Shown one piece after another: positions 1-64,000 of a stretch of DNA of 64,000 nucleotides. The notes beneath the pieces were generated by a model. The model was not told where the DNA came from. It was given only the letters and a program-made list of their open reading frames with translations, and made no database searches. The DNA is from Chryseolinea serpens. Lineage in GTDB: Bacteria; Bacteroidota; Bacteroidia; Cytophagales; Cyclobacteriaceae. The stretch's first letter is position 1. Every line of letters begins with the position of its first letter. The translations under genes and the position numbers were made by a program. The stretch covers positions 1,674,001 to 1,738,000 of the forward strand of contig NZ_FQWQ01000001.1 of NCBI RefSeq assembly GCF_900129725.1. Direction: 5' to 3'.

Positions 1-1
1 T

Positions 2-196
2 AAAGGTGTCTATCAAATTGAAGGTGCCCCCATCACAGCGACCAGCCATGTTCTCAACTACACGTATGATGGCAACCTTGTAAAAAAGATCGTATGGAAT
101 GCCACCTACCTGGGCGATCCCACACAAACACGCATATTCAAATTTGAATATGAATGGGCGCGTTGCCGGCCGCGTGAGCATCACGGCCATGAATAG
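2..196 (+). CDS. C-terminal end of an unidentified protein (5' end outside window)
   Basis: An open frame enters from the left edge and ends at TAG 194-196, giving 64 residues. The visible part is rich in aromatic and beta-type residues (for example LNYTYDGNLVKKIVWN), like the alternating strands of YD/RHS-like or DUF4595-like secreted lipoproteins of Bacteroidota. That comparison is an impression only; no catalytic motif is visible and the N-terminus is missing. A strong bidirectional terminator follows directly, so this is a genuine gene end. Confidence 0.6.
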   Translation, partial: KGVYQIEGAPITATSHVLNYTYDGNLVKKIVWNATYLGDPTQTRIFKFEYEWARCRPREHHGHE

Positions 197-211
197 TATT
201 CCATAAGGCAT

Positions 212-250
212 AAAAAAAAGGCGCTGAAAATAATTTTCAGCGCCTTTTTT
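212..250. terminator. Bidirectional intrinsic terminator
   Basis: An 11-bp perfect stem (GGCGCTGAAAA at 220-230 against TTTTCAGCGCC at 234-244) has a 3-nt loop, an A-run on the left and a T-run on the right. It lies between the convergent unknown gene and the penicillin-binding protein gene and can stop transcription from both sides. Confidence 0.9.
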
Positions 251-279
251 AATACTCAATCCAATGCACGTGTGGAAAG

Positions 280-2586
280 CTACTTATTGGGATCGTTGTA
301 ATCCTTGTCATCGTACGTCGAATCGGCAGGATACTGGCTGACATCGAGTGTCATATCAAGCGGTGTGGAGGGACGTCTGAACTGGCCCTTCTTATATTCC
401 AGGGAACGGTCGGCATAGACTTTTTGCATATACCTATCCCAAATGGGACGGGCCGTTGAGCCGCCTTGACCCAAGCTCCAGCTTCTGTAGTGTATGCTGC
501 GTTCGTCGCCACCGACCCAGGCACCAGAGACCAGGTCGTGGGTGATGCCCATATACCAACCGTCGCTGGCGTTGCTGGTGGTACCGGTCTTGCCTCCCAC
601 TTCGTTGTCTTCTTTAACAGCCTTGCTAAGCGCTTGTGAGCTACCCCCTTCTTCCTCTACCCCTCCTCTTAACATGTAGACCATCTTATAGGCCGTATGT
701 TCATTCATAGCTTCACCATGGATCTTGGGCGAAAAGCTGGCAACGACGTTGCCATTTTTATCTTCTATCCGAGTAATGTAAAAGGGTTCGGTGTGAATGC
801 CCAAGTTCACAAACGTGCTGTATCCGCCCACGAGTTCATAAAGCGAAACATCGCTCACCCCCAGACAGAGCGTGGGCACCGGGTCCAGGGGACTGGTGAT
901 GCCGGCGGCCTTCGCGAAATTCACGACGTTGTCGATGCCTACACGCTGTAACAACTGCGCTGTAATGGTGTTCTTCGATTGGGCCAACGCTTGCCGTAGC
1001 GTAAGCTTTTCGCCCGTTCCATATTTACCATCAGAGTTCGCAGGACGCCACGTTCCGCCACCCACCAGGGTGAACGTTGGAGAAATATCCAGAAACGTTT
1101 GGTTGGGGTTGTAGCCTTGGTCCATGGCGGTTCCATATACAAAAGGCTTGAAGGTCGATCCCGGTTGACGAGTGCCCTGCTTCACGTGATCGTATTTAAA
1201 ATACTTGTGGTTGATGCCACCCACCCATGCCTTCACCGCTCCCGTGTTCGGGTCCATCGACATGAACCCTGTATTTAAAAAGTGTTTATAATAGCGCAGC
1301 GAATCCATGGAACTGAACACGGTGTCGCGCTCACCATTCCAGGTGAAGACGGTCATTCGTTTTTTGAGGTTCAGCATGATCTTCACCGAATCGCCGCGCT
1401 CACCGTATTTGCGAACGAGTTCCCGATAGTAATCCGTTTGCTTGATCCGCGATTCAAGAAAGCCGGGGATCTCGCGTTTGTTGTCGTCGATCCAGGGGTT
1501 TTGTCCTTTCCAATGTTCGTTGAATTTCTTTTGCTGGATCTTCATTTGCTCCGCTACGGCCTCTTCGGCATAGCGTTGCATGCGACTGTCGATGGTGGTG
1601 TAGATCTTCAACCCGGATTCCCATAAATTATATCCATTTTCCTTACACCACTTGGAGAGCTCGGGGGTGATCACGGTCCTGAAGTAGGTTGCCAATCCCT
1701 TGTTTTGATTTTGTACCGAGAACTTCATGTCTATCGGGAGCACTTTCGTGGAATCGTATTTCGCCCGTGACAGGTAGCCATCCTTAAATAATTTGTACAA
1801 CACCTCGTTGCGTTTCCTGAAGGATGCTTCGGGGTGAGCTTTCGGATTGAAGCGCGCGGGCGACTGCAGCATCCCTACCAAAACCGCAGATTCCTGTACG
1901 TTGAGTTTGTCCGGTTGCTTATTGAAATACGTCTCGGCGGCTACCTTAATACCTAACGCGTTGTTATCAAAATCACAAGTATTGAGATACATCACCAAAA
2001 TCTCATCCTTTGTAAAGTGCCGCTCCAGATAAACGGAGATGATCCATTCTTTTGACTTCCGGATGAGCCGCTGCGGAACTCTCCCCAACTTCGCCAAGCT
2101 GCCGTCGAGTTCTGGGTTCAGCGTGAAAAGATTCTTGGCCAACTGTTGTGTCAGGGTGCTCCCCCCTCCGATCTGGGAGGACCGGAACGTGACGGCTCCA
2201 ATAACCGCGCGTATCAGCGCCTTCGCATCGAGGCCGGAATGTTCTTTGAACCGAATGTCTTCCGAGGTGATCAGCGTCTTGACCAACACCGGCGACAGCT
2301 TATTGAACGGGACCTGGCTCCGGTTGTAGCTGAAGTATCTACCCAACGAAACACCATCGGCCGAGATCACATCCGACGACAAATCGTTCTCGGGGTTTTC
2401 AATGGACTTCAGGCTTGGCATCTCACCGTATAGCCCCAGGAAATTGTACTTAACGGAAACGATGTAAAGGGGGCAACCTATCGTGATCACGAAAAAGAAG
2501 ATCCAGATCGCTTTCACAGCGCGGCGAAACCAGGGGCTGCGGCGTTGAAGCAGCTCCTTGATCTTTGCAGTTTTTCTAACGGCCAT
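280..2586 (-). CDS. mrcA: Class A penicillin-binding protein 1A (transglycosylase/transpeptidase)
   Basis: A bifunctional peptidoglycan synthase of the inner membrane: it polymerises lipid II and cross-links stem peptides. After a short basic cytoplasmic tail and one membrane segment comes a GT51 domain with the TSEDIRF motif (catalytic Glu109) and GGSTLTQQLAKNL. The transpeptidase domain has STFK (nucleophile Ser477), SKN (537-539) and KTGT (666-669). About 768 residues is normal for PBP1A. The frame can be extended 13 codons to a TTG at 2625, but the ATG at 2586 is the more likely start. It is transcribed alone, towards the terminator at 212-250. The family assignment is firm; the choice of mrcA over another class A paralogue is by similarity of layout only. 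Confidence 0.93.
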   Translation of the reverse strand: MAVRKTAKIKELLQRRSPWFRRAVKAIWIFFFVITIGCPLYIVSVKYNFLGLYGEMPSLKSIENPENDLSSDVISADGVSLGRYFSYNRSQVPFNKLSPVLVKTLITSEDIRFKEHSGLDAKALIRAVIGAVTFRSSQIGGGSTLTQQLAKNLFTLNPELDGSLAKLGRVPQRLIRKSKEWIISVYLERHFTKDEILVMYLNTCDFDNNALGIKVAAETYFNKQPDKLNVQESAVLVGMLQSPARFNPKAHPEASFRKRNEVLYKLFKDGYLSRAKYDSTKVLPIDMKFSVQNQNKGLATYFRTVITPELSKWCKENGYNLWESGLKIYTTIDSRMQRYAEEAVAEQMKIQQKKFNEHWKGQNPWIDDNKREIPGFLESRIKQTDYYRELVRKYGERGDSVKIMLNLKKRMTVFTWNGERDTVFSSMDSLRYYKHFLNTGFMSMDPNTGAVKAWVGGINHKYFKYDHVKQGTRQPGSTFKPFVYGTAMDQGYNPNQTFLDISPTFTLVGGGTWRPANSDGKYGTGEKLTLRQALAQSKNTITAQLLQRVGIDNVVNFAKAAGITSPLDPVPTLCLGVSDVSLYELVGGYSTFVNLGIHTEPFYITRIEDKNGNVVASFSPKIHGEAMNEHTAYKMVYMLRGGVEEEGGSSQALSKAVKEDNEVGGKTGTTSNASDGWYMGITHDLVSGAWVGGDERSIHYRSWSLGQGGSTARPIWDRYMQKVYADRSLEYKKGQFRRPSTPLDMTLDVSQYPADSTYDDKDYNDPNK

Positions 2587-2655
2587 TCGGAATGAATTTG
2601 CCGTAAGTAAAGATTTTAACCGCAAAGGCGCAACGTCCCCACGAGGGTCAGAAGT

Positions 2656-3870
2656 CTATTCCGCCGGTATTTTCGGGAGGGCGCTGCGATTGGCCGTTTT
2701 TATGCGGCGGGAAGCGGCTTGATGCGGGGGTTGTTTTGCCTCCCGGCGATCCTTTTTTCTTCTTCCCCACCAGATGTAAAAGCCCGTGATGGGCAGCGAC
2801 GCGCAAAGCAGGCTGGCACAAAAGGCAAGGATCTTGCCGGGGAGCCCGATGACGGCGCCCGTGTGAATGTCATAGTTCATGCGCAACAGTTTGTCTGCCG
2901 CGTTGGCGTCGGTCAACCTTCCATAGACGTGGCCCACTTCCAGTTCCTTGAGCGTGTACGGATCGAAGTAACGGTAGTCGGTCTTCCAATAGGTTTGGTT
3001 GTCGGGATTGACATTCACGACGATGGGCGATGCCTTGGTTTCGGGCACGTGCACTTCTATGATCTGTGCGTTCGGGTTTTCGGTCTTTAGTTTTATCCAG
3101 ATCCGGTCCAGCGCAGGCAGGCCGGCCTGGGCCATGACGGTGGTGTCGGCCAGGGGTTCGGCATACAGGAGGGATTTCGTTCCTCCCGCCAGGGCATGCG
3201 CGCCCTTTGCAAACCATTGGAAGCCCCACACTAAACCCGTTAACGCCAAAATGATCGCTATCCACGATGCATAAAATCCCAACACATTGTGAAGATCATA
3301 GTTCTTTCGCCGCCAACGGGCCCTCCACTGGATGGAGAAGCGTTGCTTTGCCGCCTTGCGATTCTTTGGCCACCACAGGACCATGCCCGTGATGAGCATG
3401 GCCAAAAACACCAATGTAGAAACGGCCACTATCGGCTGACCGATGGTCGGGGGGAGCCACAGGTAATAATGACCATCGAGCACAAAACGAAAAAAGCCGG
3501 CGTTCTCATCGCGCACCTCCAACACTTTGCCGGTGTAGGGATCGAGGTATACGAAGTAATAATATTCCGGATCAAAACTGTAGAAGATCACCTGCACCGA
3601 ACGCCCTGCCACGGGGTACAGCACGGCATGGATCTTCTTGCCGGGTAATTCTTTTTCTGCGATCGCCTTTAACTGCGACGGTGGCAGCACGGGTTTATCC
3701 TGCGCCACCGTGAACCGGTAAGGTTGTATCGCATTCTGGATCTCGTCCTGGAACGCATACAGACAGCCGGTGACGGCGATTATAAAAACCACCAGCCCGG
3801 ACGTGAGTCCGAGCCAGAGGTGCAGCCAACCGATAATTTTACGAAACCAACTTTTTTTCTTTTCTGCCAT
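2656..3870 (-). CDS. PepSY-domain transmembrane protein (iron-uptake associated)
   Basis: An integral inner-membrane protein of about 404 residues with four main hydrophobic segments. The first helix ends in VTGCLYAFQDEIQ, the middle pair lies around WLPPTIGQPIVAVSTLVFLAMLITG, and the last begins GLPGKILAFCASLL; the loops contain the PepSY-type YVYLDPYTGKVL strand. PepSY_TM proteins next to siderophore receptors are thought to take part in periplasmic or inner-membrane handling or reduction of ferric siderophore, but the exact chemistry is unproven. The ATG at 3870 is preferred; an upstream in-frame extension to 3936 would overlap the receptor gene. It lies 11 bp after the TonB receptor stop, so the two form an operon. 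Confidence 0.88.
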   Translation of the reverse strand: MAEKKKSWFRKIIGWLHLWLGLTSGLVVFIIAVTGCLYAFQDEIQNAIQPYRFTVAQDKPVLPPSQLKAIAEKELPGKKIHAVLYPVAGRSVQVIFYSFDPEYYYFVYLDPYTGKVLEVRDENAGFFRFVLDGHYYLWLPPTIGQPIVAVSTLVFLAMLITGMVLWWPKNRKAAKQRFSIQWRARWRRKNYDLHNVLGFYASWIAIILALTGLVWGFQWFAKGAHALAGGTKSLLYAEPLADTTVMAQAGLPALDRIWIKLKTENPNAQIIEVHVPETKASPIVVNVNPDNQTYWKTDYRYFDPYTLKELEVGHVYGRLTDANAADKLLRMNYDIHTGAVIGLPGKILAFCASLLCASLPITGFYIWWGRRKKDRREAKQPPHQAASRRIKTANRSALPKIPAE

Positions 3871-3881
3871 CCGCGTAAGCG

Positions 3882-6272
3882 TTAAAAGCGATAGGCTACG
3901 TTCATCCGGAAGTTGATGGGCGCTTCCGTTTGCCAATAGAATTCTTTCTTGCCGTCAAAATTCAAATCATAGGGCGAGCCGCTAAAAAGATAAGCGTTCA
4001 GGATGTTGTTCACGTTCACGCCCACACTAAAGCTTTCGTTCTGCCACGACACGGCGCCGTCCAGCCGGAAGTAGTTGGGCAGCGACTGGTTGGTGCCGTC
4101 AAACACATACCACGACGAACGCTCCACCTGCCATTGGTACCCGGCGGAAAAACCGAGACCCTTCAGAGCACCGTTGCTGAAACGATAGTTCAGCCATGCG
4201 TTGGTCAGGTGTTTGGAGGTGCCGGGCACTTTCGTGCCGATGTTTTGTTCTTGGGTGTCTTTGGTCACCTTCGAGTCGGTGAGGGCATAGTTCAACACGA
4301 GCTCGAGATTCCTGACCACTTCGCCGCGCACATCGAATTCGATGCCTTTGGTTTGGGTCTGGCCGATTTGTTTCGAGTAGACCAGTTGGCCGGTCGTTGG
4401 ATCAGGATGGTCAGTATCCAACACCAGCACGTTGTTTTTGGTGATCTGGTAAGCCGTGAGGCCCGCATTCCATTTGCCATTCATCCAATCGCGTTTCACA
4501 CCCGCTTCCAGGTTGCTGCCGGTGATGGGATCAAACTTTTTGCCGGCATAATCGCGACCGGGGTTGGGCAGGAAGGCCTGGTCATAAACACCATACAGCG
4601 TGGTGTTGGGGGTCAGCGATACGCTCACGCCCACGCGCGGGGTGAACTTGTTGTCGTCCGTGCTGCCGGAATAGGGGTCGGCGTTCTTGGCATTCGTGTA
4701 GCGTCCAGCCAAGGTCAGGCGTACTTTATTTTCCAGGAAGGCCATTTCATCCTGTACGTAGATGCCGGTGGTGCTCTGATTATAGCGCACGCCGCGTTCG
4801 CGGATCGACCTGGACCGGTCGTAGGTGGGCAAGGCCGAAGCAGGGACCAGGCCGTATACCGGTTTGTAGATGTTGAAGGTATCGCCTCCGAGCGGGCCGC
4901 CCTGGCTCCAGTCGGCGTAATAATCTTTATTGCTCAGGTCGATGCCGGCCAGGATGCGGTGCGTAATGTTGCCCGTGCGCTCTTCGCCATTCACAAAGAA
5001 CTGGCCGATCTTCGAAAGCCCCAGGGCATCCCAGATGGAAACACCGCGTTGCATATTGCCTTCGGGCGTGACCGAACTGGGCCACAACGATTGACCTACC
5101 TGCTTGTAGTTGTAGTAGGCCAACTGGCCGGTGAAATTCCAACGTTCGTTCAGCTTATGCTGAAAGATGGCCAGTACACTCCGGTCGTTGATGTTGGTGG
5201 GATCCAGGTTGGGCTCGGCCGTCGTAAAATTCCGGGGAAGGTCGCCATAACCGTTTGCCGAAAAGGCGTAGTTGGAACCGATCGCACTCATTTGCGAGAA
5301 CTGGTGCGTGTATTCTACCGTGAGCGAGGTGTTGTCGTTGAACAGGTACTTGATGACCGGCACAATGGAATAGCGGTTGTTGGTTTCAAAGTCGCGGTGA
5401 GAACCCTTCAATTGGCCCATCACGTTGACGCGATACAAGAGCTTGCCATCTTTCGTCAGCTTGCCGTCGACGTCCAGCGCGGTGCGATAGGTGTCGAAGC
5501 TTCCCAGGGTGAGTTGTACGCTTCCTTTGTTCACGCCCGTAGGCTTCTTGGTCACCACGTTGTAGAAACCACTGGGCTCGCCCGAAGCCAGCATAAAACC
5601 TGCAGGACCTTTCACAAATTCGATGCGCTCTACCATGCTCATGTCCTCTGCCAAAGGACCCCACGGCATCTGTACGTTCATGCCGTTGCGGAAAGCCGTT
5701 ACCTGCGAGCCTCGCATGTTGATATAGGCATAGTTGTCCCAATGCTCCAGTTTGGTGACACCGCTCACGTTGCGGGTCACGCCCTCCAGCATGTCGAATA
5801 CCTGCTGGTCGTTCAAAAGTTGTTTGCTGATCACCTGGATATTCTGCGGCGCTTCCAGGATGGGCGTCTTCAAACGGAGCGAGGGCGACACAGCATCTTC
5901 CTTGTAACCCCGGGTGGAGGTTACCACCACTTCGTTCAGTTCTTTTTCACTTTCGTGAAGGATGATCTCGGGCACCTGCGTCGTTTCATTCGCCTTCACT
6001 TCGATATCGACTTGCTGAGGCTCCAAGCCCACAAAGGAGATGAGCAGCACGTGCTGGCCGGCCTGCACTTTCCGGATCTCAAATTCGCCTTTGGCATTGG
6101 AGGTGGCGCCTTTGCTGACACCTTTCACGGCGATGTTGATATATTCAGCGGGCTGTCCGTCGGCGGTTTTCACGCTGCCGCGGATGGTGCCGGTCTGGGC
6201 CCACGCGCTGGCGATGGCGAGAACAAAAAGCACAACGTGAAGGATACTGTGACGGGGGGTAAAATATTTCAT
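3882..6272 (-). CDS. TonB-dependent siderophore receptor
   Basis: An outer-membrane ligand-gated channel. It has a signal peptide ending near ASAWAQ, then a carboxypeptidase-regulatory-like beta-sandwich (about residues 27-110), a plug domain (about 125-240, with EAPQNIQVISKQLL and a GPAGFMLASGEPSGFYNVVTKKPTG stretch typical of FhuA/FhuE-like siderophore receptors) and a 22-strand barrel ending in a C-terminal Phe (NVAYRF). Its 796 residues fit the family. The adjacent PepSY gene and an exact -7 promoter element upstream support an iron-regulated transcription unit. The ligand cannot be read from the sequence; a hydroxamate-type ferrisiderophore is only a guess from the FhuE-like plug. Confidence 0.93.
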   Translation of the reverse strand: MKYFTPRHSILHVVLFVLAIASAWAQTGTIRGSVKTADGQPAEYINIAVKGVSKGATSNAKGEFEIRKVQAGQHVLLISFVGLEPQQVDIEVKANETTQVPEIILHESEKELNEVVVTSTRGYKEDAVSPSLRLKTPILEAPQNIQVISKQLLNDQQVFDMLEGVTRNVSGVTKLEHWDNYAYINMRGSQVTAFRNGMNVQMPWGPLAEDMSMVERIEFVKGPAGFMLASGEPSGFYNVVTKKPTGVNKGSVQLTLGSFDTYRTALDVDGKLTKDGKLLYRVNVMGQLKGSHRDFETNNRYSIVPVIKYLFNDNTSLTVEYTHQFSQMSAIGSNYAFSANGYGDLPRNFTTAEPNLDPTNINDRSVLAIFQHKLNERWNFTGQLAYYNYKQVGQSLWPSSVTPEGNMQRGVSIWDALGLSKIGQFFVNGEERTGNITHRILAGIDLSNKDYYADWSQGGPLGGDTFNIYKPVYGLVPASALPTYDRSRSIRERGVRYNQSTTGIYVQDEMAFLENKVRLTLAGRYTNAKNADPYSGSTDDNKFTPRVGVSVSLTPNTTLYGVYDQAFLPNPGRDYAGKKFDPITGSNLEAGVKRDWMNGKWNAGLTAYQITKNNVLVLDTDHPDPTTGQLVYSKQIGQTQTKGIEFDVRGEVVRNLELVLNYALTDSKVTKDTQEQNIGTKVPGTSKHLTNAWLNYRFSNGALKGLGFSAGYQWQVERSSWYVFDGTNQSLPNYFRLDGAVSWQNESFSVGVNVNNILNAYLFSGSPYDLNFDGKKEFYWQTEAPINFRMNVAYRF

Positions 6273-6306
6273 TTGACGATGTTTTATTAGGACGTAAAAT
6301 CTGCCA

Positions 6307-6338
6307 CAAATGTAGATTCAACACCTAACCGGAATCAA
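6307..6338 (-). promoter_or_regulatory. Bacteroidota-type promoter of the siderophore receptor operon
   Basis: Read on the minus strand, a TTG (6338-6336) is followed after 21 nt by TACATTTG (6314-6307), an exact match to TAnnTTTG. This predicts a transcription start near 6300 and a leader of about 28 nt before the receptor ATG. No clear Fur box could be identified by eye. Confidence 0.55.
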
Positions 6339-6462
6339 TCGCCTGGAGGAGTGGATTTCATATACCCTTTGCGAGGTAGTACCCCGTCGCAAAAGAAAAA
6401 ATAAAAACAAAGGCGTTCACCGTGAAGCAATTCCACGGTTTGCAATCGGGAAAAAACCAAGG

Positions 6463-7116
6463 TTATTTGGGTCTGATCAGCCCGAAGTCCATCGCATAAA
6501 TGACGAACTCGGTGGGCGATTTGATGTTGAGCTTGCGGATGATGCTCTTGCGATGTGTATGGACCGTGTGGGGGCTCAGGTGCAGCGTATCGGCAATTTG
6601 TTGTGTGGATTGACCCGAGGCCAGCAGGGAAAGGATCTCCGTCTCGCGCGTGGTCAGCAGCGATGGGTCGGCCGTGGGCGCCTCGGGAGAAAAATGTTTC
6701 TCCATGATGATGTCCAGGATCTTGTGGCAAAAAAATTTCTCTCCCTTTGAGGTCGACTGCACGGCCATCATCACTTCCTCGCGCGTGCATTCCTTGGTGA
6801 GATAGCCGGTCACCCCCAACTGCAACACTTCCAAAATCGAACTCTTCGAATCGTCGGACGACACCACGAGAATGTGGGGGTTGCTCGCTGAGCGCGCCAC
6901 ATCCTGCAGGTCTTCGATGGTGACATAACCCGGCAGGTTATAGTCGGTGATCAGCAAATTCGGTTGATGGGTCTCCACCAGCGTCAGCAGTTCTTCGCGG
7001 TGGGCCACCTGTCCCACGATCTCCAACTCCTCGCGGTCGGACAACAAATGGATCATCCCCGCCGAGGTGAGCGCCTGGTTATCGGCCAACAGGATCTTGT
7101 AGGGGGCATGCCTCAC
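6463..7116 (-). CDS. NarL/FixJ-family response regulator, no kinase alongside
   Basis: A two-domain transcription factor: an N-terminal receiver (phospho-acceptor Asp58 in LLITDYNLPG, conserved Lys108 in YLTKE) and a C-terminal LuxR-type helix-turn-helix (LTTRETEILSLLASG through VHTHRKSIIRKLNI). The acidic pair near the N-terminus reads Asp12-Asn13 rather than two acids. The start is GTG, one base after the TAA of the di-heme gene, so it is translationally coupled as the last gene of the five-gene operon. No histidine kinase lies within several kilobases. A ferric or redox signal is suggested only by the neighbours. Confidence 0.9.
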   Translation of the reverse strand: MRHAPYKILLADNQALTSAGMIHLLSDREELEIVGQVAHREELLTLVETHQPNLLITDYNLPGYVTIEDLQDVARSASNPHILVVSSDDSKSSILEVLQLGVTGYLTKECTREEVMMAVQSTSKGEKFFCHKILDIIMEKHFSPEAPTADPSLLTTRETEILSLLASGQSTQQIADTLHLSPHTVHTHRKSIIRKLNIKSPTEFVIYAMDFGLIRPK

Positions 7117-7117
7117 C

Positions 7118-8503
7118 TTATAGGGATTCTAAGAATTTGATCAACTTGTCGCGATCATCCTGCGAGAGCGTCCGTACAAATTCTTTCGACGCTTCGGCTT
7201 CACCGCCATGCCACATGATGGCTTCCAATAGCGTACGGGCGCGACCATCGTGCAAAAAGTTTTGATGGCCGTTCACGATGCGCGTCATGCCGATGCCCCA
7301 CAATGGCGACGTGCGCCACTCCACGCCGGTGGCGTCGAAGTCGGGGCGATTGTCGGCCAGGTTGGGACCCATGTCGTGCACCAGCATGTCGGTATAGGGA
7401 AAGATCACCTGGTTTGATATCTCCGGGAAGGCCACATCGGTCTTGGTGCGCAAACGCGGCACGTGACACTGTGAACATTTCCCATCGACGAATAATTTTT
7501 TGCCTTGCAACACCGCAGCATCATCGGCCGCGCGACGTGCCGGCACACCGAGGGTGCGGATATAAAAGGCTACGGAATGCAACAAGCTATCGGAAACTTC
7601 ATACTCATCGTCACGTCCATCGTATTGAGGCTGGCCGGTAGCCGACTCGTGCGGGAAAACAAAATTGGTAATGCCCATGTCTTCGTTATAAGCGCCGGCC
7701 GATTGTTGCAAAAGCGAAGGGTTTGCCGCCTTCCACCCAAATCTTCCCAAGGTCATTTTACCTTCGACGACGTTCCAGGCATAGTTGGGTTTCCCGGAGA
7801 TGCCGTCATCGTTCCGATCGTCCGGATCGGCCAGGGCAAGAATGTCGGCTTCGTCTACAGCCTCCAGCAAGCCCAGACCAAACACCGGCGGGGCCACACG
7901 GGGAGAAAGCATCACGCCGGCAGGCAATGTTGTGTACGGGTTTTCCAACGTGTACGTAGGAAACCGCAGTGAATACGGCGTGCCATCGGCAAACGTATAG
8001 GATTTTTCCGTGTAGTCGATCCGCACAGAAGCTTCGGGCTGCGCACCAAAAACACCGCGTTGCTGAAGCTGTCCGCCAAAGCCCGGCACGGGATTGGGAC
8101 CACCGTGTACGTCTGTTCCCGGAATGCTGATGCGGATGAGTAAGGATGAAAGTTGTTCGCCGGGAAGGGGCGGTTTACCCCTCCCATCGTTGATGTGACA
8201 CGACGTGCACGACACGTTGTTGAAGATCGGGCCAAGACCGGGATTCTGTGGCGCAGGCGCTGTGACAAAAGTTTGTCCGAACGCACCGTCGCCAATGGAA
8301 TGTACTTTTTCGCGTTCGGCAGCAAGGTGCGGAAAAGCACTGCTGAATCCTCCGGCGCCATTATCAAAAACAGTTTGCGATCCTCCCGAGAGCCATTCGC
8401 TGTAGTCCGTGTCGTTCAGCGCCTCCGGATCCACGCAGGAGTAGATGGAGATCACGATCCCCACAACCATCAAAACCCGTATGACAATTTTATCCTTGCT
8501 CAT
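7118..8503 (-). CDS. Di-heme oxidoreductase lipoprotein (DHOR/DUF1111, thiol-oxidoreductase-like)
   Basis: A lipoprotein (lipobox ending at Cys23) with two c-type heme motifs: CTSCH at about residues 99-103 and CSQCH at about 343-347. The size and spacing fit the di-heme oxidoreductase-like family, distantly related to MauG/CcpA peroxidases. The C-terminal part contains the LHDGRARTLLEAIMWHGGEA stretch conserved in this family. It should be attached to a membrane facing the periplasm or the surface. In Bacteroidota these proteins usually accompany imelysin genes, as here, 33 bp after the imelysin stop. The substrate is unknown; electron transfer linked to iron acquisition is inference. Confidence 0.88.
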   Translation of the reverse strand: MSKDKIVIRVLMVVGIVISIYSCVDPEALNDTDYSEWLSGGSQTVFDNGAGGFSSAFPHLAAEREKVHSIGDGAFGQTFVTAPAPQNPGLGPIFNNVSCTSCHINDGRGKPPLPGEQLSSLLIRISIPGTDVHGGPNPVPGFGGQLQQRGVFGAQPEASVRIDYTEKSYTFADGTPYSLRFPTYTLENPYTTLPAGVMLSPRVAPPVFGLGLLEAVDEADILALADPDDRNDDGISGKPNYAWNVVEGKMTLGRFGWKAANPSLLQQSAGAYNEDMGITNFVFPHESATGQPQYDGRDDEYEVSDSLLHSVAFYIRTLGVPARRAADDAAVLQGKKLFVDGKCSQCHVPRLRTKTDVAFPEISNQVIFPYTDMLVHDMGPNLADNRPDFDATGVEWRTSPLWGIGMTRIVNGHQNFLHDGRARTLLEAIMWHGGEAEASKEFVRTLSQDDRDKLIKFLESL

Positions 8504-8536
8504 CGCTTGACGACGTTCCCGTGAAATGCTTGTTTC

Positions 8537-9610
8537 TTATTTTGTATGCTGTTGAACAAAAGGCAACAGCTCGGTCTCCAGGATGTCTTTCAAATCGTTG
8601 ATCGAGCTCATGGCCGTCTCAATTTGCATCGCCTGGGTGGTGATCGCTTTTCCAAAGGGATCGGTGATCTTTCCAAGGGCGTTGATGGCATTGTCGATCT
8701 TCGCCTTGATGTCGCTGTCCAATTGCAGGTTGTATTGACGCACGATGTCCTCGAGACCTTTGCCATCGGTGCTGTATTTTCCGAGGTATACATCCTGTAC
8801 GCCCTTGATGTTGTTCGTGAAATCGATGATGGAGTTTTGTGCGAAAGGCGATTCCTCCAGCGAAGGATCTTGCGCGGTGAAAGGTTCATCCAGTTTACCG
8901 TTGGCTACTTCATCGCAGATGCCCGCCATGGCGTTCACCAATTCCTGGTAGGCTGCCAGTTGTGTGGCGTAGGTGGCGCTGCCTTTGCCGGCCGTCGTGA
9001 AGATCGTGTGATAGTTTCCGGAAACGGAAGGCTTCCAGGAGTTGTTCGCATCGGCCGTGAGGGTCTTCAGGTTGAGCGCAAGGGCTGTGAGGTATTCCAT
9101 GTCTCTCTCGGAAAGGTCGGCGGCTTTCTTCGCGCCGTTTTCGCCGAAGATCAGGTATTCGATAGGGTGAAAACCTTTCAGGGCGTCGTCGAGATTGTTG
9201 ATGTAGTCTTCAGTGAACGCGTTGCCACTGGTCAACTGCGCGTTCAGGTCGTTAAAGTTTACCGGCCACGTGTCGATGTGTGGATCGATGTCTTTGGTGG
9301 AAACGGGGCCAAACAAGAAGGCTTCCGATTGTTCCCACGCTTGACGCGCTTGTTTCCAGGTGGCGCGGGTGGCCGCTAACTCGTCGTCCGTAGCGCCATT
9401 GGCTCCAAGGGCCACGACCTGGTCGTAAAGGGTGCTGGTCTTCGCCGACAAGTCACTGTAAACCGCTTGGGGAAGGTTGGCAGAAAAATCCAGCAATACC
9501 TGTGTGTTCAATTCTTCATTTACAGGCGAAGCATTGTCGTTGTCAGAACAATTGGACAAGCTCACGAGCGCGGCGCCGGCGAGCAGATACTGTAGATATG
9601 ACTTTTTCAT
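8537..9610 (-). CDS. Imelysin-family lipoprotein (insulin-cleaving-like peptidase M75, IrpA type)
   Basis: A secreted lipoprotein with its lipobox cysteine at residue 21 (SLSNC). It contains the GxHxxE signature of imelysins as GFHPIE (146-151), followed by YLIFGE, and its mostly helical 357 residues match the imelysin fold of two four-helix bundles. Imelysin proteins are iron-regulated and associated with iron uptake; protease activity is doubtful for many members. It sits 12 bp after the Rieske gene and 33 bp before the di-heme gene. The internal repeat at the C-terminus (two AMQIETAMSSINDLK-type helices) is normal for the fold. Confidence 0.9.
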   Translation of the reverse strand: MKKSYLQYLLAGAALVSLSNCSDNDNASPVNEELNTQVLLDFSANLPQAVYSDLSAKTSTLYDQVVALGANGATDDELAATRATWKQARQAWEQSEAFLFGPVSTKDIDPHIDTWPVNFNDLNAQLTSGNAFTEDYINNLDDALKGFHPIEYLIFGENGAKKAADLSERDMEYLTALALNLKTLTADANNSWKPSVSGNYHTIFTTAGKGSATYATQLAAYQELVNAMAGICDEVANGKLDEPFTAQDPSLEESPFAQNSIIDFTNNIKGVQDVYLGKYSTDGKGLEDIVRQYNLQLDSDIKAKIDNAINALGKITDPFGKAITTQAMQIETAMSSINDLKDILETELLPFVQQHTK

Positions 9611-9622
9611 AACGTATAGGAA

Positions 9623-10057
9623 TTAGGAATTAAGATCGATAGTGAGCGATTGATCGGATAAGACCGTCTTGAACCGTTTCAACGGCAATGGCGCCGGTTC
9701 CTTGGTCACGTTGCCGTCAAGGTCGAACGTGCTGCCATGTTCCGGACAATACAAACCCGTCTTGGTGGCCGACACCGGGTTTTCGCGGTGGGTGCACTTC
9801 ATGTACAGCGCGTTGTATTCCTCCGCGCTCTTCTTCACCAGCAAAATATCGTACTGCACCTGCATGTCGCGCACGATCACCACGTTGGATTCGGCAAACG
9901 ACGTGAGGGGCACCTCCACCGTTTTCTGGCTTAGGTTGGTCTTATAGACCGGCAGCGACGAGCACGAGCTGAGTTGTGAAAACGTAAACCCCAGCGCCAC
10001 CGTGCCCAGGCAGGTGGTGCAGGTATCTTTCAGAAACTCTCTGCGTGTCTTTTTCAT
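9623..10057 (-). CDS. Tat-exported Rieske [2Fe-2S] lipoprotein
   Basis: A small Rieske protein (144 residues). The N-terminus has a twin-arginine motif (TRREFLKD) and a hydrophobic stretch ending in a lipobox-like LSSC (Cys32), so it is probably folded before export and then lipidated. Cluster ligands are Cys88 and His90 (CTH) with Cys104 and His107 (CPEH). The 13 residues between the two pairs make a short spacing, nearer to ferredoxin-type than to bc1 Rieske proteins. It is 4 bp downstream of the barrel gene. No cytochrome b is nearby, so it is not a bc complex subunit. It could carry electrons to or from the di-heme protein encoded by the same operon. Confidence 0.9.
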   Translation of the reverse strand: MKKTRREFLKDTCTTCLGTVALGFTFSQLSSCSSLPVYKTNLSQKTVEVPLTSFAESNVVIVRDMQVQYDILLVKKSAEEYNALYMKCTHRENPVSATKTGLYCPEHGSTFDLDGNVTKEPAPLPLKRFKTVLSDQSLTIDLNS

Positions 10058-10061
10058 GGTA

Positions 10062-11282
10062 CTAGAAGCTATAGCCTAAGCCAATGTTGAAAAATCCGTT
10101 CGACGTGTAGTAAGGAAGTTGTTGCGGAAAGGGGGTCACGATAAGATCCTCGTTGCGCGGCTGTGTCTTGCGCAACACATAATCCATCTTGATGATGACA
10201 CCGTTCACCGGCTGATAGGTAAGACCCATCACCGTATAGTTCTTATGATTGATCCCGTTCTTGATGCCGTTGGAAGGCACGCGATAGTTCAAGTCCATAA
10301 ATTCCTGGCGCACAAACACCGTGAGGTTCTTGTGCACTTCGGGATTGATCAGTTGATAGAAGTTATAGCCCAACTCCGCGTAATAGCCCACCATCATGCT
10401 GGGCGTGTTGTTGGCAAAGGCACGGTTGATCTCGTAAGCATCCGGTATGCCCACCGCAGTAGCCAGCGCTTTGAAGGCCATACCATTTTTATGATACTGT
10501 GCATCCACCTCACCCAACGCTACGGGTGTCCCAAAAACACCGGATTGCAGTTGAAGACTATCGGCCACACGCGGCGTCAGACCAGCGCTGCCCCCATAAT
10601 ACCCCGACATCTGGAGACGCCAGCTCTTCACATAGTACAGTGCCGATGCCGTTACCGCCAGGTTGGCTGCCGTGGCGTTGCTCCCCTCCTGGCGCCCTTC
10701 CCGGATGCCCGAGCCGTTCACAAAGCTTTTGGAGCTAAGCCCGTTCATGATGGCCACCGAATAGTTGAAGCCGGAAATGGAACGAACCCGGCCATAAAGG
10801 CCCACCCCAATCTCGCGCCACGTGGCCGGGATGATGAACGTCTCCACGAAGGGACGGTCGTTACCGTTGAAGGTAGTGGGCAAATGGTTTTCGTTGGTGA
10901 TGCCGATGCGGGGAATGAACAAGCCGGCCTGTATGTACATGTCGCGGTTCACGCTGAACTTTAGGAAGAGCTGCTCCATGGAAATCTCGCCGCTGGGTTG
11001 GCCGCCAACTACCTTAGCGTTCTCAAGCTCCAACTCCGAGAAGAAATAAATGCGGTTGCTGAATTTGTGTCCCACAAACAAAACGTTGCGGGTCAGGTTG
11101 GCTGTGGCCGTCTTCAGGCGAAAGTCGTACTCGGCTTTGATCTGGCCGTAGCCGGAAAGAACAGTGGTATTGTTGGACCGGATAAGACCTGCTGAAAGCG
11201 AGTCTTCCCGCGTTAAGACCTGGGCCATCACCCCGTGTAATGAACTAACAATGAGGAAGATAAGCAGTAACTGTCTTTTCAT
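10062..11282 (-). CDS. Outer-membrane beta-barrel (porin-like) protein, first gene of the redox operon
   Basis: About 406 residues with a cleavable signal (KRQLLLIFLIVSSLHGVMAQ) and a repeating alternation of aromatic and polar residues ending in NIGLGYSF with a C-terminal Phe, typical of outer-membrane barrels. It resembles phosphate-selective-porin-like and DUF-type barrels of Bacteroidota, but the substrate cannot be told. The ATG at 11282 is chosen over a frame extension to 11303 because it puts the signal peptide at the N-terminus. It heads five tightly spaced genes (gaps of 4, 12, 33 and 1 bp). An exact TATTTTTG -7-like element lies on the minus strand at 11350-11343. Confidence 0.82.
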   Translation of the reverse strand: MKRQLLLIFLIVSSLHGVMAQVLTREDSLSAGLIRSNNTTVLSGYGQIKAEYDFRLKTATANLTRNVLFVGHKFSNRIYFFSELELENAKVVGGQPSGEISMEQLFLKFSVNRDMYIQAGLFIPRIGITNENHLPTTFNGNDRPFVETFIIPATWREIGVGLYGRVRSISGFNYSVAIMNGLSSKSFVNGSGIREGRQEGSNATAANLAVTASALYYVKSWRLQMSGYYGGSAGLTPRVADSLQLQSGVFGTPVALGEVDAQYHKNGMAFKALATAVGIPDAYEINRAFANNTPSMMVGYYAELGYNFYQLINPEVHKNLTVFVRQEFMDLNYRVPSNGIKNGINHKNYTVMGLTYQPVNGVIIKMDYVLRKTQPRNEDLIVTPFPQQLPYYTSNGFFNIGLGYSF

Positions 11283-11397
11283 ACGCCATAAATAGAGCTG
11301 CAATACTATTTCTTATTTAGATTTAATCCAAATACACGGAAGCAAAAATATGCGTGTAAAACGGACTTTTGCTACCTTACCTGAAAGACCAAAGGAT

Positions 11398-11961
11398 ATG
11401 AAAAAACAGACCTATACCCCCGCCCGGTCCATCACACCGGAGATCGAAACGCTGTTGAATAAACAGATCGTTATGGAAGGCAAATCGTCGGCCGCCTACC
11501 TCTCCATGGCCTCCTGGTGCGACACCCAGGGCTATGAGATCTCGGCCGAATTTCTCTACAAGCACTCCGAAGAAGAGCGCCGCCACATGCTCAAACTGTT
11601 CCGCTATGTGAATGCCGCTGGCGGCCACGCCCTGCAACCCGAGGTCACGGGCATAAAGCACGAATTCAAAAGCCTGCGCGAAGTTTTCGAGCAGGTGTTG
11701 TTCCATGAGATCGAAGTCACCAAGTCGATCAACAACATTGTTGACCAGTGTCTCCAGATCAAAGACTTCGCCACCTTCAACTTCCTGCAGTGGTATGTGA
11801 ACGAACAACGCGAAGAAGAAACCCTCGCCCGCCGCGCCGTCGAGATCTTCGACATCATCGGGGAGGAAGGTGTTGGTTTGTTTATGATCGATCAGGAAGT
11901 AGGAAAGCTGGAGGCGTATGCCGCCCGGGTGTCGGGGAAGATTGGGACGGATAGAGGCTAG
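11398..11961 (+). CDS. ftnA: Ferritin (non-heme iron storage)
   Basis: Forms the 24-subunit cytosolic iron store. The four-helix bundle carries the diiron ligands in the family pattern: a Glu in the first helix (NKQIVMEGKSSAAYLSMASW), the EEERRHM ExxH motif in the second, and Glu/Gln residues in FHEIEVTK and NEQREEE. About 187 residues is standard. The ATG at 11398 follows an AAAGGA ribosome-binding-like sequence; the longer frame from 11350 adds unrelated residues. It is divergent from the redox operon, with about 115 bp between the two starts, which supports an iron theme for the region. Confidence 0.93.
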   Translation: MKKQTYTPARSITPEIETLLNKQIVMEGKSSAAYLSMASWCDTQGYEISAEFLYKHSEEERRHMLKLFRYVNAAGGHALQPEVTGIKHEFKSLREVFEQVLFHEIEVTKSINNIVDQCLQIKDFATFNFLQWYVNEQREEETLARRAVEIFDIIGEEGVGLFMIDQEVGKLEAYAARVSGKIGTDRG

Positions 11962-11974
11962 TGCATTCGTAGTG

Positions 11975-12098
11975 GTTTTTCACCGCAAAGGCGCAAAGGA
12001 CGCAAAGAAATGCAAATCGCGCTTGTTGGTGTTCCTCACCAACAAGCGCGATTCTTGTATTAACCTTTGCGCTCTTTGCGCCTCTGCGGTGAAAAATT
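11975..12098. repeat. Nested palindromic intergenic element
   Basis: The outer arms are imperfect inverted copies of a CACCGCAAAGGCGCAAAG-type sequence (11975-12007 and 12064-12098). Inside them is a perfect 17-bp palindrome (12015-12031 and 12037-12053, loop TTCCT) whose core is the TTGTTGGTG/CACCAACAA motif found elsewhere in the window. It lies between the ferritin and Nudix genes, which converge on it. It could act as a terminator for both, but has no clean T-run of its own apart from TTTTTT at 12096-12102. Confidence 0.8.
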
Positions 12099-12102
12099 TT
12101 TT

Positions 12103-12729
12103 CTACCCTACAACATCCCTCCACACCAATCTAAACTCATTCAACATCATCGCCGTAGCCCCCCACACCATCTCTCCTTCCAATTCAAAATGCGGCGCCA
12201 GCATCCTGATCTTTCCCGCCGCCAGGATCTCCGACTCCGTTACCGCATCTTCCTTCAAAAGATCACTAACCCTGCACGTCAAGATTCTCGCCACCTCATA
12301 CTCACTCCGCACAAACGCCGGCACCACCGGGCTATAGGCCACCACCGGCGTCACCATAAAATTGCTGGGGATCACAAAAAAATTCGTCAGCGTACCGAGC
12401 ACTTCTATTCCCGCTAAGCCCACTCCGATCTCCTCATGCGCTTCCCGCAATGCCGTCTGAATACCCGATTCACCGGGCTCAGCTTTTCCCCCGGGGAAAC
12501 TGATCTGCCCGCTGTGCGCGCCCGGATATTCCTGGCGCTTGGTGAGGGGAAACTTCACCACGCCATCTTCTTCGTATAGCAAAATGAGTACGCCTCCTGG
12601 TTTAGGAGGGAGCCGGTGACCAAAGTCGGGCATGGGTTGCCCTACTGGTGTTGCCCTTAGTGATTCGTGTGCCGCGGGGCCGGGCAACGGGAGCTGCAGC
12701 CGCGCTTTCAATTTCTCAACCCATTCCAT
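12103..12729 (-). CDS. Nudix hydrolase, CoA pyrophosphatase-like
   Basis: The Nudix box GKAEPGESGIQTALREAHEEIG fits GX5EX7REUXEEXGU exactly and binds the catalytic Mg. The upstream SFPGGKAE and the RQEYPGAHSGQISFPGG stretch resemble the CoA-specific NudL/YeaB subfamily, so cleavage of CoA to phosphopantetheine and adenosine 3',5'-bisphosphate is likely. The ATG at 12729 is used; the frame to 12747 would begin at a TTG. About 208 residues is usual. It stands alone, downstream of the SusD gene but separated from it by a terminator. Confidence 0.87.
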   Translation of the reverse strand: MEWVEKLKARLQLPLPGPAAHESLRATPVGQPMPDFGHRLPPKPGGVLILLYEEDGVVKFPLTKRQEYPGAHSGQISFPGGKAEPGESGIQTALREAHEEIGVGLAGIEVLGTLTNFFVIPSNFMVTPVVAYSPVVPAFVRSEYEVARILTCRVSDLLKEDAVTESEILAAGKIRMLAPHFELEGEMVWGATAMMLNEFRLVWRDVVG

Positions 12730-12744
12730 GCGTGCCCAAGTTGG

Positions 12745-12786
12745 CAAAAAAAGAGGCTGCCTCTTTCGGGGCAGCCGTCTTTTTTC
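12745..12786 (-). terminator. Intrinsic terminator after the first SusD gene
   Basis: On the minus strand the stem GGCTGCC/GGCAGCC (12755-12761 with 12770-12776) is followed by a long T-run (12753-12746 region). It ends the sigma/FecR/SusC/SusD transcription unit before the Nudix start. Confidence 0.85.
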
Positions 12787-12804
12787 CTAACTATCCAAAC
12801 TAAA

Positions 12805-14223
12805 CTACTTCTTGTCCCACCAAACATGTCCATTCAAATCGTTGTTACCGCCGAGGCGTTGAACGGCCTCGTTATAATGTTGTGTGTTGTTTTGTTGCTC
12901 TTGCGTAGGGTATCCTTCGCGCCGCGGGATCTCGCGTCCGTTGTTGTCGGTGGGGGCCACCAGTTCGGGGAAGCCGGTGCGGCGCCATTCGGCCCAGGCT
13001 TCGTAGCCGTTCATGAACAAGTGTACCCAGCGCTGGTAGCTGATCTGTTTTATGGCGTCGGCCGGATCATAAGGTATGCCGGACTGCGTCATCATGTCGC
13101 TCACACCCGTATCGTCGTCGTTGTTCCATTGTTTCACCGAGTTTAGGATGGCGTCGTTATAGAATTGTTCGGCGGCTCCATCGCCGCCGCCGATCCATCC
13201 CAGTTTAGCCGCTTCGGCCTGGGCAAACAGGGCTTCGGCAAACGTGACGATGTAGACCGCCGTCGTCGGCTGCCGCATGGCGTCGCCCAGCATGGAGATG
13301 TTGCCTTTCTCGTAGACGCCGGTGTTTACTTCTTCGCCGGTGAGACCATACTTCAGGCCCACATAATCGCCGTTGTCGTTGGTGTTGGCAAAGGTGGGCA
13401 ACCGGGGATCGCCCACGGGCTGCATGTAGTTCACCAACGCTTCGCTGACGGCATACCAATAGCGGTTTTGCTGATCGAACACGTCATACCACGCGTTCCA
13501 GTTGTTGGCGTCCGACAAATGGCGATACACCAGGTTGTCGTCGTTGGATTCCAGGATGCCGCGGTCCAGGGCTTTGTTGAATTCGGCTTTGCCTTTGTCT
13601 GCGGCGATCTTGGACAACCGCAGGGCCATCAGCATGTGGATGGTGTTGCCCAATTTCTTCCATTGGTTCACATCGCCGTCATAAACGATGTCGTTGCTGA
13701 TGTCGCCGTCGACGAATTGGGCATCGGCCTCGTCCAGCAGGGCGAAGAGGGAATTGTAGATGGCTTCCTGCGTGTCGTAGGCCGGTGTGAAATTATCCCG
13801 GCCTTTCAACGCTTCGGTGTAGGGCAGGTCGCCCCAGCGGTCGGTGATGTACCAGAAGAAGTAGGCTTTCATCACTTTGGCCACCGCCAGTTGGTTTGGG
13901 ATGGGGCCCTCGTTGGCGTTGAGCGTGGTGGACGTGATTACCGCCTCGATGTTGGCCAGCGGCTCGGTGTACCAATCGTAAAAATTGTAGAACACATTGT
14001 CATAACGCGAAAGCGTGATGTACTCCGCCTCCGACCAGTGTTGCACATACAGGTTGGCCGAAGCGCCGGAAGCCGTCTCGGGCAAGTGGCGCATGGCTTC
14101 CGCCAGCAACTGCGTGTTCGACGCCGTGCTCGGCTTGTTGGGATTCTTGTTGATGTCGTCGTCGAAGTTGTTGCAACCCGACACGACCGTGAGCACAAGA
14201 ATGATGATGTATATTCTTTTCAT
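12805..14223 (-). CDS. SusD/RagB-family outer-membrane lipoprotein
   Basis: A surface-exposed substrate-binding partner of the SusC channel encoded just upstream (11 bp gap). It has a signal peptide and lipobox (VVSGC, Cys near residue 17 from the chosen ATG) and a mainly helical TPR-like body of about 472 residues. It resembles the SusD-like family with the WRRTGFPELV and PRREGYPTQEQ motifs near the C-terminus. The frame runs upstream to 14301, but the ATG at 14223 places the lipobox correctly. The substrate is unknown: no glycoside hydrolase or peptidase gene is in the locus. Confidence 0.92.
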   Translation of the reverse strand: MKRIYIIILVLTVVSGCNNFDDDINKNPNKPSTASNTQLLAEAMRHLPETASGASANLYVQHWSEAEYITLSRYDNVFYNFYDWYTEPLANIEAVITSTTLNANEGPIPNQLAVAKVMKAYFFWYITDRWGDLPYTEALKGRDNFTPAYDTQEAIYNSLFALLDEADAQFVDGDISNDIVYDGDVNQWKKLGNTIHMLMALRLSKIAADKGKAEFNKALDRGILESNDDNLVYRHLSDANNWNAWYDVFDQQNRYWYAVSEALVNYMQPVGDPRLPTFANTNDNGDYVGLKYGLTGEEVNTGVYEKGNISMLGDAMRQPTTAVYIVTFAEALFAQAEAAKLGWIGGGDGAAEQFYNDAILNSVKQWNNDDDTGVSDMMTQSGIPYDPADAIKQISYQRWVHLFMNGYEAWAEWRRTGFPELVAPTDNNGREIPRREGYPTQEQQNNTQHYNEAVQRLGGNNDLNGHVWWDKK

Positions 14224-14234
14224 GTGGATCTGCA

Positions 14235-17200
14235 TTAGAAGGAAACATTTAAACTCACACCATAGGAACGCACGGTGATCAATTGACCGGTCTCCAGCCA
14301 ACTGATGGGCTCGCTGCCGTTGGCCAGCTCCGCGGGGTTCAACCCCTTGGGCGCCTTTTGCCAGATCATCAGCGGATTGCGGGCAATAAAGCCCACGCTC
14401 ACCGAACGCACCGGAAGTTTGCCCAGCACATCGCGCGAGAACGTGTAGGCCACTTTCAATTCGCGCAAGCGAATGAACGAGGCGTCATACAACCACTCTT
14501 CATAAATGTCGCGACCGAGGGTGTTCCGGTAGTAGGCTTTGGCATCCACAAACGCAGTCACTTCCTGACCCGTGGTTTTTGAAATGCCGTTCACCTGCAC
14601 GCCACCACCTTCGGCAACGGGGTCTCTGACATTTTTTCCATTTTGATTGAGGGCTGCTGTTTCCACGGCTTGTCCCGATTTCACGGAAAGCATTTTGGTC
14701 CAGCTAAAGAACTGACCGCCGGCCTGGAAGTCGATCATCGCGTTGAGGCTTACCGGTCCATACGTGAACGTGTTTTGAAAACCGCCTGTGTAGTCAGGCA
14801 ACACGCTGCCAAAATTGTGGTTGGTCTGATAGAGCGGCAGGTTGTTGTCGCCCAGCAATATCTTCCCGGTAGCCGGGTCGCGTGCATAGGCTTGGCCGAT
14901 CAGGTTGCCATAGGCCTCCCCCACGTGCGCGTTCACCGACACCGTGCGGCCGGCATAGGTGTTGCTGGCGATGAGGAAGTTGTTGATGTCGATGGTGCCG
15001 TCGTTGTACAACTCTTTCACCATGCTGCGGTTGCGACTGATGTTGAACGTCATGTCCCAGTTGAACTTGCCGCTGCGAATGGGTGTAGCCATCAGCGCAA
15101 GCTCAAAACCCTTGTTCTCGATCAGACCGGCGTTGATGATGGTGGTGGTGTAGCCGCTCGCACCCGACACCGGCAAGGTGAGGATCTGGTTTTTGTTGCG
15201 TTGCAGATACAACGTGAACGACATGCCCACGCGGTTGTTGAAGAACTTCAGATCAAGCCCGGTCTCATACGAGTTGCTGAACGATGGCTTCAGGGTAGGG
15301 TTGTTCAATTCATCCGGCACATACAAGGAGTTCACCGTGCGGTCTGGATTCGTGTAGACGTTGCCCACTTCATAAAAATAAGTGGTCTGATACGGCTTCA
15401 GATCACCGCCTGCCATGGCATAGCTCGCCCTGAACTTACCGAGACTGAGCGGCTGCCAGTTTAGCAATTCACTAAACACCGCGCTTCCCGACACCGAGGG
15501 ATACCAATACGAATTGTTGGTCGTGGGCAGCGTTGACGAATTATCGTTGCGCAGCGAGGCATCCAGGAACCACGTGTCCTTATACCCCAGCGACACCATG
15601 GCAAACAAACTGCGGATCTCTTTCTCGCGCAGATACGATTCTACAAACGGCCGGTCGACGGAGGCAGCGATGTTATAAAAACCTGGTGTTGACAATCCAC
15701 CTGCCGTGCGCTGAAAGAGGTAGGTATATTTCTGGTGCATCAGGTTGGCACCGGCGTTGGCATTCAGCGAAAAGCTGCCCCAGGTTTTGGAGTATTGTGC
15801 CAGGAACTCATAGTTCATTTCCTGGTTCTGATATTTTCCGATGGAGTATTCCGACAAATACCGTCCACCAGCAGCCGTGCGGTTGTCGATGTTCTGGGTG
15901 AACATATCCGAGCGGATCGTACCGCCCACTTTCAACGACGGGAGCAACTGGTAGCTCAGGGCCACGTTGCCAAAATAACGGTCGCGGCTGTCCTGCGAAA
16001 AATTCTCATAGGCGTCGAAGTAGGGATTGTTCCAGTAGAGCGCCTCGGTGTCGATGGTGCCATCGCTGCTGGGGCTGCTCAAGTTCCAATGCAGGAAAGA
16101 GCCGTCGGGATATTTATAGTTCTTCAGCTTCTTCATGTCGATGCTCCGCTGAAACCACTGGTTGAAATAGGTCGTGCCGTAATCATAGCCCTGGGCTGGA
16201 CGTTGACCGCGGTTGTTGGCGTAGTTGAGGCTGGTCGACACCGTCAGCTTGCTGGTGATGTCGAGCGATGCATTCAATCCCAGGTTGTTTCGCTTTAGCC
16301 ACGTATTGGGCTGCACACCCGACGTGGTCGTGCGGTTGTAGCTGATGCGGAACGAAGAGTTGGCGCCGCCGCCGCTCACAGAGATGTTGTTGTTCTGCGT
16401 GTGACCCAGTTCATAGAAATCTTTGATGTTGTCGGGGTGTGGCACGTACGGTGTGGTCTTGCCATAGTCAGGATCGTCGGGATAGAAGCTGTAGAACTGG
16501 CGCACGGGGGTACCGTCCATTTTTGGGCCCCAGCTTTCGTCCACGCTGGTGTTGGCGTAGGGTGTGCCGTCGCCCAGTTTGCTAAACGTCTGCGTGCTGC
16601 CGCCACCGTACAGGTTTTGGTTGGGCATGAAGTTGCCGGCCTTCTCCACGGAGAATGCGCCGCTATAGTCCACGTTCACTTTGCGGGCGCCGCGCGATCC
16701 TTTTTTGGTCACGATCATGATCACACCGTTCTGTCCCCGTAAACCATAGAGCGCGGAGGCGGCAGGACCTTTCAATACGTTGATGGACTCCACATCGTCC
16801 GGGTTGATGTCCTGGATGATATTGCCATAGTCCTGGCCGTTGCGTTCTGAGAAATTCTGGTTCGACATCGGTGTGCCGTCCAGCACGATCAACGGTTCGT
16901 TGGTACCATCCAACAAGTTCACGCCGCGGATCTTGATCTTTTGTGTGCCCCCCATGCTGGAACCGGGCGAGCCGGTTACCTGCACACCGGCAACCTTGCC
17001 CGACAAGGAGCCAAGCACATTTTGTTCTTTGGTGTAGGTAAGGTTCTGACCTTTCACTTCCTGTGTAGCATAGCCCAACGACTTCTCTTCGCGGGTAATG
17101 CCGAGGGCGGTGACCACCACTTCCGTCAAGGCTTTAATATCCTGTATCAGCGCCACATCGATCACCGAGCGGTTGTCGATGGACACTTCTTCCGTTTTGA

Positions 17201-17822
17201 AACCAATAAAAGAAAATAGCAACACGCCGCCGCCATCCGGCACGGTCAGTTTGTATGCTCCGTCTGCGTCGGTGGTCGTGCCTGTGGTGGTGCCTTGCAA
17301 CACAATGCTCACACCCGCCAACATCCCACCCTCGCCATCCGACACCTTGCCGGAGATGGTTTGGTCAATGACTGCAGGGCGCTCTTCGGTCACGCTTCCC
17401 TGCTCCTTGCGAACGATGAGAATATTCTTGCGGATCTGCCGGTAGGTGAACGCCGTATTTTCCAGCAGCAGCGACAGCGTTTCGGGAACGGTGCGCCGGG
17501 CACTGGCCAGCGTGAGGTGGTTGATATTTCTTATTTCTTCATTGCGATACACAAAACGGAATGGGGTGAGATTCTCGATCCGTTTCAATGCCGTTTCCAG
17601 CGATTCGTCTTTCAATTCCAGGGTGATGGTGGTGGCGTTCTCGGCATTTTGCCCATGACCGGGTGTGGCCAGCAAAACGTCGATGCTGGTCAGGGAGATC
17701 GCCAATAAGAACACACTGATGCGCATAAGCTGTCGTAGGTAAGGGTTCCGGAACCACCGTGCCAGGATTCGCGCACGCCCGCACGGCCGTCCTCCTTCTG
17801 CTTTTGATACAGAAAAATTCAT
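14235..17822 (-). CDS. SusC/RagA-family TonB-linked transporter with N-terminal STN domain
   Basis: An outer-membrane channel of 1195 residues. A signal segment is followed by a secretin/TonB short N-terminal domain (about 60-140, ITLELKDESLETALKRIENL), a carboxypeptidase-like beta-sandwich (about 150-225, ISGKVSDGEGGMLAGVSIVL), the plug (about 230-370, with LSGKVAGVQVTGSPG and IKIRGVNLL) and the barrel. The STN domain is the hallmark of transporters that signal through a FecR anti-sigma factor, and such a pair (FecR-like and ECF sigma) lies directly upstream. Cargo binding probably induces its own operon. The ATG at 17822 gives a long, basic N-region before the hydrophobic core. Confidence 0.93.
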   Translation of the reverse strand: MNFSVSKAEGGRPCGRARILARWFRNPYLRQLMRISVFLLAISLTSIDVLLATPGHGQNAENATTITLELKDESLETALKRIENLTPFRFVYRNEEIRNINHLTLASARRTVPETLSLLLENTAFTYRQIRKNILIVRKEQGSVTEERPAVIDQTISGKVSDGEGGMLAGVSIVLQGTTTGTTTDADGAYKLTVPDGGGVLLFSFIGFKTEEVSIDNRSVIDVALIQDIKALTEVVVTALGITREEKSLGYATQEVKGQNLTYTKEQNVLGSLSGKVAGVQVTGSPGSSMGGTQKIKIRGVNLLDGTNEPLIVLDGTPMSNQNFSERNGQDYGNIIQDINPDDVESINVLKGPAASALYGLRGQNGVIMIVTKKGSRGARKVNVDYSGAFSVEKAGNFMPNQNLYGGGSTQTFSKLGDGTPYANTSVDESWGPKMDGTPVRQFYSFYPDDPDYGKTTPYVPHPDNIKDFYELGHTQNNNISVSGGGANSSFRISYNRTTTSGVQPNTWLKRNNLGLNASLDITSKLTVSTSLNYANNRGQRPAQGYDYGTTYFNQWFQRSIDMKKLKNYKYPDGSFLHWNLSSPSSDGTIDTEALYWNNPYFDAYENFSQDSRDRYFGNVALSYQLLPSLKVGGTIRSDMFTQNIDNRTAAGGRYLSEYSIGKYQNQEMNYEFLAQYSKTWGSFSLNANAGANLMHQKYTYLFQRTAGGLSTPGFYNIAASVDRPFVESYLREKEIRSLFAMVSLGYKDTWFLDASLRNDNSSTLPTTNNSYWYPSVSGSAVFSELLNWQPLSLGKFRASYAMAGGDLKPYQTTYFYEVGNVYTNPDRTVNSLYVPDELNNPTLKPSFSNSYETGLDLKFFNNRVGMSFTLYLQRNKNQILTLPVSGASGYTTTIINAGLIENKGFELALMATPIRSGKFNWDMTFNISRNRSMVKELYNDGTIDINNFLIASNTYAGRTVSVNAHVGEAYGNLIGQAYARDPATGKILLGDNNLPLYQTNHNFGSVLPDYTGGFQNTFTYGPVSLNAMIDFQAGGQFFSWTKMLSVKSGQAVETAALNQNGKNVRDPVAEGGGVQVNGISKTTGQEVTAFVDAKAYYRNTLGRDIYEEWLYDASFIRLRELKVAYTFSRDVLGKLPVRSVSVGFIARNPLMIWQKAPKGLNPAELANGSEPISWLETGQLITVRSYGVSLNVSF

Positions 17823-17863
17823 ACTTTTGATATGTTTTAAGTGATGCTGAATTATTTAAAACA

Positions 17864-17932
17864 GCCTGCCACCGATGCCAGTCGAGTGGCAGGCACATTT
17901 TTGGGCCTCCCTGCCCTGGGCAGAGAGGCGCC
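17864..17932 (-). terminator. Two tandem hairpins between the fecR-like gene and susC
   Basis: The first hairpin (GCCTGCCAC 17864-17872 with GTGGCAGGC 17886-17894) has 9 perfect pairs. The second (17905-17915 with 17919-17929) has 10 of 11 pairs and a 3-nt loop. Read on the minus strand, the first is followed by TGTTTT, so it may partly terminate transcription from the sigma/FecR unit and set a lower read-through into susC, or protect a processed mRNA end. Confidence 0.6.
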
Positions 17933-18005
17933 AAACAACTACGAGCTTAGGTTAAGTATTTCTTTCATATCGCTTAGGTTAGGTTGGTATCGTATCAAGC
18001 GTTGT

Positions 18006-19016
18006 TTAACACCCGTCTCCTTTTATCAACATATTCCCCGCCGCATCGCGCACATAGCGCGCACCGTTGAACTCACAGATGATCTGCAGGATCTGGTCCA
18101 GGTCTTCGCCATTCAGGAAGGTCGCCGTGAAGCGGCAACGCCCGGTCTTCTCGTTTTCGAAATGGATGCTGGTGTGAAAACGCGCTTCCAATTGTGCGGC
18201 AGCTTCCTCCAGGGTAATGTCGTCGAAGAAAATGTCATGGGACTTCCAGGCAATGGCTTCGTTGCTGTCCACGGAGCGCTGCTGGCTCTGGCGGTCTGAT
18301 TTATCGAAGGTGATCTCTTGGTTTGGGGTGATCACACCCAGGGTGCGGCCTTCGTCGCTCACTTGCACTTTGCCGCGGGTCACGGTCACGGTAATATTCT
18401 TCTCGTTGTCGTAGGCTTTGATGTTAAAGGCTGTGCCCAACACGGTGGTGGTCAGGTTCCCGGTCCGCACGATGAAGGGTTTGGACGCATCGTGTTGAAT
18501 ATCAAAATACCCCTCTCCTCTCAACAGCACTTCGCGGCGCCCCATCCCATCGAAGGATGCGGGATATTCCAAATGGCTTCCGGCGTTCAACACCACCGAG
18601 CTGCCATCGGGAAGTTTCAAAAACTGATGATCGGAGGCGGAGGGCTGCGAAGCCTGGGCAATGTATGATGCTTCATTCTTCAGGGAACGGCCATACCAAA
18701 TGGCACCGGCCAGCAAGGCCAACGTAACGGCCGCAGCCACTTTTATCCAGGTGCTGAAAAGAGAACGTTGTTTTTGGAGGGGCTGCGCGAAGCGGGGGTG
18801 GGAAGCCGGCAGGATGCGTTCCAGTATACGCTCCGTTTTCTCCTGCGACAGTTTTCCATTCTCCGGAAGCTCCTCCCACAATTTGTCCATCAAGGCTTGC
18901 AAGGCCTCGTCGCTGGCGGGCTGGGCCAGGGTTTGCATCAACTCGTTTTTTTCAGCGTCTGAACACGTATCGTCAACATACCGCTGAAAAAGATACAACA
19001 ACCGCGCTTGATCCAT
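18006..19016 (-). CDS. FecR-family anti-sigma factor
   Basis: A single-pass inner-membrane regulator that holds its partner ECF sigma factor until the STN domain of the cognate transporter signals. The N-terminal cytoplasmic part (about 1-85) is followed by a membrane helix (VAAAVTLALLAGAIWYG) and the periplasmic FecR domain (HQFLKLPDGSSVVLNAGS, GEGYFDIQHDASKPFIV), then a C-terminal STN-like DUF4974 region (DDITLEEAAAQLEARF). The 336 residues and the order match FecR. It is preceded by the ECF sigma gene with about 130 bp between them. Confidence 0.92.
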   Translation of the reverse strand: MDQARLLYLFQRYVDDTCSDAEKNELMQTLAQPASDEALQALMDKLWEELPENGKLSQEKTERILERILPASHPRFAQPLQKQRSLFSTWIKVAAAVTLALLAGAIWYGRSLKNEASYIAQASQPSASDHQFLKLPDGSSVVLNAGSHLEYPASFDGMGRREVLLRGEGYFDIQHDASKPFIVRTGNLTTTVLGTAFNIKAYDNEKNITVTVTRGKVQVSDEGRTLGVITPNQEITFDKSDRQSQQRSVDSNEAIAWKSHDIFFDDITLEEAAAQLEARFHTSIHFENEKTGRCRFTATFLNGEDLDQILQIICEFNGARYVRDAAGNMLIKGDGC

Positions 19017-19146
19017 GGCTTCCGGGTTTAGGATATACCATTAAGACAACCGGCGACGCGGAGAGGAGTAGTGAGACAGCAAAAAAATTGATGGCATTAT
19101 TTCCGGGCGCGAAAACCTGCACCTATTGACTATCCTAAGCCTGATC

Positions 19147-19725
19147 TCAATCGAACCAGGACACCAGGCTGACCAGCCAAAGTCCCATGGTGCTGCTGAA
19201 ATGCGTCTTGATGGTGCGCAGCGCTTGCTGCATGTGGGTCTTCACGGTGAGGCGCGAAATGTTGAGGCGATGCGCCACTTCTTCATATTTGAGACCTTGT
19301 TGATGGCAAAGGCTATATACCTGCCGTTGCTTGGGGGGAAGCCGGTCGATCACGCGATCGAGCAACCGTTGATAGTCTTCGTAGATCACGGCCTCTTCCG
19401 TTTCTTCATGCGTTTTCACCAGCACTTTTTCCAGGACTTGTTTGGCGTGCGCCTCATGCGCCAGGTGTTTCAACACATTAAAGGTGTGGTTTCGGGTGAT
19501 GGCGTAGAGGTAGGAAGGAAAATAATCAATCGCCGACAGGCCTTCGCGATGCAACCAGATCTTCAGAAAAACTTCTTGCACAATTTCCTCGGCCGTCGTG
19601 TCATTGTGGGTAAGCTTCAGGGCGAAGGCATGCACCTTGCCCGCGAACCGGTCGAACAGCTCGCGAAAGGCAAGCGGATCACCCGCGGCTACGAGATCAA
19701 CAAGGTTTTTCAGTTTAGGTTGCAT
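19147..19725 (-). CDS. ECF RNA polymerase sigma factor (FecI-like, Bacteroidota expansion family)
   Basis: About 192 residues: sigma region 2 (DPLAFRELFDRFAGKVHAFA, then AEEIVQEVFLKIW) and region 4 (LPPKQRQVYSLCHQQGLKYEEVAHRLNISRLTVKTHMQQAL). It should direct RNA polymerase to the downstream SusC promoter when released by FecR. The frame is open to 19836, but the ATG at 19725 starts right before the conserved region; the upstream residues are unlike sigma factors. The C-terminus ends in a hydrophobic LWLVSLVSWF tail, common in this expanded family. Confidence 0.92.
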   Translation of the reverse strand: MQPKLKNLVDLVAAGDPLAFRELFDRFAGKVHAFALKLTHNDTTAEEIVQEVFLKIWLHREGLSAIDYFPSYLYAITRNHTFNVLKHLAHEAHAKQVLEKVLVKTHEETEEAVIYEDYQRLLDRVIDRLPPKQRQVYSLCHQQGLKYEEVAHRLNISRLTVKTHMQQALRTIKTHFSSTMGLWLVSLVSWFD

Positions 19726-19922
19726 GCTTCCCGTGCTTTGCGCAACATTAAGGTAATCTAAACTTAACGAAAAAGGAAACAGCGCACAAGACAAAAGCCG
19801 GTTTGGGAGGCGCTCTAAACGCCGGCTTCTGCACAAAAAAGCATCTCAATCCATTGCGGGAATATTTCAGGAGTTTGATTTTTTATAACACGGACCCTGG
19901 AAGCCAACCCAGGTCAACGCTC

Positions 19923-20277
19923 TAGTCTATGCACACATCTTGGGAATGGAAAATACGCGGTGACCCGATAGCCCAAACTTTAAGACCTTCCATGCACACA
20001 TTCGAAGAGAAATATGAATAACCCCGGACTTTAGTCCGGGGACACAAGCGATGTCTCATCATGGGCTTCAGCCCTGACCACGCCGATGACTGGCCGACGA
20101 TACATACAGAGGGAGAGTCAGGGCTAAAGCCCGTCATGGGTGGGTGTCGGTACCCCGGACTAAAGTCCGGGGTTATTCAAGATATTACATCGCACATTGC
20201 GTCCGGCAGTAGGCTAAAAGCAAGGGTTGCTCACTCACCTATACCCTTTCACTTCAAAAGATGTGTATGCATAGACG
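19923..20277. repeat. Large composite palindromic element
   Basis: There are three nested inverted repeats. The inner GGGCTTCAGCCC (20063-20074) is answered by GGGCTAAAGCCC (20121-20132). A 20-bp palindrome with a GGACTTTAGTCC core (20022-20041) has its exact reverse complement at 20153-20172. The outer arms, sharing GTCTATGCA and ACATCTT, lie at about 19925-19960 and 20240-20277. The sequence contains no convincing gene, and the one long frame in it (19922-20137, minus) is a by-product of the palindromes. It looks like a REP/MITE-like dispersed unit and fills most of the gap between the sigma gene and the TPR gene. Confidence 0.8.
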
Positions 20278-20280
20278 AGG

Positions 20281-21297
20281 TCACCGACAGGCAGACGGCA
20301 ATTTGTCGGCCGGCATTTCACCCCGGGTCACCGCCTTGGCATAATAGGGACATGCACCCTTCGCATCCCCCGACAACCGGAGGGCGTCGCCCAGGTAAAC
20401 ATAGATGCGGTCGATGAAGGGATCCATCTCTTCCGCTTGCTTGAACAAACGGAGCGCTTCTTTTTCCTGGTGGGTCATCAGGTAATAAATGCCTTTGTTC
20501 CGGTAAGCCCAACCGTTGTAAGGATCCAGCCCAATGCTCAGGTCGATGTCTTTGCGCCCGTTCTCCACATCGCCGGTCAGCAGCGCAATGTAGCCGCGGT
20601 TGTTCAGGAAGAAGGGGTCTCTGGGGTGGAGTGTCAGGGCTTCTGCCAGTTGTTTCCGGGCATCGTCATATTTTTGCAATTCAATGTCCACCATCGCCAA
20701 CGCATTGTAGGCATTGGCTTCTTGGGGATCCAGGCGCAACGCGTGTTCAAAGTTCAGACGCGCGCTGTCGTATTGTTTTTTATAGTAATGCACGGTGCCC
20801 AGGTTCACCCAGATCTCGGCGTTCTTGCTGTCCAACACGCCGGCGAATTTGAACGCGTCGCGGGCACGATCGAATTCCCGCAGCCGGGTATGGATCAACC
20901 CCTTTGAAAACCAGGCCACCGCTGTATCGGGTTTATGCATGATCACATAGTCGATATCCTTCATGGCCCGGTAATACTCCTTCAACTCATAGGCCGTGTT
21001 CGCGCGATTGAAATAGGCATCCAGGTAGTCAGGGTAACAGGCGACGGCATGATCATAATCTTCCAGCGCCTCCTGGTATTTCGATTTATTAAAGTGCAAG
21101 GTCCCCAGGTTGTTCCAGGCATCGGCAAAACACGAATCGAGTTTCAACGCTTCACGCAAATAATGCTCCGCCTCATCCGGCTTCTGATTTTTGATCATAT
21201 CATTACTCTGCAACAAAAACCGTTGCAACCGGGTCTCCTTGCTGTCGCTACAGGCCAGCAACACCAACCCCAACATCATAACCATCCCTCTCTTCAT
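20281..21297 (-). CDS. TPR-repeat lipoprotein
   Basis: 338 residues. The signal peptide has a lipobox cysteine (LGLVLLAC), then about seven tetratricopeptide repeats in a row (for example ADAWNNLGTLHFNKSKYQEALEDYDHA and IWVNLGTVHYYKKQYDSARLNFEHA), which form a helical scaffold for protein binding. No catalytic residues are visible. It probably works in the periplasm, anchored to a membrane. Its stop codon almost touches the palindromic element. The partner is unknown. Confidence 0.85.
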   Translation of the reverse strand: MKRGMVMMLGLVLLACSDSKETRLQRFLLQSNDMIKNQKPDEAEHYLREALKLDSCFADAWNNLGTLHFNKSKYQEALEDYDHAVACYPDYLDAYFNRANTAYELKEYYRAMKDIDYVIMHKPDTAVAWFSKGLIHTRLREFDRARDAFKFAGVLDSKNAEIWVNLGTVHYYKKQYDSARLNFEHALRLDPQEANAYNALAMVDIELQKYDDARKQLAEALTLHPRDPFFLNNRGYIALLTGDVENGRKDIDLSIGLDPYNGWAYRNKGIYYLMTHQEKEALRLFKQAEEMDPFIDRIYVYLGDALRLSGDAKGACPYYAKAVTRGEMPADKLPSACR

Positions 21298-21693
21298 ACG
21301 CTATAAAAACTATACATCCATTTTTAAAACTCACTCCAACCTAAACCCACACCCCTTAACGTTCGTTCGTATCCAAGCCAAGGGGCTCTCTCCTGAATTA
21401 ATCCACCACGCGTTCGGGCAGGCACATCCATCCCCGTCCCCCATCCTTACTCCCTCCATTCCCAAAACCCAATCACGTTTGTTGGTGTCCCACCAACAAA
21501 TCACCCTCCCTTTCCCCCTCCTCACCTCAAGCCTTCCCCCAATCCTTACACTCCCCCGTTGCAAAAACACCCGCAAGCTAACTACCGTACGGTTCCAAAA
21601 CTAAACTCAACAGAATGAAAAATGGTCTTTTTGGTTTTTATCCCAGTCAAAATTTTGAGATTAAAGAACTATTTGATTTCTTAGCACCCGCAA
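21298..21693. other. Gap upstream of the histidine leader
   Basis: About 400 bp of pyrimidine-rich sequence (many CCTCC and CCCCC runs) between the divergent TPR gene and the his leader. It contains one TTTGTTGGTG-type palindrome and probably the his promoter, for which no exact TAnnTTTG box was found. The closest candidate is TTG at 21631 with AAATTTTG at 21650-21657. No credible gene is seen. Confidence 0.6.
21478..21500. repeat. TTTGTTGGTG/CACCAACAAA palindrome copy
   Basis: A perfect 10-bp inverted repeat with a 3-nt loop (TCC). It is one of eight copies of this motif in the window (one with a decayed right arm), here isolated in the pyrimidine-rich gap before the histidine leader. Confidence 0.85.
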
Positions 21694-21771
21694 ATGAGAA
21701 ACGCCATCAACAACAGCAACCACCACCATCATCATGTGAAGCACACGATGCGTGGCACGGCTGTATCTTGA
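21694..21771 (+). CDS. hisL: Histidine operon leader peptide
   Basis: A 25-codon frame starting at ATG 21694 and ending TGA 21769-21771. Codons 10-14 are five consecutive histidines (CAC CAC CAT CAT CAT, 21721-21735) and codon 17 is another (21742-21744), in the pattern SNHHHHHVKH. It precedes a terminator and then hisG, so ribosome stalling at the His codons when charged tRNA-His is scarce is the evident role. It is similar in idea to the enterobacterial hisL, although the sequence is unrelated. It is too short for routine gene callers. Confidence 0.88.
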   Translation: MRNAINNSNHHHHHVKHTMRGTAVS

Positions 21772-21830
21772 TCGATCATAAAAGATTTTCAAAAGGCTTG
21801 TCACCGCGTGTGGCAAGCCTTTTTTGTTTT
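21752..21830 (+). promoter_or_regulatory. Transcription attenuator of the histidine operon
   Basis: Terminator: an 11-bp stem (21794-21804 with 21810-21820, one G-U pair, 5-nt loop) followed by TTTTTGTTTT. Antiterminator: leader bases 21752-21762 can pair with the left terminator arm 21794-21804 at 9 of 11 positions. A ribosome stalled on the His codons leaves 21752-21762 free, so the antiterminator forms. A ribosome that reaches the stop codon covers it, so the terminator forms. This reading is inferred from base pairing and follows the known his attenuation logic. Confidence 0.82.
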
Positions 21831-21854
21831 ACTAGTTAATGCTGAATAAAAAAA

Positions 21855-22715
21855 ATGAACACCTTACTTCGCATCGCCATTCAAAAATCCGGACGCCTCC
21901 AGGAAGGTTCGCTCGAACTCCTCAAAGAAAGCGGCCTTTCTTTTAGCAATGGCAAAGACCAACTCAAAACCCAGGCCCGCAATTTCCCCGTGGAAGTATT
22001 GTTCCTCCGCGACGACGACATCCCCCAATACGTCGAAGACAAAGTGGCCGATGTGGGGCTGGTGGGTGAAAATGTTTTCGCTGAAAAGAAAAAGAAGAAC
22101 CAGATCGTGAAACGTCTCGACTTCGCCAAGTGCCGTCTCTCCATCGCCATTCCCCGCTCCGAAACCTATGGCGGTATCGCTTCCCTCCAGGGAAAAAACA
22201 TCGCTACCTCCTACCCCAACATCGTCAAGGATTTTCTGCAGAAACACAACATCACGGCCGGCATACACGAGATCAGCGGCTCCGTTGAAATTGCTCCCGG
22301 CATTGGGTTGGCTGACGCCATCTGCGATATTGTGAGCACGGGAAGCACCTTGCTGGGCAATGGTCTAAAAGAAGTGGAAACGGTCATGCAATCGGAAGCG
22401 GTGATCATTGCCAATCCCGAGCTGGGGCCGGAGAAGCAAAAAATACTCGACAAACTTTTATTCCGCATCGAGGCGGTGAAGAAGGCGAAGAATAATAAGT
22501 ATATCCTCATGAATTGCCCGAACGAGTCGATCGAGAAGATCACGACGGTTATTCCGGGGATGAAGAGCCCGACCATCATTCCGTTGGGCCGGCCAGGGTG
22601 GAGTTCGTTGCATTCGGTGGTGGATGAGAATGATTTTTGGGAGAAGATCGATTTGCTTCGGGAGTGTGGGGCGGAGGGGATATTGGTCATTCCAATTGAG
22701 AAGATGATTGTGTAG
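21855..22715 (+). CDS. hisG: ATP phosphoribosyltransferase, long form (histidine step 1)
   Basis: Joins ATP and PRPP to give phosphoribosyl-ATP. 286 residues is the long HisG_L form, with a C-terminal ACT-like regulatory domain (about 210-286, KYILMNCPNESIEKITTVIPG) that binds histidine for feedback inhibition. Consistent with this, no hisZ is present in the operon. The PRPP-site region DAICDIVSTGSTLLGNGLKEV is conserved. It is the first structural gene, 24 bp after the attenuator T-run. Confidence 0.97.
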   Translation: MNTLLRIAIQKSGRLQEGSLELLKESGLSFSNGKDQLKTQARNFPVEVLFLRDDDIPQYVEDKVADVGLVGENVFAEKKKKNQIVKRLDFAKCRLSIAIPRSETYGGIASLQGKNIATSYPNIVKDFLQKHNITAGIHEISGSVEIAPGIGLADAICDIVSTGSTLLGNGLKEVETVMQSEAVIIANPELGPEKQKILDKLLFRIEAVKKAKNNKYILMNCPNESIEKITTVIPGMKSPTIIPLGRPGWSSLHSVVDENDFWEKIDLLRECGAEGILVIPIEKMIV

Positions 22716-22729
22716 TCACCTTTAACCGC

Positions 22730-22755
22730 CTCGCCTTCGCTAAAGCTTCGGCGAG
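22730..22755. repeat. Short hairpin in the hisG-hisD gap
   Basis: CTCGCC (22730-22735) pairs with GGCGAG (22750-22755) around a TTCGCTAAAGCTTC centre that is itself partly self-complementary. It lies in the only sizeable gap of the his operon (66 bp). There is no T-run, so it is more likely an mRNA stability or repeat element than a terminator. Confidence 0.55.
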
Positions 22756-22781
22756 CACAGAAAGACTTAAATTGAATACTT

Positions 22782-24062
22782 ATGAAAATATTTGATAATC
22801 CTGCCAGAGATAGCTGGTCTGGGCTGTTGCAACGGCCGCAATTGGAGTTGGAGTTTTTGGAAGGTGCTGTTCGCAATGTTTTGAATCGTGTGAAGAAGTC
22901 GGGCGATAGTGCGGTCAGAGAACTAACGCTTCAATTTGATAAAGTTTCGGTGGAAGCGCTGCAGGTTACGGATGCAGAGCTAGCGGAGGCAACGGCTTCG
23001 CTACCCGATGATTTGAAAAAGGCTATCCAAACGGCAGCGGCCAACATCGAGAAATTTCATGCGGCGCAGAAACGTGAACCGGTGAAGGTCGAGACCACGC
23101 CGGGGGTTACGTGCTGGCGCAAGGCGGTGGCAATAGATAAAGTAGGGATTTATATTCCCGGGGGATCGGCCCCGTTGTTTTCCACGGTGTTGATGCTGGG
23201 CATACCGGCAAAGCTCGCGGGCTGTCGCGAAGTGGTGTTGTGTTCGCCCCCCGACAAGTCGGGAAAGATCAATGCCGCCATTTTGTTTGCAGCACAATTG
23301 GTGGGTGTCAAAAAGATATTCAAGGTGGGTGGCGCGCAGGCCATTGCGGCCATGGCCTATGGGACGGAAAGCATTCCGAATGTGTACAAGATCTTCGGAC
23401 CCGGCAATCAATACGTGACCAAAGCCAAGCAGCTCATCATGGAAGACGGCGTGGCCATCGACATGCCGGCGGGTCCCTCGGAGGTGTTGGTGATGGCGGA
23501 TGAGTCGGCCGTGGCGTCGTTTGTTGCAGCCGATTTGTTGTCGCAAGCCGAACACGGCGAAGACAGCCAGGTGATCCTGGTGCTCAACAACGACAAAAAT
23601 GTAGCGGCCATTCAGGAAGCGATCCAACAACAACTCAGCACCCTTCCCCGCAAGGCCATTGCCGAGAAGGCATTGCTGAACAGCCGTGTGGTGATCCTGC
23701 CCAAAAAAGAGGCCATCGATTTTGTGAATGCCTATGCACCCGAACACCTCATCATCAACATGAACGACCCCGAGGGCATCGCCGCCGAGATCGTCAACGC
23801 CGGCTCGGTGTTCCTGGGGAACTATTCACCCGAAGCCATCGGCGACTACGCTTCAGGCACCAACCATACCCTGCCCACCAACGGCCACGCCAAGGCCTTT
23901 GCCGGTGTGGCGCTGGAAAGCTTTGTGAAATACATTACCTATCAACAGCTCACCCCCGAGGGGCTCCGTAATTTGGGCCCGGTCGTAGAAAAAATGGCAG
24001 AAGCCGAACAACTGGACGGCCACAAAATGGCGATCCGGGTTCGTCTTGAGAAACTGAAATAA
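22782..24062 (+). CDS. hisD: Histidinol dehydrogenase (last two steps)
   Basis: Oxidises L-histidinol to histidine with two NAD. 426 residues, normal length. Conserved blocks include TPGVTCWRKAVAIDKVGIYIPGG, the KVGGAQAIAAMAYGTE region, GPGNQYVTKAKQ, and the metal and catalytic block LLSQAEHGEDSQVILV, with the C-terminal YAPEHLIINM and SGTNHTLPT containing the His and Glu ligands. Translation begins at ATG 22782. It is the second gene of the operon. Confidence 0.97.
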   Translation: MKIFDNPARDSWSGLLQRPQLELEFLEGAVRNVLNRVKKSGDSAVRELTLQFDKVSVEALQVTDAELAEATASLPDDLKKAIQTAAANIEKFHAAQKREPVKVETTPGVTCWRKAVAIDKVGIYIPGGSAPLFSTVLMLGIPAKLAGCREVVLCSPPDKSGKINAAILFAAQLVGVKKIFKVGGAQAIAAMAYGTESIPNVYKIFGPGNQYVTKAKQLIMEDGVAIDMPAGPSEVLVMADESAVASFVAADLLSQAEHGEDSQVILVLNNDKNVAAIQEAIQQQLSTLPRKAIAEKALLNSRVVILPKKEAIDFVNAYAPEHLIINMNDPEGIAAEIVNAGSVFLGNYSPEAIGDYASGTNHTLPTNGHAKAFAGVALESFVKYITYQQLTPEGLRNLGPVVEKMAEAEQLDGHKMAIRVRLEKLK

Positions 24063-24087
24063 ACCACGTTCAAAAAGAAAATATTCC

Positions 24088-25122
24088 ATGGACATCCAAG
24101 CCCTGGTGCGCAAGAACATTCTCAACATGAAGCCCTACTCGTCGGCCCGCGACGAGTTCAAGGGCACCGCGGAGATCTTTCTCGACGCCAACGAAAATCC
24201 TTATCCTTCGCCTTACAATCGCTACCCCGATCCGCTGCAGTGGCGCGTCAAAGAAAAGCTGGCCGCGCTCAAAGGCGTGAAACCGGAACAGATCTTTCTC
24301 GGCAACGGCAGCGACGAAGGCATCGATCTCATCATTCGTGCATTCTGCGAACCGAACCAGGACTCGATCCTCATCACCGACCCCACCTACGGCATGTATT
24401 CCGTCTGCGCCGAAGTGAACGCCGTGAACGTGCAACAAGTATTGCTCACCCCCGACTTCGACCTCGACCTGGATGCGTTCCCCAAAACATTCGACGCCAC
24501 TACCAAAGTACTCTTCCTTTGCAGTCCCAATAACCCCACGGGCAACTTGCTGAGCACCGCCAAGATCGAGGAAGTGTTGAAGCGCTTCTACGGCATTGTG
24601 GTCATCGACGAGGCTTATATTGATTTTGCCACGGGCAAGAGCTTTGTGCAGGAACTCGCACACCATCCCAACCTCGTGGTGCTCCAGACGTTTTCCAAAG
24701 CCTGGGGCTTGGCCGGATTGCGATTGGGGATGTGCTTCGCCTCGGAAGCGATCATCCGCGTGCTCAATAAAATCAAATACCCGTATAATGTGAACATCCG
24801 AACCCAGGAGTTGGCCTTGGATGCGCTGGAGAACGTGCAGCAAAAAGAAGCCTGGGTGAAGGAAGTCGTGAAGCAACGCGACGTCATGGGCAAGGCATTA
24901 CGACAACTTTCGCTCGTGGAACATGTTTATCCCTCCGATGCCAACTTCCTCTTGGCAAAAGTGAAGGACGCACACGGCACCTACGAGTACTTGATGAACC
25001 AAGGCATCATTGTCAGGGATCGTTCGCGGGTGGCATTGTGCTATAACTGTCTGCGCATCACCATCGGCACACCCGAAGAAAACCAACGGCTGCTCGCGGC
25101 CCTGAAAAAATATACAGCATGA
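24088..25122 (+). CDS. hisC: Histidinol-phosphate aminotransferase
   Basis: A PLP enzyme of fold type I that converts imidazole acetol phosphate and glutamate to histidinol phosphate. Lys204 (in [14 protein letters not shown]) binds PLP; the SPNNPTGN and DEAYIDFA motifs are present, and the C-terminal Arg region is [15 protein letters not shown]. At 344 residues it matches the family. Its TGA overlaps the ATG of hisB by 4 nt (ATGA), so the two are translationally coupled. Confidence 0.97.
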
Positions 25123-26234
25123 AAAAAGTACTCTTCATCGACCGCGACGGCACCCTCATCCTCGAACCCGCCGACGAGCAGATCGACAGCCTCGAAAAAC
25201 TGGAATATTACCCCGGCGTGTTCAACGGGCTTGCCAAAATTGCCCGCGACACTGACTATGAATTGGTGATCGTCACCAACCAGGATGGATTGGGCACATC
25301 AAGCTTCCCGGAAGAAACGTTTTGGCCCGCGCAAAATAAAATGCTGAAGGCCTTTGAAAACGAGGGCATCGTCTTCTCCAAAATTTTTGTAGACCGTTCT
25401 TTTTCAAAAGAAAACAAACCCACCCGGAAACCGGGCACGGGCATGCTCACGGAATTTTTCAACGGACAGTACGATCTGGCCAACTCCTATGTCATCGGCG
25501 ATCGTATCACCGACGTGGAACTCGCCAAGAACCTCGGGGCAAAAGGAATTCTCATCAACAATGGCAACCTCAGGGAAACCCTTTCCGAAAAAGGCCTCGC
25601 GGATTTTTGCTCGCTCGTCACCACGTCATGGAACGACATCTACAAACATGTCGCCACGCCCGACCGCATCGGCACCGTGACCCGCACGACGAAAGAGACC
25701 GACATTCGCATCACCCTAAACCTGGACGGTCAGGGTAAATCGCGCATCAGCACCGGTCTTGGATTTTTCGATCACATGCTCGACCAACTGGCCCGTCACG
25801 GCAACATGGACCTCGACATCGCGGTGAAGGGCGATCTGCACATCGACGAGCACCACACCATCGAAGACACGGCCCTGGCCCTGGGAGAAGCCTTCCTCCA
25901 GGCCCTCGGCAACAAACGCGGCATCGAACGCTATGGCTTCTGTCTGCCCATGGACGACTGCCTGGCGCAAGTGGCCATCGACTTTGGAGGGCGGCCCTGG
26001 TTGGTTTGGGATGCGGCGTTCAAGCGTGAAAAGATCGGCGAGATGCCCACGGAAATGTTTTTCCATTTCTTCAAATCGCTTTCCGACACCTCCAAGAGCA
26101 ACCTCAACATCAAGGCCGAAGGCGACAACGAACATCACAAGATCGAGGCCATTTTCAAAGCGTTTGCCAAAGCCATCAAGATGGCAGTGAAGCGCGAAGG
26201 CAACCAACTGCCCACGACCAAGGGAGTCCTTTAA
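25119..26234 (+). CDS. hisB: Bifunctional histidinol-phosphatase / imidazoleglycerol-phosphate dehydratase
   Basis: Fused enzyme. The N-terminal HAD phosphatase (about 1-165) has the nucleophile motif FIDRDGTL and a [18 protein letters not shown] end. The C-terminal IGP dehydratase (about 178-371) has the repeated Mn-binding motifs DEHHTIED and DNEHHKIEA and the start [16 protein letters not shown]. The fusion order is the same as in Escherichia coli and is common in Bacteroidota. It overlaps hisC by 4 nt and is followed after 18 bp by hisH. Confidence 0.97.
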
Positions 26235-26252
26235 CCGCAAGACCAACACAGC

Positions 26253-26837
26253 ATGAAGCTTGTCATCATAAAATATAACGCCGGCAACATCCAGTCCGTG
26301 TCCTTCGCACTGGAACGGCTGGGCGTGGACTTTGCCATCACCGACAATGCAGAGGAGATCCGGAAGGCCGACAAAGTGATCTTTCCCGGTGTGGGCGAAG
26401 CGAGTACTACCATGCACTATCTCCGCGACCACAAATTGGACCAGGTGATCACGGCGTTGAAGCAACCCGTGCTCGGCATTTGCCTGGGCATGCAGCTGAT
26501 GTGCACGTTCTCGGAAGAAAACAACACCGAATGCCTGGGCATCTTTGGCGAGACGGTAAAACGATTTATTCCGCAAGGCGACCTGAAGGTCCCCCATATG
26601 GGATGGAACAACCTAACCCTGAGCGACAGTTGGATCGATCGCAGCGTGGATCATCAGTACGCCTATTTCGTACACAGTTTTTACGTCCCTGTAAATGCAC
26701 ACACGTCGGCTACCACGGAATACATCGCTCCGTTCAGTGCCGCCATGCACAAAGACAATTTCTACGCCGTACAATTTCACCCGGAAAAATCGGCCGAGAC
26801 CGGCGAACGTGTATTAAAAAGTTTCTTAGCCCTTTGA
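26253..26837 (+). CDS. hisH: Imidazole glycerol phosphate synthase, glutaminase subunit
   Basis: A class I glutamine amidotransferase that feeds ammonia to HisF. The nucleophile is Cys77 (LGICLGMQL); the catalytic His and Glu are in YAVQFHPEKS near the C-terminus. The 194 residues are typical. It is followed by hisA after 4 bp. Together with hisF it makes IGP and AICAR. Confidence 0.97.
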   Translation: MKLVIIKYNAGNIQSVSFALERLGVDFAITDNAEEIRKADKVIFPGVGEASTTMHYLRDHKLDQVITALKQPVLGICLGMQLMCTFSEENNTECLGIFGETVKRFIPQGDLKVPHMGWNNLTLSDSWIDRSVDHQYAYFVHSFYVPVNAHTSATTEYIAPFSAAMHKDNFYAVQFHPEKSAETGERVLKSFLAL

Positions 26838-26841
26838 CACC

Positions 26842-27555
26842 ATGAGAATCATTCCTGCTATCGACATTATCGACGGAAAATGTGTACGCCTCACCCAGGG
26901 CGACTACGCCCAGAAAAAAATATACCACGAAGATCCCGTTTCCGTGGCGCGCTCCTTTGAAGAAGCCGGCCTGACCGACCTCCACGTGGTGGACCTCGAC
27001 GGTGCCAAAGCCGGCAAGGTCGTCAACTGGAGCGTGGTGGAAGCCATCTGCAAAGCCACATCGCTCACGGTCGATTTTGGTGGCGGCATAAAAACAGAAG
27101 ACGAAGTGCAGCGATTGCTCAACCTCGGTGTGAAGCAAGTGAACCTGGGCAGTGTCGCCGTGAAAGAGCCGCTGAAAGTGATCTCCTGGATCACGAAGTT
27201 CGGCAAAGACAAGATCATTCTCAGTGCCGACGTCAAAGGCGACTATGTGGCCATCAGCGGGTGGCAGGAAAGCTCCCCCCTCACCCTCGCATCCCTGCTG
27301 AAGGACTACACGCGCAACGGCATCGAGTATGTTACCTGCACCGACATCAGCACGGACGGCATGCTGAAGGGACCGAACATCGAATTGTACAAAAACATTC
27401 TCATGAGCTTCCCCCAACTGCATCTCGTGGCCAGCGGCGGCGTAAGCAATCTCGACGACCTGAGAGAATTGAAACGCATCGGCGCCGACGGCGTCATCGT
27501 GGGCAAAGCCATCTACGAAGGCAAAGTGACATTGGAAGAACTAACTACTATATAA
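26842..27555 (+). CDS. hisA: ProFAR isomerase
   Basis: A (beta/alpha)8 barrel that isomerises the ribosyl aldose to the ribulosyl ketose. The catalytic Asp near the N-terminus is in [14 protein letters not shown] and the second in [14 protein letters not shown]; both halves have the phosphate-binding glycine loops ([11 protein letters not shown] and [12 protein letters not shown]). 237 residues. It is closely spaced with hisH and hisF. Confidence 0.97.
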
Positions 27556-27563
27556 CCCCTGGC

Positions 27564-28319
27564 ATGCTGACCAAACGCATTATTCCTTGTCTGGATATCA
27601 AAGACGGTCGCACCGTGAAGGGTGTGAACTTCGTCAACATCCGCGATGCCGGCGACCCGGTGGAGCTGGGCGCCACGTATGCGCGTCAGGGCGCGGACGA
27701 GTTGGTGTTCCTCGACATCTCCGCGACCAACGAAGAACGCAAGACCTTTGCTTCGCTGGTAAAAGACATTGCCCGTCACATCAACATTCCGTTCACCGTA
27801 GGCGGCGGCATCAGTTCGGTGGCAGATGTGGCTCCGTTGCTGGAAGCGGGTGCCGACAAAGTGAGCATCAACTCTGCTGCGGTGCGAAACCCGCAGCTGA
27901 TCGACGAATTGTCGCGAGCCTTTGGTGCACAATGCATCGTGCTGGCCATCGACGCCCGCAAGATCGACAACCAGTGGACGGTGCACACGCACGGCGGCAA
28001 GAAGCCCACCGACAAAAAACTTTTCTCCTGGGCCAAGGAAGGACAAGAACGCGGCGCGGGCGAGATCCTTTTCACCAGCATGGACCACGACGGCACGAAA
28101 CACGGGTTTGCCATTGACCCGCTGAGCAAACTCAACGCCCTCTTGCAAATTCCCGTCATCGCTTCCGGCGGCGCCGGCAACAAAGAGCATTTTATCGACG
28201 CCTTTGTCCTGGGCAAAGCCGACGCGGCATTGGCCGCCAGCATCTTCCACTTTGGGGAGGTGAAAATACCTGAACTGAAATCGTTCCTCGATGAAAAGAA
28301 CATCGTGATTCGTCCCTGA
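27564..28319 (+). CDS. hisF: Imidazole glycerol phosphate synthase, cyclase subunit
   Basis: A barrel enzyme that closes the imidazole ring using ammonia from HisH. The N-terminal [16 protein letters not shown] carries the catalytic Asp11, and [12 protein letters not shown] carries the second Asp. The phosphate loops are VGGGISS and [10 protein letters not shown]. The start is ATG 27564, 8 bp after hisA; the frame is open further upstream inside hisA, but those residues are not HisF. 251 residues, standard. Confidence 0.97.
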
Positions 28320-28351
28320 ACAAGTAAAGCGTACCAAAAAAATTGAATGCC

Positions 28352-28948
28352 ATGAATGATCTCACCATAAACTTCAGCAAACAAGACGGCCTCGTGCCTT
28401 GTGTCATACAAGATGTAAAAACCTTACGCGTGCTCATGCTGGGGTTCATGAACGAAGATGCCTATAAAAAAACACTTCAGGAAAAGAGAGTGACCTTCTT
28501 CAGCCGCAGCAAACAACGCCTCTGGACCAAGGGCGAGACCTCCGGCAACTTCCTCAACCTGGTCGACATCGCGGTCGACTGTGACAACGATACGCTGCTG
28601 ATCAAAGTAATTCCCGAAGGCCCGGTTTGCCACACGGGAGCCGACACGTGCTTTAATGAAAAAAATGAGCGGTGGGATCTTGCTGCGTTGGAACAGATCA
28701 TTCAAGACCGAAAGAACAACCCGACCCAGGCATCCTACACGACATCCCTCATCCAAAAAGGCATCAACAAAGTAGCACAGAAAGTAGGCGAAGAAGCCGT
28801 TGAACTCATCATCGAGGCGAAGGATAACAATACGGACCTCTTCCTGAACGAAGCCGCAGACCTGATGTATCACTACCTGGTTTTACTGGCAGCAAAAAAT
28901 CACTCGCTCGCGGATGTGCTGGCCGTTCTAAAGAAACGACAAAAGTAA
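28352..28948 (+). CDS. hisI: Bifunctional phosphoribosyl-AMP cyclohydrolase / phosphoribosyl-ATP pyrophosphatase
   Basis: HisIE fusion for steps 2 and 3. The N-terminal cyclohydrolase (about 1-110) has the metal motifs DCDNDTLLIKV and GPVCHTGADTCF and the TKGETSGNFL stretch. The C-terminal pyrophosphatase (about 115-198) has KVGEEAVELIIEAKD and NEAADLMYHYLVLL. The ATG at 28352 is preferred to a TTG at 28343. It is the last gene of a complete eight-gene pathway; only PRPP synthesis lies outside. No obvious terminator follows before the convergent flavoprotein gene. Confidence 0.96.
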   Translation: MNDLTINFSKQDGLVPCVIQDVKTLRVLMLGFMNEDAYKKTLQEKRVTFFSRSKQRLWTKGETSGNFLNLVDIAVDCDNDTLLIKVIPEGPVCHTGADTCFNEKNERWDLAALEQIIQDRKNNPTQASYTTSLIQKGINKVAQKVGEEAVELIIEAKDNNTDLFLNEAADLMYHYLVLLAAKNHSLADVLAVLKKRQK

Positions 28949-28975
28949 ATCGTGAGTCGAAAGCGAGATTGAGTA

Positions 28976-30460
28976 TTAGAAATGAATATCCTGATACACT
29001 CCACCAGTACTGGTGCGGCAAGAAATCTTTCCTTTCAATGCATCCGGTTTGAAGAGTGATTTCCCCAACAGCATGCGCACACATTCCTGGATGCCTTCCG
29101 TAATGGAAGGATGAGGATGGACGCACTCCGCCAGCTCTTCGATCCCTTTATCCATGCTGATCAGCAACGCCACGGCCTGGATCGCGCTGGACGCGTGATT
29201 GCCGATGATCTTCAATCCCAGAATTTTCATTTGCTCGTCGTTCGTGACCAGCATTTTGATAAAGCCCTGGGTGTTGCGTTTGGCAATGGCGCGGGGAATA
29301 CAACTGTAGTCGAGCGTAGCCACTTTATAGTCGAGGCCCCGTTCGCGCGCCTGGGTTTCATTCACCCCGACACTGGCCACCTCCGGGTTCAGGAACATGA
29401 TGGTGCTGATGTTCTCGTAGATGAGTTTGCGCTTGGGGTCGCCAAATATTTTCTCCACGGCATACCGGCCCTCGAGTTCGCCCACGTTCACCAATGAAAT
29501 GTCGGCGGTGATGTCGCCCACGGCGTAGATGTTGGTGATGTTGGTTTGGGTATCATTGTCCTCAATGCCGCGTTTGGAGATGCTGATGTTCACGGCGTCG
29601 TCCCAAAGCTCTTCGTAGTTGGGCGTGCGGCCCACGGCCACCAACGCTTTGGCTACGTTGAACGTGCCTTTCGTGCCGTCGTCATATTCCAGTGTGTATT
29701 CTACGCGGCCATGTTTGATCTCCATGTTGATGAGGCGTGAGTTACGGTGGATGAGCACGCCGTTGTTCTCCATGTTGCGTTCGATCACCCGCACGATGTC
29801 TTCGTCTTCAAACGGCAAGATCCGGGCGCCTTTGTCGATGAGGTGAACTTTTGTTTTGCCAAAACCTGAAAAGATGGTAGCATATTCACAGCCGATCACC
29901 CCCGCTCCCACGATCACCATGCTCTCCGGAAAGTCCTCCATGTTCTCGATGCCTTCGCTGGTCATCACGATCTTTTCGTCGATGGGGAGTTCGGGTAAAT
30001 AACGCGGGCGACTGCCGGTAGCCAGGATGATGTGCTCCGCCCAAACGATCTCTTTTTCATAGGCACCGGTGTCGATCTCGATCTCGTGCGCGCTGATGAG
30101 GCGGGCGTTGCCTTTGCGAAAGCTCAGCAAATCCGTGTAGCGCGAATCCTTCATCATGTGCAGGTGCTCCTCCAGCATGCCCATGCGCTCTTCAATGGCG
30201 CTGGCCACCTCGTCCTGGATCTCCTTGTAGTTGATGCTGGGCACCTTCAGGTTGAAGCGTTTCAGATTCTTCCTGAACGACGCGGTCTCGCGCGACAACT
30301 CCCACCAGGTTTTGGATGAGAGCGCACCGTTGGTGACGCCCGCGCCACCCACCTTGTTCTTTTCAATAAGCAATGTCTTTTTCTTGAAATCGAGGGAACG
30401 CATGGCTGCTGCGTATCCGGAAGGACCCGCCCCGATGACCACCAGATCAAATTTCTCCAT
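28976..30460 (-). CDS. Flavoprotein of the dihydrolipoamide dehydrogenase/SthA family lacking the redox disulfide
   Basis: 494 residues with the class I pyridine-nucleotide disulfide reductase layout: FAD motif GxGxxG (Gly10-Gly15), NAD(P) motif VIVGAGVIGCEYA, the second FAD motif IYAVGDITADI, and a dimerisation domain ending HPHPSITEG, where the His-Glu pair is kept. At the redox site, however, the family pattern GGxCxxxGCxPSK reads GGAGVTNGALSSK: the two cysteines are Gly41 and Ala46. A soluble transhydrogenase or another NAD(P)H oxidoreductase role is therefore more likely than lipoamide reduction. The ATG at 30460 is used; the longer frame starts at a TTG. Confidence 0.85.
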   Translation of the reverse strand: MEKFDLVVIGAGPSGYAAAMRSLDFKKKTLLIEKNKVGGAGVTNGALSSKTWWELSRETASFRKNLKRFNLKVPSINYKEIQDEVASAIEERMGMLEEHLHMMKDSRYTDLLSFRKGNARLISAHEIEIDTGAYEKEIVWAEHIILATGSRPRYLPELPIDEKIVMTSEGIENMEDFPESMVIVGAGVIGCEYATIFSGFGKTKVHLIDKGARILPFEDEDIVRVIERNMENNGVLIHRNSRLINMEIKHGRVEYTLEYDDGTKGTFNVAKALVAVGRTPNYEELWDDAVNISISKRGIEDNDTQTNITNIYAVGDITADISLVNVGELEGRYAVEKIFGDPKRKLIYENISTIMFLNPEVASVGVNETQARERGLDYKVATLDYSCIPRAIAKRNTQGFIKMLVTNDEQMKILGLKIIGNHASSAIQAVALLISMDKGIEELAECVHPHPSITEGIQECVRMLLGKSLFKPDALKGKISCRTSTGGVYQDIHF

Positions 30461-30611
30461 AAAGCCTGACTGCAATAAATATTACTACAATGTACAATAA
30501 AATCGGACGCAGGAAAGGGATGGCCATCCCGGATTTTGACAGGAAGCATGACCCCACAATCGTCAACAAACCGGCTACACTCAAATTCCCCGAACTTGTT
30601 CCATAATTCCG

Positions 30612-30619
30612 TAACTTTG
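30612..30619 (+). promoter_or_regulatory. -7 promoter element of the histidine kinase gene
   Basis: TAACTTTG is an exact match to TAnnTTTG and lies 25 bp before the ATG, giving a predicted leader of about 18 nt. A TTG at 30596 is too close to serve as the -33 element, so the upstream part is unclear. Confidence 0.5.
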
Positions 30620-30644
30620 ACCATCACAAGAACGTTGACCCTCA

Positions 30645-32615
30645 ATGAGTTTTTTGCGTGCCCTCATTTATTCCGGAGCCGGTTTTGCCAGGACACCGCC
30701 CGACAAACGCGGCGTTCTACTTTCGAATGCGATTGCCCTTATTCTCTTTTCCTTAAGCCTTGTCGCCACATTCTTTTATTTCATTTGGTATGGTGGCAAC
30801 ATCATCACCTACCTGATTCCGGTGATCGGCGCCCTGGCCCTCGTCGTGATCATCCTAAACCGGGGAGGCTATATCAATTTCAGCCGGCTCTGGATCAGCC
30901 TCCTCAGCCCTGTCGTCGTGATGGCCTTGTCCATCTATTCGAAGTGGGTCTACTACGAAGAGCAGGAGGAGTTGGACTACTTTACCTTCCGCATCGTGGT
31001 GTTGGGATGTTGTGTCATTCCATGGATGCTGTTCTCGTTCCGGGAAAAGACCTTACTCACCATTGCCGCGCTCGGCGGGTTTGCCGTGCTCATGGCCCAC
31101 GACCCGCTGCACAGTTTGTTTGGTGTGCCCTATGCGCAGGATCGGTTAAAACTGATGAACTATCACTTCACCAACGTTGTGATCGTCATCACCTATTTTA
31201 TCATGACCGCCAGCCTGGGATTTCTCAAATGGCTTTCGGAAAAGAACGAGGAGAAGAACGAAGAACTCATCGTAGACCTCAACCAGGTCAACCTCCAATT
31301 GCTGGAACGCAACGTTGAGATCGAAGCACAAAATGCGGAGATCCACGCGCAAAGCGAAAGCCTGCAAGTGAACCAGGAAAGACTCATCGACGCCAACCGG
31401 CTCATTGAGGAGCAACGGGGCCGGCTGTTCAATAAGAACCAGGAACTGGAGTCGGAACTGATCCGGAAGAATAAAGACCTGATGGAAACCAACACCGAGC
31501 TGGTGAAGCACAACAATGAGCTGCGCCAGTTTTCCTATACCGTCTCGCATAACCTTCGCGGTCCCGTGGCCAGCCTGTTGGGCCTGCTGAAATTCATCAA
31601 ACCCGACAACATTCCCAGCGACGTGGCCGAGGTCTTCGCCCACATCAAATCCTCCACGCTGCGCCTGGACGAGATCATCCGGGAACTCAGCAAGATCATC
31701 GACATCCGCCAGGACATTTTTCAGATCCGTCAAAAGATCAACCTGTCGGCCGAATTAAATCACATCTACAAAACCCTGGAGAAAGAGATCACGGCCCATG
31801 GCGTCCAACTCAAGATCGATGTGGAGCCGTGCCCGGTGTTGTATTCGGTGAAGCCCATGGTGCACAGCATTCTGTATAACCTCATCAGCAACGCCATCAA
31901 GTATCGTTCGCCGGACCGCACGCCGATGGTGGAGTTGAGCTGTTCGGAAGAGCCCCGCTATTTTGTGATCCGCGTCCGAGACAACGGTCTGGGTATTGAC
32001 CTGAATGCGCATCGCGAAAACATGTTCAAGCTTTATCGCCGCTTCCACCACCACACCGAGGGCAAAGGTCTAGGTCTTTACCTGGTGAAGTTGCAATGCG
32101 AAGCACTGGGCGGGACCATCGACGTGCAAAGCGAATTGAACAAGTTCACCGAGTTCACCGTCCGTCTGCGCAAACCAGAGAATGTGAAACGGCAAATGCT
32201 GCTCGACGAACCCTATGCTAAAATCTTTTTCGACGCCACCGTCAATTCCACCGGCGTGATCTGGCGCGGGCCCATCAGCAGCGAACAATACCGGGCGGTA
32301 TTTTCCAAGGCGCTGGAATTCCTGCAGGTATACAACACACCCAACTGGATGTCGGACGTGGTCCACCAGGGACCGATCGCCCCCGAAGACCAGGTCTGGA
32401 TGTTCCAGAACATCATCCCCGAAGCCTCCCGCAACGGCCTCCGCCGCATCGCCTTCATCCGCCCCGACGCCCGCGACGAGCGTGTGATCACCTACATTCA
32501 AAACATACAAACTCAGGTCGAGCAATTCAACATTTCCTTTCAGCCTTTCCCCACTATGGAAGAAGCATTTGAGTGGATGATGCAGGAAAATGAAAAAGCT
32601 ACCTTATATTCGTAG
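30645..32615 (+). CDS. Membrane sensor histidine kinase with C-terminal STAS-like domain
   Basis: 656 residues. Five or six membrane helices (about 20-190) are followed by a long coiled coil (about 195-290, rich in QNAEIHAQSESLQ-type heptads), a HisKA box with His302 (SYTVSHNLRGPVAS) and an HATPase domain (N-box NLISNAIKYRS near 412-422, G1 DNGLGIDL, G2 GKGLGLYLV). The kinase ends at about 515, and some 140 further residues (DEPYAKIFFDATVNSTGVIW onward) look like the SpoIIAA/STAS-like domain used in Bacteroidota for protein contacts. There is no receiver domain and no adjacent response regulator. The PAP2 gene follows 2 bp after the stop. Confidence 0.85.
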   Translation: MSFLRALIYSGAGFARTPPDKRGVLLSNAIALILFSLSLVATFFYFIWYGGNIITYLIPVIGALALVVIILNRGGYINFSRLWISLLSPVVVMALSIYSKWVYYEEQEELDYFTFRIVVLGCCVIPWMLFSFREKTLLTIAALGGFAVLMAHDPLHSLFGVPYAQDRLKLMNYHFTNVVIVITYFIMTASLGFLKWLSEKNEEKNEELIVDLNQVNLQLLERNVEIEAQNAEIHAQSESLQVNQERLIDANRLIEEQRGRLFNKNQELESELIRKNKDLMETNTELVKHNNELRQFSYTVSHNLRGPVASLLGLLKFIKPDNIPSDVAEVFAHIKSSTLRLDEIIRELSKIIDIRQDIFQIRQKINLSAELNHIYKTLEKEITAHGVQLKIDVEPCPVLYSVKPMVHSILYNLISNAIKYRSPDRTPMVELSCSEEPRYFVIRVRDNGLGIDLNAHRENMFKLYRRFHHHTEGKGLGLYLVKLQCEALGGTIDVQSELNKFTEFTVRLRKPENVKRQMLLDEPYAKIFFDATVNSTGVIWRGPISSEQYRAVFSKALEFLQVYNTPNWMSDVVHQGPIAPEDQVWMFQNIIPEASRNGLRRIAFIRPDARDERVITYIQNIQTQVEQFNISFQPFPTMEEAFEWMMQENEKATLYS

Positions 32616-32617
32616 CT

Positions 32618-33205
32618 ATGCTTGATCGTTTACTCGAATGGGATAAGGAGCTCTTCTTATTCTTCAATGGTTTGCACACGCCGTGGCTCGACCCCGTCAT
32701 GTTATTTTTCACGGAGACCTTTGTGTGGCTCCCCCTCTATCTTTTCCTGCTCTTTCTCGTGATCCGCGACTATAAAAAAGATTGCTGGGTACCGTTGCTG
32801 GGCATCACCGTCACCATCTTGTTGTGCGACCAAATCACGTCCGGCCTCATGAAACCCTTCTTTGCGCGTCTTCGTCCGTCGCAGGAACCTTCGCTTGTCG
32901 GATTGATCCATTTGGTGAACGGCTACAAAGGCGGCATATATGGGTTCGCTTCCAGCCACGCCGCCAACACCCTGGGAACAGCCACCTTCTTTTCACTGCT
33001 GTTTCGTCCCTCCAAACCCTGGATCACCTGGCTATACCTCTGGGCCTTTGCCATGACCTATACGCGCCTCTATCTCGGCGTTCATTATCCCGGCGATATT
33101 TTAGTGGGAGGTGTGATCGGCATTGCCAGCGGATGGGTAGGCTACACCCTTCAAAGCAACGTCATGGTACGGGTAGAAAAGAAAAGAACTCCGCCACTGT
33201 TGTGA
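32618..33205 (+). CDS. PAP2-family phosphatase (membrane lipid phosphatase)
   Basis: A membrane enzyme with about five helices and the three acid-phosphatase motifs KPFFARLRPSQEP (KX6RP), GFASSHAANT (PSGH variant, with SSH) and RLYLGVHYPGDILVG (SRX5HX3D). The likely substrates are undecaprenyl pyrophosphate, phosphatidic acid or lipid A phosphates. Its 195 residues fit. It sits 2 bp after the kinase gene, so is cotranscribed with it; a functional link between the two is not established. Confidence 0.88.
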   Translation: MLDRLLEWDKELFLFFNGLHTPWLDPVMLFFTETFVWLPLYLFLLFLVIRDYKKDCWVPLLGITVTILLCDQITSGLMKPFFARLRPSQEPSLVGLIHLVNGYKGGIYGFASSHAANTLGTATFFSLLFRPSKPWITWLYLWAFAMTYTRLYLGVHYPGDILVGGVIGIASGWVGYTLQSNVMVRVEKKRTPPLL

Positions 33206-33250
33206 GGAGTCCTTTCTGAAGTAAGCCTTGCCGAAGCACCGGCCATCCGC

Positions 33251-33751
33251 TCAATTGAATATTTTTCCCAGCATGCCCCCCAGGTCACCCGAACCCTGCG
33301 AGGATGAACCACCCGTGACCTTACCGAGCAGGTCGCCGATGTCCAGACCACTGTTGCCGCTAAACGAGCGCATCATGTTTTGCAGGTCGAAGTCCGAATC
33401 ATTCGGGTCGTTGGTTTTGTTGATGAACTGGTTCATCACCTGCGGGATCAAACTTCCCGCAATGCTTTGGGCCGCCTGTGGCGATACACCGAATTTGGAG
33501 GCAAAGCTGCCGGCGATGTTGGTGATCATCTGCGCGACCATCGGGTTGCCGGCCACCGAACCTGACGCGCCATTGAACATCGCGGTCACGTCCTGAAGGT
33601 TGCCCTGGCCCACCTGGTTTTGAAGGCCGCCAAAGATCTGCTGCGCCACCTCCTGGATGGCTGAGCTGTTGAACTGGTCGGGCACCGCCTTGTTCTGCAC
33701 AATGGCTTCCCCGGCGTGTTGCTCCACGAGTTTGATGAGTTGATCGATCAT
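33251..33751 (-). CDS. DUF937/YidB-like protein
   Basis: 166 residues, Gln/Asn/Gly/Ser-rich, with amphipathic helices (NSSAIQEVAQQIFGGLQNQ) and a Gly-Ser tail (GKVTGGSSSQGSGDLGGMLG), the look of the DUF937 family. No signal peptide or membrane segment is visible. The function of this family is unknown. It lies between convergent PAP2 and codirectional ribE and is probably its own unit. Confidence 0.7.
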   Translation of the reverse strand: MIDQLIKLVEQHAGEAIVQNKAVPDQFNSSAIQEVAQQIFGGLQNQVGQGNLQDVTAMFNGASGSVAGNPMVAQMITNIAGSFASKFGVSPQAAQSIAGSLIPQVMNQFINKTNDPNDSDFDLQNMMRSFSGNSGLDIGDLLGKVTGGSSSQGSGDLGGMLGKIFN

Positions 33752-33810
33752 AACGTTGAGGGTTTATTTTCTATGAAGGTAGAGAAACCTGCCGATTGCC
33801 GGCACCAAAA

Positions 33811-34395
33811 TCAATTCTTTAACAAACGCTTGACATACTTCCCGATGATGTCGAATTCCAGGTTCACCGTGTCGCCCACTTTGAGCTGATGAAAGTTGGT
33901 GTGTTCATGGGTATAGGGAATGATGGCCACCCTAAACCGGCCCTCTTCGTTGTTATAGCAGGTCAGGCTCACGCCGTTCACCGCGATGGACCCCTTCTCG
34001 ACCGTGACGTTCCCTTGTGCAGCGTCATACTCGAAATCAAAAAGCCAGCTCCCGCTGTCTTCGGCGATGGCCTTTACAGTGCCCACCTGGTCCACATGCC
34101 CCTGCACGATATGACCATCGAAGCGGCCGTTGTTGAGCATGCAGCGTTCGATGTTCACCTTGTCGCCGGTTTTCAGACGGCCCAGGTTGGACTTTTGGAG
34201 GGTTTCGTGGATGGCCGTGACCCAATAGGCGCCGTCTTCTATTTTCACCACCGTGAGGCAAACGCCGTTGTGGGAAACACTTTGGTCCACCTTCAACTCA
34301 TGGCTCAAGGGGCTGGCGATCTTAAAATGGGTATTGGCACTTTCCTGCTCCCGGGCGGACACTTGGCCCAGGGTCTCGATAATTCCTGTGAACAT
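33811..34395 (-). CDS. ribE: Riboflavin synthase, alpha subunit
   Basis: Dismutates two 6,7-dimethyl-8-ribityllumazines to riboflavin. Two lumazine-binding repeats are visible, the first starting MFTGIIETLGQV with NGVCLTVVKI, the second from about residue 98 with GHIVQGHVDQVGTV and NGVSLTCYN. 194 residues, normal. The start is ATG 34395. No FMN riboswitch was seen in the short leader. Confidence 0.95.
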   Translation of the reverse strand: MFTGIIETLGQVSAREQESANTHFKIASPLSHELKVDQSVSHNGVCLTVVKIEDGAYWVTAIHETLQKSNLGRLKTGDKVNIERCMLNNGRFDGHIVQGHVDQVGTVKAIAEDSGSWLFDFEYDAAQGNVTVEKGSIAVNGVSLTCYNNEEGRFRVAIIPYTHEHTNFHQLKVGDTVNLEFDIIGKYVKRLLKN

Positions 34396-34413
34396 AGATG
34401 GTTGTTAATGCGC

Positions 34414-34421
34414 CAAAAGTA
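34414..34421 (-). promoter_or_regulatory. -7 promoter element of ribE
   Basis: On the minus strand TACTTTTG matches TAnnTTTG exactly, 19 bp before the ATG, implying a very short leader. No good TTG at the -33 distance was found. Confidence 0.45.
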
Positions 34422-34510
34422 GAAAGAAGCGCGTAATGGTGAAAACCAGGGCCTTTTCAGGATGGTTCAAGACAGAAAGGCTGTTTTAAGATCAAAAGTG
34501 AAATATTTTG

Positions 34511-34525
34511 GTTTATAATATAAAC
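34511..34525. promoter_or_regulatory. Palindrome GTTTATA-A-TATAAAC upstream of the membrane protein/wHTH pair
   Basis: A perfect 7-bp inverted repeat about a single A, about 115 bp upstream of the preferred start of the membrane protein gene. It has the size of an operator for a dimeric winged-helix regulator; a gene for such a regulator is in the same operon. The link is inference. Confidence 0.4.
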
Positions 34526-34638
34526 TAGTTTACGCTATAACCGTATACCATCCAACAAACATCGAAGCAATGCATTCCAAACCGGGGCTTATAACCCAGG
34601 GTTTAGGAACGCCTGGTTCACCAAAAGAAGCAACGGTT

Positions 34639-35214
34639 ATGAAACCCGACGACGAAGCCCTCACCACGAAGCAAAGCCTGGCCATCATCACGGAGATGAT
34701 CAACCTCACCAAAGGCAACATCCGGAACAACAGCGTATACTTCCTGCTCTGGGGCAGCGTGATCGCTCTGGCCAATCTGAGCATGTTTGCTTTGCTTATG
34801 GCGCACTATCCCCGTCCCTACATTGTCTGGATCATCGTGATCCCGGCGTGGCTCCTGACGCTTTATTTAGCGTACAGACATCGCCGGAAACATCGCATGG
34901 CCACTCACCTCGACCGGATCAACATGTGGATGTGGCTTTGCTTTGGGGTGGTCATTTTCACGCTGGTGGCTTTTGGCAAAGCGGTGAACTATCAGCTCAA
35001 CCCCATCATCCTGCTCGTCAGCGCCCTGCCCACGTTGCTGTCGGGGGTGATCATCAAATTCAGACCGCTCATCGTCGGGGGCATCTGCTTCTGGATTTGT
35101 GGGGCGCTGTCGTTTGTGTTGGGAAGCCCGTGGCAGCCCCTGCTGGGAGCGTTGGCCGTGACGGTGGGCTATATCATTCCCGGCATTTTGTTGCGCATCA
35201 AAAAAGAGGCCTGA
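34639..35214 (+). CDS. Six-helix membrane protein of unknown function
   Basis: About 191 residues from the ATG at 34639 (an ATG at 34570 would add 23 residues without clear structure). After a short cytoplasmic helix (ALTTKQSLAIITEMINLTKGN) there are six hydrophobic segments in three pairs, ending in a basic RIKKEA tail. No catalytic or transport motif. The winged-helix gene follows after 3 bp, a pairing often seen in Bacteroidota, where the small regulator controls the membrane protein. Confidence 0.72.
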   Translation: MKPDDEALTTKQSLAIITEMINLTKGNIRNNSVYFLLWGSVIALANLSMFALLMAHYPRPYIVWIIVIPAWLLTLYLAYRHRRKHRMATHLDRINMWMWLCFGVVIFTLVAFGKAVNYQLNPIILLVSALPTLLSGVIIKFRPLIVGGICFWICGALSFVLGSPWQPLLGALAVTVGYIIPGILLRIKKEA

Positions 35215-35217
35215 TCC

Positions 35218-35505
35218 ATGTTCAAAGAACTCGATCCGCTTTTGCATGCCCAACTCCGGCTGGCCGTGATGTCGCTGCTCATGCAGGTGACGTCCGCGGA
35301 ATTCACCGACATCAAGGAAAAGACCAACTGCACGGCCGGCAACCTCAGCGTGCAGCTCGACAAGCTTTCGGCGGCGGGCTACATTGCCGTAGAGAAATCT
35401 TTTAAAGGGAAGAAGCCGCTGACCACCTGCAGCATTACCAAAAAAGGGATCAAGGCTTTCGAAGACTACGTGAACACGCTGAAGCAATACATTCACAACC
35501 GTTGA
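35218..35505 (+). CDS. Small winged-helix (MarR/HTH_34-type) transcriptional regulator
   Basis: 95 residues: HAQLRLAVMSLLMQVTSAEFTDI, then the recognition helix TAGNLSVQLDKLSAAGYI and the wing EKSFKGKKPLTTCSITKKG, followed by a dimerisation helix. This is the layout of the small DNA-binding proteins related to MarR/ArsR and PF13601. No ligand domain. It is translationally close to the upstream membrane protein (3-bp gap) and is probably an autoregulator, with the palindrome at 34511-34525 as a candidate site. Confidence 0.83.
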   Translation: MFKELDPLLHAQLRLAVMSLLMQVTSAEFTDIKEKTNCTAGNLSVQLDKLSAAGYIAVEKSFKGKKPLTTCSITKKGIKAFEDYVNTLKQYIHNR

Positions 35506-35563
35506 CCGGCGTACCCCGGATTCAACACCAATCCAAAATCAAATTATCGTCATTTTCAAGATC

Positions 35564-35791
35564 ATGGCTATGACCAATGCAACCGAACGAAAAATATTAC
35601 GCTGGGTCCACATCATCGCCAGCGTTCCCATTGTCGGCTACATCTATGGCCCTGTGGCCGAGCGGCCCGAAGCCGTCATCGTGGTCCGCTTCATTCTCTT
35701 CCCGGCCGTGGTGCTCACGGGCTTATGGATGTGGAAAGGCATGTGGCTAAAAAATTGGTGGAAGAAGAAAATAGCGATGGCCTCCCGTTGA
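35564..35791 (+). CDS. Small two-helix membrane protein
   Basis: 75 residues with two hydrophobic helices (WVHIIASVPIVGYIYG and VVRFILFPAVVLTGLWMW) and a strongly basic C-terminus (KNWWKKKIAMASR), predicting both ends in the cytoplasm. The start is ATG 35564, 58 bp after the regulator. The function is unknown; similar short proteins occur in Bacteroidota, though that is from memory. Confidence 0.65.
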   Translation: MAMTNATERKILRWVHIIASVPIVGYIYGPVAERPEAVIVVRFILFPAVVLTGLWMWKGMWLKNWWKKKIAMASR

Positions 35792-35882
35792 TTTTTACCG
35801 CGAAGGTTTTTTAATAGATCCTTCACACGCGAACACCGCGGCGACCATTCTCCTTCTCCGTTCATTTTGTACCTTTATTCCC

Positions 35883-36890
35883 ATGGACTTTGGAAAAGTA
35901 GAGAACGAAGACATCAGCCAGGTGGACTTCCGCCTGCCTCCCGATGCGGAAGGCACTGGCACGACCCTGAAAAAAAATAAAGCATTGGGTCACACACCCC
36001 AGATCTTTGTGGGCTGCGCCAAGTGGGGCCGCAAAGATTGGGTGGGAAAGATCTATCCCCTCAAAACCAAAGAGGCAGATTTTCTGAACCACTACGCAAA
36101 ACATTTCAACTGCATCGAGCTGAACGCCACCTTCTACCGCATGCCCACATTTTCCCAAACACAAGGCTGGGCCGCCAAGGTGGGCGACGACTTCAGGTTC
36201 TGTCCTAAATTCACCGACCAAATCACGCACATCAAAAGATTGAAGGATGTGAAGGAACAAACCGACCGGTTCCTGGAAGGCGTTAGCGGTTTCGGTAAAA
36301 AACTGGGCCCGCTTTTTCTCATGCCACACCCCAGCATGCCTCCCAAAACGCTGGACACCCTGGAAGCCTTTATCCAATCGCTGCCTAAAGACCTCCAACT
36401 GTTCGTGGAACTGCGCCACCCACAATGGTTCAGCGAGCCGGAAGCCAACGCGGCCGTATTCAACATGCTGGAACGAAACCGTGCGGGCTCCATCATCACG
36501 GATGCTTCTGGCAGAAGGGATTGCGTGCACATGCATCTTTCTACCCCCGAAGCCTTCATCCGCTTCGTCGGCAACGGCCTCCACCCCACTGACTATACGC
36601 GCATCGACGATTGGGTGCAACGCATCAAGGTTTGGATGGAGCAGGGCATCGACAGGGTCTATTTTTTTATGCACCAGCACGATGAACTGCACTCGCCCGA
36701 GCTTAGCAAATACCTCATCCAGCAACTCAATAAACATTGCGGCACGAAAATCCCCGAACCCATTTTTGTAGAAGATATCGGGCCCGCAAAGGATCTGTTT
36801 GGCGATGCGCCGCCCACAAAGAAACCGGCGGCCAGGAAGGAAACGCCGGCAAAGAAGGCTCCCACAAAAAAGGCAGCCCCGAAATCATGA
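35883..36890 (+). CDS. DUF72 (YecE-like) protein with basic tail
   Basis: A TIM-barrel family of unknown function. Visible motifs are FVGCAKWGRKDWVGKIYP at the start, FNCIELNATFYRMPT, DFRFCPKFTDQITH, ELRHPQWF and YFFMHQHDELHSPEL. After residue 300 comes a Lys/Pro/Ala-rich tail with repeated TKK and PAKKA units, resembling nucleic-acid-binding tails of histone-like proteins. The length of 335 is about 60 more than a plain DUF72 protein. It ends at a bidirectional terminator. Confidence 0.85.
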   Translation: MDFGKVENEDISQVDFRLPPDAEGTGTTLKKNKALGHTPQIFVGCAKWGRKDWVGKIYPLKTKEADFLNHYAKHFNCIELNATFYRMPTFSQTQGWAAKVGDDFRFCPKFTDQITHIKRLKDVKEQTDRFLEGVSGFGKKLGPLFLMPHPSMPPKTLDTLEAFIQSLPKDLQLFVELRHPQWFSEPEANAAVFNMLERNRAGSIITDASGRRDCVHMHLSTPEAFIRFVGNGLHPTDYTRIDDWVQRIKVWMEQGIDRVYFFMHQHDELHSPELSKYLIQQLNKHCGTKIPEPIFVEDIGPAKDLFGDAPPTKKPAARKETPAKKAPTKKAAPKS

Positions 36891-36907
36891 CTCCTCCTTG
36901 TTCAAAA

Positions 36908-36950
36908 TGAAAACGCCTTCCCGCATGGCTTCACACGGAAAGGCGTTTCA
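36908..36950. terminator. Bidirectional intrinsic terminator
   Basis: The stem AAACGCCTT (36911-36919) with AAGGCGTTT (36940-36948) is extended inward by CCG/CGG. It has A-rich and T-rich flanks and lies between the convergent DUF72 and FG-GAP genes. Confidence 0.82.
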
Positions 36951-36967
36951 TCTTTTATTTCTTAAAA

Positions 36968-39900
36968 CTAGATCGCGGCCAGCGACACCTTTCGGGATTT
37001 CCCCGAAGCATCGTAGATCATTACCTCTTTTACTTTAGGCGACACCGACAGCTTGCGCGAAGATTGCGACAAGTATCCCGCACCATAATAAAATTCGACG
37101 CGTTGCTTCCGGCCATCCTCCAAGGTCAGCTCGGCCCAACGATCGGCCGGCTCGACCGATATCACCCGCATGGGCACGACCCGTTTTTGTGTGAACACCG
37201 CCAGGCTGTCGCGGTTTTGCGAGGCCAGGAAGATCTCGTTGTTTTTTGCACCATACAATTTCACCAGTGCCTTCGTGTCGTGGGGCGTGTAGAAGCCGCT
37301 TTGTGCGGAAGGTAACGCGCGGAATCCACCCTTGCCATCGCCCAACAGCACAAGCCCCGTAAACGCATCGTAGCGGCCGATGAACACCTCGTTGCCATAG
37401 TCGTTGCCCACCATGACCACATCCACGTTTCCGTCGCCGTTCACATCGTCGGCCACGATGCCGTTAACCGGGGCTACCTGCACGATCGTGGGCAAGGCAT
37501 GCGCGGAGAAGGTGCCGTTGCCTTTGTTTTCGATGTAGCTGGAGGCCATATCGTTTGCATCCAGGATCATCGCGTCTTTCAGGTCGTCCGCGGTGAGCAC
37601 CTGATCGGCCGTGGCCTTGCTATATTGTTTGTAGCGGGAATATTTGTTACGGAACTTCGGGCTCTGCGAGTTCAATTCGTCCCAGAAGTGCACGGGATAT
37701 AATTTTTTCTCTTCGCTACCCATCGACACGCGCATGTAGCACGCGAGCACAGGATCCACGCTGCCGTTGCCATCGAAGTCTTTGGCAAAAAGTTTTAGCG
37801 GCGTTTCGGCGGTCACATCGAAGGCGTTGTTGTTGCCCAGGTTACCCAACACATAGTCTGTGTCCCCATCGTTGTCGAAGTCGGCGGCGGCGATGCTGTT
37901 CCACCAGCCTTTGTGTTGTTCAACACCGGAGGCCTCTACTTTCGCCAGTTTTTTGCCATCATTTTTGAAAAAGGTTGGCGCCATGAATTCGCCGACCACC
38001 AGCAAATCTTCTTTTCCGTCTTTGTCGTAGTCGGTCCACAAGGCGTCGGTGATCATGCCGGCCAACTGCAAGGTCTCACTCACCTCTTTGGTCACGTCGG
38101 TGAACTTGCCCTTGTCGTTTCGCAACAGGTAGCTTTGGGGTGGTGTCGGATATTGCGAGGGAACTACCCGGCCACCTACGAAAAGATCGAGGTCGCCGTC
38201 ACCGTCAAAATCGGCGGCGCGTACGCAGGAGCCACTGGCTTTCGTTTCCGGAAGGGCATCTTTGCTTTGTGTAAAGCCGCCTTTTCCGTTGTTGAGATAC
38301 AATCGATCCTGATAAGCTGTGGCATCGGCCTCACCTTCCCAGCTACCGCTCACAATGTAGAGGTCCAGATCGTGGTCGTTGTCGGCATCGAACAATAATA
38401 GACCTTCATCCTCTTCGGGCTTGCGTTCGTCTTTTTCGTTTTTCATCGTCGGCGAAAAGGTGCCATCGGGTTTCTGAAGATATACCTGCGCGTTTTGGTG
38501 CGTCGATCCTCCAATGATAAAATCCTCCCGTCCGTCGCCATTCACATCGCCCACGGACAAACCGGGGCCCGCTTGCGAAAACTTATGGGGAATCGTGCGC
38601 TGAAGATTGAAGTCGATAAAATCTTCCTCAGGATGTTTAAATAAAATATTAAGCTTCTTCCCGCTCTTTTGGAACAACGTTTCCGCCATGGCGGGTGCTG
38701 CCGTCTTCACTCCCTCCTTTTTATCCGGTGCATAAGCAATCGTGATCACCTGGTTGGTCTTCACATCGCGCACGCGTTGCGTACCTCCGTCGGGCCATTC
38801 CACGACCACAGAATCAACCGAAGCCGTCGAGTCGAGCCCAAAGTGCAGGGTCTCCTCCACCGACGACAGGAAGCCGCGATAGACCGACTCCTCACTGTAT
38901 TGTAATTTACCACCACCATAGTGAAGCGTCACTTTCGCGCCGATGCCGGCAGGGTTCTTTTCCGTTCCCTTTAACTTGACGCGAAGGAAGTTCATCTTGC
39001 TTTTCTTTTCCTTTCCGGCGTACAGGGTGTTTTCATACAACAACGCTTTATCGTTGATGCTGTTCACGATGTAGTCCAGGTCACCGTCGTTGTCAAGATC
39101 CGCAAATGCGGCGCCGTTGGAGAACGATGGTTTGTCGAGGCCCCACGTTTTGCTTACGTCGCTAAAGGTGAGGTCACCATTGTTCTTAAAGGCATAGTTG
39201 GGAATGCGCACGATGGGTATGGAATCGATCAGGCTGCGGTTGCTGGCAATGTTGCCCACGTCGGCACGATAGTTGGCAAAGTCCTTGTCGGTAATGTCTT
39301 TGGGAAAACCGTTGGTGATGATGAGGTCCTTGTTGCCGTCGTTGTCGAAATCGGCAAACAATGGCGACCAGCTCCACTCGGTCTGATAGACACCCGAGAG
39401 CTCGCCCACCTCGCTGAACTTGATGTGCTTATCGGCACCGTTGTTCAACTGCAACATATTCCGAACGTACTGGTATTCGTATTTAAACTTTTCGTTGTTC
39501 AAATAGTTCTGATAGCTTTTGTTGCCGATGGTTGTTTTTTTCCGGTCGCTGGTTTCCGGCAACATGTCGAGCGTGATGATCTCGGGCAAGCCGTCGTTGT
39601 TGATGTCGGCCGCATCGTTGCCCATGGAAAACTGGCTGCTGTGGCCGATGTAGTCGGCGGTGGCGTTTGTGAATTTTCCGTTTTGTTGATTGATATACAA
39701 GATGTCGTTCGACAAATAATCATTGGACACATAAATGTCGGGCCATCCGTCTTTGTTCACGTCGCTGATGGCCAGGCCCAGGCCAAATCCTTCCCACAGA
39801 ATGCCCGCTTCCAGCGTCACGTCTGTGAAGGTGCCGTTGCCTTCGTTCCGGTAAAGCTTGTCGTTGTTGGGTGACGAGCCATCGGTGATCTTTGGCCGGT

Positions 39901-40534
39901 AGTTGGTGGGCATGTTGTTGATCTTTTCGTTCACCAGCACGTAGAGATCCAGGTCTCCGTCGCGGTCATAATCGAAAAAGGCGGCCATCACGCTGTGACC
40001 GCTGTAATCGATCTTGTAGTCAGCGGCCATTTCCTTGAACGTGGGCTCTCCATTCTTGCTCGCCCCTTGATTTACCAGGAGCATATTCTTCCGCATTTCC
40101 GGGTCGGGATTTGCCGTGGCGCAAACGTAGACATCCATCCATCCGTCGTTGTTGATGTCCACCACGGCCACACCCTGGTTCCAGCGGCCTTTCTTTCCGT
40201 TCACATTGGCATTTTCCGTGATGTCCTTGAATTTAAACCCGCCCTGGTTCAGGTAGAGCCGGTTGGGCACCTGGTTTCCGCTAAAAAAAACATCCTGCAG
40301 GCCGTCGTTATTGAAATCCGCGACGCCTACGCCCCCACCGTTGTAGATGTATTCGTAGGTGAAAATGTTAAAACTGTCGGACTCCGCTACCGTATTGACA
40401 AACTCGATCCCTGTGTCTTCGGGAGATCTCAATTGAAAGAGTGCGTTGGGATTAGAACCGGTTTTCGTACACTGTGTCAGCAGCAAACAGGCAACCGAGA
40501 GGAGGATCGTGCCCTGCAAAAGGTTTTTTCTCAT
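36968..40534 (-). CDS. Large FG-GAP/VCBS-repeat lipoprotein with ASPIC/UnbV domain
   Basis: 1188 residues from the ATG at 40534 (a TTG-started extension to 40561 is unlikely). The signal peptide has a lipobox cysteine (LLTQC). Many Asp-rich beta-propeller repeats of the form DxNxDGxxDxxV (for example NNDGWMDVYVC, NKDGWPDIYVS, DGDGDLDLFVG) probably bind Ca. An ASPIC/UnbV domain is in the middle (about 530-615, AKVTLHYGGGKLQYSEESVYRGF through VVEWPDGG). It is presumably displayed on the cell surface. Such proteins regularly accompany SusC/SusD pairs, as here, but their ligand is unknown. A terminator separates it from the upstream SusD. Confidence 0.9.
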   Translation of the reverse strand: MRKNLLQGTILLSVACLLLTQCTKTGSNPNALFQLRSPEDTGIEFVNTVAESDSFNIFTYEYIYNGGGVGVADFNNDGLQDVFFSGNQVPNRLYLNQGGFKFKDITENANVNGKKGRWNQGVAVVDINNDGWMDVYVCATANPDPEMRKNMLLVNQGASKNGEPTFKEMAADYKIDYSGHSVMAAFFDYDRDGDLDLYVLVNEKINNMPTNYRPKITDGSSPNNDKLYRNEGNGTFTDVTLEAGILWEGFGLGLAISDVNKDGWPDIYVSNDYLSNDILYINQQNGKFTNATADYIGHSSQFSMGNDAADINNDGLPEIITLDMLPETSDRKKTTIGNKSYQNYLNNEKFKYEYQYVRNMLQLNNGADKHIKFSEVGELSGVYQTEWSWSPLFADFDNDGNKDLIITNGFPKDITDKDFANYRADVGNIASNRSLIDSIPIVRIPNYAFKNNGDLTFSDVSKTWGLDKPSFSNGAAFADLDNDGDLDYIVNSINDKALLYENTLYAGKEKKSKMNFLRVKLKGTEKNPAGIGAKVTLHYGGGKLQYSEESVYRGFLSSVEETLHFGLDSTASVDSVVVEWPDGGTQRVRDVKTNQVITIAYAPDKKEGVKTAAPAMAETLFQKSGKKLNILFKHPEEDFIDFNLQRTIPHKFSQAGPGLSVGDVNGDGREDFIIGGSTHQNAQVYLQKPDGTFSPTMKNEKDERKPEEDEGLLLFDADNDHDLDLYIVSGSWEGEADATAYQDRLYLNNGKGGFTQSKDALPETKASGSCVRAADFDGDGDLDLFVGGRVVPSQYPTPPQSYLLRNDKGKFTDVTKEVSETLQLAGMITDALWTDYDKDGKEDLLVVGEFMAPTFFKNDGKKLAKVEASGVEQHKGWWNSIAAADFDNDGDTDYVLGNLGNNNAFDVTAETPLKLFAKDFDGNGSVDPVLACYMRVSMGSEEKKLYPVHFWDELNSQSPKFRNKYSRYKQYSKATADQVLTADDLKDAMILDANDMASSYIENKGNGTFSAHALPTIVQVAPVNGIVADDVNGDGNVDVVMVGNDYGNEVFIGRYDAFTGLVLLGDGKGGFRALPSAQSGFYTPHDTKALVKLYGAKNNEIFLASQNRDSLAVFTQKRVVPMRVISVEPADRWAELTLEDGRKQRVEFYYGAGYLSQSSRKLSVSPKVKEVMIYDASGKSRKVSLAAI

Positions 40535-40544
40535 AGGGTATACA

Positions 40545-40579
40545 TAAAAAAGTAAGGCCAATTTACATTGGCCTTACTT
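40545..40579 (-). terminator. Intrinsic terminator between SusD and the FG-GAP gene
   Basis: A 12-bp perfect stem (AAGTAAGGCCAA 40550-40561 with TTGGCCTTACTT 40568-40579) with a 6-nt loop; on the minus strand the T-run follows at once. It lies within 15 bp of the next start, so it may set a lower level of read-through into the FG-GAP gene. Confidence 0.88.
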
Positions 40580-40600
40580 AAAATCAGATAATTAAATCAA

Positions 40601-42439
40601 TTAATATCCAGGGTTCTGCTTCAGGACATCCGGAGTTTGGATATCGATCTGTGCCTGAGGGATGGGCAAAAACTCATCCTGGCCAGCAGTGTACTTGGCA
40701 CCCGAGAAGGCTCCGGAAGGGATCTTCGGCGACTCATAAGTGAGGTACGCATTGATCTCATCGGCAGCGTAGTTAGGCGTCGTGCCAGTGCTCCAACGCA
40801 CGAGGTCGAAGAAGCGGTGACCTTCACCCGACAGCTCCAGTTTGCGCTCGAAGCGGATGGCTTCGCGAGCATCGGCTGCGGTACCGAAATCAGCGGCAGT
40901 ATACAGGTCGACTTCATACAGCGTAGCATCTTGGGTGTAGTCCATGATGGGCTTTTCGTAGTCGTTACCACCCGCTGCCAACGGAGTGAATCCGGTGACA
41001 ACACCTTTCACAAAGTCAGAAGGGTTTTGCGCACGGGCACGAATCATGTTTACATAGTCCATGGCCTTGGTCAACGAACCGCCAGCGGCTTCTACTTCAG
41101 CTTCCGCGGCCATCAGCAACACATCGGCAAAGCGGATGATGTTTACGTTGATGGCGGTGTAGCCGGGAGTCCACGAGCTGTTGTCTTGCAAGCTACCTTT
41201 ATCGGTCTTGTAGTACACATACTTCTTGGTTTGATAAGGGCCAGCGTTAGGTTGGTTGCGGATCCAGGCTTTGCCGGGGAAAGGCTTCCAATCCAGGTAT
41301 TGCACATAGCGACGACCAAGGGTGTGATCCAAACGGGGATCTACAGGGCCGGGATCGGTTGTGAAGGCATCCTTAGATTCCAATCCCATGTCGGTGATCA
41401 ACTGGTTTGCACCGGTGTTATAGGCATGAGCCTTCAAAGGAAGACCATTTTCCGTACGGAAGGAGTTACCCATTTCGAACGTAGGCTGGAAGAACGAGCA
41501 GCAGTTACCAGGACCGTCAGCACCTGTGTTATAGGGCCAGTTCAAGTCGAATTCAGGGTTGGCGTTGTTCACGCTACCGGTGTTGGCGGCCGATTGATAC
41601 GCCCAAACAGACTCCGAATTGTTATCATTGGCAGCTCTGAACACATCGCTGAATTTAGCTTGCAATTTATATGCATCGCCTTTTGTGGTCTTGCCATTGG
41701 CAATCACATCGTCGAACAATGCCTTCGCAGCGTCAAACTTCTTCTCATACAAGAGGATCTTGGCCATGTAGGCTTTAGCAGCCCATACGTTCACGCGACC
41801 AAGTTCGGTCCAGGTTTCAGGCAGGTTGTCGATGGCAAATTGCATGTCGGCTTCGATCATCGGATAGAGATCTTTGTCGTTGCCAACCAATTCAATGCCC
41901 TTCTGATAGTCAACCGTTTCGTCTACATAAGGCGTGTTGTTGAAGCCTCTCTTCAATTCGAAATAGAAGTGTGCTCTTAAGAAGCGAACTTGTGCTTCTA
42001 CCAGAACTTTCTTTGCTTCGATTGCGGCAGAACCGTTGGCGTCTGTTTTCGCGAGGATCCGCATGGTGGCATTGGCACGAGCCACACCTTCATACAAACC
42101 GTTGTATTTATCGCTGATGACACCTTGTGTTGCCTGCGCTTCAAAACGCTGGATCGGGTTGATGTCAGAGTAGTCACCAGGGTCAGTACCCTTGTTGTTC
42201 TCACCACCTCTAATGCTACCCCACACCCAGTTGGAAGGGCTGGCCATCCGGTTTCCCCGGCCGTTGACTTGCGAATAAACTGCAATTAAAGAGGCTTCGA
42301 TACCTTGAGGCGTAGCGAGCAGGTCCTCGTTCAACGTCCCCGTGGGTTTCACTTCCAGGAAGCTATCCTTGCAAGCATATAGCAAGAGCACTGCTAAAAG
42401 TACCGATGCTAACGCTCTTGTTTTAAGTGTATTTTTCAT
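40601..42439 (-). CDS. RagB/SusD-family nutrient-binding lipoprotein
   Basis: 612 residues. The lipobox cysteine is at residue 23 (LLLYAC), then FLEVKPTGTLNEDLL, the typical SusD N-terminus. TPR-like helices run through the middle and the C-terminal RFERKLELSGEGHRFFDLVRW motif is the SusD/RagB signature. The mature protein caps the SusC channel and captures substrate at the surface. It lies 24 bp downstream of the susC stop. The substrate is unknown, as no degradative enzyme is encoded nearby. Confidence 0.95.
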   Translation of the reverse strand: MKNTLKTRALASVLLAVLLLYACKDSFLEVKPTGTLNEDLLATPQGIEASLIAVYSQVNGRGNRMASPSNWVWGSIRGGENNKGTDPGDYSDINPIQRFEAQATQGVISDKYNGLYEGVARANATMRILAKTDANGSAAIEAKKVLVEAQVRFLRAHFYFELKRGFNNTPYVDETVDYQKGIELVGNDKDLYPMIEADMQFAIDNLPETWTELGRVNVWAAKAYMAKILLYEKKFDAAKALFDDVIANGKTTKGDAYKLQAKFSDVFRAANDNNSESVWAYQSAANTGSVNNANPEFDLNWPYNTGADGPGNCCSFFQPTFEMGNSFRTENGLPLKAHAYNTGANQLITDMGLESKDAFTTDPGPVDPRLDHTLGRRYVQYLDWKPFPGKAWIRNQPNAGPYQTKKYVYYKTDKGSLQDNSSWTPGYTAINVNIIRFADVLLMAAEAEVEAAGGSLTKAMDYVNMIRARAQNPSDFVKGVVTGFTPLAAGGNDYEKPIMDYTQDATLYEVDLYTAADFGTAADAREAIRFERKLELSGEGHRFFDLVRWSTGTTPNYAADEINAYLTYESPKIPSGAFSGAKYTAGQDEFLPIPQAQIDIQTPDVLKQNPGY

Positions 42440-42463
42440 AGCTGTTTTTCTTGTTTATTTTAC

Positions 42464-45400
42464 TTAGAACGCCAGGTTCAAGCCGGCTGTATAACCTCTG
42501 GTTACAGGATAGTTTCCTACATCGATACCGAAGTTGGTATCAGCAGCACCACCTACGGCAGGGTCTAAGCCTTTGTAGCCGGTGATCGTGAACAGGTTGT
42601 TACCAGAAATAAACAGACGCAGTTTCGTCATCTTCAGTCTTTCCAATACAGCGGTCGGCAGGTTGTAACCGAGGGTTATGTTTTGCAGACGGAGGAAAGA
42701 ACCGTTTTCTACGTAGAATGAGCTAGACTGGGTGTTCGTGCTGAAGTTTGAAGCCGATTCAAATACAGGGATTTTACCACCGGTGTTGGTGGGCGTCCAA
42801 GAATCTTTCACACGGTTGCTGATGGCAGCACCTTGGAAGGAAGGATAGAAATCGGTGAACCACTTCGACTGGTTGAAGATCTTGTTGCCCAGGGAGGTAT
42901 ACAAGTATGCAACGAGGTCAAAGTTTTTGTAGCGCAAAGTAAAGTTGAAACCACCGGTGAACTTAGGCACAGGGCTACCGATGAACGTTCTGTCGGCAGC
43001 GTCGATCTTGCCATCGTTGTTGATGTCCTTGTAGCGGAAGCGGCCAGGAGCAGCACCGTCTTGGGTGGCAGCCGAGCTAACTTCTTCTGCATTGTGGAAC
43101 AAACCTTGTACTTGGTAGCCAAAGAAAGCAGAGATCGACTGACCGAGTTGGTTACGGATCGGGTTGATACCTCTGAAGCCGGGGTTAACCGTCGTCATGT
43201 AGGTTTGTCCGTTACCGATCTCCGTGATCTCGTTGTGCAGGAAGCTACCGTTCAAAGCGATTTCATAGGCCAATCCCGAGGTGATATTTCCTTTGTTGCC
43301 CAAGAAGATATCGATACCCTTGTTTGTCATTTTTGCTACGTTAACAAACGGAACGGCTGCCTGGTAACCCACTGTTGCGGGCAGGGGCAATTGATACAGC
43401 AGGTCTTTGGTATCTTTTTTCCAGAAGTCGATGATCACGTCCAGTTTGCCACCGAACAATTGACCGTCGATACCGATGTTGCTAGTCAACACCGTTTCCC
43501 ATTTCGTGTCGGCGTTACCGATGTTGGTACGGTAGTAACCGGTGGTCGATCCGTTGGAACCGGCAATGTCATACGAGGATTGTCCTACGCTTCCACCGTA
43601 CAGGTACGATTGGTTGTAGATGTTGGATTGTACGATGGAGTTGGAGTTACCCATAGCACCGTAACCACCGCGGATCTTCAAGTCGCTGACGAAAGGAACC
43701 GATTGCATAAAGCCTTCGGAAGAGATACGCCATGCTGCGGAAACAGCGGGGAACGTACCGTAGCGGTTGTTAGGACCGAATACAGACGAACCGTCACGAC
43801 GGATAACACCGGTGATGATGTATTTTTCCTTGAAAGCATATTTCACTTGTCCGAAGTACGAAGAGAAGTTCGCACCGGGATACTTGCCACCGTTGGCCTG
43901 GCGGGAATTGGTGTTCGTCATGTTGATGAACGCGGGATCCCACGAGAAGGGGTTCAAACCGGATTGCGTGTCATCCCATCCTGAACCGGTGTTCAAGGCT
44001 TCCTGACCTACGAGGACATCCAAAGCATGATCGCCAAAAGTTTTCTTGTAGTTGATGGTGTTGGTGAAGGTCCAGCTCAAGCTGTAGCCTTGTCCTTGGC
44101 TGAATTGGTACGAGGAGTTGTTTTCGGAGTTCTCATACTGCCAGCGGCTGTAGTTGTGGTAGCTGTAGCTGTTGTAAGCACCACCGATGCTCGTGCGAGC
44201 GGTCAGGCCGGGGATGATGTCCCATTCCAAATAAGTATTACCAAAGCCTTGTACCTGGAAACCTGTGTTGTTGGCTTGACCATCGCGGTTAGCCACAGGG
44301 TTTCTCGGGTTGTTGAAGCCTTTTGCAGCGGTTCCGGCATAACCTCCGAATTCATCATAGATCGGGATGATCGAAGGCATACGGAAGGCCGACAAGATGT
44401 CGTTTTCATCTGCAGAGATACCTTGTCCACCACCTGCACCGGAGAGACCCAGTTTAGAGAGGTAGGTAAACTGCATGTTTTCACCAAAACGCAGGTTGGG
44501 AAGCACATCGAATTCAGAGTTAGCACGGAGGGCATAACGCTTGAAGTCGTTGTTCTTCAAAATACCTTTTTGGTTTTGTTGGCTCAAGCCGATGTAGAAA
44601 CGGTGTGTTTCTCCACCGCCGCTTACGCCGATGGTTTGTCTCATCACAGGAGCGGTACGCATGATGGCTTTATACCAGTCTGTACCTTCCTTATTTGCTT
44701 TTACTACCTGATAGATCGAACCGTTGCGGGGATCTACGTTGTATTTCAATTTTTCAGCAGCCAAATCAACAGTGCCCACTACGCCGGCAGTACCGCCAAC
44801 GTTAATATAGTCCGGAATCACAGGAGTTGCTCCTGTTCCAAACTGAGGGTGTTTAAATTTTGCGATTGCAGCAGCATAATCTACGGCTCTGCCATCAGCA
44901 GCGGCATTAGCCGTTTCTGTATTCTTGATGGCATTCCAGGTCCAGTCTGCGAAATCCTGAGGATTCATCATGCTCAGGCCTTTGCCGGCTGTGGCAAAAC
45001 CAAACATGTTATCAAAGGTAACGTTCAGCTTTTGGCCTTTCTTACCTTTCTTAGTCGTATACACGATCACACCGGCAGCAGCACGCGCACCGTAGATGGA
45101 TGCGGAACCGGCGTCTTTCAATACGGTAGTCGTTTCGATGTCGTCAGGGTTCAGGAAGGAGATGTCCTGAGTCGGCACACCGTCTACAATGTAAAGGGGT
45201 TGGTTAGCACCAAAACCGCCAAAACCGCGAACGCGCACCTGGCTGGTAGTACCAGGTTGACCGTTGGAAATAACCGTTACACCGGCCACACGACCTTGCA
45301 ACAGCTGTTCAACGTTACCTGTAGGGGTAACGGTCAAATCTTTCGTCTTCACCGTAGAGACCGAACCGGTCAATTCGCGGCGTTTGTCAAAAGAGTAACC

Positions 45401-45739
45401 TGTCACAACCACTTCGTCCAGTGAAGTGAGGTCAGGTTGGAGATTCACTTCAACGTTTGTTTGTGTGCCCACTTGAACTTCTGTAGTTCCGTAGCCCACG
45501 AACGTGATCAAAAGAACGGCATCGTTGCCGGGAACAGACAAGCTGAATTTTCCTTCCGCGTCTGAAACCGTTCCTTTTGCAGTCCCTTTCAGGATAATGT
45601 TTACGCCGGGCATAAAATTCCCGCTTTCATCGGCTACAGTTCCTGTCACAACCCTTTCTTGTGCCAGGGCGACTGAGGCCAGCATTAGCATGACTGCCAA
45701 TGACAAACTCACCCTCTTGTAGAGTTTTTTCATAATCAT
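42464..45739 (-). CDS. SusC/RagA-family TonB-linked outer-membrane transporter
   Basis: 1091 residues. Signal peptide (SLSLAVMLMLASVALAQ), carboxypeptidase-like domain (about 27-105, VVTGTVADESGNFMPGVNI), the TonB-box-like DEVVVTGYS, the plug with LLQGRVAGVTVISNGQPG and VRVRGFGGFG, then the barrel ending in TAGLNLAF. Unlike the first SusC of the window it has no STN domain, and no FecI/FecR pair lies beside it, so it is probably not controlled by transmembrane signalling. The start may be either of two ATGs two codons apart. Confidence 0.95.
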   Translation of the reverse strand: MIMKKLYKRVSLSLAVMLMLASVALAQERVVTGTVADESGNFMPGVNIILKGTAKGTVSDAEGKFSLSVPGNDAVLLITFVGYGTTEVQVGTQTNVEVNLQPDLTSLDEVVVTGYSFDKRRELTGSVSTVKTKDLTVTPTGNVEQLLQGRVAGVTVISNGQPGTTSQVRVRGFGGFGANQPLYIVDGVPTQDISFLNPDDIETTTVLKDAGSASIYGARAAAGVIVYTTKKGKKGQKLNVTFDNMFGFATAGKGLSMMNPQDFADWTWNAIKNTETANAAADGRAVDYAAAIAKFKHPQFGTGATPVIPDYINVGGTAGVVGTVDLAAEKLKYNVDPRNGSIYQVVKANKEGTDWYKAIMRTAPVMRQTIGVSGGGETHRFYIGLSQQNQKGILKNNDFKRYALRANSEFDVLPNLRFGENMQFTYLSKLGLSGAGGGQGISADENDILSAFRMPSIIPIYDEFGGYAGTAAKGFNNPRNPVANRDGQANNTGFQVQGFGNTYLEWDIIPGLTARTSIGGAYNSYSYHNYSRWQYENSENNSSYQFSQGQGYSLSWTFTNTINYKKTFGDHALDVLVGQEALNTGSGWDDTQSGLNPFSWDPAFINMTNTNSRQANGGKYPGANFSSYFGQVKYAFKEKYIITGVIRRDGSSVFGPNNRYGTFPAVSAAWRISSEGFMQSVPFVSDLKIRGGYGAMGNSNSIVQSNIYNQSYLYGGSVGQSSYDIAGSNGSTTGYYRTNIGNADTKWETVLTSNIGIDGQLFGGKLDVIIDFWKKDTKDLLYQLPLPATVGYQAAVPFVNVAKMTNKGIDIFLGNKGNITSGLAYEIALNGSFLHNEITEIGNGQTYMTTVNPGFRGINPIRNQLGQSISAFFGYQVQGLFHNAEEVSSAATQDGAAPGRFRYKDINNDGKIDAADRTFIGSPVPKFTGGFNFTLRYKNFDLVAYLYTSLGNKIFNQSKWFTDFYPSFQGAAISNRVKDSWTPTNTGGKIPVFESASNFSTNTQSSSFYVENGSFLRLQNITLGYNLPTAVLERLKMTKLRLFISGNNLFTITGYKGLDPAVGGAADTNFGIDVGNYPVTRGYTAGLNLAF

Positions 45740-46048
45740 AGTTTGGGTTAAAAATTAATTGGTTGATAGAAATTCTGCAGTTTCCTGATAATCCTAAGAT
45801 TATTTCGTCCATGCATTCTTCGAATGTAGATATTTTGGGCTGGTATCGATTGAAAACAACGATTATTTTTTTCCGCAAACGTTTACACAATCGATTACGG
45901 TTTCGGTTTAGATGCAATTGTTGGCGGACACAAATTGGCTGAATGTGTCAAAACCACACTTTCCAGGGGATGTCTGCCGTTCTTCAAATCCTTACCGCCT
46001 ATCACGCCGCAAGTCCGTTATAAGTGTTATTTTGAGCCGATTTTGAGT
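45740..46048. other. Divergent intergenic region susC / cysS
   Basis: About 310 bp holding the promoters of both genes. Features seen: a LacI-type palindrome (45875-45888), a TAATC/GATTA inverted repeat near 45786-45799, and TTATTTTG (46028-46035, one mismatch to TAnnTTTG), the likely -7 element of cysS. The longer frames in this region are not convincing as genes. Confidence 0.5.
45875..45888. promoter_or_regulatory. Candidate LacI-family operator upstream of susC
   Basis: GCAAACGTTTACAC contains the palindromic core AAACGTTT of LacI/GalR-type operators (AANCGNTT). It is about 140 bp upstream of the susC start and about 160 bp upstream of cysS. No LacI regulator gene is in the window. Confidence 0.3.
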
Positions 46049-47554
<1,506 letters not shown>

Positions 47555-47602
47555 ACTACCTTCCGGATGCGTCTGTTTGAATAAAAGGGTTTGACTACGC
47601 GG

Positions 47603-47830
47603 ATGCTGAAGAAAATATTCATACTGCCCATACGGTTCTACCAGCTGGCCTTGTCGCCGTTGCTGGGCACCCATTGCCGGCACACGCCGAGTTGTTCGCA
47701 ATATGCCGTGGAGGCCATTCAGGAATGGGGCGTGATCAAGGGCATCTGGCTGGGAACGAAGCGGATTGCGCGGTGTCATCCGTGGGGAACACACGGCTAT
47801 GATCCCGTGCCGAAGCGGCCGAAAGGCTGA
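47603..47830 (+). CDS. yidD: YidD membrane protein insertion efficiency factor
   Basis: 75 residues: the conserved core [28 protein letters not shown] is followed by [20 protein letters not shown]. This membrane-associated protein helps YidC insert membrane proteins. The ATG at 47603 is chosen over a TTG at 47591. It is 48 bp after cysS and on the same strand. Confidence 0.95.
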
Positions 47831-47865
47831 AATCTACGATGTGATAATTTTTTTAACTTCGTTGT

Positions 47866-48363
47866 ATGCTACCTGACAAAAACGACCTGGCAAAACGCTA
47901 CGCTGCTTTCTCGAACGACCGATTACTGGACATTCTCTATCACAAAGAAGATTATACGTCTGAAGCCCTTGAGGCGGTGCAAGCAGAGATCAACACCCGG
48001 AACATTGGTGTGGACGAATTGGAGACCTTCACGGTCGAAAAGAAAGTCAGCAATATCATCCGCGAACAAAATGCCCTTGTCCCCCTTTCCTTGGGAGCGA
48101 AGTTACTTTTCTTTTTTGCATGGTTCATACCCGTCGCGCCGTTTACCTTTCACCGGAACTATCTCGAGGATGGATATACCACAAAGTTGTGGCAGACCAG
48201 GTTCTTCCGCATCGCAGGGTTTGTTTCGCTGATGGTGAGTGTGCTGCTATCCGTTTGGCTGGGGCTGGGGGACGCCGGTCTCTTTGGATTGTTGGCGGTG
48301 TTGTTTGGGGTGGCTTATAGTTTGGATCCGAAGAAGAGAACGAGGGCTGAAGCTGAAGGGTAG
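47866..48363 (+). CDS. Small membrane protein of unknown function
   Basis: 165 residues. An N-terminal soluble helical part (about 1-70, FSNDRLLDILYHKEDYTSEALEAVQAEI, like the degenerate repeats in Bacteroidota proteins that count membrane stress) is followed by a helix at about 75-95 (LGAKLLFFFAWFIPVAPF) and two more at about 115-155, then a basic tail. No known domain could be named with confidence. It is 35 bp downstream of yidD and may be cotranscribed with it. Confidence 0.7.
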   Translation: MLPDKNDLAKRYAAFSNDRLLDILYHKEDYTSEALEAVQAEINTRNIGVDELETFTVEKKVSNIIREQNALVPLSLGAKLLFFFAWFIPVAPFTFHRNYLEDGYTTKLWQTRFFRIAGFVSLMVSVLLSVWLGLGDAGLFGLLAVLFGVAYSLDPKKRTRAEAEG

Positions 48364-48395
48364 ATGGACGTAGCGATAAACGGCAGGTAGCGAAA

Positions 48396-48509
48396 TTTGT
48401 TGGTGAAGAACACCAACAAAGGCGGGGCGACCGGCAACTAAGTTTGTTGGTGTCCTACAAAAAAAGATGGGCGTGCCGCGAAAAATTTGTTGGTGGGGAC
48501 ACCAACAAA
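48396..48509. repeat. Cluster of three TTTGTTGGTG palindromes
   Basis: Copy 1 at 48396-48420 (loop AAGAA, followed by GGCGGGGCG). Copy 2 at 48443-48462 has a decayed right arm. Copy 3 at 48486-48509 (loop GGGA). They fill the gap between the convergent membrane protein genes and have no T-runs typical of terminators. Confidence 0.85.
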
Positions 48510-48549
48510 TGGGTGGTGGGTACCCATAGCGTTGGGTGGTAATGGTGGG

Positions 48550-49149
48550 CTATTGGTCTTCGATTTCCCGCAAAAGGTTTTCGAGTTGGACTGTGACGTT
48601 TACGTAGCACCGATAGACCCACCGTGCGAAGACGACAAAAAACAAAAATCCTAACGGCAAATACCAAAGCCATGTCGTGGTTTCAATGTGGGTGGTTTTG
48701 CCTCCCATCATCTTGACCGCTACGGGTAATGCCACGATCAGTAAGACGAAGCTAAGATAGAAGCTGAGTTTCTGTACAGAGAGAAATCTGCGTTTGGCGA
48801 GGGCGTATTGGAGCAGGGCTTCCTTGTAATTGCTTCCTTTGATGTCTACGCGACTCACCTGCCGTATAGCCCAGAGCGAAAGAACCGGCAGCACTGAGAG
48901 AATGGTCGCGGAGGTGATGGCGCAGGCCAGCAGATAAGAGGTGTCGAATTTGTTTAGGCTAAACAGGATCAGCAGGACCATGACAAAACACAGGAACGCA
49001 CTGATCAATTCGGGTGTCCTGATTTTGCTTAGCCTTCTTTGATATCGTTCCTGGGTCATCATGATGATCATTTTATCGGTCAATTTTTTTTGTCCTTCCA
49101 GCTTTGCGGACATCTCGTTCCAGAGGGTTTTCATTTCATCCAGTTCCAT
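48550..49149 (-). CDS. Four-helix membrane protein paired with an ECF sigma factor (possible anti-sigma factor)
   Basis: 199 residues. The N-terminal cytoplasmic part (MELDEMKTLWNEMSAKLEGQKKLTDKMI) resembles the N-terminus of membrane proteins that follow ECF sigma genes in Bacteroidota. Four hydrophobic helices (about 48-65, 70-95, 125-148, 160-180) and a cytoplasmic C-terminal helix come next. It is 5 bp after the sigma gene, so is cotranscribed. It has no anti-sigma zinc motif (HxxxCxxC). The anti-sigma role is inferred from context. Confidence 0.75.
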   Translation of the reverse strand: MELDEMKTLWNEMSAKLEGQKKLTDKMIIMMTQERYQRRLSKIRTPELISAFLCFVMVLLILFSLNKFDTSYLLACAITSATILSVLPVLSLWAIRQVSRVDIKGSNYKEALLQYALAKRRFLSVQKLSFYLSFVLLIVALPVAVKMMGGKTTHIETTTWLWYLPLGFLFFVVFARWVYRCYVNVTVQLENLLREIEDQ

Positions 49150-49154
49150 GGTTC

Positions 49155-49640
49155 CTAGTCTTTTAACTGCGACCTCAATTTGTCTTTGATCCTGCTCAGG
49201 CGCGTACCCACGTTGGTGGCGGTGAAGCCGGTGATGGCGGCTATTTCTTCATAGTTCTTTCCTTCCAGGTGTAGCAACACGATCCCCTTTTCGATGGTGT
49301 TCAGTTTCTTTACCTGGTCGTACAGTTGTGTCAGGCGTTCTTCCAGGAAGCTGTCGTCGGAGTCGAACCGGTTTATCACGGCTTCGTCGATGCCCACCTG
49401 GGGGCCTCTCTTTTTCTCCTTTCGCAAATGTGTGATGGATGTGTTCAGGGCGATGCGGTAGATCCATGTGCTGATCTTCGACTCGCTGCGAAACGAATCG
49501 AACGACCGCCAGAGTTGATAAACAATCTCCTGGTAAAGATCTTTCTGATCATCCTTATCCGCGGCATACAGGATGGCGATCTTGAAAATGATCCCCTCGC
49601 TCTCCTTTATGACCCGGATAAACTCACTTTCGTTTGGCAT
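49155..49640 (-). CDS. ECF RNA polymerase sigma factor
   Basis: 161 residues with sigma-70 region 2 (FKIAILYAADKDDQKDLYQEIVYQLW, with a RSESKISTWIYRIALNTSI end) and region 4 (LNTIEKGIVLLHLEGKNYEEIAAITGFTATNVGTRLSRIKDKL). It belongs to the SigW/RpoE-like group of Bacteroidota. It is first in a two-gene operon with a membrane protein that may bind it. The target promoters are unknown. The operon is bracketed by palindromic repeats on both sides. Confidence 0.92.
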   Translation of the reverse strand: MPNESEFIRVIKESEGIIFKIAILYAADKDDQKDLYQEIVYQLWRSFDSFRSESKISTWIYRIALNTSITHLRKEKKRGPQVGIDEAVINRFDSDDSFLEERLTQLYDQVKKLNTIEKGIVLLHLEGKNYEEIAAITGFTATNVGTRLSRIKDKLRSQLKD

Positions 49641-49714
49641 CGGAAGAAATTACAATGGATTAGTTGAAGGTGGGGGAAAAAAATCACAGCGGAAAGAAAA
49701 AATTATTGCCCGCC

Positions 49715-49739
49715 TTTGTTGGTGTTCTTCACCAACAAA
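49715..49739. repeat. TTTGTTGGTG palindrome copy, reversed flank
   Basis: A perfect 10-bp inverted repeat with loop TTCTT. The preceding CGCC shows that this copy lies in the opposite orientation to the copies at 48396, 49856 and 49931, which are followed by GGCGG. Confidence 0.85.
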
Positions 49740-49755
49740 GTTAGCTAGCAAGAGG

Positions 49756-49955
49756 CACTGCTGCCCACATTGCAAGTCTGGCACGTAATGGCTGTAAGCT
49801 GTAGGCACTGCTGCTGCCAACATTGGGGCCTGGGAAGTAATGGCTCGAAGCTGTATTTGTTGGTGAAGAACACCAACAAAGGCGGAGCTGCCAACATTGC
49901 AAGTCTGGTACGTAATGGCTGGAAGCTGTATTTGTTGGTGAAGAACACCAACAAA
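49756..49955. repeat. Tandem 75-bp repeat carrying palindromes
   Basis: Two full units (49806-49880 and 49881-49955) share GCTGCCAACATTG, GTAATGGCT and GAAGCTGTA and end in the palindrome TTTGTTGGTG-AAGAA-CACCAACAAA. A third unit before them (about 49756-49804) has the same body but no palindrome. The block fills the gap between the sigma gene and the OmpA-like gene; no open frame of note is present. Confidence 0.82.
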
Positions 49956-49963
49956 GGCGGTTG

Positions 49964-51151
49964 TCAGTTTCTGATGATCTCTACTTCGATCCGGTCGTTG
50001 GCGGCGGCGTTTTCGTAGATGGCGAGCATGGCGCCGTAGCCTTTGGTGGCGATGCGACCGGGGGCGATGCCCTTGCTGACCAGGTAGGCCTTTACGATCT
50101 CGGCCTGTTGCCGCGATAGTTCTGTGGCAGAGCCGTGCTTGGAGTGATTGTTCGCGGGGTCGAGTGCAAAGAAATCGGCGCTGGTGCCCTTGGTGATGAT
50201 CTCACCGGATGCATCGCTTTGCGTGTGACCAAAGAGCCTGATCCTGCAGCGCGGGTTGCCCATGAAATTTACCAGCTCCAAAAGTTCGGCTTCCGAGGCG
50301 GGTGTGAGAATGGCGGAGTGCTCAAAGAATTTTATGTGCTCGAGCTCGATGTAGTCGCCGCGGTTGACCGGCACAAGTTTTATGGGGATGATCACCTCTT
50401 GCTCCTCTCCTACGGATGCACCCTTTATACTTTTTAAAGGATCGGCAAAATTGATGGTCCTTTTTGCCAGCTTATAGCCGATGAGGTTGCACACCACAAC
50501 GAGCTTGCCCGTGGTGGGTGCGGGAACGGAAACCTTTTGGTTGGCCGGGTACTGCTCCACCAGGTCGTCTGGTTCTTTGTCCAGCAGGTGTACAGATCCA
50601 GCCACCGGCGTGTTGGCCGTACCGCTGGTCAACTGGAACATAAAAGTTTTTGCCAGGCGCGATGATGCGCTCGAGGACAGCGTGTCCGTGGCGGGAGTAT
50701 GGGCAATGGCGGCGGTGTCTGCTGCAGGGGGTTCGGCGACTACGTTGTTACCGGTCGCATGGGCTTCTTCTCTTTCTGCTTCCGCGGTGGATTCGGCTAC
50801 CCCACTGCCTTCCAGCGGTCCATTGTAGATCCAGGCTTTCTTAAATTCTGTTTCGAGTCTGAGCCGGTAGGTGGTTTCGCGGGCTTGCTGTTTGTCTTTT
50901 GTTACCCTTACATAGACGTAGTACAACTTACGATTCGCATTGAAGGCATAGCGCGCCGGATAGTTGAGTTCGTGAACATGGGTCGTGAAATGTTCGGCGT
51001 TTGACTTGATGGCAAATCCTCCGACAACTACATAATAGTAAGGATATGATTGGCCCTGGGCCTGCGAACGGTTTATGGCAGCCGTCGTTACTAAAACTAG
51101 TATAAAAAAAATATTCCGTATCCCGGAAATCCTAAGCCTATTCCACTTCAT
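49964..51151 (-). CDS. OmpA-family protein with N-terminal SPOR-like region
   Basis: 395 residues. Signal peptide, then an 80-residue SPOR-like stretch (YYYVVVGGFAIKSNAEHFTTHVHELNYPARYAFN), a linker rich in Ala, Glu and Thr, a beta-rich middle part, and a C-terminal OmpA-like domain (LFGHTQSDASGE through LSRQQAEIVKAYLVSKGIAPGRIATKGYGA) that binds peptidoglycan. Between the GHT motif and the LSRQQA helix is an insertion of about 25 residues. It probably links the cell wall to the outer membrane. It starts at ATG 51151 and is transcribed alone. Confidence 0.83.
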   Translation of the reverse strand: MKWNRLRISGIRNIFFILVLVTTAAINRSQAQGQSYPYYYVVVGGFAIKSNAEHFTTHVHELNYPARYAFNANRKLYYVYVRVTKDKQQARETTYRLRLETEFKKAWIYNGPLEGSGVAESTAEAEREEAHATGNNVVAEPPAADTAAIAHTPATDTLSSSASSRLAKTFMFQLTSGTANTPVAGSVHLLDKEPDDLVEQYPANQKVSVPAPTTGKLVVVCNLIGYKLAKRTINFADPLKSIKGASVGEEQEVIIPIKLVPVNRGDYIELEHIKFFEHSAILTPASEAELLELVNFMGNPRCRIRLFGHTQSDASGEIITKGTSADFFALDPANNHSKHGSATELSRQQAEIVKAYLVSKGIAPGRIATKGYGAMLAIYENAAANDRIEVEIIRN

Positions 51152-51879
51152 TGACGCTGAAAGCTAGACAAAACTAAAAAGAATAAAATTGCTGGAAGCG
51201 CTGTTTTGAATTATTTCATACACGACTTATCAACACCTCATCGTTCAGCAACTTTATCACGACCTTGAGCCATTTAACAAATCAACCCACGCGATCATTT
51301 GTTATCCACGCTCGCAAATTGCTTCTTTAATTGATGACTATCTAAAAAAGTAACCCTGGTTTATCTTTTATGATAAAGCTTAACCTTAGGGTTTATGGCT
51401 GAGGGATCATGCGCCGTGTTGTTGTCATCTATGCTATCCGTCATATTCACGGATGCACAGTTTGATTCTATATATATGTACACACGAGGCGAACAAACCC
51501 TCGCCTTCCCGATGCCGATCTTGCAAACCTGACGACACAAACGGCTCTTTAATTCCCCTTGACTACGAGCTACCCGTGCGAAGCGGTCATCACCGCAAGT
51601 AAGGTTAGGAAGACATTTGATGGTGTAAACATAAAAGTTGACGGGATAGCATGCCTTTTTGGAACTTCTGTAGCCCAAAGGGTAGCGTTTGGCGTTCGTC
51701 CGCCAGGCATGTATTGTCTCCAAAATGGCCTTAATAATGGGGCAGGCGTCATTTTTGAGCGGTTATAGGCCTTTCCATTGTGTCATTTTGTGCTTACCCG
51801 TGTAGGTATTTTCCCTAATCTCCTCAAATTCTGGGTTTTCGATCTATTCTATTTGTACTGTTAAAACAAAACAAATCTT
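51152..51879. other. Long intergenic region without a clear gene
   Basis: About 730 bp, AT-rich on the left. One minus-strand frame (51361-51723, 120 codons) is open, but its composition is unlike the neighbouring proteins, so it is not called. A hairpin GAGGCGA/TCGCCTT lies near 51486-51510. The right end carries the promoter of the barrel gene, with TCTATTTG near 51845-51855 as an imperfect -7 element. Confidence 0.5.
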
Positions 51880-52467
51880 ATGAAGAAGTTTACAACTGTC
51901 CTTTGCATCATGTTTTTTGCAAGCGTTGGTGCTTTTGCTCAAGGCGTTAGTGGTGGTATCAAAGCAGGTCTTAACCTGTCCAACATGACGTTCTCCAGCA
52001 GCGGCTATACCACAAGCCCCAGCTTTTCGCCTGCGCTGCACGGTGGCGTTTACCTCACAGCGATGTTCTCTGAACACCTCGGCCTCCAACCTGAAGTGCT
52101 CTTCTCCGGACAAGGCTACAAAGCAGGCGACCAAAAGTACGCACTGAACTACATCACCGTTCCGGTGTTGGTGCGCTACAATGTGAACAGCCTGTTGAGC
52201 TTCCACGCTGGTCCTCAAGTAGGTTTCCTGATGTCTGCCAAAGAAAAAGTTTCGTCCACCTCGACCGACATCAAGGACGACCTTAAGAGCACTGACATGG
52301 GCGTTGCCGCCGGTATTGGCATCGATCTGCCCATGAAATTGAATTTCTCTTTCCGTTTTGTAAAAGGTCTTAGCAACGTTGCCAGCAACGATGACAACAC
52401 GAACGACGTAAAGGCAAAGAACTACGCCCTCCAATTTTCGGTAGGCTACAAATTGTTTGGCAAGTAA
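51880..52467 (+). CDS. PorT-like outer-membrane beta-barrel protein
   Basis: 195 residues. The signal peptide is cleaved after FASVGAFAQ; the barrel strands begin GVSGGIKAGLNLSNMTFS, with typical GVYLTAMFSEHLGLQPEVLFSGQGYK and ALQFSVGYKLFGK at the end. This is the common outer-membrane protein beta-barrel family of Bacteroidota (PF13568 type). The role is unknown. It is monocistronic and ends in a strong terminator. Confidence 0.9.
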   Translation: MKKFTTVLCIMFFASVGAFAQGVSGGIKAGLNLSNMTFSSSGYTTSPSFSPALHGGVYLTAMFSEHLGLQPEVLFSGQGYKAGDQKYALNYITVPVLVRYNVNSLLSFHAGPQVGFLMSAKEKVSSTSTDIKDDLKSTDMGVAAGIGIDLPMKLNFSFRFVKGLSNVASNDDNTNDVKAKNYALQFSVGYKLFGK

Positions 52468-52526
52468 TTGTGGTCGATCCTCTCGCAGGAGAGGGTTGAG
52501 TACCGTTGATCTGCTAAAACTGGAAC

Positions 52527-52558
52527 GGTCGTGCACCTTGGTGCACGGCCTTTTCTGT
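52527..52558 (+). terminator. Intrinsic terminator of the barrel gene
   Basis: The stem GGTCGTGCACC (52527-52537) with GGTGCACGGCC (52540-52550) has 11 pairs including one G-U, followed by TTTTCTGTTTT. Confidence 0.9.
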
Positions 52559-52680
52559 TTTATATGGGTTACAAAATTAGCGTGGGGAATGTGCTCGCGT
52601 ATCTCGCTGGGTTGGCAAGCAAATCCGTCGATCAAAAAATCTTAGTAAGGCTTTGCGTGCTCGCTGATCTCAGCCCATCC

Positions 52681-53994
52681 TCAATCAAAGTACACAACCG
52701 AAACCGTTCTGGCAGACGAGTCATAATAGATCGCGGCTACGCCGTCGCGATAGGCAACATAGCGCTTGTCTTCAAAACGAACGACGTGGTCCATTTCATA
52801 ACAGTCAATGGCGTCGCGGACCAGGGCTAGCGGAGGGTCCAGACGTTGAAAGGAATTTTGCTGTTCGTTCCAGGCATAATAGAAGTAGTGATTGAGGCCA
52901 GGGCCTTCCATCATCTGCAGAATGGCCGTCGTCACCATCAAGCCGATGATACCGCCACCGGCGCCGCCCATACCGTTCTCATCATAGTAGTCACCCCAAT
53001 GAACGATGTATTGGCCATCACGCTTCAACACCGCAAGCTGGGGCGTGGAGACGTTGGCCGCTTTTAACATGTTGGAAAATTTATGTTTGTGATGAATCAC
53101 GTTCTTGCGACCATAACGGAAGTAGGCATTGAAATCGGGTTGTGCTGTCAATTCGCTTTTCGCGAGCTGGGCACGGGTGGCCAGGTCGAAGATATCGAGT
53201 TGGAATTTTTTCTTGGAGTGCAAAATGCGGAATAGCTTTCCATCGATCAGGAACGATCTGAAATCGGCGGCTTCGCTGGACGCGAGAAACGGTTTGAGGT
53301 CAGTAGTGCCGGTCTGTGGATCCAGTGTCATCACATACGTGCGGCTTCCCAGATCATAAATAACATAGAGTTTGTCATACTTGAACACTTTCACCTGGCT
53401 TCTTCCCTGGAATGTGTTTATTTCCGATGCATCGGTATAAAAATCTACCGACCCAACGGCGATCTCAGGGGCAATGGGTTGTGGCAGGTGGAAGCGTTTT
53501 TCACTCACCACGCGCATCCGGTTGATCTCCACCAGGGAAATTTCACTGCCCATTTCCCTGAACGCCACCACAAAAAGATTTTTGTCCACATAGCTCCCGA
53601 TTATTTTTCCGTGCAGGAAAAGGGTGTCGGCAGCCTCCGTCCGGGCTTTTGTGGAGTCGTTGTAAATCCATGCCTTCAATCGGCGCGAGCGCGACTTTTC
53701 TTCAATGAAATACAGATAATCGGCATGGCCGAATCGCGCAGCCGCGAATACATCGGCGTCCAACGGATCGACCGAACGTACTGTAGAATCGGCAAGCCAC
53801 ACGGCGTGGCGGGCACGTCGTGAATCGTTGGGGATATCTTTAAACGAAAACAGCAGGCTATCGCCAAGACGGACGGCACTGAAATCCTTCAGCGTGCCCG
53901 TGGTGTGATGGGTGTACAAAATTTGCTGGCCTCTAGAAAAGAGCGGGCTAAGAAAAACCAGGATAAAGACACCTGGAAAAGTGCGGATCGTCAT
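52681..53994 (-). CDS. Secreted protein of unknown function
   Basis: 437 residues with a signal peptide (VFILVFLSPLFSRGQ). The body is beta-rich with repeated aromatic motifs (YLYFIEEKSRSRRLKAWIY and VFKYDKLYVIYDLGSRTYVMTLD), suggesting a beta-propeller-like fold, but no family was recognised. A hydrophobic Gly-rich stretch (GGAGGGIIGLMVTTAILQMM, about residues 345-365) may be a membrane segment. No neighbour gives a functional hint. Confidence 0.65.
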   Translation of the reverse strand: MTIRTFPGVFILVFLSPLFSRGQQILYTHHTTGTLKDFSAVRLGDSLLFSFKDIPNDSRRARHAVWLADSTVRSVDPLDADVFAAARFGHADYLYFIEEKSRSRRLKAWIYNDSTKARTEAADTLFLHGKIIGSYVDKNLFVVAFREMGSEISLVEINRMRVVSEKRFHLPQPIAPEIAVGSVDFYTDASEINTFQGRSQVKVFKYDKLYVIYDLGSRTYVMTLDPQTGTTDLKPFLASSEAADFRSFLIDGKLFRILHSKKKFQLDIFDLATRAQLAKSELTAQPDFNAYFRYGRKNVIHHKHKFSNMLKAANVSTPQLAVLKRDGQYIVHWGDYYDENGMGGAGGGIIGLMVTTAILQMMEGPGLNHYFYYAWNEQQNSFQRLDPPLALVRDAIDCYEMDHVVRFEDKRYVAYRDGVAAIYYDSSARTVSVVYFD

Positions 53995-54096
53995 ATATTG
54001 CTAAAAACAGATAAATTAAAACCGGATGTTGACCGGCAACGCCTACATCAATGTTAGCAAATTTTCAGAATTCTACACTTTGATAAATTGAAGAAA

Positions 54097-54399
54097 TTAC
54101 GCTATTGGCACCAAACTATCGAAGTATTTAATCTCATAAAGCTTTTGAACAGCCTCCTCCATTTTTTCCCTCGTTACCTCTTCAATAACGATCAGGCCAA
54201 CCTCTGCGATTATCTTTTCAACAAACAAATCCTGTTGCAAACGCACGGGATCATAAAAGTAAACTGAAAATCTTCTTTTATCAGGCAAAATCACAATACC
54301 ATCGGGGCGATAGCCTTTGCTAGGCGTTTCAAATTCGTCTCTTTCCGTGAAGCCGCCTTCAAAGATCAATATCGGGACCTCTCGCAGCTCTTCCATCAC
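54097..54399 (-). CDS. Small soluble protein of unknown function
   Basis: 100 residues with alternating strands and helices (ELREVPILIFEGGFTERDEFE, then KRRFSVYFYDPVRLQQDLFVEK and REKMEEAVQKLYEI). There is no signal peptide or membrane helix. It is locally AT-rich compared with the his region, which could point to an acquired accessory gene. It resembles immunity-type or DUF proteins in size only. The frame has a plausible ATG start. Confidence 0.55.
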   Translation of the reverse strand: MMEELREVPILIFEGGFTERDEFETPSKGYRPDGIVILPDKRRFSVYFYDPVRLQQDLFVEKIIAEVGLIVIEEVTREKMEEAVQKLYEIKYFDSLVPIA

Positions 54400-54476
54400 T
54401 TTGTATTGGTTTTATTCCTCTGGCCAAAGATGTCATTTTTTATAAAGCGTCACTCTTAAATGATTACATTTTTATT

Positions 54477-55148
54477 TTACGAGCGTAGCTTCTCTTTCAT
54501 ATCGCTCAGATTAAATGAGTCCTGGTCACCGAAATTTTCATAGGATGAGGTGATCACTTGTTCGCCCGCTTTTAGTCCATCCAAGACCTCGAAATTTTCG
54601 GTGTTTTTTCGACCAAGTTTAACACGGCGTTTCACTGCGCGATCTTCTCCTTCGACAACATACATCCACTCGCCGCCCGTGTCCTTATAGAACCCTCCTA
54701 CCGGCACGAGCAGGGCCTTAATGGAATCTCCAAGCACAATCCTTAATCGCAGCGACTTTCCATCGGCAAGCTCGGGTGGCGTTTGACTTTTAAAAACCAT
54801 ATCCACATCAAAGCGACCATTCGTTACCGTAGCGTAAACGTTGGTGATTTCCAAGGTGTAGTCGGTGTTGTTCATCGTCGTGGTGGCAGTCAATCCCGCG
54901 ACAATTCGGGAAAAGTAGAGCTCATCGATTGGGACTTTTACACTCGCAATATTTGTGACTGTGTCTTGTGATACGACTCCGGTTTGTGGAATAAATTCCG
55001 TAAACATGCCGGAATCTACCGCTGAAACGGCGAGGAGGCGTCCGGCTCCTAAAAAGCATTGTATTTTAGGTCTTCCGCTGGTAAAAAGCCACTCGTAAAT
55101 TACAAACGCGGTTAGCATGGTAATGACGCTCCATATTATCTTCTTCAT
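54477..55148 (-). CDS. Shortened RND/ABC efflux periplasmic adaptor (membrane fusion protein)
   Basis: 223 residues, about half the normal size. It begins with a membrane anchor (IIWSVITMLTAFVIYEW) and FTEFIPQTGVV, the usual start of HlyD/MacA-like adaptors. It then jumps directly to the barrel-type VPIDELYFSRIVAGLTATTTMNN and the C-terminal region VYATVTNGRFDVDMVF through DGLKAGEQVITSSY. The lipoyl domain and the alpha-helical hairpin that normally contact the TolC partner are absent. No transporter gene is adjacent. It is either a degenerated remnant or a minimal adaptor. Confidence 0.68.
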   Translation of the reverse strand: MKKIIWSVITMLTAFVIYEWLFTSGRPKIQCFLGAGRLLAVSAVDSGMFTEFIPQTGVVSQDTVTNIASVKVPIDELYFSRIVAGLTATTTMNNTDYTLEITNVYATVTNGRFDVDMVFKSQTPPELADGKSLRLRIVLGDSIKALLVPVGGFYKDTGGEWMYVVEGEDRAVKRRVKLGRKNTENFEVLDGLKAGEQVITSSYENFGDQDSFNLSDMKEKLRS

Positions 55149-55499
55149 ATAGCATAAACGTTATTTGACTCGGGCTCCCCAAAAGCATGCCGGAAAAAAA
55201 TGACAGGAGAAACCACGTTATCCGAGGCTGATGATCACTTCTTGTTCGGTATTGAACAAGCCTGTCTCGCTTTCAATCATTGACCTCCGGTGTGCCTTCC
55301 AGGTCGCCGTGGAAGTAGCCTTGTGAAAGCCGGCCTTGGAGAAAAGAGGTCTCCTTCTATAAAGGGTTGGGCCGGGAGTACGAAAAAACATTAAATTGAC
55401 TACCTGATGATCAACCAAGATGAGATATTGTCCAAGCCGGTCTCTTACGGGTTGGAAACCTGATCTTCGAAATCATTAAACTTTTGATCCTGCAAAAAC
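55149..55499. other. Intergenic region between divergent genes
   Basis: About 350 bp. It holds the upstream regions of the shortened adaptor (minus) and the four-gene operon (plus). No credible frame; one 66-codon minus frame is judged random. No repeat was found. Confidence 0.5.
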
Positions 55500-56513
55500 A
55501 TGAGTATCCGTTCATTGTATGAGAAGTTGCTCGAACCCTCGCAGCCGCTTATTGAAAGTATCGCCACCCTGGAAGGGGATATTATCATCCTCGGCGTAGG
55601 TGGAAAAATGGGGCCTTCCCTGGCAAAGCTCGCGAAACGGGCGATTGACCTGGCCGGCATGAACAAGCGGGTGATCGGCGTGGCGCGCTTTTCAGAACCC
55701 GGTCTGGAAGCCGAACTCCAACATCACGGCATCATCACCCACCAGGCCGACCTGCTCGACGATCAGGCGCTGCAACGGCTGCCCAACGTGCCAAATGTTC
55801 TGTACCTGGCCGGAACAAAATTCGGGACCACCGGCAAGGAGTCCTTCACCTGGGCGATGAACAGTTACCTCCCGGGACGCGTGGCAGAGAAATATCAAAA
55901 GTCGCGCATCGTTGTTTTCTCGACGGGCAATGTCTATCCCCTGGTGTCGGTTCAATCGAATGGCCCCAACGAAAGTCACCCTACGCAGCCGGTGGGCGAA
56001 TATGCGCAGTCGTGCCTGGGCAGGGAACGGGTGTTCCAGTATTTCTCTCAAAAACATCAAACGCCCATCCTCATCTACCGGTTGAATTATGCCAATGATG
56101 TAACCTACGGCGTGCTCGCAGACATTGCGCTGAAGGTCAGAAACCAGCAACCCATCGATCTGCGCATGGGGTATGTCAATATTATCTGGCAACAGGAAGC
56201 AAACGAGATCGCCTTGCGTTCACTGCACCACTGCAGTGTACCGGCAAAGATCCTCAATGTGGCAGGGCCGGAGAAACTTTCCGTCCGCCAACTGGCCGTT
56301 GAATTTGGGAAGGTGTTTGACCTGGAGCCCGTCTTTACAAACCAGGAACAGGAAACTGCACTGCTCAGCGATGCCTCTGAAATGCGCCGGCTCTTCGGGG
56401 AACCATCGGTCTCCCTTCAACAAATGATTGAAGTGATTGCCGGCTGGATCGCGGAAGGCGGCAAACTTTTGAACAAACCAACACACTTCCAGGAACGGGA
56501 AGGAAAATTTTAA
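55500..56513 (+). CDS. NAD-dependent epimerase/dehydratase-like protein with altered active site
   Basis: 337 residues of the extended SDR type. The nucleotide motif is IIILGVGGKMGPSL (GxxGxxG). The substrate-side Tyr is at 168 in GEYAQSCLGRER, where the family motif YxxxK reads YAQSC: the catalytic Lys is Cys172. The Thr of STGNVYP is in place. A YRLNYANDVTYG segment follows. It may work as a non-standard dehydrogenase or a structural homologue. It is the first gene of the operon, 4 bp before the aldolase gene. Confidence 0.8.
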   Translation: MSIRSLYEKLLEPSQPLIESIATLEGDIIILGVGGKMGPSLAKLAKRAIDLAGMNKRVIGVARFSEPGLEAELQHHGIITHQADLLDDQALQRLPNVPNVLYLAGTKFGTTGKESFTWAMNSYLPGRVAEKYQKSRIVVFSTGNVYPLVSVQSNGPNESHPTQPVGEYAQSCLGRERVFQYFSQKHQTPILIYRLNYANDVTYGVLADIALKVRNQQPIDLRMGYVNIIWQQEANEIALRSLHHCSVPAKILNVAGPEKLSVRQLAVEFGKVFDLEPVFTNQEQETALLSDASEMRRLFGEPSVSLQQMIEVIAGWIAEGGKLLNKPTHFQEREGKF

Positions 56514-56517
56514 AATC

Positions 56518-57591
56518 ATGACCCTCCCTACCCTCCCTCCTTCCATCAGCCAATTGCTCCGGGAAGGAACTGTTATACCGGCCCACCCGCTTGCCCTAAC
56601 GAAAGAGCGAAGACTGGATGAAAAAAGACAAAAGCTGCTCACCCAATACTACATGGCTTCCGGAGCGGGAGGCGTGGCCGTGGGTGTGCACACCACGCAA
56701 TTCGAAATTCGAAAACCCGAGATCAACCTGCTGGAGCCCGTCCTGCGCCTGGCATCCGAACAGATCCGCGACTCGGATCCCGGCAGACCTTTTATTAAAG
56801 TCGCGGGCATCGTTGGCCCAACGTCACAAGCCCTTCGCGAAGCGGAACTGGCTGTGAAGCATGGCTACCATCTCGGGCTGGTCAGCATGGGGGGACTGAA
56901 TGATCAACGTGAATCCGATCTCATCAAACGACTCGAAGCCGTCGCAGAAATCATTCCGGTCTTTGGATTCTATTTGCAACCTGCGGTCGGCGGCCGATTG
57001 CTCTCGTACGATTTCTGGAAAGATGCTGCATCGATCCCCAATCTGTACGCAATCAAGGTCGCAGCCTTCAATCGCTATCAAACACTGGATGTGGTGAGGG
57101 CCGTGTGCGCGTCGCCGCGGTACGACGACATTGCGTTGTATACCGGAAATGACGATAACATCGTCGCTGACTTGCTCACCACCTATCGCTTTGACGTCGG
57201 CGGAAAACAGATTGAAAAAAAATTCGTCGGCGGACTCCTTGGACACTGGGCCGTCTGGACCGGCGCCGCCGTGAAATTGCTGAACTATATTAAACACTCC
57301 GGAAGCGACAACGGCGTGGTCAGCGAGTTGCTGAGTGTCGGCATAAAAGTAACCGACATGAACGCCGCGATCTTCGATTCCGCCAATGCTTTTCACGGCT
57401 GCATCCCGGGCATCCATGAAGTGCTGCGCAGGCAAGGGCTCCTGGAAGGCACGTGGTGTCTGAACCCGGAAGAAAAACTATCGGCCGGGCAATTGGAAGA
57501 GATCGATCGCGTGTGTCAGGCTTACCCCGGGCTAACCGACGACGAGCAGGTAAAACATTTTCTTGAAAAAGCGTTCTCGCATCCCCATTAA
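56518..57591 (+). CDS. Dihydrodipicolinate synthase-like aldolase
   Basis: 357 residues, a DapA/NanA-type class I aldolase barrel. The Schiff-base lysine is Lys180 in AIKVAAFN, the tyrosine is in GFYLQPAVGG, and the GGLNDQRESD loop is conserved-like. The N-terminal HPLALTKERRLDEKRQKLLTQYYMASGAGG is longer than in true DHDPS. These enzymes split or join pyruvate-derived sugar or amino acids. A catabolic 2-keto-3-deoxy acid aldolase role is possible but unproven. Confidence 0.85.
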   Translation: MTLPTLPPSISQLLREGTVIPAHPLALTKERRLDEKRQKLLTQYYMASGAGGVAVGVHTTQFEIRKPEINLLEPVLRLASEQIRDSDPGRPFIKVAGIVGPTSQALREAELAVKHGYHLGLVSMGGLNDQRESDLIKRLEAVAEIIPVFGFYLQPAVGGRLLSYDFWKDAASIPNLYAIKVAAFNRYQTLDVVRAVCASPRYDDIALYTGNDDNIVADLLTTYRFDVGGKQIEKKFVGGLLGHWAVWTGAAVKLLNYIKHSGSDNGVVSELLSVGIKVTDMNAAIFDSANAFHGCIPGIHEVLRRQGLLEGTWCLNPEEKLSAGQLEEIDRVCQAYPGLTDDEQVKHFLEKAFSHPH

Positions 57592-57600
57592 ATTTACTGC

Positions 57601-58785
57601 ATGCTGCGTGACAAGATCCAAGCATTGTCGGCCGAAATACTCCCGGACACCATCCGGATCCGCCGGCATTTGCATCAGCATCCTGAACTCTCCTTCCAGG
57701 AGCAGGCTACTTCAGCCTATATCAAGTCACGACTAGACGAGATCGGTATCCCCTGGCGGTCCATTGCCGACACCGGTGTTCTGGCAACCATTGAAGGAAA
57801 TCTTCCCGCATCTAATGTCGTGGCACTTCGCGCCGATATGGATGCCCTCCCTATCCAGGAATTGAATGCCGTTGACTATGCTTCACAGAATCCTGGCGTC
57901 ATGCACGCCTGTGGTCACGACTTTCACACATCATCACTGCTGGGGACGGCGACGATCCTCCAGCGTTGCAGGCATGAATTCAAAGGGACGGTAAAACTTC
58001 TTTTTCAACCTGCAGAAGAAGTATTGCCAGGAGGTGCAACACGGATGATCAAGGAGGGTGCCTTGCTCAACCCCTCTCCCAGCGCTGTCATTGGTCAGCA
58101 TGCTATGCCCCGCATTCCCGCCGGCAAGATCGGCATCCGGAAAGGCAAACACATGGCGTCAATGGACTCCCTCTATGTTCGCATCATCGGCAAAGGCGGT
58201 CATGGCGCCGAGCCACACACGGTCATCGATCCCGTGGTTATTGCAGCGCATGTGATCATTTCCCTTCAGCAAATTATCAGCCGCTCGGCAAACCCCAGGG
58301 AACCGTCGGTGCTTTCCTTTGGGAAGGTGATCGCCAACGGTGCCGTCAACGTCATTCCCGATGAGGTTTATATGGAAGGCACCTTCCGCGCCATGAACGA
58401 AACCTGGCGCGAAAAAGCACTGGGCCTCATTGCTAACATGGCCGAGAAAGTTACATCGGCGATGGGTGGCACCTGCGAACTGCGCATCGACCACGGATAT
58501 CCCGTTCTCGTCAATGAAGAAAAACTTGCCGGTCATCTCCGAGACTATGCCGTCGACTACCTTGGCGAAGAGAACGTGATCGATGAAGACATCTGGATGG
58601 CCGCCGAAGATTTTGCGTATTATGGGCAAGTGGCGGATTCGTGTTTCTACCTCTGCGGCGTGGGCAATGTTGAAAAAGGGATCACGTCCTCACTGCACAC
58701 GCCGACGTTCAACATCGACGAGCGTGCGCTGGGCATGAGCACCGGGCTGATGGCCTACATGGCTTTGAAAAAACTCGGCAACTAA
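57601..58785 (+). CDS. M20-family amidohydrolase (aminoacylase-like)
   Basis: 394 residues with the zinc and catalytic motifs ADMDALPI, HACGHDFHT, QPAEEVLPGG and GQHAMP and the His of the C-terminal LHTPTFNIDE. It resembles the carboxypeptidase/IAA-amino-acid-hydrolase and N-acyl-amino-acid amidohydrolase group. It would remove an acyl group from an amide, matching an operon that handles an N-acylated small molecule. The dimerisation domain is normal (about 185-300). It is 9 bp after the aldolase gene. Confidence 0.92.
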   Translation: MLRDKIQALSAEILPDTIRIRRHLHQHPELSFQEQATSAYIKSRLDEIGIPWRSIADTGVLATIEGNLPASNVVALRADMDALPIQELNAVDYASQNPGVMHACGHDFHTSSLLGTATILQRCRHEFKGTVKLLFQPAEEVLPGGATRMIKEGALLNPSPSAVIGQHAMPRIPAGKIGIRKGKHMASMDSLYVRIIGKGGHGAEPHTVIDPVVIAAHVIISLQQIISRSANPREPSVLSFGKVIANGAVNVIPDEVYMEGTFRAMNETWREKALGLIANMAEKVTSAMGGTCELRIDHGYPVLVNEEKLAGHLRDYAVDYLGEENVIDEDIWMAAEDFAYYGQVADSCFYLCGVGNVEKGITSSLHTPTFNIDERALGMSTGLMAYMALKKLGN

Positions 58786-58798
58786 CAACGAAGACGGC

Positions 58799-59644
58799 AT
58801 GAGGTTTAGAAAAATGGAACGCAAAGATGTGCCGTCGGGACTCTCCTTGTGCCGAAGCGCTACCTGGAATCAACTGTCGCGCGACTGGGAAATCTTTCTC
58901 ACGCTAGACCCGGAAGGCAGCCGCGTGTGCGTCGATGACGACGAAAATGTAATTGGCACGGTCACTACCCTCCGCTATAGCAATCATTTTTCGTGGATCG
59001 GGATGGTTTTGGTTGATCCTGCTCACCAACGAAAAGGCATCGGACTCAAACTCCTCGAACAAGCCCTCGAGATACTGAAGAATGAAGACAGCGTGAAGCT
59101 CGATGCCACCCCGGCAGGCCGGCAAGTCTATGTCAAACTTGGTTTCAAAGACGAATACAGTCTCAGCCGGATGTCGACTGCTTCCCTGAACACGCAACAC
59201 CTGGTCGCCTCAACGGCCACGCCACTGGAACAGAACGATCTTGACAGCGTGAAATTGCTCGATCAAAAAGTGTTTGGTGCCGACCGCCTGCCACTCCTTC
59301 GCTGGATGATGGAGGGCGCGCCTGATCTGGCGTTCAAGGTTGGCAAAGGCAAGCAACTCAAGGGATATTGTTTTGGAAGACCAGGATACCGGTTTACACA
59401 GATCGGCCCAGTGGTTGCCATGGATGTCGATGTCGCCAAGGAACTAGTGTCTGCCGCGCTGATGCACTGTGGGAATAAACCGATGATCCTTGATGTGCCC
59501 TATCATGACGAAGCTTGGAATACTTGGATCAGCTTGCTTGGCTTCTCGGAGTTGAGGCCTTTTGTAAGGATGTATAAAGGCAAGAACAATTGGCCCGGTG
59601 TTCCTGGAAATCAATATGCCATCCTTGGGCCTGAGTTCGGATGA
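58799..59644 (+). CDS. GNAT-family N-acetyltransferase, two-domain
   Basis: 281 residues. The acetyl-CoA pyrophosphate motif QRKGIGLKLL (motif A) is preceded by IGMVLVDPAHQ, the usual GNAT fold, over about residues 1-130. The C-terminal half (about 140-275) looks like the acetyltransferase-associated domain of YitH/YitI-type proteins (PF18014). The substrate is unknown. It is the last gene of the operon, 13 bp after the amidohydrolase gene, so the operon both hydrolyses and forms amides. Confidence 0.85.
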   Translation: MRFRKMERKDVPSGLSLCRSATWNQLSRDWEIFLTLDPEGSRVCVDDDENVIGTVTTLRYSNHFSWIGMVLVDPAHQRKGIGLKLLEQALEILKNEDSVKLDATPAGRQVYVKLGFKDEYSLSRMSTASLNTQHLVASTATPLEQNDLDSVKLLDQKVFGADRLPLLRWMMEGAPDLAFKVGKGKQLKGYCFGRPGYRFTQIGPVVAMDVDVAKELVSAALMHCGNKPMILDVPYHDEAWNTWISLLGFSELRPFVRMYKGKNNWPGVPGNQYAILGPEFG

Positions 59645-59657
59645 CCCTCGCCCCAGC

Positions 59658-59771
59658 TCAGAAAATTTGCTGGAGCATATAAACGACAGCGGAAAAACCC
59701 AGCAAAATGGCCCATACCAGGAGCTCGCCTTTGAGGGCGGTTTTGAAACCGCGGATCAGTGTTTTCATCAT
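59658..59771 (-). CDS. Candidate 37-residue single-helix membrane peptide
   Basis: A small frame from ATG 59771 (a second ATG follows immediately) to TGA at 59660-59658. The peptide has a basic N-terminus (KTLIRGFKTALKGE) and one hydrophobic helix (LLVWAILLGFSAVVYML), the typical form of small inner-membrane regulatory peptides. No ribosome-binding site is clear. It lies at the 3' end of the GNAT operon on the opposite strand. Low to moderate support. Confidence 0.35.
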   Translation of the reverse strand: MMKTLIRGFKTALKGELLVWAILLGFSAVVYMLQQIF

Positions 59772-59821
59772 ATCTCAATATACGGATTTTCGCGATTAAA
59801 ATTTGGCACGGGGAATTCAGT

Positions 59822-59845
59822 CGCATGGTGGGAACACTTGCACCC
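59822..59845. repeat. Copy of a motif shared with 63846-63878
   Basis: GCATGGTGGG followed directly by AACACTTGCACC. The same two parts occur near 63846-63878 with ten extra bases between them, in both cases upstream of a transcribed-looking region. Function unknown. Confidence 0.4.
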
Positions 59846-59964
59846 GTAATCAGCGATTTATACAAGAACTTCCTGTCGATGTATAAGCGCATCCGGATAG
59901 AATCTGGTCACCTTTGTCTAGCACAAGGCATAATCCCGTTAATAAGCGTATATAGATTACGAAC

Positions 59965-60000
59965 AGGGTGGGAGAACAAAATCCCGCCCTTTAGTTTTTA
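59965..60000 (+). terminator. Intrinsic terminator without an obvious coding gene
   Basis: The stem AGGGTGGGA (59965-59973) with TCCCGCCCT (59982-59990) has 9 pairs including one G-U, followed by TTAGTTTTT. The closest plus-strand gene end is the GNAT gene, over 320 bp upstream, so it may end a long 3' region or a small RNA. Confidence 0.6.
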
Positions 60001-60044
60001 TATCCGGGAAACATATGCCTGGGATACCTTAAAGTCATTCGTTT

Positions 60045-60248
60045 ATGGCGGCCAAATTTAAAGAGGGTGAGATTGTTTTTGAAAGAATACGCCCGAAAGA
60101 CAAATTGATCATCGTTCGCCGCGATAACGGCCTCTATTATTGCAGGCCACCCAGTGGCTTACGCCGAAAAGCTCTCGTTTATATGGAAAGGGATCTGGTC
60201 GCGGAGAAAGAAGAGAACACCGCCACGGCCACAAAAATCCATCCGTGA
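60045..60248 (+). CDS. Small basic protein of unknown function
   Basis: 67 residues. The KFKEGEIVFERIRPKDKLIIVRR start looks like a short beta-barrel of the KOW/SH3 type, and the rest is charged. No signal or membrane segment. The ATG at 60045 follows the terminator. Similar very short proteins occur in Bacteroidota; no function is assigned. Confidence 0.5.
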   Translation: MAAKFKEGEIVFERIRPKDKLIIVRRDNGLYYCRPPSGLRRKALVYMERDLVAEKEENTATATKIHP

Positions 60249-60344
60249 TCTACGCCCGTGTGAGGGCAAAGACTACAACATACCGACTTTGATTGCTGCA
60301 CTTTTTTTAGATTCAATACATTGTAAACTGTTTAAAATAACATC

Positions 60345-60602
60345 ATGGACGCAAAACAAAATAAGACAACCAACGAACAAAGTAAAACAGCTGCCGAGAC
60401 CTTTACGGTTATCGGGAATTGGAAAACACTATCGAAACGTTTGCACGCAAAATTCGCTCAACTAACGGAGTCCGATTTGAAATTTGAAATCGGCAAAGAG
60501 GAAGATCTGATCAAACGCATAGAAACCCGGTTGCACAAGAAGAGAGATGAAGTTATCCAACTTCTTAACGCCGCACAACTGGTAAAACCGCACGTGTTGT
60601 AA
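60345..60602 (+). CDS. CsbD-like stress protein
   Basis: 85 residues. The pattern GNWKTLSKRLHAKFAQLTESDLKFEIGKEEDLI resembles CsbD proteins of Bacteroidota (GNWKQLKGKL and LTDDDL-type motifs). These are small, hydrophilic and induced by general stress; their biochemical role is unknown. It has its own terminator (60634-60665). It lies upstream of a BON-domain protein, another stress-type gene. Confidence 0.75.
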   Translation: MDAKQNKTTNEQSKTAAETFTVIGNWKTLSKRLHAKFAQLTESDLKFEIGKEEDLIKRIETRLHKKRDEVIQLLNAAQLVKPHVL

Positions 60603-60633
60603 ACGCACGATAAGAAAGCCTACTACCGGCAGA

Positions 60634-60665
60634 AGAGAACGGAACTCCCCTACCGTTCTCTTTTT
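60634..60665 (+). terminator. Intrinsic terminator of the CsbD-like gene
   Basis: AGAGAACGG (60634-60642) pairs with CCGTTCTCT (60653-60661); a T-run completes it. Confidence 0.88.
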
Positions 60666-60746
60666 GCTTTAACCGGCACATCGCCGGCCGTGATCGTGAA
60701 CGATGTAATAACAATTGACTTCGTTTCGAGCCTCCCCTAAAATGAA

Positions 60747-61457
60747 ATGACCATGCCAACCGAGATGAACAATGAAATCAAAATGAAAGCCGACATAAAA
60801 CTGGAAAGCGACATCCTCAGGGCAATGACGTGGGAGCCTTTGTTGCGAATGGAAAAGATAGGCGTAACGGCCAGGAAAGGTGTGATCACGTTAACCGGAA
60901 AGGTTGAAAGCTTTATGAAAAAGACGGAAGCGGAAGAAACCGCAAAGAAAGCAAGGGGCGTTGTGGCCGTCGTGAATGACATTGAAATACAACTTAACAA
61001 CCAGACAACAAAACAAGACCACGAAATTGCCGCTGATCTTCAAAAGGCGTTCCGGGCCAACTGGGATATCTCCGCCGACAAAATAACCGTATCGGTTGAA
61101 AAAGGATGGATCACCCTGAAAGGCGATTTAGAGTGGAGCTATCAGAGGGATGCAGCCCAGGCGGCGACACGGCAAATCAAAGGCGTGACGGGCCTCACGA
61201 ACGCCATCACCATTCGCAACGTGACGATTGATAAGATTGAAAAACTGGAAATCGAAAAAGCGCTTGTGCTCTCTTCAGCGATCGATGACCGGGAAATTCA
61301 CGTCACGGTCACCGGCAACATTGTGTCACTAGGTGGAATCGTAAGCACTTTGTATGAAAAAGAACAGGCCGGTAGAATAGCACAGAACACTCCGGGTGTG
61401 GCGGGTGTAGAAAATGGATTAGCTATCGCGCCAGAGTCGCCTCAACCCAATCCTTAG
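60747..61457 (+). CDS. Protein with three BON domains (OsmY-like)
   Basis: 236 residues with three tandem BON domains (about 18-85, 90-160, 165-232). Each has the pattern of a short helix, then a GVITLTGKV-type strand and a helix ending GVxxVxNxI (AVVNDIEIQL, GLTNAITIRN, GVENGLAIAP). BON domains bind membranes or phospholipids. There is no signal peptide in the chosen frame, so a cytoplasmic or membrane-peripheral site is likely. It may start at either of two ATGs (60747, 60753). Its end overlaps the end of the next gene by 4 nt. Confidence 0.88.
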   Translation: MTMPTEMNNEIKMKADIKLESDILRAMTWEPLLRMEKIGVTARKGVITLTGKVESFMKKTEAEETAKKARGVVAVVNDIEIQLNNQTTKQDHEIAADLQKAFRANWDISADKITVSVEKGWITLKGDLEWSYQRDAAQAATRQIKGVTGLTNAITIRNVTIDKIEKLEIEKALVLSSAIDDREIHVTVTGNIVSLGGIVSTLYEKEQAGRIAQNTPGVAGVENGLAIAPESPQPNP

Positions 61458-61888
61458 TTTTCCTTTCTCCATCTTCTGGCTACTTTGTCCACGAGTTTAT
61501 CGTAGGTCTCGTAGAATAGTTCAACCCCTCGTCTAAGGTAGGTTACACCTGCGAAAAAAATAATGCCCGCCAGTTTCCCGTAGTCTTTTGTTAGGAAAGC
61601 GTTTAACATAAAAAAAATGATGACGCCATATGAAATGGAGGAGACTACAACCAGCAGGATTTTCCTTAATCGGCCAGCGGTCGCTGCGGGTAAGAAGGAA
61701 ATCAACCCGTTGGCCAGGATGAAGCCAGCCAGAATCATTCCGATTATAACCAACACGTCCTTGCCATCCCATCCGTAGTTGGAAATCCGGAATTCTTTTA
61801 TAAAATCAATAACCGTCTCCATTCTTTCAAGTTCTTCATACTCCAGCATGTCCTTTTCATTAGCAGGGCTCCTACTGGAGACGCCCAT
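61454..61888 (-). CDS. Small three-helix membrane protein
   Basis: 144 residues. Hydrophobic helices are at about 42-63 (VLVIIGMILAGFILANGLISF), 76-100 (ILLVVVSSISYGVIIFFML) and 105-120, with a basic C-terminal helix (LFYETYDKLVDKVARRWRKEN). The start may be 61888 or a Met 13 codons later. The function is unknown. It converges with the BON gene and overlaps its stop codon by 3-4 bases. Confidence 0.65.
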   Translation of the reverse strand: MGVSSRSPANEKDMLEYEELERMETVIDFIKEFRISNYGWDGKDVLVIIGMILAGFILANGLISFLPAATAGRLRKILLVVVSSISYGVIIFFMLNAFLTKDYGKLAGIIFFAGVTYLRRGVELFYETYDKLVDKVARRWRKEN

Positions 61889-62028
61889 ACGGCGGCGTTA
61901 ATATCTGCAGGGATTAACAGGCCGATTATGCAAAAAACCCCCCTAACTTCCTATTTTTGGGGTTTTAATGACCCAGAAAATTCTTTAATCGCCGAACTTG
62001 CGCAAACTTTCCGTTGTTAGCAACCGTA

Positions 62029-62057
62029 TTGGTACTGAACATTTCCCTATACTTTTC
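62029..62057 (+). promoter_or_regulatory. Candidate promoter of the ABC exporter gene
   Basis: TTG (62029-62031), 18 nt, then TACTTTTC (62050-62057; one mismatch to TAnnTTTG), 8 bp before the ATG. A nearly leaderless mRNA would result. Confidence 0.35.
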
Positions 62058-62065
62058 GCATCCCC

Positions 62066-63820
62066 ATGAAGATACTGTTACGCTATCTAAAGAATTATAA
62101 GTGGCTTATTGCCCTGGCCTTGTTTCTGGCCGCCACCAGCCAGGTTTTCTCCCTGCTGGACCCGCATATTACGGGAAAAATCGTCGACAACTTTATCGAA
62201 AAGAAGAGCGTCCTGTCAAGGGCCGATTTCATAAAAGGCATTCTCTACCTGGTGGGCCTCGGCATTGGGGCGGCCATGGTGTCGCGGATTGCCAAGAACC
62301 TGCAGGATTATTTTACCAGCATCGTGGTCCAGAAACTGGGCGCCAAAATGTATGCCGACGGGCTGAAGCATTCGCTGGAACTCCCTTACCAGACTTTTGA
62401 AGATCAACGCAGCGGTGAAACACTGGGGATCCTTCAGAAAGTGAGAACCGATTCGGAGAAGTTTATCACGCAGTTCATCAGCGTGCTCTTTGCCAGCATC
62501 GTGGGGTTGATCTTTGTTACGATCTACTCGCTGAGCGTGAGCTTTAAAGTGACGCTGGTCTACTTTGCTTCGGTGCCCATCATCGCCCTCACCAGTTGGC
62601 TGCTGAGTCGCAAGATCAAAGTCGTTCAGAAAAGCATTGTTAAGGAAACCACAGCGTTGGCGGGATCCACTACGGAGTCGCTGCGCAACATCGAGTTGGT
62701 GAAAAGCCTTGGACTGGCCAACCAGGAGATCGAGCGACTCAATAACACGACCTATAAAATCCTTGGGCTGGAGTTGAAGAAAGTAAAATATGTGCGGGGC
62801 ATGAGTTTTCTCCAGGGAACTACCGTGAACTTTATCCGCAGCGTGATGGTGGTCATCCTGTTGCTGCTCATCTTTGACAACGACATCTCGGCCGGCAAAT
62901 ACTTTACGTTCCTTTTCTATTCCTTCTTTCTCTTTGGGCCTTTGCAGGAATTGGGCAACGTGATCATCGCTTATCGCGAGGCGGAAGTCTCGCTCTTGAA
63001 TTTTGACCGCATCCTCAACCTGCCGAAGGAAGCAAAACCCAAGAATCCCGAGACCGTTGGTCAGGTGACGACGCTAAGCTTTAACGATGTGGGTTTCAAA
63101 CATCAGTCGGCGAGCACGCATGCGTTGACTAATGTTTCCTTCTCCGTTCGGAGCGGTCAGACCATTGCCTTCGTGGGACCGTCCGGGTCCGGCAAGACTA
63201 CACTGGTAAAATTGTTGGTAGGCTTGTATCCTCCCAAAGAAGGGACCATTCTTTATAACGACATTCCCAGCACCCATATCGATCTGAACGAACTTCGTGA
63301 AAAAATCGGGTTCGTGACGCAGGACACCCAGCTGTTCTCGGGAACGATCCGTGAAAACTTACTCTTCGTCCGCCCCGAGGCTACCGATGAAGAATGTTTG
63401 GAGGTGTTACAAAAGGCTGCTTGTCAATCACTGTTGGCCCGGGCTGATAAGGGTTTGGACACCGTGATCGGTGAAGGCGGTGTGAAAGTTTCTGGTGGTG
63501 AGAAGCAGCGGCTTTCTATTGCACGTGCGTTGTTGCGTCAACCGGATATTTTGGTTTTTGATGAGGCTACTTCTTCGTTGGATTCACTGACGGAAGAGGA
63601 GATCACGGAAACCATCCGCGAGGTTTCTGAGATCAAGGATCAGATCACGATTTTGATCGCACACCGGCTGTCGACCATTATGCATGCGGATGAGATATTT
63701 GTGTTGGAGCGCGGACATATTATTGAGTCCGGTAAACACGAAGAGCTACTGAGCGAGAAGGGACTTTATTATGCGATGTGGCGGCAGCAGATTGGGGAGA
63801 AGGTTACGGTGGACGCTTGA
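62066..63820 (+). CDS. ABC transporter, fused permease and ATPase (MsbA/LmrA-like)
   Basis: A 584-residue half-transporter that works as a homo- or heterodimer. An ABC transmembrane domain of six helices (about 15-315) is followed by the ATPase domain (about 335-575): Walker A GPSGSGKTTL, Q-loop FVTQDTQLFSG, signature VSGGEKQRLSIARALL, Walker B ILVFDEATSSLDS and H-loop IAHRLST. These exporters move lipids or drugs; the substrate is unknown. It is monocistronic. Confidence 0.95.
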   Translation: MKILLRYLKNYKWLIALALFLAATSQVFSLLDPHITGKIVDNFIEKKSVLSRADFIKGILYLVGLGIGAAMVSRIAKNLQDYFTSIVVQKLGAKMYADGLKHSLELPYQTFEDQRSGETLGILQKVRTDSEKFITQFISVLFASIVGLIFVTIYSLSVSFKVTLVYFASVPIIALTSWLLSRKIKVVQKSIVKETTALAGSTTESLRNIELVKSLGLANQEIERLNNTTYKILGLELKKVKYVRGMSFLQGTTVNFIRSVMVVILLLLIFDNDISAGKYFTFLFYSFFLFGPLQELGNVIIAYREAEVSLLNFDRILNLPKEAKPKNPETVGQVTTLSFNDVGFKHQSASTHALTNVSFSVRSGQTIAFVGPSGSGKTTLVKLLVGLYPPKEGTILYNDIPSTHIDLNELREKIGFVTQDTQLFSGTIRENLLFVRPEATDEECLEVLQKAACQSLLARADKGLDTVIGEGGVKVSGGEKQRLSIARALLRQPDILVFDEATSSLDSLTEEEITETIREVSEIKDQITILIAHRLSTIMHADEIFVLERGHIIESGKHEELLSEKGLYYAMWRQQIGEKVTVDA

Positions 63821-63845
63821 TTTAGTGATAGCCCGAAGGCTGTAG

Positions 63846-63878
63846 GCATGGTGGGTATAAGTGAGAACACTTGCACCA
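63846..63878. repeat. Second copy of the GCATGGTGGG / AACACTTGCACC motif
   Basis: The motif's two parts are separated here by ten bases, producing an AAGTG-AGAA-CACTT palindrome. It is about 45 bp upstream of the next ATG. See the copy at 59822-59845. Confidence 0.4.
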
Positions 63879-63918
63879 GCAATTTGGTATATTGTACTAC
63901 CAATAAAACCCACCAAAT

Positions 63919-64000
63919 ATGATTTCCATTAACCAATCTGTCGATCGTCGAAAATTTCTCCAGTCAACGGCGCTGCTCACTTCCGGAGCATTCGGGCTAA
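63919..64000 (+). CDS. N-terminal start of a Tat-exported protein (runs off the window)
   Basis: 27 codons are visible: VDRRKFLQSTALLTSGAFG contains a twin-arginine motif and a hydrophobic stretch, so the protein is exported folded. Such starts are common in Gfo/Idh/MocA-type oxidoreductases and metal-dependent hydrolases of Bacteroidota. The family cannot be named from this part. Confidence 0.7.
   Translation, partial: MISINQSVDRRKFLQSTALLTSGAFGL

Follow-up and report, generated by a model that had tools for sequence, protein, structure and literature searches.

The histidine operon of Chryseolinea serpens is very probably controlled by ribosome-mediated (leader-peptide) transcription attenuation. 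In the window (the whole stretch of DNA analysed, 64 kb) a short reading frame with a run of His codons, an antiterminator and a terminator lie directly ahead of hisG (Table 1). By all sequence tests the attenuator appears genuine; though well made, it is an ordinary case of a known device. Of specialist interest are the range of such leaders in the phylum and an apparent terminator-less design, both of which lie beyond the window. The genus Chryseolinea belongs to Cytophagales, Bacteroidota (NCBI taxonomy).

The leader and the histidine operon

The eight-gene operon hisG-D-C-B-H-A-F-IE is headed by hisG, which follows the leader stop codon at a spacing of 83 nt. All eight his genes exceed the cut-off of the respective NCBIfam equivalog or equivalog-domain model. 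The left neighbour gene (20281-21297) lies on the opposite strand and is TPR-protein-like, under every cut-off.

The initial annotation described a frame of 25 codons with His at codons 10-14 and 17, and direct reading bears this out. Among ATG frames of 8-50 codons on both strands of the 64 kb, it alone contains four or more His codons in a row. When 21601-21854 was shuffled 2000 times with its dinucleotides preserved, no short ATG frame with such a run arose. The leader is present in all six genomes of the genus that were searched; its His run reads HHHHH in five of them and HHRHH in the sixth. Among relatives the His run is conserved with synonymous changes, as had been anticipated: in 56 distinct aligned rows CAC and CAT interchange while His is retained, with few exceptions, and both codons are used in 140 of 187 leaders. 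This interchange speaks indirectly for translation of the leader, which is probably translated. A 74-aa frame (21615-21839) overlaps the leader in another reading frame.

A possible promoter lies just upstream of the leader. The Bacteroidota -7 box has the consensus TAnnTTTG; the candidate in the window is a weak match to this type and the exact box is absent. Of the 187 leaders, 93 have the exact box in the 60 nt that precede the leader ATG, and in many the box stands just a few bases from it. Farther upstream, at 140-200 nt, the box occurs in 3 of 187, and letter shuffles contain it in 4% of cases. Bacteroidota are weak users of Shine-Dalgarno sites. Together with a promoter box so near the leader ATG, this makes the leaders a natural test of transcription-translation coupling.

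Table 1. Coordinates of the attenuator elements and the his genes in the window
Feature	Position	Strand	Details
Possible promoter	21654-21684	+	TTTG 21654-21657, TATTTG 21670-21675, TTTCTTAG 21677-21684; direct reading against the consensus
Leader peptide gene, 25 codons	21694-21771	+	MRNAINNSNHHHHHVKHTMRGTAVS; ATG 21694, TGA stop 21769-21771; direct reading
His codons 10-14	21721-21735	+	direct reading of leader
His codon 17	21742-21744	+	direct reading of leader
Hairpin 1:2	21731-21749	+	21731-21738 (His codons) with 21742-21749; folding and relatives
Segment 2, antiterminator 5' strand	21752-21762	+	pairs with 21794-21804
Terminator	21791-21825	+	arms 21791-21804 / 21810-21823, loop 21805-21809, T-run 21820-21825
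hisG	21855-22715	+	TIGR00070
hisD	22782-24062	+	TIGR00069
hisC	24088-25122	+	TIGR01141
hisB (bifunctional)	25119-26234	+	NF003937
hisH	26253-26837	+	TIGR01855
hisA	26842-27555	+	TIGR00007
hisF	27564-28319	+	TIGR00735; start codon from direct reading
hisIE	28343-28948	+	NF002747; start codon uncertain

Terminator, antiterminator and 1:2 hairpin

The terminator scan placed a stem of 14 pairs with a 5-nt loop at 21791-21823. The T-run given in the initial annotation is present, and its 11-bp stem was an undercount. Alone, the scan is unselective, with 18 sites in 14 kb where shuffles give 18.4; the his terminator has the most pairs of the 18, the next best having 11. That terminator-like sites are as frequent in the region as in shuffles lends something to the explanation that a plain terminator shields hisG and that the His-rich frame next to it is unrelated or due to chance, with no switching. 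Against it, the left neighbour is transcribed in the opposite direction, so there is no upstream gene for the terminator to serve and nothing upstream to terminate.

The 9 of 11 pairs first proposed between segment 2 and the left terminator arm were recovered by direct reading, and the duplex is predicted at -11.8 kcal/mol. The whole region (21680-21850) folds with z = -3.6, and none of 200 shuffles was equally stable. Partial folds, whose end points were set by the ribosome footprint, follow the position of the ribosome. With a ribosome on His 14 and polymerase not past segment 3 (21749-21804) the antiterminator forms (-14.1 kcal/mol), and with a ribosome at the stop codon (21785-21830) the terminator forms (-20.1 kcal/mol). 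This agrees with the earlier proposal that the geometry suits stalled-ribosome attenuation. When no ribosome is present, the 1:2 hairpin and the terminator coexist. Once segment 4 is included, the terminator beats the antiterminator in stability, and the choice must therefore be kinetic, as it likewise is in classical attenuators.

Conservation among relatives

From 132 loci 107 distinct hisG upstream regions were obtained. By the strict rule 84 carry a leader and a T-run terminator, 15 carry a leader only, and 8 have no leader. The alignment holds 59 of the 84 (56 distinct); 24 Chitinophaga-like or long-spacer leaders and L013 were left out. In the 56 distinct leaders the terminator is paired in 91.5% of cells (slid versions at most 62.8%), the antiterminator in 81.4% (at most 50.6%) and hairpin 1:2 in 68.8% (at most 45.3%), with a bias toward the unslid register, as the structures were taken from the window.

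In the terminator 9 of the 14 pairs changed on both sides, and 0 of 500 shuffles were as high on any of five measures; a slide of +3 gave 38 cells with both-side changes and the unslid version 39. The antiterminator covariation score exceeds all 500 shuffles. The number of its pairs with both-side changes is unremarkable (178 of 500 shuffles reach the count), the pair types likewise (94 of 500), and there are 16 cells with both-side changes unslid against up to 28 in slid versions. The compensatory evidence for the antiterminator thus appears moderate only. Its strand is constrained by coding and by the terminator, so such weak compensation is expected, and it is the weaker proof. The alignment accordingly upholds two further expectations of the initial annotation, in that the terminator covaries and the antiterminator register is retained. 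This register, and the joint presence of leader and terminator in most of the distinct regions, also argue against plain insulation of hisG, which is left very improbable.

Departures from the window type were seen. In L009 (G023) the leader ends earlier (MTMTSIVKGQQHHHHHFQ), antiterminator-like sequence is retained past the stop codon, and the covariance model matches with 67 bits. In L091, L093 and other Chitinophaga-like loci four segments were recognised by eye (CTTACC / GGTAGGC / GGCTTACC / GGTAAGCC), the second at the leader end. These would make up a neat 1-2-3-4 attenuator with a sequence unlike that of the window.

Mechanism and alternative explanations

The region holds a short leader frame in which cognate codons stand in a row, and an intrinsic terminator between this leader and the first gene of the cognate pathway. 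An antiterminator that excludes the terminator is conserved in relatives, with moderate compensatory evidence, and the 1:2 hairpin lies where a ribosome on the control codons would open it. These elements, their conservation, their pairing and their fold energies are observations.

In the attenuation mechanism RNA polymerase would start a short way ahead of the leader, with a ribosome behind it. When charged tRNA-His is short, the ribosome probably stalls on the His codons (21721-21744), where it covers segment 1; this would leave 21752-21762 to pair with 21794-21804, no terminator would form, and hisG-IE would be transcribed. When histidine is plentiful, the ribosome would reach the stop codon 21769-21771 and cover segment 2, so that the terminator could form. 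If the leader were left untranslated, the 1:2 hairpin and the terminator would both form and the operon would be off. Translation of the leader, the stalling, the promoter and the response to histidine are inferred from these elements.

A leader could instead act on translation and not on termination, either through reinitiation of the ribosome or by exposing the start of hisG. The available part of PMC4833913 connects reinitiation with short leaders close to gene starts and places the Bacteroidetes peak at 11-14 nt; here leader and hisG are 83 nt apart, with a strong T-run terminator between them, which makes control of translation highly unlikely. Transcription attenuation is the preferred reading.

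Leaders of other amino acids in the same genome

Two further candidate leaders were found in the genome of the window. Upstream of a trpE-like gene (Pfam Chorismate_bind) lies MIKFTNIAWWWHRSGSDM (WWW; L261, 747-803), with no match to Bacteroid-trp at E 0.1, and upstream of pheA (Pfam PDT) lies MTINRTSFYFYYFFSTPTGL (FYFYYFF; L268, 2148-2210, minus strand). By eye, both are followed by a terminator-like hairpin with a T-run. Of the other eight genes fetched, which may not head operons, seven have no evident leader and L266 has no upstream sequence in view. Since the Trp- and Phe/Tyr-rich counterparts stand ahead of trpE-like and pheA genes, and since the peptides vary greatly in length and flanks while their position before hisG is constant, it is scarcely credible that the His-rich peptide is itself functional, for example in metal binding, of which His-rich peptides are capable.

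Range across Bacteroidota

The initial annotation held that Bacteroidota lack most of the usual signals, and considered the leader of interest for that reason. The survey did not sustain this. In a sample uneven across the phylum (best matches and hand-picked regions, with duplicates and regions of less than 250 nt upstream removed), 183 of 229 distinct regions carry a His-rich leader in the 250 nt upstream of hisG. The controls gave 2 of 229 on the reverse strand, 141 of 4580 shuffles and 2 of 131 downstream stretches. The leader rule, a run of 3 or 4 His, misses three-His leaders such as L151 and L168.

By family code the leaders were counted in f22 (5/5), f23 (5/5), f24 (2/2), f25 (14/15), f26 (2/2), f33 (5/6), f40 (4/5), f41 (1/1), f46 (1/2) and f51 (3/3), and in 139 of 163 loci without a family code. 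No His-rich leader was found in the 16 regions of this count that belong to f29, f30, f31, f32, f34, f35, f37, f42, f45 and f47; in 10 of these HisG is just 28-33% identical to that of the window. In f38 neither of two regions has a leader at 250 nt, and L245 passes in a wider upstream stretch. At the f40 loci L239, L240, L242 and L243 a His-rich leader precedes hisG, and the rules recognise no terminator and no stop-codon hairpin there.

A covariance model of the window type has a single match in the genome of the window, at hisG. Across 59 genomes it gave 26 matches at E of at most 0.001, of which 11 adjoin hisG, including the best ten, and 15 weak ones lie elsewhere. The model therefore misses most relatives, whose leaders differ in sequence. 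Judged from these sequences, His-codon leaders are common before hisG in Bacteroidota, and leaders of this kind are partly in print (in the available part of PMC9723704, and as Rfam Bacteroid-trp).

Leaders without a recognised terminator

By the strict rule 128 of the 187 leaders have a terminator and 59 do not. The rule allows no bulge and no loop above 12, and the long-loop terminator of L220 was missed; since some terminators escape it, 59 is an upper bound. Among the terminator-less leaders L100, L104, L105 and L106 were called by the rule alone.

In 30 of the 59 terminator-less leaders a stem of at least 5 pairs has its loop over the leader stop codon (control positions: 2, 2 and 4 of 59); among leaders with a terminator this was seen in 9 of 128 (controls: 4, 7 and 1). 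From the 59, 32 were drawn by a motif filter and 31 of these were used in a hairpin alignment, at least five of which (L028, L029, L138, L139, L144) have a poor hairpin. In the hairpin arms of the 31, C-G pairs are replaced by G-C and by U-A. When 3' halves were swapped between sequences, the mean score fell from 6.08 to 4.66, and the highest value in 500 was 5.25. L171 and L177 retain the hairpin, with the stop codon shifted beyond it. The tails after terminator-less leaders contain C at 0.233 and G at 0.132 (ratio 1.77); the C/G ratio is 1.19 in leaders with a terminator after removal of the stem, and about 1.0 upstream of either type. Taken together, the stop-codon hairpin, the compensatory changes and the C-rich, G-poor tail suggest a terminator-less attenuator variant.

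His-rich leaders that end in HHSS-stop or similar, with a stop-codon hairpin and no T-run terminator by the rule, were found upstream of hisG at L019, L021, L024, L025, L028, L029, L137, L138, L142, L143, L145-L149, L151-L155, L168, L170, L180, L182, L186 and L188, and also at L197 and L199. L013 is the exception, as it has the HHSS-stop motif yet was scored as having a terminator. Outside the family of the window, L230 and L231 (f22) have leaders that end in HHRR-stop. Their stop codon is spanned by the hairpin ATCGCC-GATA-GGCGAT, and the rule finds no terminator.

In a HisG tree made by a quick method from 63 of 114 usable rows, 13 of 18 terminator-less rows fall in one group (support 81). 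The terminator label changes at least four times, with two changes forced by starred branches; the shuffled mean is 16.1.

In the terminator-less design the hairpin would stay open, and the operon on, for as long as a ribosome sat on the His codons, and a Rho-type mechanism may be at work. Whether His leader-peptide control is old and general in Bacteroidota, with two designs replacing each other, we regard as evenly balanced. One design would be the terminator attenuator. The other would rely on a hairpin that lies right behind the last His codons and mostly has the stop codon in its loop (as in HHFHHSS-stop). This hairpin would control whether a C-rich, G-poor tail is accessible, perhaps to Rho.

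The view that Bacteroidota lack classical attenuation is thus replaced by a testable picture. It comprises His-codon leaders in many sampled families, Trp and Phe counterparts in the genome of the window, a His leader with no matching Rfam family, and signs of a second, terminator-less design.

Comparison with known systems

The enterobacterial his attenuator has a leader with His codons and mutually exclusive antiterminator and terminator structures before hisG. The window is alike in architecture and differs from it in sequence, promoter type and phylum. No Rfam family reached its gathering score in the 64-kb window, and a T-box or riboswitch was rejected on this ground. Membership in RF00514 (His_leader) was rejected because that family is absent among 11 matches up to E 5 in 21600-21900, and membership in RF01692 (Bacteroid-trp) because it scored 26.7 bits (E 0.5) against a gathering score of 49.

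The sources that follow were available in part, and the statements refer to those parts. A literature search, mostly of papers outside subscription, found no account of His leaders across Bacteroidota or of the stop-codon hairpin. Leader-like short frames are mentioned in Bacteroides (PMC7366714), and the word "leader" is absent from the available text of PMC8305728 on the his genes of the superphylum. In Actinobacteria no conserved RNA structure was reported upstream of histidine operons (PMC1262725). Rfam then held four amino-acid attenuators, and a gamma-proteobacterial origin was considered possible (PMC3766115), with which the observed range of His leaders sits badly.

Closer parallels exist. 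Bacteroid-trp, listed in PMC2864571, is likewise a Bacteroidetes leader-peptide RNA before an amino-acid operon; it serves tryptophan, whereas the window leader has no Trp codons. For Flavobacterium psychrophilum (2021) strong hints of leader-peptide attenuation ahead of amino-acid operons were described, and a structured hisG 5' element without an Rfam match occurs there and in other Flavobacteriaceae genera (PMC9723704). This element shares phylum and gene with the window and comes from another family, the comparison being with its published description. The leaders of hisZ and of a hisS paralogue in bacilli (PMC2965389) resemble that of the window in having a stretch of His codons in a leader with a premature terminator, and differ from it in phylum and in target genes.
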